Shown: one piece after another, positions 1 to 64,000 of the stretch
How the letters are laid out: each line of letters begins with the position of its first letter
Numbering within the stretch: position 1 is the stretch's first letter
Origin: Kalmanozyma brasiliensis GHG001
Lineage: Eukaryota; Basidiomycota; Ustilaginomycetes; Ustilaginales
Direction of reading: 5' to 3'
Length of the DNA: 64,000 nucleotides
Assembly (NCBI RefSeq): GCF_000497045.1
Contig: NW_015961970.1
Span: forward strand, 1,951,706 to 2,015,705
The notes under the pieces: model-generated
Told to the model about the DNA's origin: nothing
Seen by the model: the letters and a program-made list of their open reading frames with translations, nothing else
Databases searched by the model: none
Position numbers and translations under genes: made by a program

Positions 1-3000
1 TCATCTGCGTCATCATCGCCGGTCAAACCGGTGGGAGCAGGTACTGCGAAGGCGTGCACGGGCAGGAAAGTGCGTCTTCGATTCTTTTTCGCCTCTGCGT
101 CCGACACGAATGGCTGCAAGAGAGCGGCCGACTCCGAGGGCGTGGCAGGCCCAGATGGAAGGTCAAATGCGACAGCAAGGTGATCGGTGTTGCTGTCGCC
201 GTCCATAGCAGCGGACAGGCTGTGAGATGCGAGGGCAATCGAGGAGGGGACAGGCTCGGACTGAGAAGCAACCATCAGCGGAGCTGCTGCGCTCTTTGAG
301 ACGATCGAGTTGGTCCTCCTGGCGCTGGCGGCCAAGCGAAGCGATTTACGCGCCGCTCTCGGCGACGGGAAGCTGGCTTGAGTGGGGCTCGGCTCCTGAT
401 ACATGCTGGCCAGTCTCTGGCTCGAAGCCTTGCGACCGATCTTCTTGAGGAAGCCACCCCACTTGCCTCCGTTCGAGAGACGTCGGCCGACCACTTCGAC
501 ATTGGCATGTTCGATGACTTGGTCCTCGTAGCCAGTCGCAGGTCGCGAGCTCACCTCTTGAGGTCTGATGTATCCGCTGTCGTCGTCCTGGGAGTCCGGC
601 GTCGATACTGGCGGCGTAGGAGAACCGAAATGGCCCCTGAGCATGTTTTGCAGGTCATTCGCGCTGCGCATACGGGCCATGAAGGGTCGTGCGGGTAGCG
701 GCTGATCGAGAAGGCCAGATTGGCGGGGCTCGAACGGCTCGTCGTTGGCCAAGTGCGCTTGTGCGGCCAGCAAGGGATTTGTTGTCGTTTGATGAGCAGG
801 CGAGAGCAGAGGCGCCACAATACCTTGCCACGGACCAGCAAAGCGGTTCCCTTCGACAAAGAGATAGTTGAGCTTGGACATACGGTGCAACCAGCTTGGC
901 AGGAAGAGGAGCTGATTGTTGCGCAGACTGAGACGCTGCAGCTCTTGGAGCTGAATCAAGCTTGATGGAAGGTGCTGCAGTCCGGTGGAGTCGACCGACA
1001 GCGTTCGCAGGGCACGCAGATTGAGCATCCAGTCGGGCAGGTCGCCCACGGGGTTGCCGGAGAGGTCGAGTTCCTCGAGCGCGACACAAGCGCCAATGGC
1101 ATCAGGAAGACGCTGCAAAGCGCAATTGGATAAGTCCAGGACCAGCAGGTTGCAAGCGAGCGGCAAGGCGCGCTCCAGCACCTCGACGAGCCCCTCTGCT
1201 CGATTTCCGCCGAGCAGAAGGTGGGTCGTGTTAGGGCCCGTCTCGGCCTCGATCTGGGCCATGGTCAAGTCACGGCCTTCAACGATGGTGGCGCTACCCT
1301 CCTCGGCGGTCTTGACCGCCTTGGACTCGTCTACGTCTGTCTCGACGCTTTCGTCAAAGTCGTAGAGACCCTCCTCCCAGCGCATCTTGCTGGTGTACGC
1401 GCCGACAATGTGGCTGAACTCGGCATTGTGCAAGAAGCTGTTGATCGACACGTCGGACACTCTGCGTGCGCGCGACGCAGCCGACGAGGTACGCAAAGAG
1501 ATTCTCGACGGCGAGTCTCGCCTCGGACCGCCTTCTGCTGCCTGCTGGAAAGCATCGACAGAGTCGCTGAGGTCATCAATGGTCGTGTTGAGATCGTCGA
1601 TGGTGGAAATGCGCTGCAGAGATGGGCGACTGGGCCTGTTGTTCGCCAAGGCTGGGGGGCGGTAGGGCGAAGTGCGTGGCGAACTGTCTGTGAAGGGCGA
1701 AGTTCGGAGCGATCCCATGGATGGCGACTGTCTCAGTGAGCTGGTGCGCGGCGGGCTCTGGAGTTCGGGGAGATTTCTTCCGCCGATCTCGCCAGATGTC
1801 GGGGTGAGAACGGAAGAGCAGGTCGGACTGGAGATGGAAGACGACAGAGTCTGCGAATGCTGTGTCGCGCTGACCGCTGCTGGGAGATAGTTGGCCGAGT
1901 CCGACGAGCAGCGGGTACGGGAGTCGCGACGAAGCGGAATGGAGGGTTTGGCCAATGGCGATGCAGAGGCGACAGCAGCTGCGATCATTTCATTGGCGGC
2001 CGCGACCGGGGTGACATCGCTCATGGCCCTCTGCATGCTTGGCATGACATTCAATCCCAACGAACGCAGGCCAGCTTCTGCGGGCGCGATCAAGCTGTCT
2101 GCATGTCCACCCACCTGGTGCTGGGGAGGGAGACCAGCAAGCGGAGAGGCGTCCATGCGCCTGGTCCAGGAAGGGGCGCGATGGTGCGAGAATGGGCCTT
2201 GCAGAGCTCTTGCGCTGCCAGGAAGCATGGGTGAGGGCATCACTGGAGCGGCGCTAGATCTGCGGCTTGAGACGTCCAGGCCGAGGTCCGAAGTGATGCC
2301 CAGTCCCACCGAGTCCTCGTCAAGCTCTTCAGCGAGCTCGGCTGTTTCGGTGACTTTGCTGTCCGCATCCGTAAGTACTGCCTCCGAAGCAGGATGGAAT
2401 TGCGCACAGGTAGGACTTGTCTCGCAGCTGGGCAAGCTTCTCTCGGTCCACAGAGACGTGTGGGTCGACGATGAGCCTCGAAGAGAGTAGTCGGGTGAGA
2501 AGTGCGAGTGATGCGAACTGAGCCTTCGACTGGCTGGAGAGGACTGGCCGCTGTGGTCTTGCTGGTGGGCAGAATCCAGAGCAGCGGAGGGCTTTGGCGA
2601 GCTGATAGCATCCGATAAGCTCAGACAGGGCGGCATGGCAGGTGCATCGTTGTTGAGCTCCATACCCGTCTTCCAGTGCGATGGCAGCGAGGGGCGTGGC
2701 GCTCTGCGGCTGGAGCTAGAACGCTGGCCAGAAGGCATAGGCGAAGTCTGCGCGAACTGTTGGTTTGTTCTTGGAGACTGGGGTGGCCAACGAGGCGAGT
2801 AGAAAGCCTGCGACGGCGAGGCTCCGATGCTAGCAGAGGAAACACTTGCCTGTCGTTTCGGAGCTGCGAGAGAGTGAACGATGCGAAGAGACAAGGACCG
2901 AGTCAGTGTCCACGTCATCGTGTGAAGATGGGCACGACCGCTTTGAGTACTTACATTGGGGTGACTGATGTTGCTGAGGACTTGTATCAATCGCAGGGAA

Positions 3001-3318
3001 GTCGCTGGTTGCTGAAGGCGCAAAAAAGGGGCGTTTGGGTGTGTCGAAGTCGAAATCGAGGAAAGAAGCAGGAATGTTGCCGCTCGAGCGAGAATGCGCA
3101 GCTTGCGAGTGCACGAGGGAATCTTGGACCGGCTCGCTGCTGGTTGACGCGAACTCTGTGTGGCTGCGCTGCACTGCGGGACGAGCTGGAAGAGCCTTGA
3201 GGGTGTAGGCGGAGTACAAGGTCGTTGCGGACGATGATGGCAGTCGTGATGGTGGAAGAGACTTTTCGGGGAGCAGCGAGGCGGTGTTGGCTCTGGGAGT
3301 GAGCTGAGAAGCGGTCAT
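1..3318 (-). CDS. Large leucine-rich-repeat protein, partial (C-terminus beyond left edge)
   Basis: About 1,075 N-terminal residues are visible. Exon 1 is 3318..2955 and starts at an ATG (MTASQLTPRAN). A 91-nt intron (2954..2864, GTAAGT...CGCAG) splits codon 122, and exon 2 stays open to the window edge. Residues 1-640 are Ser/Pro-rich and low complexity. Around residues 655-790 there are about five leucine-rich repeats (motifs LVLDLSNCALQRLP, LEELDLSGNPVGDLP, LQRLSLRNNQLLFLP). They follow a conserved-looking stretch, MRWEEGLYDFDE. Near residue 925 is a basic motif KWGGFLKKIGRKAS. Fungal LRR proteins of this layout are usually signalling scaffolds; the LRR is a protein-binding surface. I cannot assign an orthologue: a Sog2-like or other cytosolic LRR scaffold is possible. 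No signal peptide or membrane span is evident. The family and role are uncertain, but the coding call is firm. Confidence 0.8.
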
Positions 3319-6300
3319 GGCGTCTTAATTGCAGAACGACTCGGGCGGGTCTGGACCTGAAGAATCGGGGGACAATGTGACAATAGCGAGGTGCCAAGGG
3401 GTCGAATGCGGTGCTCGGCGCAGCACGCTGCGGCTCTGACAGACAAAGCGCGAGATCAGAAGAAGCACACAGCCAAAAAGAGGACAGAGGGCCTATTCCC
3501 GAGCGTGTTCACCTCTTGTAGGATGAAGCGTTTCGGGGTGACGGAAGCAGAATGAAGCCGAGTCGGATCGAGTCTTCGGTCGTGCACCGAGATGAAGCGT
3601 TGTCGATTGTGACGTTGATGCAGCGATCGGAAAGCCCGAGCGCAAATTGAGTTGCAAGACTGCGTAGCCTCGCAAGTCGCCGGCGATGTGACAATAGAGA
3701 GGAGAATGGTGGGCCAGGGAGATGTCCGCGCTGCGGTCTCGGCGTGCTGATGATCTGGAAAGGAGAGCCTTGATGCGAATCGACGTCGAAGGGATGGTGG
3801 GCTGCAACGTGCTAGCACTGCTGCATGCTTTTGAGTTGAAATGAAGCGGGGTGTTGGTCTGGATTAGGCTTCAAAGGGACGTGGTGGTCCGTGGGAGACA
3901 AAGGTTGTCGGGGCAGCCGGGAAAGGAGGCCTCTACGCTCGCTTCTGACGCTTCTTGTGATGACGAAACAGCGACACCGACGGGATACTGACAATGGTGA
4001 CCGAGAGGGCGCTTGAGATGATGAATCTGAAGGGCCTTACGGTACCGGTGGGTTTTTGAGGTCCAGGCAGTGGACGCGCGCTTGCTATTGGTGTTGGTGG
4101 TGGGGAAAGGAGCGTCGCGATCGCGAAGAAACCTGAAGCTCTCAGGAGGTCTTGACTGGTCAAAACGCAACGAGCGCGAGCGCGACGGATTCCGACGAGG
4201 AGGAGAAGATGGATGGGTCTCGTGGTGAAGCAAGCAAGAGCGGACTGGTTGCAGCTCAGCCGCGCTTCTGCCTTTCTGTGACGGCTTGATAGGAGCTTCA
4301 CTGCAAGGACCGAGAATTCGAGGGTCCTCGCTGTCTGAGCATCGATCAAGCAATGCGAGAAGGCCAGCTGGTCACGCAGGATCTGCACTTTGATGCATGC
4401 GAGATGCGAAGGGTGCAGCTTTGCAAGGTGTGCTTTGTGATTTCAACGAGGGCGCAGCCGCTGCCGCCACCAAATCTCTAAGAGCCATGACATGCACTTA
4501 GCACGTCTCGCTTCGCGTCAAGGCCAGCTCGAACGTGTACAGTGTCTGTCTCACAAACTGCTCCGGACTCGAAGCGACCCGAAAGCGCAATCAGCAAGGA
4601 GGCGAATTCGATCCAAGGCGAACCACGCCTCAAACGGAAGAAGCGAACGATGAAAGGGGCGAATTCGCAGTCGCCTGTCAATCATGCATGGCCTACTGCG
4701 GCGTCTAAACTTATCAAACAAAGGGGTCCAGAGGGCTGACACTGCTCCGATGCCCAGGTCGCGTAGGCGAGAGCTCGAAATTGTTTCTTCCCAGTGAAGC
4801 AGATTGCATCGCCCTTCCGTGCCGCTCGATCTGAGACAACTTTCTTCTTGCCCCTGTCAGTCAGGCAAATCTCGCTTTCTTCTTCTCGCTGAGCTCGCTT
4901 AACGATATTTCATGCTCGTAGCTTCTCTTGGAAAAAGGGGTTTCCACGCCGCTGAAAGCTGGACTTGCCGAAGATCGTCACGATCTGCCTTGATCGTCTT
5001 CGTCGGCTGGTCGAAGCATCCACTCAGCTCGCCCGCTGACCACCTCGTTCATCAACTCGCTCGCTCGTGAGCTTGCTCGGCTCTTCATTGTAGTCTCCGC
5101 GTGGCGCGCGTGGAAGTTGGCTCACAAGGTCCATGCGTGGGAGCCTGGTTAACGCCTGCAACCGGCTCTAATGCCCGCCCACAGGCAGCATTTCCAACCC
5201 CGATGCAGCCAACACAATGCTGGCCGCTGTCCCCATTTCTGGATAGCGCGGCGCCTGATTCCGACGATGGCATAGTCAGGCGGTTCCGAGGATGTAGAGC
5301 TGGCGATCGTCGATTGCTCCACGGTCGATACTGTGATGATGGAGACTTCTTGAATGGTCCGTGAGTGCCTGACAAGCATCCTTCGGTCTGTCCGATTTTT
5401 GAATTTAGGATGGCAACCGATGTGGTGTTGCCTTCCTTCCTTGGCTTCTGTGCATGCCAGTTTGCGCTCTCACTCCGACTCGTCGTGCCGCTGACGCAAA
5501 TCAACGGGACTGTCATTAAGAAGTCATGCCGCAGTGTAACCGACAGGGAAGCAGCTGTTCTGGTGATGCAACAAGCCTTGTTGGGCTGCACTGTGCACGC
5601 AGCCAGCGCCGAAAGCCACCACTGCGGCCTCATGTAGCGTTGCTTCCGATCTCGTCCAGGGGCATCCGAGTCGCATGCCTGACCACATTGTCCCAGTCTC
5701 TGGTCTGCGTGTCGACCGTTGACTCTCTTTCGAGGCAACGCTTCTTTCTCGACCTTCCGTGGTTGCTTTCGCTTTCCTCGAAGAGCGAGTCGAGCATATA
5801 CGATGACAAGGCTTGACAAGGTGTGGACCTTGGCGAAGCGTAAAGCGCGCGGATCGGCTCGAAGGAATTCCAAGATGGATGGCGAGAGCCGCCTCGCTTC
5901 GACCATCGCACCCATCGGATCTGAACGCGGAGCTTCTTCCGTATCTTCCCACCGATCTGCCGTCGGCGAGTAAAGTCGAGAAGCGATCCCCATGCTAAGC
6001 CTCGCCAAAAAGTGCGCGGATTCGCGACCGCTCGGCTAAACTTCGCTTACGATTTCTTCCAAATCTCGCAATTGGCGACTTGGCTCGGATGGAACAGCAA
6101 ACACTGATCCGACAGCCTCTGCGGATGAGGGATGAATGACCAGTGCGGGATCTTCGAGACGCAGCACACGCGCGATACCGGTCAAGCTCGAGCGTCACCC
6201 CTGAGTTGCTGGGAAGAATGTTCGTCGTCGTCCATCTCACACGCGCGCTTCCACTTTACGCGAGAATTTGCCAGACTCGACCCGATCTCTAGCTACTTGG

Positions 6301-6429
6301 CCCCTGTCCTTAGCGAGCTCTGCGCACGCCACCACACTTCAGACCGTGCGTGCTCAGACCCCAGACAGGACTCGCCGTCCGGCAGCCGTGGAGAAGTAGA
6401 AGTACAGATCGCATTGCCGATTCCTTACG
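3319..6429. other. 3.1-kb intergenic region, no supported gene
   Basis: This lies upstream of the LRR gene (- strand) and downstream of the RSE1 stop. The part next to 3318 should hold the LRR promoter and 5' leader. The longest ATG-started frame is 5993..5085 on the - strand, 302 codons. Its codon use has no third-position bias and its product shows no recognisable domain, so I treat it as unsupported rather than as a gene. I found no tRNA A/B-box pair, no repeats and no transposon remnants by eye. Confidence 0.55.
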
Positions 6430-9400
6430 CTAGAACCCAGTCGCACCCTCCCTGAGCTGAGCCAGCTTCTTGTTGATCTCGCTCGGCTTCCTATCGAGCT
6501 CCTGCGCAATCGCATTCTGCTTCGCGGGCGGAAGCAGCCCAAACGTCTCGCACAGGTCGCCATCGATAACGCTCTTGACGGGCGCATAGCTGCTTCGGTA
6601 CGCAAGATGGTCTCGTCCAACCAGACTGCTGTTCTCCTGCCTGAGATGCGATTGAAGCGTCGACATGGTATCGACATCTTCCTTGCTGACAAAAGGAACG
6701 AGAGCGCCGATGGTACCGGAAATGCCGGTGTAGAGCAGCACCTCTCGACCACCGGGCACCATCACCGTCCTGTTGAGCGAGGTGACAATGTCACCGACAA
6801 AGTAGTGTGCGATCAGCGAAGCTTTGTGAGGCGCTCCCATGAGGACGGGCTTCTCGTGCACAATCGTCATGCCCGTCGGATCCTCGTCCACACTTCGGCT
6901 CGTGTCTGCGTCGATGCGGAGTACGTAGAGATTACCAAACTTGTCCGCGGCCGCAACCGTGTCGTAGTCGAGCATCGTGCACCGAGTAACGAACTTGGGC
7001 ATCACATCGTCGGCGAACACGACCAGACGGTTCTCGAGCGGCTTGTAGCTGGCAAAGAAGATGCTCTCCTGCTGATCGCCCACGACGATACGCGAGCCTT
7101 GCGCGTCGAGCGAGATAACGGCGGTCGGGAAGGATTTGTTCTCGCACTTGCGGAGGAGCTTCTTCTTGCCCAGATCGTAGATGCGCAGTGCTTTGCCAAC
7201 GCCTGCGAGCAGACGACCTTGGAAAGGACGCAGCACCAGCGGGATGTCGTCCACCTCGGTTTTGTGCAGCACTTCCAACTCGCGACCGTCGTTGATGAGG
7301 CGGTACGTCGTGAGGTACGCCTTCTTGAACGAGCGGGGAGACATGACGACGTCGACCGCTGAGCCGACGACGAGCATCCCTTCCTTTTCCGCGCTGGCAA
7401 ATGGTACAATGGCGAGGCTGAACGCTGCCTCATTGTCGTCCAGCTCGAGCTTGTGCAGTGTCTGCGCCTGCACGCCGTCAACAACGCGGATGCAGCTCGC
7501 CCAACTGCCTGGTTCTGCACGAATGAGACCAAACTCTGCCGGATCGAGGTCCAGTACACCTCGCTGAAGGGGCTTGAGCTCCTTTTCCAACAGTTCGGTC
7601 CGTCTGCGTTGCGCGCCCGGGGAAAGCGTTCGGTGCTCAGCTTCGACGACGTAGAACAAGCCTTGCTCGTTCGGATGACTCACCATCTTGCGCGGTGTAT
7701 ACGAGAGTGCCACCGAATCTTGCTTGAGCTTGCTGGCGAGCGAAGGGATGGTAAAGATGCGAAGCGTGCTTCCGACAATACCGATGAGACCCTCGGGGCA
7801 CAGCTCTGCGCTGAAGGACCACGCATGGTCCAAAGCGTCAAAGATCAGGGGCACGAATTGCAAACGGTCCTGGTATGTGTAGGAGAGCCAAGTGCGGGTG
7901 CTCAGTGCCATTACGGCCGTCTGCCCATGCACCCTGGTCCTCATCAGACGCACAGCTTTGCTGCCCAGGAAGCGCGTCCTTGTGTCTGTCAGCTGACCGG
8001 TCACCGCATCGAGGACGGTGCGAAGGAGCACGCCGTTCTGAAGTCCGATGTTGACAAAGGTCGTTGCGTGATTGCGGTCGATGGTGGCATCCTGCATCTC
8101 CGCCATGCAGATGCTCGACGCTCGAGCCGTGAGTGCCTGGATCGAGATCGATGACAAGGTCGAGTCTGGCTCCAGCGAGACGATGCGCACGGTGGAGTCG
8201 TCACATCCCACTGCAAGGTAAGGTGTGCGCTGACGGCCTTCAGGACAATCGGCCATGCTCATGGTGAGCACACTCGCGCCCATGGCCTTTCGCTCTTGAT
8301 ACTCGTTGAGCTGTCCGTCCATGTCGAGCTCAAAGTAGACCAGCTCGTTGCTGCTGAGCGCAACCACCACCTGGCGCTCGTTGGTACACGTCGCCACGAT
8401 CGTCGTCTGCCGTCCGTTCGGAAGGCTGGGGGTTGCCCATTCGTTGATCTGCTTGTCCACCAGGATGTGGCGGATACCATGAGGGTGAACCTGCAGCAAA
8501 GCATCTTCGTCGAGCTGCTGCACTGCTAATGTTGGAGAAGAGGTCAAGAAGCCGCTGTCCGAGACCTCCTCGATCGTCTCGCCGATGCTCAGCACCAGCG
8601 TGCCGTTGACGAAGCTGAGAATGATGTAGCTGTCATACTCGTCTTGCCGTGTGATCTTGGTGGTCCATACAGCGCTGGGAACGCCGGGCAGGTCCGAGCT
8701 GACCGCCTCCTGAGCCTCGAGTCCGTGACGTAGCATCTTGAAGCTGCTTCTCGCTCCACGTCCGCAGGCAGCAAAGATCTGTGGCGAGTCTGATGCTTGC
8801 GGATTGAGCGGCTTGGCGTCCAGAATGGGGTCAAGGCTTGGCAGCTCATCGACCTGCACGAGGTTGTCAAGTGGTCTCGGCGTGAATGTCGGTAATTGTG
8901 GCCGTCTTCGACCTGCTGCATTCTCGTCGTAGTCGGTCGACATATATTCCGGCAAGTCATCATCATCACCGAGCTTTTGGAAGGAGTACAGCAGCTGCGA
9001 GCCAAACTCCGATGCAACGAACAAGAAGCCTGACCGCAAGATGGCGAGACCTGACGCGACGGGGACCGTGTCAAAGTATTTGATCTTGAGCGAACGGATC
9101 TCGTCGTCTTGGTGCTCCATTGTGATCTTGAAGAGGTCGCCGTCTTCGGTCTGGACGAGGAAGAAGAAGGCGTTCTTCATCTTGTGCAGTACGCTTGCGA
9201 CGACTAAGGTGCCGCGCCTCTCGGATGTCTTCTCGATCGGATTGAGTCGTTTCGGTATTGGTACGCGGTGCTCTGGTTGGTCCTGGTGCTTGTAAGTGAT
9301 GTAGTCCTCGCTGCAGACTAGCACACCGCTGGGTCCGTCCCATTTCTCCTGATTCTGGTTGTAGCCGCCTGGCACCTGGATGAGCAGGTTTGACCGCGGA

Positions 9401-10095
9401 TCGACGGGCTCGGACCATTTGCGCACGACGTGGTTGAGGCCCAGGTCGAGCTCGTAGTATGTAAGCGTCTTTTCAGCCTCGGCGAATGCACGTCCTGTTG
9501 GGTCGTGGTCCGCATCCGAATAGTCCACTTCGAGACAAGCGAACAGAGGGTTCTCGAATCCGACGTCTACGCCGACAATGTGATGAATGATGCCGTTGGG
9601 TCGATGCGCCTCAAGTGGACTTGAGATGGTCAGATTCGCTTGCGCATCCCTGTTGAGAATGTAGACGAGCTTGGCTTTCTCCATGGCACCGATCATGGTT
9701 GCGCGACCCTTCGGATCGGTAGCGAGATACTGTCCAGGAACAATCCTGCGAGACCCAGAGCGACCGAACGTCTCTTGATGGACCTTGTCGAACGAATTCG
9801 TACTCGGCTGAAACTCGAGAATGACGATCCTGCCCGAATCGGAGCCGACAATGAGGTAGTCTTTAGAGCCGCCGGTGAGGCGGAAGGCGGCCAGGCTTCG
9901 GACAACGCCGAATGCATCATGGGAGAGGACGAAGTCGACCTTGCCGGTCTGTGTGTCAGGTCTGAGAAGCTCTAGACGACTTCCCTTTGCAACCACGATC
10001 TCTTGCTGCCTTGTGCCGGAGAATTGTCCCACCACAGTCGCTGTGACGCTGCCTGATGGCTGCAGCGTCAGATGGTAGAGGTGCATCCCATCCAT
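6430..10095 (-). CDS. RSE1: Pre-mRNA-splicing factor RSE1 (SF3b subunit 3, SF3B3/SAP130)
   Basis: This is a component of the SF3b complex of U2 snRNP, which helps anchor U2 at the intron branch site in the nucleus. The 1,221-residue product starts MDGMHLYHLTLQPSG. The codon at 10161 that extends the frame upstream is GTG, so I start at the ATG at 10095; the family usually begins at the MHLYHLTL segment. The protein has the three-beta-propeller DDB1/CPSF-A/RSE1 architecture: an N-terminal MMS1-like region (for example GQFSGTRQQEIVVAKGSRLE) and a C-terminal CPSF-A domain (for example LVLRPFQGRLLAGVGKALRI, residues about 950-1180). The length matches the family (about 1,200). The gene is uninterrupted by introns. 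Its neighbour on the right is transcribed in the same direction. A second SF3b subunit, SF3B5, lies at 40612. Confidence is high. Confidence 0.96.
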   Translation of the reverse strand: MDGMHLYHLTLQPSGSVTATVVGQFSGTRQQEIVVAKGSRLELLRPDTQTGKVDFVLSHDAFGVVRSLAAFRLTGGSKDYLIVGSDSGRIVILEFQPSTNSFDKVHQETFGRSGSRRIVPGQYLATDPKGRATMIGAMEKAKLVYILNRDAQANLTISSPLEAHRPNGIIHHIVGVDVGFENPLFACLEVDYSDADHDPTGRAFAEAEKTLTYYELDLGLNHVVRKWSEPVDPRSNLLIQVPGGYNQNQEKWDGPSGVLVCSEDYITYKHQDQPEHRVPIPKRLNPIEKTSERRGTLVVASVLHKMKNAFFFLVQTEDGDLFKITMEHQDDEIRSLKIKYFDTVPVASGLAILRSGFLFVASEFGSQLLYSFQKLGDDDDLPEYMSTDYDENAAGRRRPQLPTFTPRPLDNLVQVDELPSLDPILDAKPLNPQASDSPQIFAACGRGARSSFKMLRHGLEAQEAVSSDLPGVPSAVWTTKITRQDEYDSYIILSFVNGTLVLSIGETIEEVSDSGFLTSSPTLAVQQLDEDALLQVHPHGIRHILVDKQINEWATPSLPNGRQTTIVATCTNERQVVVALSSNELVYFELDMDGQLNEYQERKAMGASVLTMSMADCPEGRQRTPYLAVGCDDSTVRIVSLEPDSTLSSISIQALTARASSICMAEMQDATIDRNHATTFVNIGLQNGVLLRTVLDAVTGQLTDTRTRFLGSKAVRLMRTRVHGQTAVMALSTRTWLSYTYQDRLQFVPLIFDALDHAWSFSAELCPEGLIGIVGSTLRIFTIPSLASKLKQDSVALSYTPRKMVSHPNEQGLFYVVEAEHRTLSPGAQRRRTELLEKELKPLQRGVLDLDPAEFGLIRAEPGSWASCIRVVDGVQAQTLHKLELDDNEAAFSLAIVPFASAEKEGMLVVGSAVDVVMSPRSFKKAYLTTYRLINDGRELEVLHKTEVDDIPLVLRPFQGRLLAGVGKALRIYDLGKKKLLRKCENKSFPTAVISLDAQGSRIVVGDQQESIFFASYKPLENRLVVFADDVMPKFVTRCTMLDYDTVAAADKFGNLYVLRIDADTSRSVDEDPTGMTIVHEKPVLMGAPHKASLIAHYFVGDIVTSLNRTVMVPGGREVLLYTGISGTIGALVPFVSKEDVDTMSTLQSHLRQENSSLVGRDHLAYRSSYAPVKSVIDGDLCETFGLLPPAKQNAIAQELDRKPSEINKKLAQLREGATGF

Positions 10096-10958
10096 TTTGC
10101 CCTGATAGCGAAGATCTATTCCTCCCGAGTAGCTTGGCGGAGTCGAAGCTTTTAAGAGCACATCAGTGCGGAGACACGGACAGCCAGCAGGTGGACGTCG
10201 GCGGCAAGGGCCTGCGTTACAAAGCCGAAAGGATGTGGTTGCACCTTTCCTTCTGGATCGCCGAAGAGAATGGAAGGATGTGCCGAGAGGGGGTGGCTGT
10301 GCGCTGAGAGTGCGAGGCAGATGATTCTCGAGTCGCGCAGCCTCTGCGTATCAGCTCAGTGTATGCGTCCGTGGAGCTTTGCGCCAGTCGCAGGCGTGGT
10401 GGTCGGCATCATCGACCATGACGGGTGAATCTTCCAGACTGCCAAAGCTTCAGCAAAAATGTTCGGAAAACGGGCTGGCAATTTTCAATAGCTGTTACAT
10501 CGCAGGTTGTCTCAGACTCGAGGTTCCCAAAGAGTTCTGGGATGCTGCACAGGAGATGTTGATGCTCATGTCCAATTCAACATCCGCCCTCATCATGTGC
10601 TTCGGTGCTGAGACGGCTATGCAACCAGGAGCACAGACAGACTGCTTGGGGTGCCATGCACTTTGAAACATAAAGTCATTACATTCGTCGGGCTGGTATC
10701 GTTACAACATGGGAAGAGAGACAAGCAAGGTGACGACGATACAAGGAAGAGGTGTAGAGGCTGCAGAAGTACAACATGTGGATCGCCACTCGTCCAATGG
10801 TGTCGTCATACGACAAGAGCAAGAGCAGAAATGTCCGTGGCGAGCCGATGCAAGCAAATGAGCTTTGCATGAAGAACAGACGCCGTGTGCTGCTGATTCC
10901 GGCCCCTTGAAAGGGGCCGGGAATTGGCAAGGAGCTGTGCGTATCTGCTCGGGCAAGC
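10096..10958. other. Intergenic region between RSE1 and membrane-protein gene
   Basis: These 863 bp hold the RSE1 promoter and leader and the 3' end of the next gene on the same strand. An AGCTTTGCGC match near 10375 recalls the 5' end of U4 snRNA, but the rest of U4 is absent (see rejected items). I see no other gene. Confidence 0.5.
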
Positions 10959-11531
10959 TTAGAAGCTGTAAATGTTGTTCTCCTTGGTGGCGGCGGCGTA
11001 GTAGTGCTCGATCCTTTTCTTGAAGCGCCAGCACATGAAGTAGGCATAGACTTGCAATGCCCAATCGATGGCGAGCGAAAAGACAAAGGCGATGTAGAGG
11101 CTGTGAAAGCCGGCCGAACAGAGCCCAGATGGCATGGTGCCACTGTCGGTCCCTGCTTCTCCTGCTGTTCCCCATAGTTGACCGCCATTGTTGCATTCCC
11201 AGACGATCTTGGTCTGCTGTCTGTTGAGCTGGAAGATCATGAAGCCGGCTCGGACGGCGACAACGAGGAGAAGTGCGGGCCAAAGGAAGAAGCAGAGACG
11301 CATGAACATGTACGAGTTGTTGGCCATACCGATGGTCGTCAGAATGCAGATGGCCATGACACCCATGCCGATACCGCCGTAGATCTGGTATTCAGGGTAG
11401 TTGAAGAAAAGGAACTGTCCTTTCTGGAAGAGGAGGATCGAGCCTGCCAAGTTGTAGGCAGCGATAAAAACGTTCCACACCATGGCGCCATGGCGCAACG
11501 GGAAGACAAGGAGACAGTTGTCGCACCACAT
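10959..11531 (-). CDS. Four-span membrane protein with N-terminal CxxC, function unknown
   Basis: The gene encodes 190 residues from an ATG at 11531, with no intron. The N-terminus is MWCDNCLLVFPLRHGAMVWN, carrying a Cys3-x2-Cys6 pair directly before the first membrane span. Four hydrophobic segments are visible at about residues 17-37, 48-70, 75-97 and 145-170. A soluble loop of about 40 residues with two cysteines (WECNNGG, GLCSAGF) lies between spans 3 and 4. The C-terminus is basic then polar (RFKKRIEHYYAA). This layout resembles small fungal MARVEL/LAPTM-like tetraspans. I do not recognise a named orthologue and assign no function. The cysteines could be acylated or disulphide-bonded; that is inference. 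Confidence 0.8.
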   Translation of the reverse strand: MWCDNCLLVFPLRHGAMVWNVFIAAYNLAGSILLFQKGQFLFFNYPEYQIYGGIGMGVMAICILTTIGMANNSYMFMRLCFFLWPALLLVVAVRAGFMIFQLNRQQTKIVWECNNGGQLWGTAGEAGTDSGTMPSGLCSAGFHSLYIAFVFSLAIDWALQVYAYFMCWRFKKRIEHYYAAATKENNIYSF

Positions 11532-13124
11532 GATGGCGGTTGATGTGAAAGCTCACTATGTCAGCGCAAGTTGAAGAGCACGCGACAAAGTCAGCTCAGT
11601 CGACGCTGATGTGAGCAAGCTCAAGACGGGTGGAGAAGCTAGCTTCTCGCTGATAGCGGATGTCGTGATGTCGTTAATGTCGTGAGATGGAGGTGTCGAT
11701 GAACGATCCCGGAGATGTGGGGGAGGATGAGGTGGGAAGGGAGAACGAGCGTATGGTGAGATTGGCAAATCCAGGCGGTGGAGGAGCGAGCGGAGTGCAG
11801 ACGTCTGAGAGAGAAGCTGAGAAAGGCTCGCAAGGAAGCGGGAGGCTGAACGAGCTAGGTGCTGTAGGAAGAGGCGAGTCTCGCGGCGGTGAGCGGTGAG
11901 CGAAAATGCGAGGAGGGGGGCGCTATGTAACCTCAGGCAGGGTGGGAGATGGACAGGGGCCAAAATGTCGCTAGATGCATGCACAACCGCTCGAGCTGAG
12001 CGTTCTTGGCTCTGGAGAGCTCCGCTTGCTTTCCCACATGCTTCTCCTTTCTATGCTTCGTTCTCCCGACGCTGTTCAGACATGTCAGCCCCATGATGCT
12101 CCGATGGCTGAAGCTAAGGACGAAGGCGTAAGCCGCCATGGTCAGACACAGACAACGTTGCCCGTATCATTCGACAGTGTGCAGCATCGTTTCCTCTGTC
12201 GCGTCGATTGCACGTCAAGTGGCATGGCCCACACTACAGTAGACACCAAGGAGCTTCACGCGTTGCTGAACGATCCGTGCTCGAAGCCACGCAAAGGTAG
12301 AGGAACGTGCAAGCGCGACTTTGGCTCGACTATGATTCGAAAAAGCCGTGCGCACTCTGAGCGAGTGAGGTCAGTGCATCGTATGATGTGAGGATAGGAG
12401 GTCTTTTGCGTGGGAGCGTGGGAATCAGGTCCAGCGTTCCTCGTTGGGTCGTGGGTGAGTGTCATTCAAAGAAACTCCGTCAACTCCAAGCTTGTTTAGG
12501 GGTTCGAGTGTCAAACCTCATGCAGCTCGCTTAACCCCAGATCATCCCTGTCAAAATGATCTGCGTCTCCAAAAAAAGGAGGTCCCGATCTGGACGTTGC
12601 TTCCGATCGACTATCGGGAGATTTAGACTGTGTGCTCTCCGCGTCGCGCGTAAATGTGCGAGGCTGACGAGGGTTCAGACAAGCAACTCATGCACGCGCG
12701 CACACACGCCTGCCTCAGGGCAGAGGAAGGCTGCCTCCAACTCAGCCACTCTTCCAGAAAAAGTGTTGGTCTCGAAGCTCGTTGCTCTTTCCGCAATCGT
12801 TGTCTTCGACCTCCGCCTCGACCCACTCCTCCCTTCCCTCACATTTCTGTGACTCAATTGCATCGATTTAGATCAACAACAATCTGCTTTCTCAGCCGCT
12901 TGTATCTCGATACCAAAGCAGGCCTGCGACAATATCGACGACGCAGCGGGTCGACCACTCGTTGCTGCATGGTCAACTAAAGGAGATCGTCGAGGGGCCA
13001 CCTCCGCAACGCGCAAGAGACACCAGGCAGCTAGTCATCGAGCTCGTCTCCCGTAGTAATACGCACGTCCGCCTCGGTCCACGCCATTTGGTCGGTCTCG
13101 ATTCGCTAGCCGACACGGCCAACC
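11532..13124. other. Divergent promoter region, membrane protein / SMC6
   Basis: This 1.6-kb shared upstream region lies between the - strand tetraspan gene and SMC6 on the + strand. A polypyrimidine-rich stretch around 12780-12850 precedes SMC6. A bulged inverted repeat lies at 12499..12538 (GGGGTTCGAG pairing with CTCG and AACCCC). Short open frames occur on both strands but show no family similarity. I found no RNA gene. Confidence 0.5.
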
Positions 13125-16100
13125 ATGTCGCAGAGGAAAAGGCCGTCCCAGGCCACCGACGGCGGTGGATTCACAAGCGACGAAGATGCTATCGACGCAA
13201 TATCGCCCAAGCGCATGCGTCTGAATCGCACTAGCATTCTCAGCAATCGCGATGATGTTCCGGAACAATCGCAGTCTCGATCACCAGACGCAAGGAGTGC
13301 ACGCAGGTCGCAGGCAACAGCACCACCGGAAGAGGATGACGGCATAGTGACGCCGGACGAGCGCGAGGAGGATCACGAAGAAGAGGAAGCGTCGGAGGAG
13401 GAAGGCACCGATGAAGAAGAAGAAGACGAGATCGACTCGCAAGCCGAAGAGGACGCACGCAGAGCTGAAGCTGGTCAAGGAACAGCACAGTCTGGCATCG
13501 TCGACAAGATCGAGCTGCGCAACTTCATGTGCCACGCCAACTTCACCATCGAATTCGGGCCCAAGCTCAATTTCGTCATGGGTCGCAACGGCAGTGGCAA
13601 GAGTACCATCCTCACCGCTCTCATGATCGCGCTCGGAGGCAAGACCAGTTCCACCAACCGCGGTTCTAGCCTCAAGGACCTCGTCAAGAAAGGCGAGACC
13701 TCCGCCACCATCACCGTCACGGTGCACAACGGGGGCAGCGATGCATTCAAGCCCGAAGCGTATGGACACTCAATTATCATTGAACGTCGCATCCTTGCGG
13801 AGGGCGGCGGTACCTGGAAGATGAAGTCCGCCAACGGCAGGGTGGTGGCAACCACAAAATCGGAGCTCGAGTCCTTCTGCGACTTTGCCAACATCCAACC
13901 CGACAACCCGATCCACATTCTCACTCAGGACACCGCTCGTCAATTCCTCGGTAGCTCCGACCCCTCCGAGATCTACAAGTTCTTCCTCGAAGGCACACAA
14001 CTCAGTCAGCTTGTGCGTGAGTACAATCTCATCGAGACGCACGTTCGCAGCATGAAGTCAGCGCTTGCACTCAAGTCGGGGGCCCTCGAGCAGCTCGAGA
14101 CTCTGGCGGAGCACGCATTGCAACAATGGAAGAAGGTGCGCGAGACACGTGGCTACCAGGAAAAGATTGATGCTTTAAACCGAGAATTCGTCTGGGTGCA
14201 AGTCAACGATGCCGAGAACGAGCTGCAACAGGCCGTCGAAAAGACCGAGCGGATCCGCGCCAAGCTCGTCAAATGCGATGCAAGTCTCAACAAGACCCTC
14301 GAAGCGCTCAAGAAATGCGAAGAGCGCATCGTCGAGCTCGAAAAGGAGAACACCAACTTCGACGAAGTGTTCTCGCCCATTCAGGAGCAGCATGAAGAGC
14401 TCGTGCGCAAAGACAAAGATCTCGCTCAGCAAATCAAGGCGTTCACCAGGCAGGAGCGCGAGATCAACGACAAGATCATCGATGTCAACAGGGACATCGA
14501 GAGATACGAGGACCAGATTCGCGAAGAGACCGCCAAGCTCGCCCAGGACGGTCAAACACATCGACAGCAACTCGATGAAGAACGCCAATCGGCGCAAAGG
14601 CAACGTCAAGAGCTGCAAGACGAAACGCTCGAAAAGGAAGAGCAGCAGCGCGAGCTCGAGACTCAGATAGCGGAGGCCACACAGCGCGAAGAGGACGAAG
14701 GCCAGAATCTGCGCCGCTTGAAGGACGAGTACTCGACGAAGAGCTCCCAGCTTGTTCAATTGCGCGAGAGCAGCAGGAACAGGCTCACCGCGTACGGCGG
14801 AGCGAAAGTGCCTGCACTACTGCAAGCCATCAATAGCGACAATGGCTGGAGGTCAAAGCCCATCGGTCCGCTCGGCACTCACGTCAAGCTCAAGGACATG
14901 CGCTGGCAGAGGATCCTCGAAACCGTGATGGGCAACACCCTCAACGCCTATTTCGTTTCCAATCATGCAGACCGTGTACGTTTGAAGAAGATCATGGATC
15001 GAGTCGGCATCCACCAGCCCATCGTCATTGGTACCGACGCTCTGTTCGACTACTCTTCGGGAGAGCCCAACCGCGACATCACCACCATCCTGCGAGTCCT
15101 TGACTGCGATGACGAGATTGTCAAACGTCAGCTCATCATGTCGGTTCACATCGAACGCGCGGCCCTGGTCGACAGACGTGCCGACGGCGACAGGCTGATG
15201 CGAACGCAGCCCTACAATGTTCAGGCATGCTTCTCCGCCGACATGTTCAGCATCAGCAGCGGGGCCACCGGCTCGCTCTCTACCGCCTTGCAGGACCACC
15301 GCGGCCCTCCACGTCTCTCACAGAACGTCGGCGACGCTATCCGCAAATTCGAGCACGAAGTGCAGCAGCTCGACCATGAAATCGCCGAATGTACCCAGCG
15401 CCTGCGTGACGCCAAGCAAGAAAGGGTTCGCCTGGAGCGTGCAAAGGACACCGGCAAGCGTGATCTCAACAACCTGCGAAGACGGAAGGACGATCTCCGT
15501 CAGCAGATCAGCCGGATCGATGAGCAGATGCAAGAAGCTGCGCCAGGCAACATCTCCGCACTCGAAGATGCCAAACTCGAGGTGGAGACGAACAAGGAGG
15601 TCATTCTGCAGCAGTTCCAAGACATCCAACGTCAGAAGACCGCCATCGTAGAGAGGCAGAAGCCGTCGCAGGAAGAAATGAAGGCGCTGGAAGAGCGCAG
15701 GCGTCAGTTCGAAGAGAGGATGGGCGGGATCCACACCTATCTGGTAGCGGCCGTCGCTGAACGAGTCGAGCAGATCAACAACCGCGACCACTGGCAGAGA
15801 AAGCGCGCGAGTATCGAAGCGGACGTCAAGGAGAGCGAGGCGGAGGAGACCAGGCTCGAAGCGGACCATCAGCATCTGGAGTCAGAGGCGCTCAAGTATT
15901 GCGACCGGGTCGACACCACGCGCACGCCGAAGCAGATCCAGAGGGAGATCAACGAGCTGGAGCTTCTCATGAAGAAAGCGGCCCGGGAGGCCGGGATCAC
16001 TCTGGATCAAGCGGCGTCAGAGCTACAGAAGCGCAAGGATGCGCTCACAGAAGCCCAGGAAGAAGTGCACAACATGAACGAGGCCGAACGACGACTTCGC

Positions 16101-16622
16101 AGTTCGCTCGCGGTGCGCTATGCCAAGTGGAACTTCTTCCGTCGCTCGATCGCTTTGCGGGCCAAGAGCAACTTTGCACGCAACCTCGCGACCCGTGGCT
16201 ACGAGGGCACGCTCAAGTTCAACCACAAGCTCGAGAAGCTTTCGCTCGCCGTCGATACACAGGCGCAGGACCAGTCGGCGCGGGCCACGCAGACGCAGAC
16301 CCAGGGCAAGGCGCAACAGCACTCGAACAAGGGCATGTCTGGAGGCGAGCGTAGTTTCGCCACCGCCTGCCTGCTGTTGTCGCTCTGGCAGGCCATGAGC
16401 TCGCCCATCCGATGTCTCGACGAGTTTGACATCTTTATGGACCAGGTCAACAGGAGGGTGGCGTTGTCCATGATTGTCAACGAGGCGAGAGCGACGCCGC
16501 ACGTGCAGTACATTATGATCACGCCGCAGGACATGCCGGATATGAAGGGCGAGCTGGACGATGTTCGAATGCTGGTGGTGAATCCGCCAGAGAGGAATGA
16601 GGGCGCTCTGGCAGGCAATTAG
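13125..16622 (+). CDS. SMC6: SMC6, structural maintenance of chromosomes protein 6
   Basis: This is the ATPase subunit of the SMC5/6 complex, which acts in recombinational repair, replication-fork stability and rDNA segregation. It has 1,165 residues, starts at ATG 13125 and has no intron. After an acidic, disordered N-terminus (residues 1-125) comes the ATPase N-half with Walker A GRNGSGKST at about 153-161. Long coiled coils (about 330-560 and 790-1000) flank a hinge at about 560-710. The C-half carries the ABC signature MSGGERSF (about 1070) and Walker B CLDEFDIFMD (about 1095). The LDEFDIFMDQVNRR version and the MCHANFTIEFG segment near the N-terminus are typical of SMC6 rather than SMC1-5. 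Length fits the family. Its convergent neighbour ends 144 bp downstream. Confidence 0.96.
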   Translation: MSQRKRPSQATDGGGFTSDEDAIDAISPKRMRLNRTSILSNRDDVPEQSQSRSPDARSARRSQATAPPEEDDGIVTPDEREEDHEEEEASEEEGTDEEEEDEIDSQAEEDARRAEAGQGTAQSGIVDKIELRNFMCHANFTIEFGPKLNFVMGRNGSGKSTILTALMIALGGKTSSTNRGSSLKDLVKKGETSATITVTVHNGGSDAFKPEAYGHSIIIERRILAEGGGTWKMKSANGRVVATTKSELESFCDFANIQPDNPIHILTQDTARQFLGSSDPSEIYKFFLEGTQLSQLVREYNLIETHVRSMKSALALKSGALEQLETLAEHALQQWKKVRETRGYQEKIDALNREFVWVQVNDAENELQQAVEKTERIRAKLVKCDASLNKTLEALKKCEERIVELEKENTNFDEVFSPIQEQHEELVRKDKDLAQQIKAFTRQEREINDKIIDVNRDIERYEDQIREETAKLAQDGQTHRQQLDEERQSAQRQRQELQDETLEKEEQQRELETQIAEATQREEDEGQNLRRLKDEYSTKSSQLVQLRESSRNRLTAYGGAKVPALLQAINSDNGWRSKPIGPLGTHVKLKDMRWQRILETVMGNTLNAYFVSNHADRVRLKKIMDRVGIHQPIVIGTDALFDYSSGEPNRDITTILRVLDCDDEIVKRQLIMSVHIERAALVDRRADGDRLMRTQPYNVQACFSADMFSISSGATGSLSTALQDHRGPPRLSQNVGDAIRKFEHEVQQLDHEIAECTQRLRDAKQERVRLERAKDTGKRDLNNLRRRKDDLRQQISRIDEQMQEAAPGNISALEDAKLEVETNKEVILQQFQDIQRQKTAIVERQKPSQEEMKALEERRRQFEERMGGIHTYLVAAVAERVEQINNRDHWQRKRASIEADVKESEAEETRLEADHQHLESEALKYCDRVDTTRTPKQIQREINELELLMKKAAREAGITLDQAASELQKRKDALTEAQEEVHNMNEAERRLRSSLAVRYAKWNFFRRSIALRAKSNFARNLATRGYEGTLKFNHKLEKLSLAVDTQAQDQSARATQTQTQGKAQQHSNKGMSGGERSFATACLLLSLWQAMSSPIRCLDEFDIFMDQVNRRVALSMIVNEARATPHVQYIMITPQDMPDMKGELDDVRMLVVNPPERNEGALAGN

Positions 16623-16766
16623 CTGAGGGACCGATGGTCAGTATAGTAATGGCAGTATCAATATCGCACTTTTGCAGACTGAATGTGATGAGTCACAGCG
16701 GTGAATAAAGATGCATTTGCGATGCTGTCTATGCTGATGTTACAGAGTGATCCTTCCGTTTCTTCC

Positions 16767-18458
16767 TCAGAATCTACCCGAGCCCGTAACCTTGCTCGTC
16801 TTCAACTTGATCATGTTGGTCAAAAGGTCGTTGGCCGTCGTGTCGATGTTGTATCCTCGGCCCAGCGCCGAGATGTAGCCGTTGATGTAGTCGATCTCGG
16901 TGCTACCTCTGCGCTTCTTGAGGTCGGCGTGCATCGAGGACCAATTGGCGGCTGTCATCCTTGCCACTCGTTGCGCCTCCTGAAACAGCGCTTGGGGCGT
17001 CAACGAAGGGTGTAGCATGGGTTCGCCTGTCTCTGTGGAGAGGATCAGCAGATCTTCTGTTGATAGACCTGCTGTTGATTTCCGCTTCGAGGCGTCAGAG
17101 GAAGACGAGAGGTGCTCGCGTACCTGCGCTTCAAGCACCATCCCCGCTTCGAGACACACCGACCACATGGCGTCCATAGCAGCAGGGTTGCCGAACAGAT
17201 CGCCATTCTTGCAGTCGGCAAGCGCGGTGAGAGGGTTGATGCAGGCGTTGATGACGACTTTGCGCAACGCGCGGAGCTGAAATTCGCGAATGGGCTCCCA
17301 TTCGACGTTGAGCGGGAGCGAGAGCAGACCTGCGACGGTCGCTCTCAACGTGCGAAGGTTCGGCTGGTCAGGAATGCTGCCAATCGAGAGCTTCGAAGAG
17401 AGCGAGTTCGGATCCAGCTCCTTCTGCGGGTCGGCATCTGCGTCGGGCGCAAACCTCTCCCATCCTCTCGCCTTCTTGCTCGCCGCTGATCCTATTGTCG
17501 GCAGCAGGCCACCTTTGACAGTCGCAATTGTGTGGCCAAATGGGACTTTCTCTGCCTCAAATCCCTCTGATCCTGCCCGACCGCTCGGCACGATACCGAA
17601 ATGCAGTGCACCAGGACTGGCATGCATGATATCCAACGGTCCTTTCCTCCAACACCCATGCGTGGTCGAGGCCAGGATGAAGTTGGGTCGTGACTCGGGA
17701 TCCTTGAAGAAGGTGTCGAAGAGCGTATCGAGTACGCCCATGCCGTTCTGGAGCAGGACAATGGTGGACCATGGGTGGATTCGGTGTCGAATGCTTTCCA
17801 AAGCCGAGAGCGTGGTGTCGCACTTGGTGGTGATGATTAAGCTGTCGATCGGACTGGCCCGTGGTTGCTGATATGTGCTTTCGAGCGTGGATATGAGCGA
17901 GATGCCACCGTCGTTATCTGGAATCGGTGTTTTCGACGAAGTTTGCTCCTGTATTGATGGGGTATCGGACGGTGACCCTGTGGGCGTACGTGATATCAAG
18001 AATCGGTCTTCCCCGTCTTCCTCTTCTTGTTGCTGCGTCTCGTTTGCACGGTTGCGCCGTACGATGGACGCAATCACATCTGTAGGACTCGAGTTGAAAT
18101 CGGTCTGAAATCCACCTTCAATGTCCCTTACACCGTCTTGCTCGACGATGATCGAGTTGACATAGCGTTGCTTTGCCTGTCTCCCAAAAGCTTTCCTACG
18201 CAGATGTAGAGTGACAGACGTCTGCAATGGGTCTGGTAGCTCGGACTGGATGTAGGGCGGGTGGCTGAGCGACGAGACGATGGTGCCTTGCCTCTGTGGT
18301 GGAGCCTTGTTAGACAGGTTGGACAGCAGAAGCTCTCGCCGCGACTTGCTCGACGATGGTCCAGGTTGTAGGAGCTGTCGTTGAAGCTTGACGGAGCGCT
18401 TGAGGTGGAAGGCGATGAGAGAGCCTATCGACCCGACGCCGAGGACGTGATACCTCAT
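16767..18458 (-). CDS. Ketopantoate reductase family protein (2-dehydropantoate 2-reductase), enlarged
   Basis: Family members reduce 2-dehydropantoate to pantoate with NADPH in pantothenate and CoA synthesis. The gene encodes 563 residues from ATG 18458. The N-terminus is a Rossmann start, YHVLGVGSIGSLIAFHLKR, with the GxGSIG nucleotide-binding loop. The C-terminal ApbA/PanE domain is clear: RKVVINACINPLTAL at about 400-415 and STEIDYINGYI near 519, followed by the helical end. Bacterial PanE is about 300 residues. Here the first domain is lengthened by roughly 200 Ser/Thr/Glu-rich residues (for example TQQQEEEDGEDRF), which look disordered. The yeast counterpart would be PAN5. Some fungal paralogues of this family have moonlighting mitochondrial roles, so activity is likely but unproven. 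No targeting peptide is obvious. Confidence 0.88.
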   Translation of the reverse strand: MRYHVLGVGSIGSLIAFHLKRSVKLQRQLLQPGPSSSKSRRELLLSNLSNKAPPQRQGTIVSSLSHPPYIQSELPDPLQTSVTLHLRRKAFGRQAKQRYVNSIIVEQDGVRDIEGGFQTDFNSSPTDVIASIVRRNRANETQQQEEEDGEDRFLISRTPTGSPSDTPSIQEQTSSKTPIPDNDGGISLISTLESTYQQPRASPIDSLIITTKCDTTLSALESIRHRIHPWSTIVLLQNGMGVLDTLFDTFFKDPESRPNFILASTTHGCWRKGPLDIMHASPGALHFGIVPSGRAGSEGFEAEKVPFGHTIATVKGGLLPTIGSAASKKARGWERFAPDADADPQKELDPNSLSSKLSIGSIPDQPNLRTLRATVAGLLSLPLNVEWEPIREFQLRALRKVVINACINPLTALADCKNGDLFGNPAAMDAMWSVCLEAGMVLEAQVREHLSSSSDASKRKSTAGLSTEDLLILSTETGEPMLHPSLTPQALFQEAQRVARMTAANWSSMHADLKKRRGSTEIDYINGYISALGRGYNIDTTANDLLTNMIKLKTSKVTGSGRF

Positions 18459-19298
18459 GGCTGGGGGCTAGAACAGTGCCAGGGACCAGCCAAGAGCCCA
18501 GTGGCAGGGTCCAAGAACGAAACGAAAGGAGAGACAGGAAGGAGGCGTCGTCACTATCTTGAACGCATGGGGCCGAAGGTGCATAAGACAGGACCAGAGG
18601 TTGATTGCTTGAGCCGGATGCCAGAGACGCCGTGGCGTGCCGTGTGGAGAATCGATCCTCGAAGTACGAGCGACCGATTTCGAGCGAGATGTGGCGGATG
18701 CGAATTCACTCCTTGTGTGCCTGATTCTTACGGACGACGCCTGCGTATAAGCGACGGCAAGAGAGGGAGGGGCGGAGGGCGCAAGGCACTGATGGCGGCA
18801 AAGCAACACACCAGACTGAGCCGGAAGAAAGGATGAAGTAAGGAACGAGCGAGGTGGAGTCCAGTCTCTCTTTTTTGGTTTCTTCGAGCTTTCTCGGTTT
18901 GCTCAGACGAGCATGACAAATCCAGGTTGGTCGATCCGTCGTGTTAGAGCTCAAATTGGGCGGCAGACAGCTGAGTGCTTGCCAAGAGGCATAAAATGAG
19001 CGCGTCTCCCGCTTCCATGGCTCAGCCAGACCAGTATCAGATCCTCGGCAGTCGGTCAAGCCAGTGCTCACTAGCTTCACAGAGTCTTGTGACACATCCT
19101 CCTTCACATACCACTACTTTCACCCTTCTTCTCTCGACACTTGCCGACCATCGCAAACGCTGGCATAGCCTTTCGCGCTCCATGCTGCTCGTCTGAGGCG
19201 CATTGACGAGCACATCTATGCTGGCATAGCCAGCCGGATCACCTTACAGCTCACACTGGGCACGGCCGCAGTCGCCCCTAGCGCAGAGCATTGCGGTC
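18459..19298. other. Divergent promoter region, ketopantoate reductase / TAF1
   Basis: These 840 bp lie between divergent genes. A T-rich tract (CTCTTTTTTGG near 18868) and a CT-rich stretch near 19100-19180 look like fungal promoter or leader elements. A GCTGGCATAGCC-like sequence occurs twice (about 19160 and 19220). I see no further gene. Confidence 0.5.
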
Positions 19299-22200
19299 AT
19301 GGAGGACGAACAGAATGCCGCCCTGCATCTTGGCGGTCTCGCCCTTGGCAATGTGCTCCGAGACCTCGGTATCGATGAGCAGCACCAGTCTGATCTCGAA
19401 CGTCTCGGCATCGCCTCGGGCAGTGGCAGGATCAAGCAGGAAGACATCTACAATGACAGATTTGCGGACGACGACAACGACTTTGGCGGCGACGCATATC
19501 ACCGCAATGGCGCCTCCTCCAAAGACTGGGAGACAGAGGTCGACGATGAGATGAGGCGCGAGCGGGATGGTGAACACGACGCCGAGGAACGAGCCGAGCT
19601 TGACAGGTACTACCGACAAGGCTTGGCACAGCTCGAACAGCCAAGGGCACCGCTTCGAGGAGAGGTCGACGACTTCGACGATGATGCGAGCGAGGAAGAC
19701 GAAGACGTGCCTCTTTCACAACAGCCTTCGCTGCCTCAGGCGAATGGTCATTCAACGCAGGCCAACGGCTTCTCACGGTTCGGCGAAGGCATGATCAAGG
19801 TCAAGGAAGAACGCGACGATGACAGCGACATGGCATTCTTGTCGGCGCCTCCGCACTCCTCGTCCAGCGCCGCTCCACCAGGGCGTGCGCCCTTGCTCCT
19901 ACCAACCGCTCAAAGCTCACGGCAGGACTCGCCGCAAACACCGCCTCAATCCCAACAGCCGTATATGTCGGGTGCGCCGCCTGCCCGCCCTTTCGTCGAT
20001 ATGGAAGAAGTCAAGCAACACTTTCCCGACTTTGAGCCGGGAAAGATCCTCAACTTCACCGAGCTCTTTGCCACACGACCCTCAAAGAAGCGCAAGCTCG
20101 GTGCTCCATCCGCCAAGTTCCACATCACCCCAGAAGATGAGCTGCCGATACCCAAGTCGACAAGGGAGGAATTGGTACGGTCCTCTGTCGTCCGTCCCCA
20201 CCATGCGTCCATCCTTCCTGGTCTCACCAGCGAGCTGGACCCTTCTGCAACTGGTGCTCGTCGGACGGATGCAGCTGACGATGAGATCGAGCTCGCCGTC
20301 GTTTCAACTCCGGACGTCAAAGCTGAGAAACGCAGCGCCGCTCTGGCGCCTGTCGAGCTCGATGACTGGGAAGATCGCATCGTTTGGGATCCATCGAATC
20401 TTGCTTCAACAATGCCAGAGGTTACTATCGACGTGAAGGCCGAGTTGTTGTCGGAGCCTTTGGCTACACTTGCACCGCCAGCCATCGACAAGCCCTTCAA
20501 CCACGATCTCTTCAGGGGTGCATGGACTCGCAGTATCATATGGGACGCACATACAACCTTCGAGGCTTTCGACAAGCTGGTCCTCGACATGAACGACCCG
20601 CAGATGATGCTAGAGGAGGACCTCGGGCCGAAGACCAAACAGAACTCCCTTCTGCGTTCCGACGCACCTGTTGTCTCCGCAGCTGCCCAGCGCGATCTCG
20701 CAAGGCGTCAAGCAGAACTCGATCCACTCAATCTGTCGAACGACAAGTTCTACGAGCAGACGCGTGAGCACCGCCAACGTGTTCGTCAGACGCTCGGAAA
20801 GCTCGTCGTCCAACATGCATGGCCTGCCATCAAATTGCAGCTACCTTGGTACAAAACCAAGCTTACAAAAGCAGAAGCGAGATCGTTCCATCGTCCCGCC
20901 ATGCAGTTCCCCACCAACATGCCCCTCCACTTCTCCAAGACCATCTCGTCCAAGAAGAAGAAGGAAGGCGCCGGCGCACGCAAAGCCAAAGATCCGAACG
21001 AGATGCTTCGCACCACGCGAGACCTGACGCTCAAGGACACTGGGCCCTACGTGCTGTACGAGTATTCGGAGGAGTATCCGCCGCTCCTCTCGAAGATTGG
21101 TATGGGCAGCCTCCTCGTCAACTACTACCGCAAGAAGGACGCCAAGGATGAGCATGTTCCGAAGATGGACATCGGAGAGCCCTACTTGCTTGACGTGGCG
21201 GATGAGTCGCCTTTCATGAAATTTGGCAATATCGAGCGAGGACAGGTGCAGCCGACGTTGTACAACAACATGATCCGCGCGCCCCTCTTCCGCCACAAGC
21301 CCGCCCATACGGATTTCCTCCTCATCCGGAGCACTACCAAGAACGAGATCCGCTACTATCTGCGAGAGATCCGCAACCTCTTTGTTGTCGGCCAGACGTA
21401 CCCGGTCCAGCAAATCCCAGGACCTCACGCCCGTCTCATCACCAACAACATCAAGTATCGCCTCCAGATGATCGCGTACAAGCTCATTCAGAAGAGTCAG
21501 CGACAGCGTATCAAGATCCACCGTTTGATGCGCTACTTCCCGGACCAAAACGAGCTGCAGATGCGACAAAGGCTCAAGGAGTTCATGGAGTACAACCGCA
21601 AGGCAGGCGACGTCAATCAGGGTTTCTGGAAGCTCAAGCCACACATTGTCGTGCCAGAGGAAGCCGAGCTGCTCAAAATGCTGCCACCGGAGAACATCTG
21701 TCTCGCTGAAAGCATGCAAGTCGGTCAGCGACACTTGCTCGACTGCGGTTACACAAATACTGCCGAGGGGGACGACGACGACGAGAGCAAGATGGACATC
21801 GAGCAGCTGCTTGCGCCCTGGATCACCAGCAAGAACTTCTTGAATGCTACGCAGGGCAAGGCCATGCTCAAGTTGCACGGCGATGGTGACCCGACCGGCC
21901 GCGGCGAAGCTTTCAGCTTCATTCGAGTCTCGATGAAGGAGATCTTCGTGCGAGCCGGCGAAGACGTGGAAGAACGTCTCGCACAAGCCGAAGCAGACGC
22001 CAAGAAGAAGTCAGGTCATAAGTACAGCGTCGCCGAACAGCAGGCGGTCTACCGATCCGAGATAGACCGTATTTGGAGAGCACAGTGTCGATCGCTGTCC
22101 AATCCGGTGCCGCCAAAGGTGACCGCGGAGGACGAACGACGTGCGCTTTTGGCAGCCAACGGAGGAAAGCCCGACGCTCCTCGCAACGGCGGTCGGGGCG

Positions 22201-22937
22201 AGTCTGTCCGTCGAGACCGCAGTCCGAGCACCATGAGCACGGTCAACGGCGATGGTGCGGACAAGTCGAACAAGATCCTCCGCATTCGCCGCTTCATCAA
22301 CGGCAAGTGGCAGCGCGAGATGGTGCGCGATCCAGCCGTCATCAACGCCTATCTCACACAACGCAAGAAGATCGAGGACGAAGCCATCGCCACCGAAGAC
22401 TTGCTGCCGACCGGCGACGCAGCCATCGACATGGCGCGCATGAAGCGACTGCAGGAGGAGCTCGCACAGCGCAAGAAGAACCAAGAACGCCGTATCCAGC
22501 GCAAGAACGCCAAGGCCGCCGCAGAAGGTCTCGCGATCCCAGGCGGCTATAAGAGCTTGCTCAACAAGACCGACACCAAGCGACGCTGCGGTCGTTGTGG
22601 AGAAGTCGGTCACATGTCGACCAACACTTCTTGCCCCATGTTCCAGAAGGACGGCGGCAAGAATGGAGCAGGTGGAGCGGCAGGTGGGAGCGGCGCAGGC
22701 ACACCGGGCACCCCAGCCGGCGGAGGAAGGCCAGGAATGCCTCATCTGGCCAGTGGAGGCGGCTTCTTTGGTCCTGGTATGGCCATGGGAATTGGAATCG
22801 GCAGCGCAGGACCGATGACACCTATGACTCCAACAGTGCAGACGCCAGGAGAGTCTCGGGCGCCTTCGGAGAGCCCCGCTCCAGGCAGTGGCACGCCGAC
22901 GCCAGGGCTCAAGTTGAAGCTCAAGAAGAAGGCTTAA
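19299..22937 (+). CDS. TAF1: TFIID subunit TAF1
   Basis: This is the largest TFIID subunit, a scaffold for RNA polymerase II preinitiation at core promoters. It has 1,212 residues, starts at ATG 19299 and has no intron. The N-terminus is acidic. The motif DDWEDRIVWDPS near 355 is the usual TAF1 lead-in. The central DUF3591 domain (about 430-860) includes FHRPAMQFP, NNMIRAPLFRHKPAHTDFLL (about 655) and the winged-helix part YLREIRNLFVVGQTYPVQQI. A zinc knuckle (CGRCGEVGHMS...CPMF) sits near 1097. The tail is Gly/Pro-rich and ends in KLKLKKK. There is no bromodomain, as in yeast TAF1. The first gene downstream on the same strand starts 374 bp away. Confidence 0.95.
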   Translation: MEDEQNAALHLGGLALGNVLRDLGIDEQHQSDLERLGIASGSGRIKQEDIYNDRFADDDNDFGGDAYHRNGASSKDWETEVDDEMRRERDGEHDAEERAELDRYYRQGLAQLEQPRAPLRGEVDDFDDDASEEDEDVPLSQQPSLPQANGHSTQANGFSRFGEGMIKVKEERDDDSDMAFLSAPPHSSSSAAPPGRAPLLLPTAQSSRQDSPQTPPQSQQPYMSGAPPARPFVDMEEVKQHFPDFEPGKILNFTELFATRPSKKRKLGAPSAKFHITPEDELPIPKSTREELVRSSVVRPHHASILPGLTSELDPSATGARRTDAADDEIELAVVSTPDVKAEKRSAALAPVELDDWEDRIVWDPSNLASTMPEVTIDVKAELLSEPLATLAPPAIDKPFNHDLFRGAWTRSIIWDAHTTFEAFDKLVLDMNDPQMMLEEDLGPKTKQNSLLRSDAPVVSAAAQRDLARRQAELDPLNLSNDKFYEQTREHRQRVRQTLGKLVVQHAWPAIKLQLPWYKTKLTKAEARSFHRPAMQFPTNMPLHFSKTISSKKKKEGAGARKAKDPNEMLRTTRDLTLKDTGPYVLYEYSEEYPPLLSKIGMGSLLVNYYRKKDAKDEHVPKMDIGEPYLLDVADESPFMKFGNIERGQVQPTLYNNMIRAPLFRHKPAHTDFLLIRSTTKNEIRYYLREIRNLFVVGQTYPVQQIPGPHARLITNNIKYRLQMIAYKLIQKSQRQRIKIHRLMRYFPDQNELQMRQRLKEFMEYNRKAGDVNQGFWKLKPHIVVPEEAELLKMLPPENICLAESMQVGQRHLLDCGYTNTAEGDDDDESKMDIEQLLAPWITSKNFLNATQGKAMLKLHGDGDPTGRGEAFSFIRVSMKEIFVRAGEDVEERLAQAEADAKKKSGHKYSVAEQQAVYRSEIDRIWRAQCRSLSNPVPPKVTAEDERRALLAANGGKPDAPRNGGRGESVRRDRSPSTMSTVNGDGADKSNKILRIRRFINGKWQREMVRDPAVINAYLTQRKKIEDEAIATEDLLPTGDAAIDMARMKRLQEELAQRKKNQERRIQRKNAKAAAEGLAIPGGYKSLLNKTDTKRRCGRCGEVGHMSTNTSCPMFQKDGGKNGAGGAAGGSGAGTPGTPAGGGRPGMPHLASGGGFFGPGMAMGIGIGSAGPMTPMTPTVQTPGESRAPSESPAPGSGTPTPGLKLKLKKKA

Positions 22938-23311
22938 CAGCAGCAAACATGCACCAAACGGCCATAGTCAAGCTCACCCATTTCGTCGTCCAGACGCCTT
23001 TTGTATTTGTATCATTGTAACTCTACGCTCATCCATGAATGTTTGAAGGTACTTGCTCTGTATTGCTCTGTGCTGAAAGAGTCCGTGAGTGAGTGTGAGT
23101 GCGAGCCTGACCATATCCGCCAGGTGTGAGTGCTTCAGGGTCCTGCGAGAATTTCGGGATCCGGACCCTATTGGTGGTGGAGGAGAACTGAGCCTTGTCT
23201 TGCGATACTTCCAGATCCCACTTCATTCCCACACACCGCATAACAACAGCACAAACGGGCCCAGCGTCTCAGAGACCGCTCCCGCTGGATTCGCATCGAC
23301 GCTCGCTCAGG
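22938..23311. other. Short intergenic region between TAF1 and GCFC-type gene
   Basis: These 374 bp between tandem + strand genes must hold the TAF1 3' end and the next promoter. GAGTGAGTGTGAGTGCGAG near 23090 is a small degenerate repeat. I see no RNA gene. Confidence 0.5.
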
Positions 23312-26062
23312 ATGAGCGGTGGCATCGGCGGCTTTGTCAAGAGGAGCAAGCCGAGAAGCTCAGCTTCGAGGCTCAGCTCGACCTACGACGATGAAGAAGA
23401 TGTCGAGGCTGTGCCGTCAAGCGTCTCCATCAAGTCGGTTACGGCAAAGGACAGTGGCATTGTATCGAGCTCGAGAGCACCCCGTCGGGCCGTTAAAGGG
23501 CTCGACAACGAAGACGAGGAAGACATCCCCAGGTCAAATGTCGTCTTCCGGTCCCGAGCAAAAGGGGCGAGGGGAACGCCATCCTCTTCCTCCGTGGCAG
23601 CCAGCAGCAGAACGGGGTTAAACTCAACATTGGCGTCAAAGCAGCGTCCTGCGGTCAGTGTCATGGTCGAAGATGATCTTGGAGATGAAGGCGATGCCTT
23701 TGAAGTCCGTCGCTCGAAACTCAACACGACAGGTAAACCGGCTAGAAGATCTGCAGCCGACACCTCATCCTCGACAGAGGCCCCAGGACGGTCGACACCG
23801 CTTCGTCCAACGACCTTCCAGTCGATTCCAACACAGACATCTGAAGTCCCTTCCAGCGCCTCGTCCGGCCTGTATACCTCCAGATACCTTGAAGAGCTAC
23901 GTTCATCAACACCTACCTCGCGTTCAAGGGCACACAGTCCTACCCCGGAACAGCCTCTTGGACCAGGCACACGCATCGACGATCCCATGGTGGCGCAGAC
24001 CTCTCGCATGGCGCTTGAAGACCACGGTGACGGCGACCTCGCTCGAAGCAAGTTCGCCGCTGACTTCGCACACGACGCCATTCCCAGCGAAAGCGTCATC
24101 CGCGCAGCCAAGGAGAAGCGCGCCAAGCTCCGCGCCGCCGCCGCGAACACCACCTCCTCTTCGGAAGACTTCATCTCCCTAGCGCCGTTCTCCAAGTCCT
24201 CCGCACTGAAGAAGTACGATGCGATGGAGATCGACGACGGGCCGCATCCGCACTCCAGACTGCAGCGGGAGGAAGACGAGCTGGGCGATGGCGAAGACGA
24301 TTTTGCCGAGTTCACCGGCGCCACCGACCGCATACCTCTCGGCGAGAAGGCGGAGAAGGAATGGATTGACCGACAGAGGCGGGAGATGGACGCTGCTGTG
24401 CGCGGTGATTTTGATGAAGATGCCGTGGTGGAAGACGAGATGGATGAAGACGAAGAGGAGTGGGAACGGGCGCAGTTGCGACGTACGCAGAACGTGACAC
24501 AGACTTCGCAGTCGAGAGAGGCTTCGCCCTTTCGATCGGCGCCAATACCTGCAGCGGTGCCGTTGCCGTCCGTTGGATCGTGCTCTACGCGGCTGGAGCT
24601 CACGGTTCGTGCGCTGGATCAGAGTACGGCTGCCAACGCGGCTGTGGTAGAATCGTCGACGAAGGAGTTGGAGACGATAGAGGCAGGTGAGGCGGAGAAT
24701 AAGGTGAAAGTTGCACAGGTCGAGGACAAGGCCAGCTGGTTCAACGAGCTCGATGAATTTGTGGGCAGCTTGGCGCGGTTCATGGAGGAGAAGATCGGGA
24801 GGCTCGAGGAGGTGGAGAAGCAAGCATTGGATTTGCTATTCAAACAGAACAGTATGCACTCGAAGCGGATGGGCAGGTGGCTCGATGCAAAGCTGGAAGC
24901 GTCTCTTCAGATCAGGCTTGCGAAGAGCGCGGTGCTCAATCTCGCCGAGGAGGAAGATGACGAGATCGTACCAGGTACCGAGGAGTATGGTCTGCTGGCA
25001 CCAACCGAAGCGCCACAACTGGACCGTCTGGACCCCGCCGACGAGCTCTCCTTCACCCTCGCCCAGCGCGAAATCGCCTCAACCCGCCGATCCATCTTCG
25101 CCGACGTGCAAGCAGTCGAATATGTCGACCCGGGAGCCCTCACCGGCCTGGCACCTTACGCCTTCGGCCACCTCTACCCAGAGCGCACTTCGCCGAAACC
25201 GACAGACTACGATCCGCATCCACGCAGCGTCGTTGCGCGCTTCGAATCGTGGCGTTCCCTCTATCCCGAGGAGTACGCGCAGGTGTGGGGCGGTCTCTCC
25301 CTGGCACAGATCTGGCAGTTCTATGCGCGACACGAGATGTGTCTCTGGGTACCCTTTTCTCAGCCAACACCTTCCGGAGAGGGGATGCCTTGGTATGAGG
25401 GCGCAATATGTCTACCGGAGATGGAGTGGTATAAGGGGGCATTTGGGTATGTGAAACGGGCCCACGCTGATGCACAGGCAACGGTGGGGGGCGACGACGA
25501 GGTGCTTACGACTATTATCGCTAATGTGCTCGTGGGACATTTGATTACATTGGCGAATAGGGGGGCCTTTTCGCCCTGGTTCGCAGAGCATACGCGCGAG
25601 GCGGTGGAGTCGGTCGATTGGGTGGTGAGGGCGCTGTTGGGTGCTGAGCATGTTCGGTACGTCAGCTTGGTCGAGGCGTTCTTAGACGTTTTTGGGGCTC
25701 AGATTGGGAGATTGAAGGAGGTGATGGAGACCGGGATGCATATGAAGGGTGGAGAGGAAGGAGCGAGGGCAGCGGCAGAGGTGGTGGATGCCCTGGTGCA
25801 GCGGTTGCTCAAGAACTTGGTCGCCTGGTCGAAACCAGTGGGGCTCAACGATGGCGCTGCGAGCGGGCAGTCGACGGTGCTCGTCAAGACAGTTGTGGGT
25901 CTCGTCGAGACGTTGGTATTCGACGTTCTTGAGCCCTTCCTTGCGGTAACGGGCCAAAGGGAGGTCACATTGCAAGCTCGAAGGCAGATCTTCGACGTGC
26001 TTCCATCGGAGATCGTCGCCAGGTCCGAGAGGCTCACGTTGCTTTCACAGTCTCTGAATTGA
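23312..26062 (+). CDS. GCFC/NTR2-family splicing factor (PAXBP1/GCFC2-like)
   Basis: Family members take part in late splicing and spliceosome disassembly; animal relatives are GCFC2 and PAXBP1. The product has 916 residues. The frame reaches further upstream only through a TTG at 23195, so I start at the ATG at 23312 (MSGGIGGFVKRSKPRSS). The N-terminal half is disordered and acidic. Near residue 290 is the NTR2-type motif IPSESVIRAAKEKRAKLRA, followed by FISL. The middle is coiled-coil-like (ASWFNELDEFVGSLARFMEE). The C-terminal GCFC domain begins with RFESWRSLYPEEYAQVWGGL, then CLWVPF. This combination points to a nuclear splicing role. The exact orthologue (NTR2 versus PAXBP1 type) is not settled. 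It converges with UTP25, 109 bp away. Confidence 0.85.
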   Translation: MSGGIGGFVKRSKPRSSASRLSSTYDDEEDVEAVPSSVSIKSVTAKDSGIVSSSRAPRRAVKGLDNEDEEDIPRSNVVFRSRAKGARGTPSSSSVAASSRTGLNSTLASKQRPAVSVMVEDDLGDEGDAFEVRRSKLNTTGKPARRSAADTSSSTEAPGRSTPLRPTTFQSIPTQTSEVPSSASSGLYTSRYLEELRSSTPTSRSRAHSPTPEQPLGPGTRIDDPMVAQTSRMALEDHGDGDLARSKFAADFAHDAIPSESVIRAAKEKRAKLRAAAANTTSSSEDFISLAPFSKSSALKKYDAMEIDDGPHPHSRLQREEDELGDGEDDFAEFTGATDRIPLGEKAEKEWIDRQRREMDAAVRGDFDEDAVVEDEMDEDEEEWERAQLRRTQNVTQTSQSREASPFRSAPIPAAVPLPSVGSCSTRLELTVRALDQSTAANAAVVESSTKELETIEAGEAENKVKVAQVEDKASWFNELDEFVGSLARFMEEKIGRLEEVEKQALDLLFKQNSMHSKRMGRWLDAKLEASLQIRLAKSAVLNLAEEEDDEIVPGTEEYGLLAPTEAPQLDRLDPADELSFTLAQREIASTRRSIFADVQAVEYVDPGALTGLAPYAFGHLYPERTSPKPTDYDPHPRSVVARFESWRSLYPEEYAQVWGGLSLAQIWQFYARHEMCLWVPFSQPTPSGEGMPWYEGAICLPEMEWYKGAFGYVKRAHADAQATVGGDDEVLTTIIANVLVGHLITLANRGAFSPWFAEHTREAVESVDWVVRALLGAEHVRYVSLVEAFLDVFGAQIGRLKEVMETGMHMKGGEEGARAAAEVVDALVQRLLKNLVAWSKPVGLNDGAASGQSTVLVKTVVGLVETLVFDVLEPFLAVTGQREVTLQARRQIFDVLPSEIVARSERLTLLSQSLN

Positions 26063-26171
26063 TCACACTGTTGCAGACAAACATCTGTGGAATGACAAAG
26101 CCGTCATTCCACAAACAACATCACAGTCAAAGTCTGTGTTGCTGCTCCTTCGTGACGACCGATCTTTGAAT

Positions 26172-28241
26172 TCATACAAACTTCCACGTCGCCTTATCGC
26201 CCGCCACCATAGCCTTTGCCTGCTCCGTGCCCACCACCTTCTCCAGACCGATCAGATCGTACTTGCTATACACCACATAGCTCGCAACCTCGTTCGCATC
26301 CACCTCCTCCTCCTCTCCCCAATCCTTATTCAAAAACGGGAACTCCAACACCTCCGAGAAATACCTCGCGTTCTGGGGAACCTGATAGAATACGACCGTC
26401 TTCGTGCCCCTGATCTTGAATCTTCGGTAGAAATGCGCTCTCTCGGTCAGCAGGAGGAACCTCTTTTTCCCACTGGCAAAGGCCTCTCTCGCCCTTCGAA
26501 TGTCCTTGGGTGTCGAGTATTCCGAGATGCTCGTGTAGGAGAGGTTGGCCGTCTCGCCGGGTTTGCGCTTCTCGTTGTGCTCCCGGAGGAACGCGTCGAG
26601 GCGCACAAAGTCAAAGTAGCTGGGGACGAGGATGAGCGTGTGACTGCTGCTGACGGCCGACTTGCTCAGCTGCGCCAAGGTCTTGGTCGTGAAGTGGGCG
26701 AAGCGGAGGTCGGGCTCGGAGTGCGGGTTGGCCGCTTCGAATCGTGTAAACGTCTGACGGACACCAGAGACGACCTTGGACATCTCCGCCTCGCTCTCGG
26801 GCGTGGGGGCGACGGTTCGGATCTTGCCCGCAACGTTCTGCAGCGTGTGGTTGTACACGGAGCGCAAGGCGGGGAAATCGTGCGCGGAGAGCATGATCGT
26901 TTGCCGAAACATCCCCGCGCGATTGTCCAGGTAGAACTGCTTCACGCGGGAGAAGTCGGTGTCTCGACTCTGACGTGGGATGTGGTTGAGTTTGTCGAAG
27001 ACGTACTCGAGATGCTCCCAGTTCTGCATGCTGATCACATCGGTCTGGTCGACGATCACCATCTCGATGCTGCTCAGGAAATCGCTGTCGCCCTTATCCT
27101 TCTCCATTCCCAATCGCAACCCGAGCGGAGAAGCAACGATGACATCCGAGTCGTAGAATCCACTGAACAGCTTGAGACTCTTTCGTGTGACCTTGAGCCC
27201 GAGCTTGAACGAGTCGTCGATGTTTCCGGCAAAGTTGGCGATGTGATCCTCGGGATACTTGGCTGCCACCGAGGCATCAGCGAGCTTGTCAATCGCCCCT
27301 TCGGGAAGGTTGTACTCCTTGGCAAAGCGCGACTTGTTGTCCACCTGCGAACAGAGACTGAACTTGGTGAGCAGATCGACCCATTCAAGCGCGGAGTTGC
27401 GGAAGGGTAGGAGGACGAGCACTTTGGGTCGCGTGAAGCCTTGGTCGCGCAGATCGAGGTCAGTGTCAGCGTCGGATGCGCCGCTAGCGGCGAGCTTGGC
27501 GAGCTTCTCGTTATTCTTGAGGACTCGACGACGTGTTTTGGCGACGTGCGACATGGCGTGCATGGCGAGCACTTGGCGGTACTGCGCGCGGTCACGGAGG
27601 GCAACATTGGCATCGCAGAAGTCAGCGTAGCTGCCAAGCGTCGTGGCGAGCGCTTTGTGGAGTGGTGTCGGTGAAGAGAAGTGTTTGGCGGTGAAGGCGT
27701 TGAATGCATCGAGCACTTTCACTTGCGGTTGACCGGAGTACTGCTGTGAATCGAATTCGGGAAGAGAAGGGCTCGAAACAATGAGCTGCGTGGAGAAGGA
27801 GGGCAGGGTGGACCGCGAAGTCGACCAAGTGAGCGAGGTGGTAGATTCGGGGAGTTTGGCGATAGCTTGCGCATGTGGACCGTCACTGCCAAAGTGAGCA
27901 TCGAACGCGGTGATCTGGCTCTTCTTCTGCTGCTTCTTCGGAGCTGAGGAGGAGGCTGCGTCAAAGTCCTCTTCGTCATCGTCCGAGACCTCGCCCACAA
28001 GCTCGAGACCGTTCTGCGAGATGGTAGTAGATGCGACGGGAGCTGCGCCATTCTTGGCTCGTTTCGAAGGCGAAGGTGTCGAGGAGAGGGCGGCCTTGGA
28101 GGTGGACGCAGTAGCTTGCTGTGCAGCTACCGCTTTGCGAGTGATCTTGTCGTAGTGCGTGAGGTTGGAAGATCGCTGTCGCTTGCCTGGCTTGGCAGCG
28201 CTGACGTTGATCAGCGTGAGCAGCTTGAGTGTCGGATCCAT
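26172..28241 (-). CDS. UTP25: U3 snoRNP-associated protein UTP25 (DEF homologue)
   Basis: This is a nucleolar small-subunit-processome factor required for early 18S pre-rRNA cleavage. It has 689 residues starting MDPTLKLLTLINVSA at ATG 28241. The upstream extension begins with TTG at 28391 and is not used. The N-terminus is basic and Ser-rich, followed by an acidic patch. From about residue 145 the Utp25 fold is evident: a DEAD-helicase-like module lacking a classical Walker A, with PKVLVLLPFRNSALEWVDLL, VIVDQTDVISMQNWEHLEYV, the late motif RRFKIRGTKTVVFYQVPQNA and YKWF-free C-terminal GDKATWKFV. Length fits fungal members. It is divergent from LSG1 across 359 bp; the pairing of two ribosome-assembly genes may allow shared regulation (inference). 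Confidence 0.94.
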   Translation of the reverse strand: MDPTLKLLTLINVSAAKPGKRQRSSNLTHYDKITRKAVAAQQATASTSKAALSSTPSPSKRAKNGAAPVASTTISQNGLELVGEVSDDDEEDFDAASSSAPKKQQKKSQITAFDAHFGSDGPHAQAIAKLPESTTSLTWSTSRSTLPSFSTQLIVSSPSLPEFDSQQYSGQPQVKVLDAFNAFTAKHFSSPTPLHKALATTLGSYADFCDANVALRDRAQYRQVLAMHAMSHVAKTRRRVLKNNEKLAKLAASGASDADTDLDLRDQGFTRPKVLVLLPFRNSALEWVDLLTKFSLCSQVDNKSRFAKEYNLPEGAIDKLADASVAAKYPEDHIANFAGNIDDSFKLGLKVTRKSLKLFSGFYDSDVIVASPLGLRLGMEKDKGDSDFLSSIEMVIVDQTDVISMQNWEHLEYVFDKLNHIPRQSRDTDFSRVKQFYLDNRAGMFRQTIMLSAHDFPALRSVYNHTLQNVAGKIRTVAPTPESEAEMSKVVSGVRQTFTRFEAANPHSEPDLRFAHFTTKTLAQLSKSAVSSSHTLILVPSYFDFVRLDAFLREHNEKRKPGETANLSYTSISEYSTPKDIRRAREAFASGKKRFLLLTERAHFYRRFKIRGTKTVVFYQVPQNARYFSEVLEFPFLNKDWGEEEEVDANEVASYVVYSKYDLIGLEKVVGTEQAKAMVAGDKATWKFV

Positions 28242-28600
28242 ATTGACGACCGTCCTCCGCTGGATGCGACGATGGTGAGGATGAGGAGAAGTCGAAGTGC
28301 GGTAAGTTAGCAGGTTGCTGAAGCGGAGAAACGGCGGACAGGAAGAAAGCTCGAAGGGTTCGGAAAGGGTTCTGCTGCTCCCTAACCACAAAAAGAGGAG
28401 TTGTGTGGAGGAGTAGCCAGAAAAATTTCGCAGATGTCAACCTTTTTTTTCTTCTTCTTGAACAAATCAGCGCAGCAGATCAGTCAAATTTGGGAAAGGC
28501 TCAGTCGAGTGACCATGTTCAGATGTGATTGACATCGCTCGCCACTACTTCACCTCTTCACACCATCATAACCCATCACAGCTACAGCGGCTTCGTCAAA
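28242..28600. promoter_or_regulatory. Divergent promoter shared by UTP25 and LSG1
   Basis: A 359-bp gap separates two ribosome-biogenesis genes transcribed outward. A T9 run followed by CTTCTTCTT (about 28443-28460) is a plausible nucleosome-depleting tract. No TATA box is clear. Coregulation of the pair is inference. Confidence 0.45.
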
Positions 28601-30766
28601 ATGCCGCTCGCTCAGTCCAAGAACACCGTTGGTCTCGGAAGGGCCATCCTCAACCGCAGAGCAAAGGAGGCCAAGCAGCGCAACCAGACCGAATTCCACA
28701 CCACCGACATTAACAACTATGGCTCCGTCTCGAATCTCCGCTCCGTCACTCACGAAGGTGACCTCGAGGAGTTCCTCAACACTGCCTCTCTGGCAGACGC
28801 CGACTTCACTGCAGAGCGAAGGAACGGCGGTGTCACCGTCATCACTGCCCCCAATCGCGAACGCACCCGCCACAACCCATACTTGCTCACCGGCCAGGAG
28901 GAGCAGGAGGTGCTCAAGAAGCACGTTCAGAACAAGGAGCGTCTCCGTGTACCGAGGCGACCCGAATGGACCAGTGCTACCACACGTGCTCAGCTCGAGC
29001 GAGCCGAAAAGGACGGTTTCCTCGATTGGAGGCGCGGTCTGGCCGAGCTCCAGGAAGGTGTCGGATTGGTGCTGACGCCTTTCGAGAGGAATCTGGAGGT
29101 GTGGCGTCAGCTGTGGCGTGTCATCGAGCGAAGTCACCTCGTCGTTCAGATCGTTGACGCAAGGAATCCGCTTCGCTTCCGTTGCGAGGATCTCGAGAAG
29201 TACGTCTCGAGTCTTGGCATTGGCTCGACCAACGGCATCGAGTATCTGGAGGAGGGTTCGACACAGAAGGGCCCAAGGAGAAATCTGCTGCTCATCAACA
29301 AGGCCGATCTGCTTGACGACCAGCAGAGGAGGTATTGGGCTGACTACTTCGATGCGCAAGGCATTCAATATGCTTTCTTCAGTGCAGCCAATGCTGCTGC
29401 CATCCAGCTCGCCCGAGCGGAGGAAGAGGAGAGGCTGCGTCTGGAGCAGCTCAAGCTCGCAGAGCCACGCACCGAGGATGACGACGACGAGGAGTACAGT
29501 GACGAAGACGAGGAGGATGACGAGGACGAGGACGACGAAGTGAAGGCCGCGTCTGCTGCGGTCAGTCAAGGCGCGAAAGACGCCCAGCCTCTGGTAGGTC
29601 AAGAAGCAAGTGACCGGGTGCTCGATCACTCTCAGGCCGCTGTTCGTGACAACTTGGTCGCCGAGAAGGCTTACGGACAAGACGATGCAGTCGACGCTGC
29701 TACCGCTACCGCTGCCACGACCCTCTCTGCTACTCGCGACCCAACTCGCGTGCTCAACGTCCTCGAACTCGAAGAGCTCTTCATGGCATGCGCACCACCT
29801 CTCGACGATTTCGCCATCGACGGCCAGCCCGCACCTTCCAAGCTCGTCGTCGGTCTCGTGGGGTACCCCAATGTCGGTAAATCATCCACCATCAACGCGC
29901 TGCTCGGCGAGAAGAAGGTCTCGGTCTCCTCCACTCCTGGTAAGACCAAGCACTTCCAGACGATCCACCTCTCGCCCACCACTGTGCTGTGCGATTGCCC
30001 CGGTCTCGTCTTCCCACAATTCGCCACGACCTCGGCAGAATTGGTCTGCGACGGTGTGCTGCCCATCGACCAGATGAGAGAGTACACTGCTCCCGCCGAG
30101 CTTGTCGCCAAGCGTATTCCCAAGGACATCGTCGAGGGCACGTACGGCATCCGAATCGAGACGCTCACGGAAGAAGAAGGCGGCAATGGCGTACCTACCG
30201 GTCTCGAGATGCTCACCGCCTACGCTGTGGCCCGAGGCTACACGCGTCAGGGCCAGGGCAACCCAGACGAGTCACGGGCGGTCCGTTACGTGCTCAAGGA
30301 CTATGTCAACGCCAAGCTGCTCTACGGCAACCCGCCACCTGGCGTCGACGCCGACACTTACAACGCGGCCCAGCGCGAGCGTGCACGCGCGGCCCTCGCC
30401 GGTCGCAAATACGATCCCTCCACCGCGCACCTCGCCGAACACGAGGCTGCCGACGGCGACTTCGACGACCTCGATGCAGACCTGCAGGCGGAACTCGCAG
30501 AATTGACACGAAGCAGAGGGTCAGGTGTCCCGCGGCAGTCGGCGAAGTCGAAAGCTCTTGATTCGGCATTCTTCGACACCATGGCTTCGTCCAAGCCGAC
30601 CATCGTGGGCAGGACAGGGTTGCCGACCGCCGCGATTCAGGGCAGGATCGCCAACGACGGCTCGGTGATCAAGATCGGCAGTGGGCAGCAGGGTCAGGCG
30701 GGAAGTAAGAAGCATAACAAGGCGAACAAGCGCAAGAAGCAGCGCTCCGGGGCCGGGTTCGACTGA
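28601..30766 (+). CDS. LSG1: Large-subunit GTPase LSG1
   Basis: This cytoplasmic circularly permuted GTPase releases the export adaptor Nmd3 from 60S pre-ribosomes. It has 721 residues from ATG 28601 (MPLAQSKNTVGLGRAI); the longer frame starts only with TTG. GTPase motifs occur in permuted order: G4 NKADLL at about 233, then G1 GYPNVGKSS at 421 and G3 DCPGL at 465. Between G4 and G1 lies an insert of about 170 residues with a long Asp/Glu run (residues about 288-310), as is common in eukaryotic LSG1. The C-terminus is rich in Lys/Arg (KKHNKANKRKKQRS), suited to RNA or nuclear traffic. It converges with the mL49 gene. Confidence 0.95.
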   Translation: MPLAQSKNTVGLGRAILNRRAKEAKQRNQTEFHTTDINNYGSVSNLRSVTHEGDLEEFLNTASLADADFTAERRNGGVTVITAPNRERTRHNPYLLTGQEEQEVLKKHVQNKERLRVPRRPEWTSATTRAQLERAEKDGFLDWRRGLAELQEGVGLVLTPFERNLEVWRQLWRVIERSHLVVQIVDARNPLRFRCEDLEKYVSSLGIGSTNGIEYLEEGSTQKGPRRNLLLINKADLLDDQQRRYWADYFDAQGIQYAFFSAANAAAIQLARAEEEERLRLEQLKLAEPRTEDDDDEEYSDEDEEDDEDEDDEVKAASAAVSQGAKDAQPLVGQEASDRVLDHSQAAVRDNLVAEKAYGQDDAVDAATATAATTLSATRDPTRVLNVLELEELFMACAPPLDDFAIDGQPAPSKLVVGLVGYPNVGKSSTINALLGEKKVSVSSTPGKTKHFQTIHLSPTTVLCDCPGLVFPQFATTSAELVCDGVLPIDQMREYTAPAELVAKRIPKDIVEGTYGIRIETLTEEEGGNGVPTGLEMLTAYAVARGYTRQGQGNPDESRAVRYVLKDYVNAKLLYGNPPPGVDADTYNAAQRERARAALAGRKYDPSTAHLAEHEAADGDFDDLDADLQAELAELTRSRGSGVPRQSAKSKALDSAFFDTMASSKPTIVGRTGLPTAAIQGRIANDGSVIKIGSGQQGQAGSKKHNKANKRKKQRSGAGFD

Positions 30767-30894
30767 TGTACGCTCAGCAATTGCATTCGCTTCACCTCGT
30801 TGACCTGGCCGTTTGTGAAATGCGTGTGTATTGAGATGCTGATATGAATCAATGCTATGTGAGACCACGGCCCGTGTATCTGGTCGGGATGGGA

Positions 30895-31452
30895 TTAGAA
30901 CCCTCTACTTTCCAAGAAGGCCCTCACCTCATCCACCCGATTCCCTCGGATCTTGATCTTCCCGCTCCCCACAACCTTGCCGGTCTGAACGGGATCCAGA
31001 TAGCTCGGGTTGCCCGTCCTCGCCAACATCTTCCGTCCTGGCTTGACGCGGAGCGGCTTCTTATTCACCTCCTGTCCGAACATGTCTGCCTCTGCATCGG
31101 CGTAGGATTCTGCGAGGAAGAGGGAGAGGTCGGTCTTGAGGTCCGAGATGGAGCCTTGGATCTTGCGGACTTCGGTCATGGTGCGCGTGCCACCGTTGCG
31201 TACATCGGTGTAGACGGGGAGAGAGGAGAGCGTCTTACCGACGCGCGGGACGAAGTAGCTGTATTGTACGGGGGTCGGACCTGCTTCCGATTCGACGTCA
31301 GATGATGGGGTACCGAGTGGTGTAGCGACGGTTGAGTTGGAGCGCGAGGGTGAAGGGAGTTTACTGCTCGATGCGACTGCTGCGGAGGTTGAGGCGAATG
31401 AAGATGGTTGGTGCAGCGCCGTGCGCAGTGTGTTGCGTGCGATTGATGCCAT
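30895..31452 (-). CDS. IMG2: Mitochondrial large-subunit ribosomal protein mL49 (IMG2)
   Basis: The product is 185 residues from ATG 31452, with no intron. The first 45 residues are Ser/Ala/Arg-rich without acidic residues (MASIARNTLRTALH), a credible matrix-targeting sequence. The Img2/mL49 domain spans about residues 65-185: YFVPRVGKTLSSLPVYTDVR, GTRTMTEVRKIQGS, then the end GKIKIRGNRVDEVRAFLESR. Known members sit on the surface of the mitochondrial 54S (39S in animals) subunit and are needed for mitochondrial translation. The gene shares a 335-bp upstream region with Sec61 gamma and converges on LSG1 with a 128-bp gap. Confidence 0.93.
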   Translation of the reverse strand: MASIARNTLRTALHQPSSFASTSAAVASSSKLPSPSRSNSTVATPLGTPSSDVESEAGPTPVQYSYFVPRVGKTLSSLPVYTDVRNGGTRTMTEVRKIQGSISDLKTDLSLFLAESYADAEADMFGQEVNKKPLRVKPGRKMLARTGNPSYLDPVQTGKVVGSGKIKIRGNRVDEVRAFLESRGF

Positions 31453-31787
31453 GGTTGCTAACGCCTGTGAGGGTGCTGATTCGCTAGCGACAGATGTGGT
31501 CGATGATGATGACGAAGAAGATCAAGGTATACAACTTTTCTTCTCAACCTCAAAAAAGTCCACTCCGGGTCCGCCTAATTTTTCGACCCCTTTCCGTCTG
31601 TTGTCAATGAACTCTAACATCTGTCTAGAATCCGTCGGATGCGGAGAAGAAGGTTATTGGCCGACGTGGCGCCCGTTCCACCACGGCCTCCCTCCCTCAT
31701 CGCAGGAAGATCTCGACGCACCCCCTTCCCTTCGTCACCCACCACATCAACAACGATACCATCACAGGTGGTCAGGACGCTGCAATC
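31453..31787. promoter_or_regulatory. Divergent promoter shared by mL49 and Sec61 gamma
   Basis: A 335-bp gap between two small housekeeping genes. A short frame crosses it on the + strand but is out of frame with Sec61 gamma and has no similarity. No TATA box is clear. Confidence 0.45.
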
Positions 31788-32568
31788 ATGTCGGACACGA
31801 TCAAGGAATTCGTCGATATCCCGCAGAACTTCTTCCGCGAAGGGACGCACTTTGTCAACCGATGCACCAAGCCTAACCGCAAAGGTGAGCAACCACCAAC
31901 CCCGGCTTCGCCTCCCTTCTCTACGCAGGGAGGGGAAAGGCATGGGCAGTCGAGGATGAAGAGAGATGCGAGCGGGACCTGTGCTGACTTCCTCAAGTTC
32001 TCGCTGGGTCGACAACAGAATACATTCAGATCTGCAGAGCGGTAGGCCTCGGATTCGTCGTCATGGGGTTCATTGGGTACTTTGTCAAGCTCGTACGTAC
32101 ACACCTTGATTCTCACATGGCAGCATTCCCATCGCATTCGTACGGCCCGACCAGTTGGAATGCTTCGAACGGCAACCGAGTCGAACGAAGGCTTGTCGCA
32201 GCCGTGTCGAGAGAATGACAAGCATGGAGTGGGAGGAAGTTGCTAACACGCCCACCTTGATCTTGACTCGCTGTTGGCACAGATTCACATTCCAATCCAC
32301 TCGATCGTACGTTGTGCATCCTCTACCGAACAGACGACATGGTCGACCATGTCGCTGCGCCGAACTGCCCTGCTGACTTTGTCCCTCCTCGCCTTCTCGT
32401 CTATCCCTACGACTTGCGATTCTGTCGTCCTTGCAGCTTGTGTAAGTCTCCTCGTCCCGTGCAGTTCCCTGTGTAGACGAAGGAGGGATCGACCGCTGAC
32501 CGAACTGCTGTCTCGTTCCCTCTCGTGCATGTCACCTTTGCTTCTCGAACAACAGCGGCGGAGCCTAA
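31788..32568 (+). CDS. SSS1: Protein translocon subunit Sec61 gamma (SSS1), five exons with a 5-nt micro-exon
   Basis: This is the single-span gamma subunit of the ER protein-conducting channel. It is visible only when spliced: exons 31788..31884, 32019..32092, 32283..32306, 32437..32441 and 32556..32568 give 70 residues. The product reads MSDTIKEFVDIPQNFF..., NRCTKPNRKE, YIQICRAVGLGFVVMGFIGY, VKLIHIPIHSILVGGA. Family landmarks are the KEFVD amphipathic start, NRCTKP, and the tail span GFVVMGFIGYFVKLIHIP. All introns are GT-AG (134, 190, 130 and 114 nt). The fourth exon is only CTTGT; it supplies Leu plus two bases of Val and restores the ILVGGA ending seen in other fungal Sec61 gamma proteins. 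Without it, the frame reads on through to 32609. Confidence 0.88.
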
Positions 32569-33287
32569 AGCACACACACTCGCACGCACCGACCAAGTTA
32601 CCAGGGTAGTGCTTGACAATACGATCCTTCTTCAGCAGCATCTCCCCTCGTATGTGGTTTCTACGAGCGTGTTACTAGCCGCGTGGTTCTCGCTAGCGTG
32701 CATATCAACGCGGTGCAAGTTTGATGTCGACGGAAAAGCTCGAGTGAGAGAGTGTATATGAGTGCTGGGCAGGACACGCCGGGGACACAATACAAGGTCG
32801 ACTCAGGGGGGGTGTGGATAAGAGCGTCTGCGATGCATCGCGATAGCGCAGCATACCGAGCTTGAGCCTGGCGTGCCGCATGTGTCGGCCCTGCTCGCCA
32901 ACGAGCCGTAGTCGAAGGTGCACATCGACATGCTGAGACCTTGTGAGTGGACACACGACCAAAGCCCGAACGCGCACGTCCACATCCTGGACCAACCCAT
33001 CCCCACCACCTCCTCCCCCCACACTCACACCCTCCATCAACCTCACAATTGAACCTTCACACAACTTAGACACTGAATCACGCACGAATCACGCACGAAC
33101 ATGAGAGCAGAACGACCGGCCCTTTTCGAGAACCGATCATAGTATTTTTTGGGTGTGTGTGATGTGTGCAAGCGTCACCGTTAGAAACGACAACGAGAAT
33201 GACTAGTGTAACATGCTATCCCATCTCACCTTTTCAGGCGCAGAATGGGAACAGCGAAATCGAGGATGCAAAGAAGAGGAGAGACGC
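32569..33287. other. Convergent 3' region between Sec61 gamma and uL29
   Basis: These 719 bp lie between convergent genes. They should carry both 3' UTRs. I see AC- and TC-rich stretches near 33000-33050 and an AT-poor run of Gs near 32806, but no gene. Confidence 0.5.
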
Positions 33288-34785
33288 TTATGCCTTGAGA
33301 ACGTACTTGCGGTTGGCAAAGTGGATCTCGCGCTTGTGCTGACGCTCGGTGATGCGGGTGCGCTCGTGCTGTTGCGATGGTGAAGGAGAGTGAGGGAAAG
33401 AGGGTCAGCATTATGTTGAGATGACAGGAAGTGTTGCAATAGAAGAGCGGTGTGCGGAGGTCTGAGATGCGGGGCGTTGGGTGATGCCAAGATGGTAGAC
33501 CTGCTTATCGACAATGGTGGGGAGTGTGTCCATGGGTTGTCTTGCAGCACAGCGTCATCGGTGCGTCCGGCAACAGCGTCCATCTCCGTGATCAGATCAA
33601 GTCTGTGGCCATGGCTTCGGCACTGGAGCTGTCCGGATGCAATGACCAATATCGACCACAACCGTTTGTACCGCTCTGCATGCGATGAGCCTGACCCAAT
33701 CGATGGCGCCTCCTGCTCCGCACCTCCTCGATAGCACCGCTCTTCTTGTCGACTCGAAACATACCTGGTTGAGCTTGCGCCTGATGGCGCGGGTCTTCTT
33801 GGCGCGCAGGTCCAGGGGGATCTGGGACTTGCCCTTGTAGAACTCGCGCAGGTTGGCGCGCTGCTTCTGGTTCATCACGGTGAGAACACGGGCAATGTCC
33901 TTGCGCAGCGAGTTGATGCGCAGGATCTTGCTCGACGAACCACCAGCCACCTTCTGCACGCGAAGGTTGAGCAGCTCCGTCTTGAGCTCCTCCAGCTGCT
34001 TGGTCAGGTCCGTCTTGGACTTTGATTGCAGTTCGAATGTCTTGACAACCTGTTGGGTGGAATGCAAATGGCGGGGTGTGAGTATGTTGTTGAACGAGGA
34101 TGGTGGTGATGATAGCGATGGCAAGAGGCTGCAGCAGCATGGCACGTCGAGGAGGCGGATGTAGATTCGACGACAATCGGTTGCGGGACAAGGCTGAGAG
34201 TCACAACGGACGATGACCGCAAGATTGCGCAGATGATGGTGTGATGGCCGTCGATGGCACTTGCTCCTTCTCCTGAAAGTGTGCATGGCATGCTAGGGCA
34301 AAGACCAGTGCCTTGTCTATGACATCAACCTCGGGAGGGGTTGCTTGGTGCCGGTGATGACTGCAATCTGCGGTGGCCGTGCATCACGAGACATCACTGT
34401 TGTTGATTATGTCTCTGCGCTGGCAATCGATGGTCGATGTCGTCGAAAGCAACACGCTGCGTGCAGGTCAACACATCCAGCGTCCGAGAGCATGACCATG
34501 GGTTCCGTCCTGAGACTGCTTGTACGGAGTGTCGTGGTGCTGCTGTGTGCGTGTCGGTGCATCATAATTCCTTCTTAGACGGCAACATGCTCTATCTCGC
34601 AGTGACCTAGTACCATGATCATTGATCGTCCAAGTCCGCATAGCGTCGATAAGTCACATCCTCCTGAACAACCCTGACCGTCTGCTGAACCATGCTTTGC
34701 ATGTCGAACCTGCATCAAGTCGGTCGAACGCTGTGCCATGCTGTGCTATCTCTGTCGTATCTGCTGAATGTCGAACACCTACCAT
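33288..34785 (-). CDS. RPL35: 60S ribosomal protein L35 (uL29), three exons with an ATG-only first coding exon
   Basis: uL29 lies near the peptide exit tunnel of the 60S subunit and contacts SRP and nascent-chain factors. Exon 2 (34049..33765) encodes [20 protein letters not shown] through AIRRKLNQ. Exon 3 (33368..33288) encodes [20 protein letters not shown] and ends YVLKA. The only good start is an ATG at 34785..34783 followed immediately by the donor GTAGGT, so coding exon 1 is just the start codon. The 733-nt first intron ends in CAACAG at 34050; the second is 396 nt. The total of 122 residues matches eukaryotic uL29 (about 120-123). The VVKTFEL start, against VKTFEL in many relatives, depends on that acceptor. 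I looked for snoRNA boxes in both introns and found none convincing. Confidence 0.88.
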
Positions 34786-35498
34786 TTTGACGAAGTTCCG
34801 AAAAGGGTGAAGAGATGGTGAAGAGGGTCTTGAGGATGGAAAGCCGGACAGACGATGATGACGACCAAGTCGCAGACTCGCACTCAGCTGCTTGGCTGCT
34901 GGTGTGCCGGGCGGGAAATTCTGTGCCTGCAGACGGCAGTCGTGGCTTCGAGGTTTCTTCCAGGCTGTGGGCCTCACACGGATTCAAGATTTGACAGCCA
35001 CCCAGGGCTCAAGGTGAAATTGGAGGCAGCAGCCAGGCAGAATGAACGAGGCGATGCCACTTCCAGGCGCAAGAGCAGTCTGAATGGTTTTCTCTGATTG
35101 AACGCGGGCCCCTCGGCCGAAGTCAAAAGTTGAGTCACGTGAATGCTAATTTTTGCCCTTGTCCGAAGAGGATGTCGTTCTAACAAATCTGACTTCTCAG
35201 CTTGGCCGGCTCGTCGCCCCTCAACGTCGCTCAGATGCTGGCGACGCTCACTGGACACAGCTATCAGACAACCGCATGATCATGATGGAACGACAGTCGA
35301 TGTCATTCTGTTGCCCTGATGGCAACGTACAAATACAGCGGTAGTACCGGAACGATGCAATGATACACTAAAGTAAGAAGCCGCTGGAGGCAAGAGAGAC
35401 GGATCCCGATCGAGTCGTCTGTAGACGACTCCCGGCGATGGTCCTCGTTTGCGCTCCTGATGACGATACTAATACGGCTGTGTGATTCTGGCGTGGAA
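34786..35498. other. uL29 upstream region and 3' flank of the single-span protein gene
   Basis: These 713 bp hold the uL29 promoter and leader (right of 34785) and the 3' end of the next - strand gene. A CT-rich sense stretch precedes the uL29 ATG. Two hairpins are visible, GTTGCC/GGCAAC near 35311-35327 and GAGTCGTCT/AGACGACTC at 35412..35431. No other gene is seen. Confidence 0.5.
35412..35431. repeat. 20-bp inverted repeat downstream of the 1,303-residue gene
   Basis: GAGTCGTCT and AGACGACTC are perfectly complementary around a 2-base spacer. It lies 68-87 bases past the stop of the - strand gene, where a 3' UTR or a 3'-end-formation site would be. Function is unknown. Confidence 0.6.
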
Positions 35499-38400
35499 TC
35501 AGATGGCGACGGAGAGATCGCTGGTCTTGTATCCGATCCGGCCCATGTTGCTGCTGGCGAAGCTTTGGACGCTGCTCGACTCGGGCATGTCGCCTACTTC
35601 GCTGCCCCTCGAGCCCATCATCCCCCTCATGCCCATCGACTTGCCCATCCCTGCCTGGGCGAAAGTCGACTTGACGGGGCTCGGGAAGTGGCCCATGCGC
35701 GAGAAAGAGCCCAGGCTGGACGACATGGATCCGAGCGAACTTGAGCTATCCGAGTGAGTGAGAGACGGCTCGGCGTGTGCGACACGGCGCGATTCGAGCG
35801 CAGCACTGTTCGCGCCGACCACGGGCAAAATGCCACCGGCGCGGTAGGTGGTGGAGCGGGAACTGCGACCTTCGTCGTTGTAGCGCGAGGAGCGGTCGCC
35901 TCCCATGTGTGCAGGCACAGGGCTTCGGAGGGCGGGTGAGAACGCTCGATCGTTGCGCTTCATCGGGCTTCCATCTCCATTGAGGCTGGCGGCGAGACTC
36001 AAGGGTCGAAGCTTGAGCGACGATGGCGAAACCTCACCGCCATAGGGTGAGAGGTGGGCAGCGGCGGCCGTATCGATGGGGGCGAGGTTGCGTGCTGCCC
36101 CGCGCATCGGTCGCAGTCGCAACGGAATCGATGTCGTCGAGCCCATGGACGATGCCGAACTCGTGCTCTCCGACGGCGCGTGTCGCGACTGGTACATCGC
36201 CGTCCCATCGATGGGCGTCAGAGGCGGCGTCAACGGCCCCACCACCCGCTGCTGCGGCGGCGCGAGTATCAAATCGTTCACCTTCTTTCGCCCGTACGCC
36301 CGCTTCGGACTGTCATCCAACTCCTCCCTCTCCTCTTCCTCCTCCACCTCTTCTTCGCTCTCAAACAAGCCCAGACCCATCGTAGAGCTCTCCTCGGGGA
36401 TGTTACGGAGTGATGACGTTTTGGGCATCTGCGACAGACGGTATCGCTCCGCAGCCTGACTGTCCCGTTTGGCATCCTTGGCTTGCGCCTTGGCCACGTT
36501 CTGCTGGACACTGGCCAGCAGCTTGGCCCGACGGTCGGCTGCGAGGTCGAGATCGTCCCCCATCGAGTCGGACATGCACGTGCTGTTGCTCATCATGCTG
36601 ATGGTCGAGGCGGCGACGCTGATGACCGAGTCGCGGTAGTGCAGGTGCTCATCTTCGTCGTCGGCGCGGGCTCCGGCGGAGGACGTGGAGGGAGGTCGTG
36701 GAGTGACGTCGCCGTCGTTGGGGCTGGTGGGTGGCAGATCTTGGTGTAGCATGGCCGGGGCGGAGGGGACGCTGTGGACATCGGGCGACGAGGCGACGCC
36801 AAACTCGATGCGCTCAGTAGAGGAGCTGAGCGAAGCCTCACCGATCGGGATGAGCGGCGAGTAGAGCGATTCGGATGGCGTAGCTGCGCGGTCATTTGCC
36901 GGCGACGTGGCCCATTGACCGGCGTGCAGCATGGGCGATGGCGACGCGGCAGAGTAGACCGACTGAGGCGAGCCACCGAGAAGACCACCTGCGGGAGCCG
37001 CCTTCTTGAATCGAAGCGGTTTGGTGGGTTCAATCTCCTGACCGTTGAATAGGATCGCAGGGCTGCTGATCCCCAGTCCAACCTCGTCCGGTTGCGGAGA
37101 CAGAAGAGGAGTGGTGCCAGGTCGCGCAGAGGACTTTTCCGGCCTGCTCGCCGTCATCTTGGGTGTCGCATCCGTAGTGGCAGCGCCATCGACGTCCTCG
37201 CCCGTTGCGAGGAGCGGGAAGGTAGCACTAATGGGACTGGGAAGGGGGCTGAAGTTGGGCGTGCTGTTCTTCGATGCGAGACCAGGCGAGCTGCTGAACG
37301 ACTTGCGGGGCAGGCTCAACCTCGCCTTGAGAGTGTCCGTGAAGCCAGGCTTGGGGCTCATCGAAGGCGAAGTGCTACGCAACTTTGGGCTGAGCTGGGC
37401 AAAGATGGGGCTGTCCGCGCCGAGACCAGGCGAGAGATGTCCGCCATCCGCAGGAGGATCCGGGATGAGAGCACGGTGGTATGAGCTCATGAAGTTCATG
37501 GTGGCACCTTTGCTCGTGCTTGCGAGAGGGAGGTGGTCGCTGGACTTGGCCTTGAGGTTCGTCAGGCCGAGACAGTTGACTTCGACCGACTCGACGTTGA
37601 TGCTCGGGCTCGGCATCTTGGCGGCCATGCTAGGCGATGGCGGCATGGGTGCAGCTCGCGGGTGCATCAGGTCGGGCATGACAAGCTTGGGTCGGTCGAG
37701 TGCCCCGAGCGTAGAAGCTCTCTTGCGCATCGGTCGAACCGGAACTGCACCAGCCTTGGGAGCGTCAGACTGACCCTCAAAGACAGTCGGGAAGCTAGCC
37801 TGAGGCGCCTTGTCCTCCGCAACCCTCAGCATAGAAACGGGCATAGGCGGAAGAGGAGGAATCGAAGCAGCTGGCACAATGTTGGCCTTGCCGATGCTCG
37901 AGTTTGCCTCAAGGTCGACGCTCGTCTGCGAAGAGCTGTACGACATGGCATCGCTGGAGTAGGATCGCGTCGTCATCGAGTCTGCCACGGTGGAATTGCC
38001 TGCTTCGAGGTCAATCTCTGAGCTCTTGGAAGGCCTTCGCAAGCCATTGATGATCTTGGTGAACGTGCCTTGCGATGGGCTCTTGGTAGGTCCCAGGCCG
38101 AGACTGAGCGGGCGGTAGGAGGATTCGAGGACCTCCTGCTCCTCTTCGTCGTATGGCAGGCAGGGAGACGGTGCAGAGTCGAAGGCCGCCATGTCGACGA
38201 AGATCTGACCAATCGAGCCCGTGGCGCTGTGGAACGTCTCTTTCGCGGACGACGCATTGCTTGCTGCTGTCGCGCGGCTCGCCTTGCTTTGCAAAGAGGC
38301 GTTGGAGGGCATCTTGTGCATGGGCGCGCTGGTCGGCGCAGGAGGCAGGCTCTGCGAAGGTGGCGGCGTTGGCAGATGCGATCGGACCGAAGCGGGCGAT

Positions 38401-39410
38401 GGCAATGTGCTCAATTGCGATGCAGGACTGGCCTTCAAGCCTGGAAGTGTGGCAGTCTCTGGCTGAGCAGGCGAAAGCGCTTCGATGAGGCTCTGCATGC
38501 CAGCGCTCACCTTTGTCGACTGCGCTGGCTGTGTTGCTACTGCCGAGGTGGGAAGATCGAAAGAAAAGTCGCTTCGAAGCTGAAGAGCCTGCTCGAATGA
38601 TTCGTCGTTGCCAAAGTCGATGCCGAGGTCGAGGATGGGTGTGAGGGACGGCTCGTCCGCGACATCTTGCGACTTGGCACCTTCCAGACCCCTGTTATCT
38701 TCCGACAACAGGGCTGGCTTGGACGCGCTCGTGGGCAAAACACCGAGGCTGCGAAGCAGCATGGAAGGAACTGCACTTCGGGTGAGCTTCTTCTTCTGTT
38801 CTGTCGCTTCCTTTTGGTCGTTCACCAGGGTGTCTTTAGAGGGAGAGGGTGATGGTACTCTTGGCGACTTGCCATACGCCATTGGCTTGAGCAAGATGCT
38901 GGGACCGGGCGACATGGTGAGCTCGGTGAGGCCGGGCGACTTGGGCGTCCACGGCGATCGCGGCGGCGGCAAGTCGGCATAGACGGGGGGCTGCATCCGG
39001 GGCGACAGCAGTGCCGGGTTGGGGAACTTTGGCGATACGAACGTCTTCATGGGGAAGAAGTTGTGCTGTCGCACTGACACGAGTGTCCTCTGCGAGAGCG
39101 ACATCTTGGTCAAGTCATGGCGCGCGTCGTGAGCGCGATCTGGCGCGAAGTTGAGATGCGGCTCGCTGATCTCGTCTGTGGATATTGACTTTGCTTTGAT
39201 GTGCTGTGCGTAGATGGCTGCGGCGGAAACGGGGCGTGACGAGGTGGTACTGAGGAGAGATCTGCGTTTGCGAGCGCGAAGGTATCGTCGAAGCGCCACG
39301 GCGACAAAGATGAGCGCGGCAAGCACAGCTGTGCACGCGGCGGCGAGGAGGGAGGTCGACAGCGTCGAGAGGCCGCTGTGACCGCCCGCAGCAGCGCCTG
39401 TGCTCGACAT
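35499..39410 (-). CDS. Single-span membrane protein with long Ser/Pro-rich cytoplasmic tail, unknown function
   Basis: This intron-free gene encodes 1,303 residues from ATG 39410. After about 18 Ser/Gly/Ala-rich residues there is one hydrophobic span (about 19-41, LLAAACTAVLAALIFVAVAL). It is followed at once by a basic stop-transfer patch (RRYLRARKRR), predicting an N-out, C-in type III topology with no cleaved signal. The remaining 1,250 residues are Ser/Pro/Ala-rich and low complexity, with many SP dipeptides (potential proline-directed kinase sites) and repeated short phrases such as SPGL, SPAS and PSPS. An acidic run (EEEVEEEEEREE) lies near residue 1040. The layout resembles fungal plasma-membrane sensor or scaffold proteins such as Wsc or Mid2 tails, but no extracellular domain is present. 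I recognise no family. Confidence 0.82.
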   Translation of the reverse strand: MSSTGAAAGGHSGLSTLSTSLLAAACTAVLAALIFVAVALRRYLRARKRRSLLSTTSSRPVSAAAIYAQHIKAKSISTDEISEPHLNFAPDRAHDARHDLTKMSLSQRTLVSVRQHNFFPMKTFVSPKFPNPALLSPRMQPPVYADLPPPRSPWTPKSPGLTELTMSPGPSILLKPMAYGKSPRVPSPSPSKDTLVNDQKEATEQKKKLTRSAVPSMLLRSLGVLPTSASKPALLSEDNRGLEGAKSQDVADEPSLTPILDLGIDFGNDESFEQALQLRSDFSFDLPTSAVATQPAQSTKVSAGMQSLIEALSPAQPETATLPGLKASPASQLSTLPSPASVRSHLPTPPPSQSLPPAPTSAPMHKMPSNASLQSKASRATAASNASSAKETFHSATGSIGQIFVDMAAFDSAPSPCLPYDEEEQEVLESSYRPLSLGLGPTKSPSQGTFTKIINGLRRPSKSSEIDLEAGNSTVADSMTTRSYSSDAMSYSSSQTSVDLEANSSIGKANIVPAASIPPLPPMPVSMLRVAEDKAPQASFPTVFEGQSDAPKAGAVPVRPMRKRASTLGALDRPKLVMPDLMHPRAAPMPPSPSMAAKMPSPSINVESVEVNCLGLTNLKAKSSDHLPLASTSKGATMNFMSSYHRALIPDPPADGGHLSPGLGADSPIFAQLSPKLRSTSPSMSPKPGFTDTLKARLSLPRKSFSSSPGLASKNSTPNFSPLPSPISATFPLLATGEDVDGAATTDATPKMTASRPEKSSARPGTTPLLSPQPDEVGLGISSPAILFNGQEIEPTKPLRFKKAAPAGGLLGGSPQSVYSAASPSPMLHAGQWATSPANDRAATPSESLYSPLIPIGEASLSSSTERIEFGVASSPDVHSVPSAPAMLHQDLPPTSPNDGDVTPRPPSTSSAGARADDEDEHLHYRDSVISVAASTISMMSNSTCMSDSMGDDLDLAADRRAKLLASVQQNVAKAQAKDAKRDSQAAERYRLSQMPKTSSLRNIPEESSTMGLGLFESEEEVEEEEEREELDDSPKRAYGRKKVNDLILAPPQQRVVGPLTPPLTPIDGTAMYQSRHAPSESTSSASSMGSTTSIPLRLRPMRGAARNLAPIDTAAAAHLSPYGGEVSPSSLKLRPLSLAASLNGDGSPMKRNDRAFSPALRSPVPAHMGGDRSSRYNDEGRSSRSTTYRAGGILPVVGANSAALESRRVAHAEPSLTHSDSSSSLGSMSSSLGSFSRMGHFPSPVKSTFAQAGMGKSMGMRGMMGSRGSEVGDMPESSSVQSFASSNMGRIGYKTSDLSVAI

Positions 39411-40611
39411 GGTTGCGTATCAAATGCCCGGATGAGCAAGACGCGACCGTACTGTCGAAGGAAGAAGGTCGTTGCGCGCAGACTACGCTGAAAGGCTCGC
39501 TGGACGAGGTGCCGTCGTGATCGTAATGATGATAAGGTCGAAGAATATAGTGATAGAGGCGTGATGGTAATGACAAAGACGATGATGACGACGAAGAGGA
39601 GGACGATGATGGTGAAGAAAGTGCAAAGTGATAGAACCTCAACGATTCAGATTTGGCTCACGGCTGGCATGATCGAGGCCGACAGGCCAGCAATCAAGAA
39701 AAGGCAAGAGGTCGGTACGACGAAGCTGCAATGCAGATCACTGCCGTCATGTGCTCCTCCAGCAGACAGGGAGGGCAGAGATTTGGCTCTGTGCGAGGCC
39801 AGCTCAGAGGTGGCATCGACCATAGTCTGCACGATATCCGAGCCCTTGCACCGGAAAGGCGGGTGGGGTCACTAGGCTGCAAGAGCGTCGATCTGCAAGT
39901 GAGACAGGGCTGCAGCGCGAAGAGGAGCGTGCCCTGAGCGAGAACGGTACGAGGCTGACTATCATTCTGCAGCACCGCGGAGGGAAATAGGCCAGCCACG
40001 CCAGCGGTCAAAGCGGCCATGAGGCATGCTGGTCCGAGGCATCACGCGCCGAAGGAGGGAAGCCAGTGGTTGGACCCTGAGCTCGAACAAAAGAGTGCAT
40101 GCCAAGTGAATCGGACTCGACGCTGAGCAAGGCGGCCTTTCAAGGCTTGCAAGGCTCGGTATGCCATCAAGCTAGTCTTGCAGGCTCCGAATGAATCGCA
40201 GCTCGAAGCGAGAGATGCTGTCAAGGAGTGAAAAGGAGGCGAGAGTGGATTTGCGCCTCTCAGAAGGACAGGCTCGGCAGACATGACCGAGTTGCATCGT
40301 GCAGCTGTCAAACAAGTCCGAGCTGCTTTTTGGAGCGCTTAAATTTGGCGCTGAGGCGAGATGCCCGTCTGCAGGGGTTGGGAACGCAAAAAGCAGCTCA
40401 AGCCAAGACGCGACCGTGATTTTTGGAAGCGCAATTACCTACTGCTGACCAAGCCAATTTCACAGGTGATCAGATCCGAAGACCCACGCTCTGAGAAGAA
40501 AAAAGTCGACTTGCAAGCAGCTCAGTCGGTTCAACCAGCTGCGGCTACGACCACATACGTCTTCCCTTCCTCCGTCAAACACGTCAGCTCGTGGCATATT
40601 CAGCTGGCGCA
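39411..40611. other. Divergent promoter region, single-span protein / SF3B5
   Basis: A 1.2-kb divergent gap. A GATGATG/GACGACG-rich tract at about 39525-39615 is purine-rich on the + strand, next to the - strand gene. I see no RNA gene or further conserved coding segment. Confidence 0.5.
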
Positions 40612-40948
40612 ATGTCGGATCTGCGGTACACGGCGGCATCGCAGCTGGAGCACCTGCACAGCAGGTACACCGGCACCATCAACGCCGACACCGAGAAGCA
40701 GTAAGTGCTCGACCATCAATACCTTCCACTTCAGGCACACTCCATACTGACTTGAACCTTCGATCTTGCTCAACAGCGAATGGATCACACATCAGCTGCG
40801 CGACACCAGCTCGTCCATCGTCGGCCATCCACCTCTGCTCGCCTACCACGCGCTCGCCGACGGAGAAAGCAAAGCTCGCGTCAAGTTTGAGCTCACCGAG
40901 AAGATGCTGCAGCCTTGCGGACCGCCTCCGCAAAAGGAGGACGATTGA
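40612..40948 (+). CDS. YSF3: Splicing factor 3B subunit 5 (SF3B5/SF3b10, YSF3)
   Basis: This small SF3b subunit wedges between SF3B1 and SF3B3 in U2 snRNP. It is too short and too split to appear as one frame: exon 1 is 40612..40700 (MSDLRYTAASQLEHLHSRYT, then GTINADTEK), a 76-nt intron (GTAAGT...CAACAG) splits the His codon, and exon 2 is 40777..40948. The product is 86 residues, the same length as the human protein. Conserved landmarks are QLEHLHSRYTGT, the EW after the intron, GHPPLLAYHALADGESKARV and EKMLQPCGPP near the end. Its binding partner RSE1/SF3B3 is encoded at 6430-10095 of the same window. Confidence 0.94.
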
Positions 40949-41565
40949 TCATCTTTTCCTCACCAACGATACCCGATTCCACTTTGATACCCTGACGACT
41001 CCTTCGTCAACCAGCACGGCCCTCGCTGCGAACGTATACCCTTTGTTCATCGCACACCACGGACCATTTCGCAAACAACGACATGATCGCATCCCGCGTG
41101 ACCCGTGTGCACGACTGTGCCTTTCTCATTTCCCCACATCCCTCCCCCTCTCGCCTGTGCTGAACCCACGGTCCTGGCTTATAGAGTCACCCGCTGCCTT
41201 TTCCAATGGGCTGTTCGGGCGCTCGCTGGGACCAAGATCAACCCCCTCGAATCCATTTCTGCAGATCAAGATCGCTGACAAGCACCCTTGTTTGCAAATC
41301 TAGATACCGAGCCTGCTGCTTCCTGCATAACTTGAACCTGGCGGCGCTTTCCATCTCGCTGTGATTCTTCATAGCGGCCGGACGTCGAAGGGAGGCGGTA
41401 GTAGGGACATTTCATCCATAAATCGACATCTTGTTATCGGCGAGAGCAATGCAAACGATGTCGACGCTTTCCATTCCTGGCTGTTGAGCATGTGGTCCGT
41501 CTGATGAAGATGAAGATGGAATCTGGTGGGTGGGGTGCATTGGGCGGGGTCTGGTGAACGAGAGC

Positions 41566-41571
41566 AAAAAA
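41566..41571 (-). terminator. RNA polymerase III T-tract terminator of the 5S gene
   Basis: On the - strand, six Ts begin 2 bases after the predicted 3' end of the 5S rRNA, the expected simple Pol III stop. Confidence 0.85.
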
Positions 41572-41572
41572 G

Positions 41573-41690
41573 AACTGCAACACCTAGGATTCCCGCGTGG
41601 TCCCCCACCGCAGTACTGACTAGGCGATACCTTGCTTAACTTCGCAGATCGGACGGGATGCGGTGCTTTCAAGGTTCTATGGCCGCAGAT
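41573..41690 (-). rRNA. 5S ribosomal RNA gene
   Basis: This - strand segment of 118 nt begins ATCTGCGGCCATAG and ends GTTGCAGTT; 118 is the usual basidiomycete 5S length. Universal 5S landmarks are present in order: GAAAGCACCGCATCCCGTCC, GATCTGCGAAGTTAAGC, GCCTAGTCAGTAC, then the IV-V helix region GGTGGGGGACCACGCGGGAA and TCCTAGGTGTTGC. The termini pair (CUGCGG with UUGCAG). The internal control region for TFIIIA/TFIIIC is therefore intact, a T6 terminator follows, and a TATA-like element lies about 20-30 bp upstream. It is a lone copy, opposite in direction to SF3B5 and the lipase gene, and not next to other rRNA genes. Confidence 0.96.
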
Positions 41691-41712
41691 ATCCATCTAC
41701 ATCTCTTCTCCC

Positions 41713-41720
41713 TACATATA
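41713..41720 (-). promoter_or_regulatory. TATA-like element upstream of the 5S gene
   Basis: On the - strand TATATGTA lies about 23-30 bp before the predicted first base of 5S rRNA. In some fungi (for example fission yeast) Pol III genes need an upstream TATA element; that it works here is inference. Confidence 0.4.
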
Positions 41721-42121
41721 CCTTACATTCAATCGTGTGAGTGCTATTTCGAGGCTCAAACGTGCTAGCCGAGACAGAGCTTTGTGCGACGTCAGCTGAG
41801 ATTTTGCAGATCCTTTCGGCACTCTTCGGCATGCCTTCTATCGCCGCCTGAAAGCTCTATTTGGCTGACCGTCGCGTTGGATCAGCCCACTTTTTGCGTA
41901 ATACTCGTGCTCCACTTCCCATAGAAAAGGCCGGTTTGTGCACAGAAACATTCCGCGGCAATGCACTTTGCAAGATCGTCCTCCCGGCGGTGATTGGAGA
42001 TGTCGGTGACGGGCTCGAGCTCCGTCCATCACCACCACCATCTGACGATACCCTACACGATGCCATAGACATCCATCACCCAACGATAGACCGCTACTTC
42101 TGACATACACGCTCTCAGATC
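41721..42121. other. Upstream region of the lipase gene
   Basis: About 400 bp between the 5S gene and the lipase start. It contains the presumed lipase promoter. The sequence is unremarkable, with no clear TATA box. The 624-bp stretch between SF3B5 and the 5S gene (40949-41572) is likewise without a supported gene. Confidence 0.45.
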
Positions 42122-44044
42122 ATGCCGTCAATATGGCCCTTCGCCGGGCTATCCACCTCCGCCGCCGAAGCTTCAACCTCTAGCTCCTCTTCCTCCTCTT
42201 CCGACACCCGCGCACCACCAATACCACCGCTAATCATCGTCGAAGGGTTCCTCTCCGCCGCTCAATCCGTCGTATGGGGTAACGAGTTCCGTCTCTACCT
42301 CGGCGTAGGCCACCAACAACTGATCGACCATACTTCCCCCAACCCTTCACCCGCCTCGCGTCGTTCTTCCATCGGTTCATCCCGCTCTGTCGTCTTTGCG
42401 CCCATCGGCCCCGTGAGCAGTCTGCACGATCGAGCGTGCGAACTCTTCTACGCCCTTCGAGGCGGCACGGTCGATTACGGTGCTGAGCACGCGCGCGAAC
42501 ACGGTCATGCGCGGTTCGGTCGTCATTATGATCGACCACTCTGCCCAAGTTGGGGAACCACACCGGCGCATTTCTTAGGTCACAGCTTGGGTGGACCAAC
42601 GATCCTCAAGTTGCAACAGCTGTTGCGAGAAGGGTTCTTCGATCACGCCCTGTCCTACCACACCCACGGAGAAGGAAAGGAGGGAGAAGAAGGCCAAGGA
42701 TGGACACCCGAAGACCTGATTCTGAGCATCACCTCCGTCTCCTCCCCTTTCCGGGGCACGCCTCTCGTCTACAGTCTCGGCAGCGAACCGTTGCCCTATC
42801 CAAAAGTACGGATGTTCAGCTTTGGCGATTTGTTGAGCAAACTCGTGCATGTAGCGGCGTACATCGATGTGCCGGGGTTCGATGCGCATGCTGATGCGTG
42901 GCATTTCTCTGCTCGGCGGCGCAAGGCTGTTCGAACGCAGGTAGCTGGCCACACCACCGCAATTTCCCATGGCGACACCAAGCAGGGTGCTGGCAGGCAG
43001 GAGCACGAGCAGGACGAAAAGTCAGCAGGGGTCGGGGAGCTGCTGCGTCAGTTATGGCGGTCGGACTGGGCAGGTGGTCGAGACTGTGCTCCGTGGGAAT
43101 GCACCTTTGCCCAACGCGAACTTGATTCCCCCGAGACCTGGTCACTCTCTTCGAACCCTCGATCACGCCGCGGTAAAACATGGTATCGCTCCTATTCAGG
43201 CGGGATGACCCTTCCCGATGCGCAGGGTCATCATCGACCCGAGAGCTTCTGGTCCTTGTCGCCTTTGACGTACACCAGTTGGCTCATTGGTCGCTTCGAC
43301 TATACGAAGTTGGACCCCAGACCGGGTTTTCTGAAGGGCAAAGTGCGGGAGGAGTGGTGGAAGAACGATGGAGTTGTGCCGTTGGCGAGCCAGTGGCATC
43401 CCTTCGAATGCGCGGAAGAGACGTGTAAGCATTTTAGCGGGATGCCGGCGAGTTTGCCTGCGGGCAAGAGGCGTAGGAGGATGGAATCGACGGATTCCAA
43501 GTCAAGACCATCACTGTCCCCGGTGATCTCTTCACGCTCGTCCACGTCGGAGTGCGAGACGCTGGTCGATGTGGACGGCGCGCTCCCACCCTCGGGTACA
43601 AGGGTTGAGAAGACACTGCTCAAAGATGCTTCCGTCGATGCAACCGACGGTCTGCCGCTACCAGCAACCTCCAACATCTCGACGAACCGCAACATGCTCT
43701 CCACCGCGCGATCCGCAGCCAAGATCGCCTATCTCACCTCTCTCCGCGCGTTCCACCCTGATCACCAGCCGCTGACCACGCCTTCCGAGGAAGAGCTCTC
43801 CTCCTTCCTCCCCCCCTCCCCTCCGTCCCCGAAAGGAGACGAGGAGCTGTGGAATCCGCGCGACAACAAGTGGTACACGTTCGAAATCGACAATCTCGAC
43901 CACACGAGTCTGTGTCCCTTTTGGACGGGCAGCGAGGTGCAGAAGCAGTTTTGGACCGGGATTGGGTTCTTCCTCGCTAGTGTGGATAGGTTGAGCGGAT
44001 ACCCGGTCGAGATGCGACTAGACGAACCCGCGACAGGCATGTGA
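42122..44044 (+). CDS. Triacylglycerol lipase of bacterial family I.5 type
   Basis: This is an alpha/beta hydrolase of 640 residues from ATG 42122, with no intron. It matches the Geobacillus/Staphylococcus lipase group: IIVEGFLSAAQSVVWGNEFR, APIGPVSSLHDRACELFYAL, GGTVDYGAEHAREHGHARFG, then HFLGHSLGG with the nucleophile Ser155. The acid is probably Asp416 (WWKNDGVVPLASQ) and the base His594 (NLDHTSL). FDAHADAWHF and nearby Asp/His residues resemble the zinc site of that family. Between acid and base lies a Ser/Lys-rich insert of about 100 residues absent from bacterial enzymes. No signal peptide is visible (MPSIWPFAGLSTSAAEAST), so an intracellular or unconventionally secreted lipase is more likely. 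Substrate is unknown. Confidence 0.87.
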   Translation: MPSIWPFAGLSTSAAEASTSSSSSSSSDTRAPPIPPLIIVEGFLSAAQSVVWGNEFRLYLGVGHQQLIDHTSPNPSPASRRSSIGSSRSVVFAPIGPVSSLHDRACELFYALRGGTVDYGAEHAREHGHARFGRHYDRPLCPSWGTTPAHFLGHSLGGPTILKLQQLLREGFFDHALSYHTHGEGKEGEEGQGWTPEDLILSITSVSSPFRGTPLVYSLGSEPLPYPKVRMFSFGDLLSKLVHVAAYIDVPGFDAHADAWHFSARRRKAVRTQVAGHTTAISHGDTKQGAGRQEHEQDEKSAGVGELLRQLWRSDWAGGRDCAPWECTFAQRELDSPETWSLSSNPRSRRGKTWYRSYSGGMTLPDAQGHHRPESFWSLSPLTYTSWLIGRFDYTKLDPRPGFLKGKVREEWWKNDGVVPLASQWHPFECAEETCKHFSGMPASLPAGKRRRRMESTDSKSRPSLSPVISSRSSTSECETLVDVDGALPPSGTRVEKTLLKDASVDATDGLPLPATSNISTNRNMLSTARSAAKIAYLTSLRAFHPDHQPLTTPSEEELSSFLPPSPPSPKGDEELWNPRDNKWYTFEIDNLDHTSLCPFWTGSEVQKQFWTGIGFFLASVDRLSGYPVEMRLDEPATGM

Positions 44045-44781
44045 AGGGGAGAAGGAGGAGTGATGCACAGTATACCTTGCTAGATTCGCAAAATAGATGC
44101 TAGATCTCCAACGGTGTGTTGCGTGCGTGTGCCATCTGGGAGCCGTGTAATGCGTTTCTGTGACGTAAGGAGGAACGTGGGAGGACATCGTTGACCAGGT
44201 GTCATCGGAGCTGTGATGAGAGGGTGCTAATGACGAAGTGGATGGCGAAAAAGCGTGCATAGACTGGCCACAAACGCTGATGCTGTGCAACATGCGATGC
44301 GAGTCGATGCCATCATCTAGGGTGCGCAGCCATGGAGCGTTGTCATTTTGGCCTGAACCGCGACCGCAGCGCCAGGGTGCGAAGGCTCGAGACGACTGCG
44401 GTTTGGAACGCGCCAAGGTGCGATGCGAGTCGACAAGTGGGCTTGGCAGATCGCACCTGCTGCCCCATGGCAAGAACACGAGACTGCCCCCAGTCTGGCC
44501 AAGAACCCCGCGTTCTGTGTCGAGCCGTCAGCGGCGACTCGGACCGGACAAGGTCGCAGGACGCCGCCGAGTCCAGTGGCTTCACTGCCGAAGCATATCG
44601 TGCGCGCCGCTCTTGACCCGACGCTAGCAAGCAAGCAACTCCGCCACACGCACACATCAACACCAAGAGCATGTGTGAAATCTGAGCAGGAATCCATTTC
44701 GTATCTAAACACCGTTACATCTAACAAGGGGAAAGGGGGTCGTATACATATATCATCGGGTCATCTAAGGGCATCGCAAAG
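44045..44781. other. Convergent 3' region, lipase / zinc-cluster gene
   Basis: These 737 bp lie between convergent genes. A 15-base direct repeat (TGCGATGCGAGTCGA) occurs at 44293 and 44419. I see no gene. Confidence 0.45.
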
Positions 44782-46373
44782 TTAGGCAAGACCAAGCGAG
44801 CCAGCGGGGGCGGGGGGAGCGCCGACCTCCCTCTCGTTCTTGACCATGTTGGGGCTGAGATCCATCCTGGGGGTTTGGAACCTTCGCTCGTCAGCCAGTG
44901 CCTGGACGGCCATGTAGGGGCTTCGCTGGGCCATCTGTGGACCCTGTTGGGAGGGGACTTTGACGTTGATGGGTGCGAGGTTGTTGTAGTAACCCGCACC
45001 CTGTTGTTGGGGCTGTTCGTAGCCGGAGCGACCACGAGTGGGGGCTTTAGGCATCTTGAGTGGGAAGGGACGGGCGTCTTGTTGGGTCAAAAACGTCCCG
45101 CTTGCCGTGGGCACGGTGGGTTGGGGAGGGGTGAAGCCGATTCGGTTTCCATTGGGCGAGAGGAGCGGCTGGTCACCGGGTCCGTTGAGGGGTGTACGGG
45201 GTGACATGGTGGACGAACTCGCACCCGCGGACGAGAGCGTCGCCAGAGAGCTATCCGAGTGCAGTCGGTGGTGGGCGATCGACGTCGGCGCCGACGAGGC
45301 CGAGAGGAAGCTCGCGTTCGACGTCGAAGAGTGCAGCGGCGGGCTGATGAGGGACGACGTAGAGCCGTTGTTGCTCAGCCCACCGACACGACCGTTGGAG
45401 TAGACACCGCCGAGGTAGCTTCCGTTCGACTGCATACTGGGCAGCTGCGAGTTGGACGACTGCGGCGTGCCCGAAGGGAATCGACCGACGGGGCTCAGCA
45501 TCGACCCGGGTTGCGCGACGGGAGCGGAGGAGCTGCGATCGTACGCGTGGTGAGCCGCATCCCCTTCGTAGCCGTAGTACGAGGGCTGGTTGCCCATCTG
45601 GCCGTAGCGAGCGCGCAGTCCCTCGCGGTCGTCCATGTTGGGACTGGTGGCGCTGGGCTGCCAGCCGTTGCCGGGCATTTGGAGCGACATGGGCGGACGC
45701 GGTTGCAGGACCTGCGTGCCGAAGGCCGGGCTGGAGAAGCTGGACTCTCCACCGGGCGTGCTGCCGAGCATGCCGTCGCTGCGGCTCGATGGAGAGATGT
45801 GACCGTCGCGTCCGTACGACGACATGGGACCGGAGACCGAAAGAGATGGGTTGGTGGGCTGCGAGCCCGTGGTAGCCCTGCGCTTGTAAGGACCACGCTT
45901 GATGCCACGACGCCTCTCCTTGCGGGCACTGTCCTGGCACGTGTCGACCAGACCGTACTTGACGCAACGACCGCAGGGTCGCCCCTCGTCGCACTTCTTG
46001 CAGGCCTTCTGGCAGTTGATGCAGGCGTTCTTGACCTGCTTGCGCTTGGGTCGGAGGCCACCGCCGCCCTGAAGGGCAGCGTAGCCGTGCTGGTGGGCCA
46101 TAAGGTCCGGGTGGTGACCTTGGAATTGGCCGTTGGCCATCATGTCCGGGTGGTTCATCTGGTGAGCGGCGTAGAGCTGACCATTGGGGTCCATCTGGGG
46201 CGAGGAAGTGTGGTGCGAGTAGTAGCCAGCGTGCTGCTGCTGCTGTTGCTGTTGCTGATGCTGCTGGGAAGCGACATCGTTAGGGTGCTGCTGAGCAGGG
46301 TGACCGTAGAAGCCCTGGTTGGGGTAGCCAAAGTTGGAGGCGCCGTACTGGTTCATCTGCTGCTGCTGTTGCT

Positions 46374-46404
<31 letters not shown>

Positions 46405-46536
46405 TTGGTGACCAGCGTAGGAAGGCGGTGGGACGGGGGAAGACGAGTCCTGGCCTTGGTTGAGGTGATGCGGGTGCATGGGAGGAGCCATGCCGTACGA
46501 CATGGTGTGAGTAGGAGCGCCTGGGCGACCAGACAT
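44782..46536 (-). CDS. Zn2Cys6 fungal transcription factor with polyglutamine tract
   Basis: The product has 584 residues from ATG 46536, with no intron. Residues 44-60 are 17 consecutive Gln, and a second Gln-rich run follows near 90-105. The binuclear zinc cluster begins at Cys172 with spacing CX2CX6CX5CX2CX8C (NACINCQKACKKCDEGRPCG...). It is followed by a strongly basic linker (KERRRGIKRGPYKRR). The cluster is preceded by RPKRKQVKN, a likely nuclear localisation signal. The rest is Ser/Gly/Pro/Asn-rich and disordered, with no recognisable fungal middle-homology domain. This cluster subtype (VKNAC-INC, RGPYKRR) is widespread in fungi, but I cannot name the target genes. An unusually long gene-free region lies upstream. 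Confidence 0.92.
46357..46407 (-). repeat. CAG/CAA microsatellite coding polyglutamine
   Basis: Seventeen consecutive Gln codons, mixed CAG and CAA, inside the zinc-cluster gene. The interruptions should slow slippage, but length polymorphism between strains is plausible. Confidence 0.9.
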
Positions 46537-49500
46537 CTGATGGTAGGTGGGCTGAGTTGACGAGCTGGCTCGGCTATGAGGGCGACGAGGATCTGCAGCG
46601 AGAGAGATGCAGAAGACAGAGTAGATTTACGCGTCGCAAGCCAGTCGGTGCTAGTGAAAGCTTTGATGGATGTAGGATGCGATGGTTTCGGATGATGGTG
46701 GTGACGACAAAGGATGGTGACGAGGATGGGAGGATGGTGTTTAGGGACGGGCGGAGAAGCGGGAGTCGGTCAGAGTGGAGAGAGAGCGGAGTGGACAAAG
46801 GTAATAAGGGATGGGGTGGGATCTATAAGGGCAGAGTGAACGGAGTTCGAGTTGCAAGAAAGGGAGCAAAGGGCAGATTACGAGAGAGCGAAGAGGGAAA
46901 GATGCAAACGAGGAACGAGGAACAAGCAGAAGAGGAGCAGCGGAGAACCAAACCAAGGACGAGGACGAGTCGAAGACCCAGGTTGAGTAGGTCGGCACGA
47001 GTTTTGGCAGGAGCGGAGACGGAACTTTGACATAGGCAGACCAGGGAGGGCAGCAGCCAGAAATCGAGAGAGTGGAAGGGCATCAACAATGGAGAGGGCA
47101 GCTGTGGTCTGGATGGTCCAAAGGGAGAAGGGAGCGGGGAACGATGCTCGAGAGCGAGAGCGAGAGAGGGCAAGCGCAGTGGATCAGCGAGATGCGCACG
47201 AGGGCGGGCAAGGAACAAAGACCCAACACCGAAGACAATGATCAGAAGCGACAACAGCAGCACCAGAAAGGACACCTCCAGCAGTACAGCGCAATCACGA
47301 GTGATACGGACAAGCTGCATCCAAGGGAAACTCTTGAAGAGAACAAAGAGAGAGAGCGCAGCAGCTGCAATTATGCAGCAGTTCGAACGCGAACGCGGGC
47401 AGCAGAAGTAGGCGCAAAGCGTGGCATCGTATTCCCACCAGCAGCCAAGCAGCACGGGCAAGCAAGCAACAAGATGCGGAGAGCCGGACTCCTCCTGTTG
47501 CTCTTGCAGCCACGAGTTCACATCCACCACGGACGGGCAACAGACTCTTCTGTCTCCACCGAGCGGGACCGCTTCGAACAAAAACAAGGGTGCACCTCGG
47601 CAGTGTCAACTTTTCCAAATTGAGTTTTCGAATTGATTCATCCTGTCTCGCAGGCCAGATCAGGAACATGACCGGTGTACTCACTGGCCCTCAGGCACTC
47701 GAAACAACGCGCTGAAAAAGGCAGGATCCGCGCTCTGCTCGCTCTCAGATTGGGAGCGCGTTTGTGAGCGTTTGTGACTGCGCAGCAGTGACTCTTGTGC
47801 AGTCGGCGTATTGGAGAAGCACTCTCGAAGCATGGCGAGACGATGACCAAATTGAGACGGGCGCATCCGGAGGCAGAGACAACGAACCGAATCGCGACGA
47901 CGAGCAGCGACTCTCAAAGCAGAGTAGAAACAGGAGACTGACTCGAGCATTTGGGGTGCGCGAGCAGTCTACTTACAGCACCAAAAGAGGGGTGGGAATG
48001 AGACAGCGACTCTGCCACATGGCGATTTTGAGAAGAGGAGGCACTGGTCGAGCCTTTGCGAATATTCACATACAAGCCTGTCCGCTGCGAGGATGTGCAG
48101 TAGCCGGGTCTCAATGCAGACAATAGACCAACCATAGAAGGGCGGAGGCTCAGTACCGTTGGTGAGAACGATGCAAGCGAGGCGACTAGCGCAGGCGAGG
48201 TGAGTCGAAGCCAGCAAAGAAAAGCTTCGAGAAAAAAAAGGAGCTAAACAAATTAGGCCCTTGAGAGTGGTGACCCGCATTCACCTCAAACGATCCAGGA
48301 ACCGTCCACTCTCTCGCTGTTGATGAGGCCTCGGTGTAAAGATGATTCTGTATTGATCTAACTATTCCCGGCGTTGTAGCGCAAAGCTTTTAAACGAAAG
48401 GCGAATGAGACGAGGCCGATCCGTCCAAGACGCCCACAGGAGCCCATGTGACGGGGCGCGATGGGTCTCATGTACCAGGCTGTATGACGCTAAGACGGGA
48501 AGACGATGGTTGCTCAATCGATTTCGTGGCTCAATTGTGCGAGAGATGGTGTGGTCTTGAAAGGGTTCGAAACCGCAACGTAAAAGGCTGGACCAAATTG
48601 ATACAGTACAAAGCGACTCGTGGCGTGATATTTTTTCTCATGCAAACTCCTTTTTAGGCTCTTTGTTTTTCTGAATGTGGCTTGCGGAGCCTGGCCCTTT
48701 CCCTTCGCAGGCGAGATCAACAACACACAGCGCAAAAAAGCAGGGTTCAAGAGACGCGGGAGTGGAAATTCGTCCTCGTGCATATCAGGCATCAGATCAG
48801 TGTGACTAAATGAGTTGAGCTGTCAAATCATTTCGAAAAAGCGGGCGGGCCAGGTCCCAAACCTCGAATCCCGAGGCGCGGCCGGCGAACCAAACGCTGG
48901 CCCGCATTGTTGCGGTCTGCCTCACCTCGCCTCGCCTCGCCTGCCGTTGGTTGAGTGAGGCTTGTGATGGTGGCATGATACCATGGTATCTGCTCTCCAG
49001 CTCTCAACTCCGTCGAGACAATGATAGCTAGCACGCGAGACTATCAAGGGCCGAGCTCGAACGGAGTCGTGTACCGAGCCAGCGGCAGACAAAGTGTACC
49101 GTCCAGAGGAGGCCTTTCGAGCTCGACAAGAGGTGGCTCAGAGGAGTGATCCACCGCTGTTCGTATCGAGGACAACTCATCGACGTATTGAGCCTTCCAG
49201 GCCACTGCCAGTCTGTAGCTGTTCACGGCCAACGAGAAACCCGACATGTTTGCTACGACTGTCGTACCGCGCGAGTCTGTCAGAGAGTAAGGCTGTTGTG
49301 AGTGTCGAGGGAGGACCCAGGATTTACAACGCGCAATGCACCGAAAGTGGTGCGAATGCGACCCAAGGTGAGGGCAGAAAGGGAGAGAAGAACCAAGATC
49401 GCTTCATCTGCCCGCTCGTCCGCGTCGAGCCCCTTGGTCGATCGAGGAGCGTGATCGTGGTGCCGCTTCCCTTTGAGTTGACCCGATCAACTTCGACGTA

Positions 49501-51727
49501 CAACAACACTTTCTGCCTGGATTTGGGCGAGACGCTGGTGTGAAATCCGTCGGCCTTGCTCACGCTTCTTAAGGTCCTCGATCGATCACCGCGTGATTTG
49601 GCTGTTACTCCCGCGGCGCCATTCATCACGGCAGACGCGTGAGATCATTCCTCTCTGAGTACGTTGATCCTTGTACCGAGAACACCGAGTCGAACGAGTG
49701 TTTTCCGGGACCGTCTTACCACACGGCGGACTTTGAAGGGCAAATGGCCTGAAGCGGATGGAAGGATTGCCAACGTGGCCAAATTTAGCAGCAGCAGACG
49801 CTGTATGCGGTGCTCGAACTAGGTTGTGTGGGGTTCCAGTGAGTGAAGATCCCCCATCCGCCTGCTTCCCGCTTCGGTTGGGCAAGAGACACATGGGAAC
49901 AGAGTGCGACTCCGCAACCTCGCTTCGGTATCTAGGGTTCCAGCGAGTCTTTGCCATGTGCGGCAACTCCGATTGGGGGGTTTTTGCCTTTTCGCGGCGT
50001 GCCTGCGTCGAGTTGTCTGAGCCAAAGAGACGCATCTGTCGCATGCCATCATCTAGCTGCTTCTCACCGAGGTTCAAAAGAAAACAGAGGTGAAGGGAGC
50101 TGTCTCGGTCTGCAGCGATCGTGAAGGGACATAGGGCCAGACCCGGGAGAAAGAGACAAGGCAAGACCGGGCGCGATTCATCGGCGTTATGGCAGGCCGA
50201 GCAGTGAAAGGTCGTTTGCATCATCCACCCATTTGTACGCAAAGTCGAACATGACAGCATCAATAGGCTGCGACGATAGGACGGCGGGCTCAGCGATGAC
50301 AGTTGAGACAGCGGGAGAGTCGGTTCATCCGTGATTCCGCATCAGTGCCATTCGCACTCAGAAGAAACAGATCGCATCCACCGACAACATCCCGTTTGCG
50401 ACAGAGGACTGCGCTGCGAAAGATAGCATCCCAATCGATGTGACGGATGAAAGGGGAAAGGGAAGCGGAGGCGGACGGTCCGCTACGCTGCTTTGTTCTG
50501 TCCTGTCCTTCCGTCGGTCACGATCCACGTCTGCATGCATGGATCGAAATTGGGGCCAAGGTCTGTGTGAAAATTGGACTGGAGAGACCTGGATATGCCT
50601 CTCGTGTCCCTCCGGCTCTGCCTCTGTATGCGGACGCCACCATCTGCGTTGTATCGGTGCGAGACCGACCAGAGTGCTATTCACAGCGGGTTTTTCCGAC
50701 CCGCTTGTCTGTCAGCACAGCCGCCCCAAGGGCAATCAATCACAACAACACGGCGCACCTTTTGGATTTCAAAGACAGGCGTGTTGACTCCGTCGCCAAC
50801 CCAGCGATATGCCGCTCTCACTTTGGCCTGTCCAAACAGAAAGACAAGGCGCTTGCTCGGTGCGTGAGGCATGTTTGCATGAACCATGTCGTCTGACTTT
50901 CATCACGATGGCTTCGATTCCGATTTCGAGCTCCTTTTCCCTTGTCTTGTACCGTTCTCACTTTGTAACCCGTGCCAGTCGGCGGTGAGTTCAGCACGAC
51001 AAGCTTCGAACCGTGTCTAAGCTACTTTGGTAGAACCTGTTGGTGAGACTCCCATCCTAGTGGATAAAGTGCGGGAGCCAGGATTGCATCCACGAGAGAC
51101 ATTCGTCGATCTTTCCCATACCACAGAAGGCGCAGCAGACACCTCTGCGCGCTCAGAAACACATCGGTCTCACCCGCTCTCAAAGTGCGACACGGTACCT
51201 GGCTGGCTCACTCGCTGGTTGCGGAGATGAATCTTTCCTCTTTCTCGGCTAGATGCGAAAAGCATCTGCCACGAGGCAGACCAGCACTCCGCTGTTTGCT
51301 TTGCTCGCCTCCAAAGACGGGATCTTCGTGCAGTTTGCGCGTCGGAGTCAGGCCTTTGACAGCTTTGCATCCCGTTGCGGTGGGCCAAGAAAGCGCTCCC
51401 ACCTCCGTTCCGCTTTCATCCTTACAAGGCTGTGGGCTGCTGAAGAGGGGAGCGGATCTGCAGCTCGTTCCTGACATTTGGCGAACACCAACTCAGATGT
51501 CCCAGTTTGCTAAACCGCATTCAAATGGCGTTTGCTACTGTGAGGCTTCTTTTGCGGAAGCGCAATCGCAGCCAGGCATGAAGGACGCACCCAGCACATC
51601 TCGATGCCTGCCAACGAGTTGCAATCATGACATCCGCCACAAAGCTGGCCTCATCGAGTCTGATGATGAATGGGGGCTGTGGTCATGTCAATCGATGACA
51701 ATAGAGTACACATGATAATGCTGGCCA
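46537..51727. other. 5.2-kb region without a supported gene, upstream of the zinc-cluster gene
   Basis: It runs from the zinc-cluster start to the INO80 stop. The first 650 bp (about 46560-47200) are strongly purine-rich on the + strand, so pyrimidine-rich in the sense of the - strand gene, fitting a long leader or promoter. Many short frames occur on both strands (up to about 250 codons, 47587..46823 -), but none has a domain or a clear codon bias. Structural items are an inverted repeat at 48845..48905, a CCTCG repeat at 48920..48942 and a 14-bp palindrome at 48977..48990. I saw no canonical tRNA or snRNA. Confidence 0.5.
48845..48905. repeat. Inverted repeat able to form a branched hairpin
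   Basis: GCGGGCCAG (48845..48853) and CTGGCCCGC (48897..48905) are perfectly complementary. Between them CCTCG and CGAGG form an inner stem. The 61-nt unit lacks tRNA A and B boxes in the correct places. Function is unknown. Confidence 0.55.
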
Positions 51728-54700
51728 TCAGTTGAAATCCACACCGGCAAGCTCGTCGACCGTCTTCTTGCGGTGACTCTTGGACTTCCTCTTGGACCCT
51801 CCTGCTTTCGATGGCGAGGGGGAAGCCTCCACACCTCCCATCGACGCATCGCCGTCCAAGTCGAGCGGCGTGAATCGGTCCGAAGCTGCCTCGCTGACCC
51901 GGGCACGTTTCGACGGGCCGCTGCGTCTCTTGGCCTGAGGCTGCGGCGTCGTTTCTGCCGTGTCGGTATCGCCCTTGCTGGGCGGACGCGCGCCGAAAAA
52001 GTCGTCCTCGTCGTCCTCCAACGCCCAAGCCGATCCTGCGGGGGCTGGCGATTGCGCAGCAGCCGCAGCACGATCCTTGTTCAGTCGACGCTTGGCGTGC
52101 GAAGCGCGAGCCAGATCCGCTTTGTCCTGAGCCGTCTGAGCCTCCTCGGCCTGCTTCTTTCGCAGCATCGACTCGGCTAGCTCGTCGTCGTCCAGCAGCA
52201 GCGAGACAATCTCTTGCGGCTTGGCCATGCCTGTCTCGCTGTACGCCTTGGTGCCCACCACAATGTCTTGCACCTCCTTCTTGTTTCGCGCAAGTCGCAC
52301 AATGCGCTCGTCGATCGTGCCCTTGGTGATCAGTCGATAGACCGTCACCTGCTTGGTCTGACCTAGACGATGCGCTCGGTCCATGGCCTGCGAGTCGTTC
52401 GAAGGGTTCCAATCGTGGTCGTAGAAGATGACCGTGTCGGCGGCCGTCAGGTTGATACCCAGACCACCCGCCCTCGTGGAGAGCAAGAAGATGAACAGCT
52501 CCGGCTTGGTCTGCCAGTCGGTCACCATGTCTCGTCGATCCGAAATCTTGGACGCACCGTCCAGGCGCAGGTACTTGTACTGTCGGTAGATCAAGTATTC
52601 CTCCATCAGATCGATCATCCTCGTCATCTGGAAGTAGATCAGAACACGATGTCCCTCCGCCTTGAGCTGCCTCAGCAGCGAGTCTAGCTTGGCCATCTTG
52701 CTCGAATCGACAATGAGCTTGTTCATCTGCGGCACCTGCATGCCGTTGTACGGCAGTTGATCGATCGACGACTCGCGCACGACACCCTGTGGCGGCACGT
52801 CTGGCAACTCGCGCTGCATCTCTTCGACGCGCTGGACCGATTCGCGACCTTCCGGCGAAAGACCGAAGAGGGTCGCCGAGATCTGCGGGTCACGAGTGAA
52901 GCGTTCCTGTGCTTGCATGAAGGGCCCGTCGTTGCTGTACAGCTTGATAGGAGGCGCGACGGCGGGTGCGACGACTGCCCTCGCTGAGTCCTTGGCCAGG
53001 TACGAGTGGCGGCGGTAGTCGGCTGCCACTTCCTCCAACGGCATCAGAAGCGAAGGTGCACGTCCCGAAGTGCTGGGTGTCGGTCGAAGCATCTTGGCGA
53101 TAGGACGGATCGACGCGGCAGCGAAACTGTCATCGCTGGCAAAGTTCTCGATCGAGCGCCAGCGACGCTCTTCAGCCGCAGCCGCCAGGATGCGCTTGAT
53201 GCCCGTGCTGTGGAAAGTCTTCTCGGCATCCGACGCGGTGACGCCGATCAAGGGCAAGGACGCGAAGGGCGACTGCTTGTGCTGCAGCGATTCGTGGATG
53301 TGAGGCGCGCGCCAGATGTTGAACAAGTGCTGCAGGTAGCCCGTGTCGAATCCTTTGCGGCTGCCGTGACCGGGAATGTCAAAGATGCCGCCCTCTCTCA
53401 CCAGCAGCTTGGGCACCTGCAACTCAATAAGCGATGTGGTCGAGTCGGGGAGGTTGAGGAAGTCGCCCTCGCGCGCCAGTGAGCCCGATCGAGCAAAGTC
53501 GGCCAGAGCGAACGGCGCTCGGACATCGGCTCGCTCGAACAGTTCCGGGTGATTACAGACCTTGCGGAATTGCATGACGAGGTTCATGAGACTCTTGAGA
53601 CCAGCTTCGTCGTTCGACGTCGCCCTGTCCATGAGCTCGGCGACCGAGATGTTGGCGCGAAGACCGCGGTACAGCATCTTTTGGCGAGCACTGAGATCGC
53701 AGAAGACGTCAATCTCAATCTTGTCGCCCAGCTCGTTCTGCACGTTCTTCTTGATGCGGCGAAGCATGAACGGCTTGAGAATCATGTGGAGGCGTCGGAG
53801 CTGGTGCTCGTTGAGCGTTCCTTTCTGCTCGGTGGCACTCTCGATGTCCTTGGAGAACCATTCGCTGAACTCGTCGTGCGAATCGAAAAGCGAAGGCATG
53901 ATAAAGTGGAGCAGCGCCCACAGCTCCTGCATCGAGTTTTGCACGGGCGTACCGGTCAGAAGCAGGCGGTTCCGGCAGTTGAAGCCCAAGAGCGTCTTCC
54001 AGCGGATACTGCTCGACGACTTGATGGCCTGAGCCTCGTCGAGAATCATGTACTGCCACTTGACGCGCTGGAAGTACTTTTCGTCCGACACGACGAGCTG
54101 ATAGCTGGTGACGAGGACGTGGAAGGGCGCATCGCGGTTGTACGAGATCTGCTTGCGGTTCCAGAACTTTCGCAGTACGGCACGATCCTTGACGTTGCCC
54201 CAGTACGGAAGCGCCTTGAGCGTGGGCACAAACTTGCTGATCTCTTGCTGCCAGTTGTGCAGCGTCGAAGCAGGCGCAATGACGAGGAAGGGACCCCAGA
54301 TGTCGTGTACTTCAGCCAGGTAGGCCATGAGCGAGATGGACTGCACCGTCTTGCCGAGACCCATTTCGTCGGCGAGGATACCGTTGATGCCTTGCTCGTA
54401 CAGGTTGGCGAGCCAGTTGAGACCTTTGAGCTGGTACTCTTTGAGCTGGCAGGTGAGCATCTTGGGCTGCTTGACATCCGTCTGACCCATCGAAGTCGGA
54501 TTGTTGAAGTTCATGTCATCCGAGTCGAACGCCTTGCCCAGATCCTTCTCTTCGATCTGCTTGCCCGGACCTGCGTCCAGACCGTCGCGCATTCGCGCAG
54601 CAGCTTCGTTGCGCTTGCGCTCCTCGGCAGCAGCGACGTCGAAAGCTTGTGCCTTCTCTTTGGCGAGTCGCACCGCCTCCTGCGCGTTGCGAGCGGCGTG

Positions 54701-57352
54701 GGCACGAAGGTTGCTCTCGTCTTCGTCGTCAAAATCGATGTCGTCGAGTTCGGCAAGCCGGGCTTCGGCATCGGCGACCTCGCTGTGTGGGTTGATGGGA
54801 GGAACCGTGGCGTCGGACGGCTGTGCGTTGGGATCGATGATCTTGCTGCTGCCAGCTGTCTCTTCGGACTCTTCGGCTTCGGCCGTCTTGAGCTTGCTGC
54901 CGATGAAATGACTGTAGAGCTCGGTCTGCGAGATGAGGAAATTGAGCTTGCGTGCCTGGCGCTTGGCCTCGCGCATCTCCTCCTCCTTCTTGGCCTTCTC
55001 GAGGGCCTCCCTCTCCGCCTTCTTGCGCAGCTCGCGCTCTTCCTTCTCGTTCCTCTTCCAGAAGACGAGCACTTCGCGCATCACCTTGCGCGCGCGCAGC
55101 TGGACGTCTTTGACGGTCTTGTTGTTTCGCGCGGCACCTCGCTTGGCCTCTCGTTGAACGACGCTGGAGAGCCTGCGCCAGTACATGGTCTTGCTGGAAG
55201 CGCTCTGAAGCACAGTGCGGTACACCTTGGGCACGTCGCGCTTGGCAATGGTGGTCCAGATGCGTCGATGGGCATCCTCGAGCTGCTGAGCACGGCGAGC
55301 ATCGATGGGCACTTTGCCAGCAGCGTCCAAGTCGAGAGCGAAGCTGGCGTCGTCTGGCGTCGGTGAAGCTTGACGAGATGCGAATGCGGAGTCGTCGCCG
55401 TCAAAGTGTCCGCCAAATTCGTCCATCTCTGAGCCTGGTGCGGGCGAAGAAGCAGCCCCATCGAGACGGCGCTTCTTGCTGCGAGGGTCTCCAAACCTGC
55501 CCTTGCTGCGCTTGAGCTTGATGATGGACTTGGAGCCGTTGGCACGGGCAGCCATGTCCGCTAGCGCAACGTCGTCACTGTCGTCGTCTTCGTCGTCGCT
55601 CAGCGTGCCGAGCAGCTCGAGATCGATCTCGTGATCACGCTGCAGACGAACGTGGTCTTGTCGACGCTCCATGTCTCTCTGCGAGGCTTCCTGCTGCTCT
55701 CGAAGGCGAACCTGTCGGATCACAGCAAAGTGACGGCCCTCATAGGCAAGTGCGAGACGTCGTTCAACCTCGACGTGCTTCTCATGCAGCGTGGCAGCAA
55801 AGGCGTCCTCGATGAGGCGCTGACGCTCGCTCATGTCGAACATGTAGTCGTCCAGCTCCGTCTGCCATACCGGGCGGTTTTCCTCGTTGGAGAGATCACT
55901 CTCCCAGCCATCCGGATCGCGATTCTTCTTTGCCGGCGGAGGAGGCGCGACGAAGCTGGCGTTGCTCTTGGATGCTGGCAGCGGATTGTTGCGGAGTTTG
56001 AGCTGCGTCTTGGCGGGAGCTGGTTTGGCTGTGGAGGAGCCGAGGTCTACCTTGCCGTTGCGGGCAGCTGGATCGTCCTGACCTGCAACACCCGCCGCTT
56101 GCGCCTGGGCCTGTTCAACGTCGTCCGTGAAGTCGCCCTTCGACGCCGATGCAGACGCAGCCATGTGCAGTGGAGCGGATGCAATCTCCTCGCGCTTGAC
56201 ACGAATCGATGACGCAGGAGCGGCAGTGTGATTGTTGCTTTCAGTAGTGCCCTCGTGGGGCTTGTGATGACCTGCGTCGATCCTGCGCTGCGAGAGCAGG
56301 CGCGCTTCTTCCTCATCAGCATCCGGCGAGAAATCGATCCTCCGAGCTGGGTCCTCGCGGCTGCGTGCACCGACTTGACCGGCGCGTGCGGCATTGTAAG
56401 CTTGCTTTCTGGCGGAGTCGAATGCGGCGCGAGGAGAAGCGTGACTTGTTCCTCCTGCTGCCGAAGAATGCCTCTCGTGCTCTGCGGTCGCGACAGACTT
56501 GGCTGGGCTGGAATGAACTGAAATCGCGCCGCCGTTGGCGGTCCTATCGTTGAGCATGTTGAAGATCGACATAGAAGGTCTCGGTGGGCTCTCGGGCTCG
56601 TGCATTGGCTCCGCATACCTGGTGGGTCCGCTCTGATAGTCGCGTGCGGGATGGTCTCCCCTGCGCTCGTATGCATTTACGACCGGTTGAGGCGACAGTG
56701 CCGGAGACCTTGGAGCGCCTCGACGGTACGAGGGCTGGATCTCACGAGAGTACTGCTCGTACTCGTCACGTCTGTAGACTGGCTCCTGAACGTGACGGGC
56801 GTCTGGCATGGGCCGGTGCTCCATTCGGGCACCGTATCGGTCGTATGCTGCGACAGGTGCAGGACGGCGGCTGTCGAGATCGTGGTGAGGCGCGGGGCGG
56901 TGAGAGTCCTGATATGCTTGGCGCGATTGGGATGCGTATTGCGCGGACCTGGCCTCCTCATAGGCAGCGCGGTCATCCAACTCTCTATAGGCGTCCCTGT
57001 GCACAGGCTGATGGCGGTATTCTGGGGCATATTCGACAGGTGCTTGCGCAGCGGGCGGTCGACGATGCTCATACTCGTCTTCGTATCGGTATGCAGGCTG
57101 AGGTGCACGACGGTAGTCCGGTGGTGGTAGAGGCGCAGCAGGTGCGCCGTAAGAGGGCCCCGTGGCATAGGCGGGATGAACACGTTCAGGCATGCGATGA
57201 TCGTATGCTTCGTTCGGGTAGGCAGCCTCGTATGGACGAGCAGGGACCGAGCTCTTGATTCCCGTCTCGTAGCGGGCGTAGGGATCCGATGGATGTGCCG
57301 AGGGTCGGCCGCCGGCGTACCGGTAGGCGGAACCTCGATCTTCGCCGCTCAT
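51728..57352 (-). CDS. INO80: INO80 chromatin-remodelling ATPase
   Basis: This is the catalytic subunit of the INO80 complex, which slides nucleosomes and exchanges H2A.Z in transcription, replication and repair. It has 1,874 residues from ATG 57352, with no intron. Residues 1-700 are disordered (Tyr/Arg/Pro-rich, then acidic). The DBINO domain, specific to INO80, spans about 715-820 (RRLSSVVQREAKRGAARNNK, then LNFLISQTELYSHFI). The SNF2 ATPase follows: ADEMGLGKT with Lys1001, DEAQ at 1105-1108, LTGTPVQNSMQELWALLHF. A long insertion of about 250 residues separates it from the helicase C domain (about 1590-1700: VLIYFQMTRMIDLMEEYL, STRAGGLGINLTAADT, DRAHRLGQTKQV). Split ATPase lobes are the INO80 hallmark. 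The C-tail is basic. Confidence 0.97.
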   Translation of the reverse strand: MSGEDRGSAYRYAGGRPSAHPSDPYARYETGIKSSVPARPYEAAYPNEAYDHRMPERVHPAYATGPSYGAPAAPLPPPDYRRAPQPAYRYEDEYEHRRPPAAQAPVEYAPEYRHQPVHRDAYRELDDRAAYEEARSAQYASQSRQAYQDSHRPAPHHDLDSRRPAPVAAYDRYGARMEHRPMPDARHVQEPVYRRDEYEQYSREIQPSYRRGAPRSPALSPQPVVNAYERRGDHPARDYQSGPTRYAEPMHEPESPPRPSMSIFNMLNDRTANGGAISVHSSPAKSVATAEHERHSSAAGGTSHASPRAAFDSARKQAYNAARAGQVGARSREDPARRIDFSPDADEEEARLLSQRRIDAGHHKPHEGTTESNNHTAAPASSIRVKREEIASAPLHMAASASASKGDFTDDVEQAQAQAAGVAGQDDPAARNGKVDLGSSTAKPAPAKTQLKLRNNPLPASKSNASFVAPPPPAKKNRDPDGWESDLSNEENRPVWQTELDDYMFDMSERQRLIEDAFAATLHEKHVEVERRLALAYEGRHFAVIRQVRLREQQEASQRDMERRQDHVRLQRDHEIDLELLGTLSDDEDDDSDDVALADMAARANGSKSIIKLKRSKGRFGDPRSKKRRLDGAASSPAPGSEMDEFGGHFDGDDSAFASRQASPTPDDASFALDLDAAGKVPIDARRAQQLEDAHRRIWTTIAKRDVPKVYRTVLQSASSKTMYWRRLSSVVQREAKRGAARNNKTVKDVQLRARKVMREVLVFWKRNEKEERELRKKAEREALEKAKKEEEMREAKRQARKLNFLISQTELYSHFIGSKLKTAEAEESEETAGSSKIIDPNAQPSDATVPPINPHSEVADAEARLAELDDIDFDDEDESNLRAHAARNAQEAVRLAKEKAQAFDVAAAEERKRNEAAARMRDGLDAGPGKQIEEKDLGKAFDSDDMNFNNPTSMGQTDVKQPKMLTCQLKEYQLKGLNWLANLYEQGINGILADEMGLGKTVQSISLMAYLAEVHDIWGPFLVIAPASTLHNWQQEISKFVPTLKALPYWGNVKDRAVLRKFWNRKQISYNRDAPFHVLVTSYQLVVSDEKYFQRVKWQYMILDEAQAIKSSSSIRWKTLLGFNCRNRLLLTGTPVQNSMQELWALLHFIMPSLFDSHDEFSEWFSKDIESATEQKGTLNEHQLRRLHMILKPFMLRRIKKNVQNELGDKIEIDVFCDLSARQKMLYRGLRANISVAELMDRATSNDEAGLKSLMNLVMQFRKVCNHPELFERADVRAPFALADFARSGSLAREGDFLNLPDSTTSLIELQVPKLLVREGGIFDIPGHGSRKGFDTGYLQHLFNIWRAPHIHESLQHKQSPFASLPLIGVTASDAEKTFHSTGIKRILAAAAEERRWRSIENFASDDSFAAASIRPIAKMLRPTPSTSGRAPSLLMPLEEVAADYRRHSYLAKDSARAVVAPAVAPPIKLYSNDGPFMQAQERFTRDPQISATLFGLSPEGRESVQRVEEMQRELPDVPPQGVVRESSIDQLPYNGMQVPQMNKLIVDSSKMAKLDSLLRQLKAEGHRVLIYFQMTRMIDLMEEYLIYRQYKYLRLDGASKISDRRDMVTDWQTKPELFIFLLSTRAGGLGINLTAADTVIFYDHDWNPSNDSQAMDRAHRLGQTKQVTVYRLITKGTIDERIVRLARNKKEVQDIVVGTKAYSETGMAKPQEIVSLLLDDDELAESMLRKKQAEEAQTAQDKADLARASHAKRRLNKDRAAAAAQSPAPAGSAWALEDDEDDFFGARPPSKGDTDTAETTPQPQAKRRSGPSKRARVSEAASDRFTPLDLDGDASMGGVEASPSPSKAGGSKRKSKSHRKKTVDELAGVDFN

Positions 57353-60150
57353 GGCGTAGGTGCTGGCGGTCTTGTCGGCGGATCTGAACGAAATGCTAGA
57401 GTGTGGGAAGAAAGAAGAATGCGATCCTTGGCCGAACCTGCGGAAGTGATAGGTCCGGCTGCTGGTGGCTGCCCGTCTTCCGAGTGAGGGAGCTGGTCGA
57501 CCCGCGAGTGCTGCTTGCGTGGACGAGCAGGCTTCCGCGCCGTCAGAGCTCTGAGAACGGTCTCAGAGAAGGGTTGACAGATCGCTTGCTGCTTGACGCT
57601 GAGGCGGAGTGTCGAACGACCCAAATCGTCACCGTGGGCCTGTGACGAGTGGTGAAAGGCGAGTCACCGGCAATGGTTTTGAGGACCGTGGGATGGGGTG
57701 TACGGTCGATGGTGGTGATGGTGGTTGCAAAAGTTGAAGCGCAGCGCAGCGCGCAGCGAGATGAGTGAGCGCGATGCTGCCTCCCAATCAGCTGCGGTGC
57801 GGAATAATTGTGTGACGAGCTGGAGGAGCGAGAGCGTTCTTTTGGATGCGCATCGAGCGCCCGAATTGGTTGCTGTTGGTGCTGCGAGCAAAGTTGAACT
57901 GACTGAGCTTGGTTCGTGCTTCTAAATTACCAGCGTCGCAGCTGACCAGCCAGCCACTTCCGATATCTGCTTCAAGTCTCGTTGCTGCTGACTATCCGAG
58001 ATTTGGGCCATCTCTCCTCTCTCACACCTTGACCTTCGGATGGCGAACCTGAAAATAAAAACGCGCGGTCCAATTCCAGCTCGGGCGCCAAAGCGATAGC
58101 AAGGGCGGCGTTTCTCGCCATTTCTCAGCACCACTGTGTACTTGCTCCGACTGCCTTCTGCTGTATCGAGACTTGTCCTCGCGTTCTTTGCTGACGTCTG
58201 CGTCCGAGAAGGAGCTAAATTGTTTCGCTTGGCCTGGCTTGGCTGTGACTGGCTGGTGAATGCGCGACCATCTCCGCAGCACCATCTCGGCTCAAGACCC
58301 TGTTGGCCGGTTACGTGGATTTGGACAATTTCTTCGCGCGACGGCTGCCTCGTTCGAGTCGAACGGCAGCGGCAGGGTCCGTGATCAGGAGTCGAAATGA
58401 GCGACTGACTGAAAGGCTGCACGCCTCCAGCCGGAACCCAGTCATCGCCGCTATCTCACGCCAAACCCCACTAGTGAGGTGCGTCCTTGGCTCGACAGCA
58501 TCAAACCGAGAGAACGACACTTTGATCGTAGCGGACGCTTGTCTTGACAGCCTGTCACATCTCGGGTCGGCGCAATCTAGACGCCGGGGTTGATCGACAC
58601 AGTCTGACGGGCAAGCTTTTCCATGACTGAAGAAATGCTGCTCCAAAAAGCCGGTCTGAAAAAAGGGGCTCAAAAATGACCGGATCGAATCGGTCCGTTA
58701 CGAAGTCAGAGAAAGCCGATCGACTTCAAATCAAGATGTTAGGCCTATTTGCAGCGCACACCCGTCTTAGATTTTCTTTCGCCCGGCTCTATGATCACCG
58801 CTTTCACCGTCACCTATCCTCTCGCACACCGGCGAGGTGCACAGCATGTTCGCATCACAGAACTCGAAGGCGTGTCGGGACGGCGACCTTCCGATAGATG
58901 CACGCCACCGGCCATCGACATGCAAGGGGGCGGCGATCCATCCCAATATTGCCAGCCGTCGTCCTGCTTCACATCGCTCCAGGGTCGGCTGGGCCTTTCA
59001 CGGCAGCAACGTGGAGCGCCAATCAACGACAGACCAAACTAGTGACGACGACCTCGGCGTGCTGTCGAGGCGACAGAAAGGAGCGCCTCGAAGACGAATC
59101 TCAGACGCTGAAGCGGGAGTGAGATTGCCTTGCTGCAGCTGAGCGGCCAACCATGCGAGGTGCATTCGGTCCAGACCATGGTCATTTGTGATGCTCAACC
59201 ATGCCGACGATCTCGTCATAGCATGCAAGGGATTGACTTCATGTCGAGAGGGGGTGCCTGAGAATCCGCTCAAGGGCTGTGCGTGAATGACTAGCTGAGC
59301 GAGAAAGAGAGCAACACCTTCGCTAAATCAAGCAACGCCTTTTGACAGCCGAGGCCGAACATTAGACTCTCTCTACACGGGAACGTCATGTGTCACTTTC
59401 GAGGTGGAGAAAAAAGGGGCGAAACAACACTCACGGAACGCACGGTTCAGAATCAGCCCCTTTCAACCTGTTCCCTGCGGTTCGGAGGTTGCTGCTTGCC
59501 CTGCCTCCTTGCGCCCTCACAGACCCGAGTTGCCAGAAGAACGTTCTGCGGTCGCCCTTGTGCATTCGGCTCGCGGTGTCTCTGTGTTGGACTCCGGAAG
59601 GTGAAAGGTCTGGACTGATGCACGTCAAAGTGTCGGAGCACGCAAGTTGTCATCAGGCTGTGCTGTCATTGCACTTCGCACGGGCCTGGCCACCTTGCCC
59701 GCTGCGCCTTCCATGCCAGTTGAGGTGGATTGAAAAGGCGGAGATGCCGACATCTGCCTCAAAGGAGGTGTGTGACAAAGTCGGTCCTCGCTTGTGTTCG
59801 GCCACGCAAGCTCGAGCGCCTCGAACGTCACCGTGTTCATGAGTGAGGATGAGATTGAGGCAACCGCGCACGGAGCAGCATCCCTGACCTTCGCCGTTCT
59901 TCGAGGCCTTTTGCCCACTCGGACCATGCCTTAGCCTCTGGCCGAGTGCCCACCTTTCGATTGGCAGCGCAAGGGGGCTGCGAGGACTAAAGCCACCACT
60001 TTGCGCACGTTCCGACTAACGTAGGGGGCCTCGGCACGAGGTGCTCGAAGGTATATAGGTGAGCTATCCGTGCTCCTTTTCCCTACCCGCAAGATCACAC
60101 CTCACTACAGCACCACAACACCACACTCACACAGTCACAGCTCATTCACA
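57353..60150. other. 2.8-kb divergent region, INO80 / disordered-protein gene
   Basis: It holds the INO80 promoter on the left and, on the right, the promoter of the gene at 60151 with a TATA box. GCGCAGCGCAGCGCGCAGCG near 57740 is a small repeat. Short frames on both strands (up to 166 codons) lack recognisable domains. AGGGG/CCCCT-type pentamers occur near 59967 and 60022, as in stress-response promoters; that reading is inference. Confidence 0.5.
60052..60057 (+). promoter_or_regulatory. TATA box of the disordered-protein gene
   Basis: TATATA lies 99 bp before the ATG, in the context GGTATATAGGTG. It is followed by a CT/CA-rich leader (CACCTCACTACAGCACC) typical of strongly expressed fungal genes. 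Confidence 0.7.
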
Positions 60151-60876
60151 ATGGAGGGATTCATTAACAAGGCCAAGGAGTTCGCCGGCTCGCAGCAGGG
60201 CAAGGACATGATCAACCAGTTTACTGGTGGAAACAAGAACCAGAACAACAACTCGTCTGGCTACGGCAACGACAACGACAACAGCTACGGCAACAACAAC
60301 AACGACAGCTACGGCAGCAACAACCAGTCTTCGGGTGGCTACGGCAACTCGAACGATAACGACAGTTACGGTAGCTCCAATAACCAGTCCTCTGGCTTTG
60401 GATCGTCCAACAACGACGACAGCAGCTACGGCAACAACTCGTCGTCCGGCGGCTACGGTGGCGGAAACAACTCGTCCTCTGGCGGCGGTTTCGGCTCGTC
60501 CAACGACGACTCGTCGTACGGCAACTCTGGCAGCGGCGGCTACGGTTCGTCCGGCCGCAACAACAACGATGACGACAACTCGTACGGCGGCGGAAACAAC
60601 AACTCGTCGTCGTTCGGCTCCAGCGGTGGTCGCGGCGGCAACAGCGGCGGCTACGGCAACGATGACAACGACTCTGGCTCGTACGGCTCCTCGGGTCGCC
60701 AGGGCCAGAGCGGCGGCTACGGCGGCAACAACGACAACGACGACTCGAGCTTCGGCAACTCCGGTGGCCGAGGCGGTCAGTCTGGCGGCTACGGAAACGA
60801 CAACTCGGACTCCTACGGTGGCTCGGGCGGTAACAGCGGCGGTTACGGCAACAACAACACCAGTGACGACTACTAG
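60151..60876 (+). CDS. Asn/Ser/Gly/Tyr-rich disordered protein (DDR48- or FUS-like composition)
   Basis: The product has 241 residues starting MEGFINKAKEFAGSQQGKD at ATG 60151; the longer frame upstream starts with GTG. Residues 1-30 form a short, probably helical head. The remaining 210 residues consist almost only of G, S, N, D and Y, in imperfect repeats such as NDNDSYGSSNNQSS and SGGYG. I count about 16 YG and 4 FG dipeptides and two GGRGG segments. There are no cysteines and no hydrophobic core. Codon choice is extreme (Asn almost always AAC, Gly mostly GGC), which suggests high expression. The composition resembles yeast stress protein Ddr48 and the [G/S]Y[G/S] prion-like domains of FUS. 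A stress or condensate role is inference. Confidence 0.85.
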   Translation: MEGFINKAKEFAGSQQGKDMINQFTGGNKNQNNNSSGYGNDNDNSYGNNNNDSYGSNNQSSGGYGNSNDNDSYGSSNNQSSGFGSSNNDDSSYGNNSSSGGYGGGNNSSSGGGFGSSNDDSSYGNSGSGGYGSSGRNNNDDDNSYGGGNNNSSSFGSSGGRGGNSGGYGNDDNDSGSYGSSGRQGQSGGYGGNNDNDDSSFGNSGGRGGQSGGYGNDNSDSYGGSGGNSGGYGNNNTSDDY

Positions 60877-61178
60877 ATGTGCTAGCTTCGTTTCGCCCGT
60901 TCTATTACCTATTGGCTCCGTGTCGTGATCTGAAACTCAATGGATTCTCATCGAAGTAGCACTTGTATGTGTCGGCCTCGTGCCGAAGCGTGTGAGCGTA
61001 TATGAGTCAGTCCGAATGGGATATCGGATGTGCCGTTGATGATGGTCTCGAGATGAGTGAAATGTCTCAGGCTACTTGACAGCTCCCCGGATATTCCGCA
61101 TCTCCTCTTCCTCAACCCACCAATCTCCCGTTTGCATCATCTCTTCCTCCCACCACCACCCTCTCGTGCAGAAACAAG
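60877..61178. other. Intergenic region before SWI5
   Basis: This 302-bp gap between tandem + strand genes holds the 3' end of the disordered-protein gene and the SWI5 promoter, with a CT/CA-rich leader at 61085-61165. Nothing else is seen. Confidence 0.5.
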
Positions 61179-61776
61179 ATGCGTCGGTCAGCATCGCCCT
61201 CCAAGACCAACCGGTCCGCTCCTCCCGCTCGCGCAGCTCCGTCCGACACATCGATCCTCAAGACGCCCTTCAAGCCGCTGAGCGGGCTCCCTTCCCGCCC
61301 ACCGTCGCTGCGCCAGCCTACGCCAGCGGGACCGTCCACGGCGGTACTGCCTCGCGACGTGCGCACGCGCTCCATTGACGAGCTCCAACAGGACGTGGCC
61401 GAGATGCAACTCGTTCTTGAGTAAGCACCCTTCTTTCATCCTCCGGGTCATCGATCAGCACTACTGACACTTCGATTCGTGCAGCGAGAGACTCAACACG
61501 CACAACGCAGCAAGGAAGAAGGCAGGATTGAGGGAACAGACACCGCAACAGGTCGTCGACGAGTACATTGCGCTGCTGACCCAGTACAACCGCGTCAAGG
61601 ACGCTGCCCAGGTCGTGTTCGACAAGGTGAGTCCCAGCCTCATGGAACGAAGAATCGGAGCTTATACTGACGTGTGAGTGGATGATGGGCGCGAACAGAT
61701 TGCGGACATCGAACAGCTTCCTGCGAAGGATATACATTCGAGGTACGGCGTCGGCGAAGGGGGTGAGGCGGCCTGA
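61179..61776 (+). CDS. SWI5: DNA recombination mediator Swi5 (Sae3 family)
   Basis: Swi5 with Sfr1 loads Rad51 and Dmc1 onto single-stranded DNA during homologous recombination. Three exons, 61179..61420, 61485..61626 and 61699..61776, joined by introns of 64 and 72 nt (GTAAGC...GCAG and GTGAGT...ACAG), give 153 residues. The N-terminal 65 residues are basic and Ser/Pro-rich. The Swi5 domain covers the C-terminal half: a coiled coil (ELQQDVAEMQLVLDERLNTH), then EYIALLTQYNRVKDAAQVVF and DIEQLPAKDIHSRYGVG, matching the family pattern of HI-LL-YNE-KD followed by a Leu...Tyr-x-x-Phe/Gly end. Exon joins preserve this pattern exactly. It is convergent with PEX14, 239 bp away. Confidence 0.9.
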
Positions 61777-62015
61777 TTTGCCCAACGAGAACCACAAGCA
61801 TGCTCGCCGCCCTCCCACTGCGGCTGTCCCACATTCACACCTCGATCTCGCTTCCTCTCTTGCATCCTTCCTAGCATTCGCATCGTCACGTTCGCAGGCT
61901 CATATCGCATTCGCATACTCAGTCAATCTCAACGCAATCATCCTCTCGCGCGCTTCCACAGTCGCAACTCGAACCAGATCTTGTTGCAAAGATATCTTCT
62001 TCATTCTGTGCCGTC

Positions 62016-63563
62016 CTAAACAATAGCCGACCCGACGCGCGCATCGACGCTCGCGCTGGCAGGCAGGGGTGGCGGTCTCGCCCCATACGAAGGGAAGTTC
62101 CTCCTACTCAACAACAGACCCTTCAAACTCCGGATCTCTGCCTTGACCTGACCCAGATCCCCCGATTTCGGGCTCTCCGCACCCGCTGCTCCTGCTCCGA
62201 ACTTCAACCCTCCCGTGCCTGCATATGAGCTGGAAGTAGCCGCAAAGGCGTGCGTCGAAATATCGGCGTTGAGACTGACAAGTGTCTTTTTGAGCTCGCT
62301 GAGGCTCTGGGACTTGGTCGAGGAGGGAGGAGTGGATTGGGTGTGCTTGTGCTTCTTCTGATAAGCGCCGTAGGGGTCGAATTCGAGACCATCGTCGTCG
62401 GAGGCGGTACCAGCGTCGGATGGGTCGTCCTCCCACTCGTCGGAGCCCGAACCGGCGTCAGCCACGGTGGTCGCTCGGGAGGCGCGAGGAGTGGATGTGG
62501 TTGAGGAGGCTGTCGTGCTGGGTCGACCGGAGAGATCGGTTTTGAGAAGTTCGGCAAGACGATTCAGGCTGTCGCGGATCGGAGTCATGAGGTGGATTGG
62601 CTCCATCTTCGGCAGGCTCGGTTCGACCTCCTCGGTGCTTCCCGCATCAGAACCCTCGTGGGTCTCGGAGAGCAACGGCGTCTTTGCATCCACCACCACG
62701 TCCGTGCCTGGCATGACCACCTTTTCGCTCTTATCGTTCCCATGCTGTGTCGACTTGACCCCTTCCTTTTCGCCCACCTCGTCGTGGAAATGCACCTTCT
62801 TGAGCACGCCTTTGAGCGGTCCCGTCGTCGCTGCTGCTCCTGCCGCACCCTCTTCCGCGCCGCCAATCCGTGCGTGCTGGACGGGGACATACGTTGCGAG
62901 GCTGGCAACGTTGCTCCTCAGCTTGTCGAACAGCACAATGTGGTGCTTGAGCACGATGCTGCGTGCATCGAACATGGCGGTGATCTTGGGCAGGATGTAG
63001 GATCGATATGCGGATACGAGCAGAGCGGTGAGCCCGCCACCGAGCATCATCATGAAGCTGAGTGTTCGGAAGAACTGCAGCAGCACCTGATAACGTGTCA
63101 GTGGAGAGGCTGTTTGACCTGATGCGGACTGCTGGCCGAGGGGTGATTGTGCGGGATGCGAGGAAGGCGGGTCGTAGTACAACGCGAGCGGCGAGTTGGG
63201 GTACGACTTCGGTGGTGGCACTAAGGCGTCCGCGTTGATGGGATCGTCGAACTGACGTGCGGCGATCTCGAACGCGTCCATGTCGCCGGAGGAGGATGAA
63301 GAGCGAGCATGAAGACCTTCCACCGGAGACTTGGCATCTTGGAACGCTCGTGTGATCTCGTCCTCGGTCAGACCTTTGGATCGCAGGAACTCGCGCTTGT
63401 CGTCCTCGGAGGCGGATTCCGAGATGTTGGCCGAGGTGAGGAAGCGGGTGGCTTGCGCGAGGATGTTCGACCTGTCGTCGATTTGTTGCGTGGTTGAGGA
63501 TGAGGATGCGGCTGGGGTGGTGGACGAGGATGCTTCGGCACCGTTGCTCTTGTCGTCCGCCAT
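62016..63563 (-). CDS. PEX14: Peroxisomal membrane protein Pex14
   Basis: Pex14 docks the Pex5 receptor at the peroxisome membrane and forms part of the matrix-protein import pore. The gene encodes 515 residues from ATG 63563, with no intron. After a Ser/Thr-rich start, the conserved Pex14 N-domain spans about 31-78: RSNILAQATRFLTSANI, EFLRSKGLTEDEITRAFQDA. A Pro-rich linker (YYDPPSSHPAQSP) precedes one hydrophobic segment (about 163-188, FMMMLGGGLTALLVSAYRS). A coiled-coil-like region follows (ARSIVLKHHIVLFDKLRSNV). The C-terminal 250 residues are Ser/Thr/acidic and poorly conserved in the family. It is somewhat longer than yeast Pex14. A Pex14-like paralogue (Pex33 type) is the main alternative. 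Confidence 0.9.
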   Translation of the reverse strand: MADDKSNGAEASSSTTPAASSSSTTQQIDDRSNILAQATRFLTSANISESASEDDKREFLRSKGLTEDEITRAFQDAKSPVEGLHARSSSSSGDMDAFEIAARQFDDPINADALVPPPKSYPNSPLALYYDPPSSHPAQSPLGQQSASGQTASPLTRYQVLLQFFRTLSFMMMLGGGLTALLVSAYRSYILPKITAMFDARSIVLKHHIVLFDKLRSNVASLATYVPVQHARIGGAEEGAAGAAATTGPLKGVLKKVHFHDEVGEKEGVKSTQHGNDKSEKVVMPGTDVVVDAKTPLLSETHEGSDAGSTEEVEPSLPKMEPIHLMTPIRDSLNRLAELLKTDLSGRPSTTASSTTSTPRASRATTVADAGSGSDEWEDDPSDAGTASDDDGLEFDPYGAYQKKHKHTQSTPPSSTKSQSLSELKKTLVSLNADISTHAFAATSSSYAGTGGLKFGAGAAGAESPKSGDLGQVKAEIRSLKGLLLSRRNFPSYGARPPPLPASASVDARVGSAIV

Positions 63564-64000
63564 GATGAATAGCGTTGGTGCCGAGGCGCAAATGAGATTC
63601 GAGTGCTACCTGAGCCGACGCTGTCCGTCTCAATCAATCTACGACAAGTCGCGAAAGCCGAGGCAAGAGCGTGAAGGCTGTGATGGTCGGTGTTTGTGAG
63701 AGTGGAGTGAGAAAGGGTCGACCCCGCATCCTTGCTCGCTTTCGGGTAACGCAGCGCAAGCGGTTGAAAGACCGGTGAGCCGGCTGAGCCGTCTAAGCGG
63801 TAAATTCTCGCGCGAGAAAAAGCGACACTCCCCCCCTCTCACTCATTCGGCCTTGACCCTTCACCGCCGACAGTCAGGCAATGCCCGTGCTTCTCAAACA
63901 CAAAGACAGACAGACAAAAGCGCCAGAGGCTCGTTAGGATGTATCGAAATATAGATTGCAAAGCCAATTCTGTCCACGATGTCTTCGAAGCCAGGACGAG
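63564..64000. other. PEX14 upstream region; possible gene start at 63979 (+)
   Basis: These 437 bp hold the PEX14 promoter. An ATG at 63979 opens a frame (MSSKPGR) that runs off the right edge. With only seven codons visible I cannot call it a gene. CAAACACAAAGACAGACAGACAAA at 63894-63917 resembles a fungal leader, which mildly favours a + strand gene. Confidence 0.3.

What the first reader, a model, noticed from the sequence alone, without database searches (positions are those of the whole stretch)
32437..32441. Five-nucleotide micro-exon in the Sec61 gamma gene
The Sec61 gamma frame ends correctly only if a CTTGT exon flanked by TTGCAG and GTAAGT is included: exon 3 ends in phase 0 (HIPIHSI), CTTGT adds Leu and two bases of Val, and the last exon CGGCGGAGCCTAA completes VGGA-stop. 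The resulting ILVGGA ending agrees with other fungal Sec61 gamma proteins as I know them. Exons this short are below the length most gene finders and exon-definition models accept, so splicing of this essential gene would rely on intron definition.
Basis: partly seen in the sequence, partly recalled or inferred. Interest (0 to 1): 0.75.

Follow-up and report, generated by a model that had tools for sequence, protein, structure and literature searches.

The report
Five-nucleotide exon in Sec61 gamma gene
In a smut-type fungus an essential membrane-channel gene appears to contain an exon only five letters long; tiny exons are already known in fungi, but this one seems to be shared by related fungi whose public gene models often go wrong at the same spot.

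Summary
The micro-exon is very probably real. The gene at 31788-32568 (+) encodes a 70-aa Sec61 gamma (Pfam SecE) from exons of 97, 74, 24, 5 and 13 nt; the four introns are GT-AG with a CTRAC branch site. CTTGT (32437-32441) supplies the ILVGGA end shared with most relatives read. The 5-nt exon and the VGGA-stop acceptor each arose in 1 of 20,000 shuffles under strict criteria.

That leaves the downstream AG|CGGCGGAGCCTAA unexplained, so I rank it as a minor form.

Relatives support conservation through protein models only. Of 23 named Ustilaginomycotina clusters among the 201 read, 11 end VG[GA]A, 11 break right after the same Ile, 1 right after LV. One unspliced ORF (P0143) is compatible with 20-nt intron, CTTGT, 22-nt intron. 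No relatives' DNA and no RNA could be reached.

Exons of 1-6 nt are in print, in fungi too. New member of a known kind; its interest lies in the apparent conservation and recurrent mis-annotation.

The parts
31788..31884 (+). Sec61 gamma exon 1 (97 nt, ends in phase 1)
31885..32018 (+). intron 1 (134 nt, GTGAGC...ACAACAG, branch CTGAC at 31984)
32019..32092 (+). exon 2 (74 nt)
32093..32282 (+). intron 2 (190 nt, GTACGT...GGCACAG, branch CTAAC at 32243)
32283..32306 (+). exon 3 (24 nt, IHIPIHSI, ends in phase 0)
32307..32436 (+). intron 3 (130 nt, GTACGT...CTTGCAG, branch CTGAC at 32373)
32437..32441 (+). exon 4, the 5-nt micro-exon CTTGT (Leu and two bases of Val)
   Evidence: shuffle control
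32442..32555 (+). intron 4 (114 nt, GTAAGT...ACAACAG, branch CTGAC at 32496); its first bases read as a stop in frame if it is kept (GTG TAA)
32556..32568 (+). coding part of exon 5 (13 nt, CGGCGGAGCCTAA, end of Val, Gly-Gly-Ala-stop)
   Evidence: shuffle control

Best explanation
CTTGT is a normally included 5-nt exon of the Sec61 gamma gene (ortholog of yeast SSS1) of an unnamed fungus of the Ustilago group. Introns 3 and 4 each carry a donor, branch site and acceptor of their own. They are most likely removed one after the other by intron definition: once either is out, the five bases belong to a longer exon and the steric problem is gone. Skipping the exon breaks the frame. Keeping intron 4 ends the protein at once, because GT|GTAAGT reads GTG TAA, so that error product (ILV) lacks only three residues of the normal one (ILVGGA). 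SHOWN: sequence, phases, splice and branch motifs, product of each splicing choice, homology, rarity in shuffles. INFERRED: use of the exon in RNA, order of splicing, intron definition, presence of the exon in the DNA of relatives.
For: Exact frame and ILVGGA end. GT-AG borders and CTRAC branch sites in all four introns. Shuffle controls: strict 5-nt exon 1 of 20,000, VGGA-stop acceptor 1 of 20,000. Closest clusters end HSILVGGA; 172 of 201 relatives have the usual tail. Gene models of Malassezia, Tilletia and Ceraceosorus break exactly at the same Ile (11 named clusters), and one Malassezia model breaks after LV. P0143 can be decoded as intron-CTTGT-intron.
Against: No RNA was available. The ILV-stop reading is also a possible functional end. 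CTRAC branch sites in introns 3 and 4 are weak evidence alone: 1,533 and 947 of 5,000 shuffles have one in range. Evidence from relatives is from protein models, not DNA: scans for their DNA found nothing. The human MPC1 4-bp exon shows that a tiny exon can use exon-definition elements instead (PMC9929638, passages).
Confidence: 0.8

Rival explanations
1. CTTGTGTAA is the start of the last exon: the protein ends ILV-stop as in yeast Sss1, and there is no intron 4.
For: The acceptor at 32436 followed by CTT GTG TAA gives a complete 67-aa protein with a SecE score of 56.7 against 56.5 for the longer form. The Sss1 chain 2ww9_B aligns to its last residue (80 of 80) at query position 67. Two database models, Papiliotrema laurentii and Vanrija albida, end NNILV.
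Against: It leaves unexplained a GTAAGT donor, a CTGAC branch site and an AG|CGGCGGAGCCTAA that completes VGGA-stop (1 of 20,000 shuffles). The closest relatives end VGGA.
Confidence: 0.06
2. The micro-exon is real and intron 4 is kept in a substantial, perhaps regulated, share of transcripts, giving two C-termini (ILVGGA and ILV).
For: The stop falls inside the donor. Most of the U. maydis alternative splicing events that could be classified were intron retention (PMC2219887, passages).
Against: Intron 4 has a GTAAGT donor, a CTGAC branch site and an ACAACAG acceptor, whereas retained U. maydis introns are reported to have more degenerate sites (PMC2219887, passages). No expression data.
Confidence: 0.15
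3. The exon is real, but it is recognised through exon-definition elements in its flanking introns and not by intron definition.
For: Reported for the constitutive 4-bp exon of human MPC1 (PMC9929638, passages).
Against: Introns 3 and 4 are short (130 and 114 nt), and fungi are thought to use intron definition (PMC2219887, passages). The MPC1 exon has long flanking introns.
Confidence: 0.12
4. The whole stretch 32307-32555 is removed as one intron or as a twin intron (stwintron), and CTTGT is never in the mRNA.
For: Stwintrons exist in ascomycete fungi (PMC12403724 and PMC8469720, search listing only).
Against: The product is frame-shifted and ends IRRSLKHTHSHAPTKLPG, a tail that none of the 201 relatives has.
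Confidence: 0.02

Closest known systems
Fusarium CYP621A one-nucleotide exon (PMC12940212; passages seen)
   Same: Fungal internal exon of a few bases, not a multiple of three, needed for the frame, found by comparing protein ends and phases; there confirmed by RNA reads
   Different: 1 nt against 5 nt; a P450 gene of an ascomycete; here no RNA evidence
Cryptococcus neoformans exons 'as small as 1 bp' (PMC3990503; passages seen)
   Same: Basidiomycete, very small exons hard to annotate automatically
   Different: An RNA-seq-based remark on a whole genome; no Sec61 gamma case in the passages seen
Arabidopsis APC11 one-nucleotide exon (PMC4674806; passages seen)
   Same: Constitutive, frame-critical; [quoted passage not shown]
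   Different: Plant, 1 nt, proven with reporter constructs
Plant micro-exons of 1-15 nt (PMC8831610; passages seen)
   Same: Conserved, in coding regions, widely mis-annotated; includes a 5-nt rice exon validated by RT-PCR sequencing
   Different: Plants; found from RNA-seq over many species
Human MPC1 4-bp exon (PMC9929638; passages seen)
   Same: Constitutive, not a multiple of three
   Different: Long flanking introns; included through exon-definition elements
Phanerochaete P450 micro-exons, shortest 6 bp (PMC1184071; passages seen)
   Same: Basidiomycete gene models with very short exons
   Different: P450 genes, longer exons

Membership tests
Internal coding micro-exon | A very short internal stretch with an acceptor before it and a donor after it | tested here: met
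   TTGCAG|CTTGT|GTAAGT with branch sites in both flanking introns
Internal coding micro-exon | Inclusion keeps the conserved protein, skipping breaks it | tested here: met
   Included: ILVGGA-stop; skipped: IRRSLKHTHSHAPTKLPG
Internal coding micro-exon | Presence in mature mRNA | not testable with these tools
   No RNA or cDNA of this organism at hand; no intronless copy in the genome with up to 3 mismatches
Internal coding micro-exon | Conserved in relatives at DNA level | tested here: inconclusive
   Protein models break at the two predicted junctions; P0143 compatible; no relative's DNA found
Sec61 gamma / SecE | SecE domain | tested here: met
   PF00584, 56.5 bits, cut-off 22.7
Sec61 gamma / SecE | Full-length match to solved Sec61 gamma chains | tested here: met
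   9i78_3, query 1-70 to chain 1-70
Stwintron (twin intron) | Both introns removed without leaving exon sequence, frame kept | tested here: not met
   Removal without CTTGT gives a frame-shifted tail
Recursive-splicing ratchet site (zero-length exon) | Acceptor directly followed by donor with no bases kept | tested here: not met
   Five bases lie between them and are needed for the frame; a sequential mechanism of that sort remains possible

The most novel reading that the evidence does not exclude
The 5-nt exon is ancestral to the whole subphylum Ustilaginomycotina and has been kept since its classes split. It shares its downstream phase-2 intron with Agaricomycotina, where the same spot holds a 15-nt exon instead. 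The GT|GTAAGT junction works as a safeguard or switch that turns intron retention into an almost normal, Sss1-like protein.
Probability: 0.2. Interest if true: 0.6.

Novelty: new member of a known kind. Interest (0 to 1): 0.4.

Why it matters
If RNA confirms it, this is a natural test of how a fungal spliceosome handles an exon too short for factors to sit on both of its splice sites at once, in a gene that is essential in yeast (recalled). It also marks one predictable place where public gene models go wrong: 12 of the 23 named Ustilaginomycotina clusters read here have a broken or suspect C-terminus. A 5-nt exon kept through a subphylum that includes intron-poor fungi such as U. maydis would bear on why some introns resist loss.

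Tried and rejected
Looked for DNA of relatives with Sec61 gamma (P0001) and with a 14-row alignment (A1) in viral contigs and genome contigs: pattern matches, but no relative confirmed. Scans of metagenome contigs were capped at zero, so none was made.

Looked for an intronless copy of the spliced 3' end in the own genome with up to 3 mismatches: none. A protein search of the genome gave two matches, both at the window gene (exon 1; exon 2 with adjoining read-through).

Looked for other 5-nt exons in the genome with CTGAC-N20-50-TTGCAG-N5-GTAAGT: zero. The pattern was ill chosen, since the gap here is 53 nt and it misses even this site, so it says little. GCAGCTNGTGTAAGT gave one match, this site, against two matches of the reversed control pattern.

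Tried to name the species from the 1303-aa ORF at 35499-39410 (-).

Considered a single intron joining ATCGT to CGGCGG (IVGGA): it needs an AC donor and is one residue short. Rejected by inspection.

Full report
What is there. The window is part of a 17.27-Mb, 26-contig genome. At 31788-32568 on the + strand lies a Sec61 gamma gene with exons of 97, 74, 24, 5 and 13 nt and introns of 134, 190, 130 and 114 nt. The joined coding sequence of 213 nt gives a 70-aa protein ending HIPIHSILVGGA. It matches Pfam SecE at 56.5 bits (cut-off 22.7) and aligns over 1-70 to the Sec61 gamma chain 9i78_3, which also ends ILVGGA. The closest clusters, named Mycosarcoma maydis and Ustilago tritici, are 97% identical and end HSILVGGA. 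The protein search of the own genome matched only this gene.

Is the 5-nt exon more than chance? All four introns are GT-AG with a CTRAC branch site; from branch A to intron end is 31, 36, 60 and 56 nt. A CTRAC with its A 15-65 nt from the end turns up in 607, 577, 1,533 and 947 of 5,000 shuffles of the four introns, so for introns 3 and 4 the branch sites are weak evidence alone. The strong evidence is the coding fit. A 5-nt exon coding hydrophobic-Val between YAG and GTRAGY arose in 1 of 20,000 shuffles of the 249-nt stretch, in 6 with a looser donor, and a 5-nt exon of any content in 336. An AG followed by VGGA-stop arose in 1 of 20,000 shuffles of the next 359 nt, and a looser V[GA][GA]x-stop in 246. 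Of 22 AG sites 40-359 nt after the donor, only the one before 32556 gives GGA-stop.

CTTGTGTAAGT read on without splicing is CTT GTG TAA, so a transcript that keeps intron 4 still ends cleanly, as ILV (67 aa). The Sss1 chain 2ww9_B aligns to its last residue at that position (that this chain is from yeast is recalled), and SecE scores do not tell the two forms apart (56.5 and 56.7 bits). So the frame alone does not force the micro-exon plus last exon. What argues for it is the otherwise unexplained donor, branch site and AG|CGGCGGAGCCTAA, together with the relatives.

Relatives. The two Sec61 gamma searches matched 186 and 913 clusters; the best 120 of each were listed, and the 201 distinct ones listed were read. 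By tail: 172 are of the usual kind (three of these end ILVS), 17 break right after the Ile of NNI or its equivalent, 6 break right after LV, 5 read HIPM, and 1 lacks NNILV. The 17 comprise 11 named clusters, Tilletia (3), Ceraceosorus (1) and Malassezia (7, two of them M. pachydermatis), and 6 unnamed ones. One species each of Malassezia, Ceraceosorus and Tilletia was checked to lie in Ustilaginomycotina; the other genera were assigned from recall. Counted this way, 23 named clusters are Ustilaginomycotina: 11 full, 11 broken after Ile, 1 (Malassezia arunalokei, P0097) broken after LV. Fourteen of the 17 tails begin with V, and 13 of those continue with S, R, C or G, which is how GTNNG can read in frame; the other three (two Tilletia, one M. 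pachydermatis) begin with R or T. LV followed by YV or YG (P0097, P0111, P0127, P0189) is how GT|GTAYG can read, and NNILV at the end of a model (P0135, P0172) is how GT|GTRAG would read. These readings are inferences from protein letters, and the Malassezia entries are not independent of each other.

One unspliced ORF, P0143 (source ena, unnamed, Malassezia-like), runs NNI-VRMRLTSLCMLLLLTS-GGA. Its letters are compatible with exactly one layout of the tested kind (introns of at least 18 nt): a 20-nt intron, a 5-nt exon that can be CTTGT, and a 22-nt intron. Of 5,000 shuffled tails, 16 fit any NTNGT exon and 7 fit CTTGT; of 5,000 random tails with fixed ends, 16 and 2. This is compatibility, not a DNA sequence read. 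Outside Ustilaginomycotina, the five HIPM models and the HIPI-GGA model of Cryptotrichosporon (P0081) suggest a 15-nt exon between an upstream phase-2 intron and the same downstream intron; that too is inferred from proteins only.

How it most likely works. Both flanking introns look complete and are of ordinary size: EST-supported U. maydis introns average 169.8 nt, and fungi are thought to use intron definition (PMC2219887, passages seen). With only five bases, factors on the acceptor and on the donor could hardly sit side by side, so removal of one intron at a time is likely; the order is unknown. [quoted passage not shown] For C. elegans microexons a model of intron definition helped by PRP-40 is proposed (PMC8378409, passages seen). 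A counter-example is the human 4-bp MPC1 exon, reported to rely on exon-definition elements (PMC9929638, passages seen). Which applies here was not tested. Skipping gives a frame-shifted tail, whereas keeping intron 4 costs three residues. That SSS1 is essential in yeast is recalled.

Compared with what is known. Very small exons are in print: 1 nt in Fusarium (PMC12940212, passages), 'as small as 1 bp' in Cryptococcus neoformans (PMC3990503, passages), 6 bp in Phanerochaete P450 genes (PMC1184071, passages), a functional microexon in Trichoderma (PMC11121469, passages), and many in plants, including a validated 5-nt rice exon (PMC8831610, passages). The Fusarium paper calls its case the first for a fungal gene, although the Cryptococcus paper already mentions 1-bp exons.

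I found no paper in the held library on a Sec61 gamma micro-exon. Sec61 + microexon + fung gave 0 papers. In the 20 papers listed of 122 for any two of Sec61 gamma, SSS1, microexon and micro-exon, the first two terms had no occurrence; the other 102 were not seen. Malassezia + microexon gave 1 paper and Ustilago maydis + microexon gave 5. Of those five, three were read in passages (P450 genes; read-alignment settings, twice) and two were seen only in the listing. Five phrases for a 5-nt exon gave 12 papers, none fungal by its title. Only openly licensed papers are held.

Verdict. What lifts it above a single oddity is the likely conservation and the mis-annotation of the same junctions in relatives, which one look at their DNA or RNA would settle.

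Noticed in passing
P0016, P0018, P0032, P0040, P0085, P0096, P0097, P0121-P0125: Public Sec61 gamma gene models of Tilletia, Ceraceosorus and Malassezia have broken C-termini exactly at the junctions of the predicted 5-nt exon.
   Followed up: partly
P0081, P0087, P0105, P0117, P0120, P0164, P0189: Models from Agaricomycotina suggest a 15-nt exon at the same place, bounded by a phase-2 intron upstream and the same phase-2 intron downstream (inferred from protein letters).
   Followed up: partly
P0143, P0154, P0162, P0180, P0181: Unspliced Malassezia-like ORFs read in frame through a first intron of only about 21-30 nt, which suggests very short introns in that lineage (lengths inferred from protein letters).
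   Followed up: no
31629-31787: The Sec61 gamma reading frame stays open for 53 codons upstream of the ATG at 31788, with no in-frame stop. Whether this is 5' UTR, part of the upstream gene or an N-terminal extension was not settled; the closest relatives start at the same Met.
   Followed up: no
33201-34300 (- strand): A ribosomal protein gene (Pfam Ribosomal_L29, so probably L35, named from recall) converges on the Sec61 gamma gene from the other strand.
   Followed up: no
23195-26062: A nearby ORF matches NTR2 (Nineteen complex-related protein 2), a splicing-related family; its nearness to this gene is probably chance.
   Followed up: no
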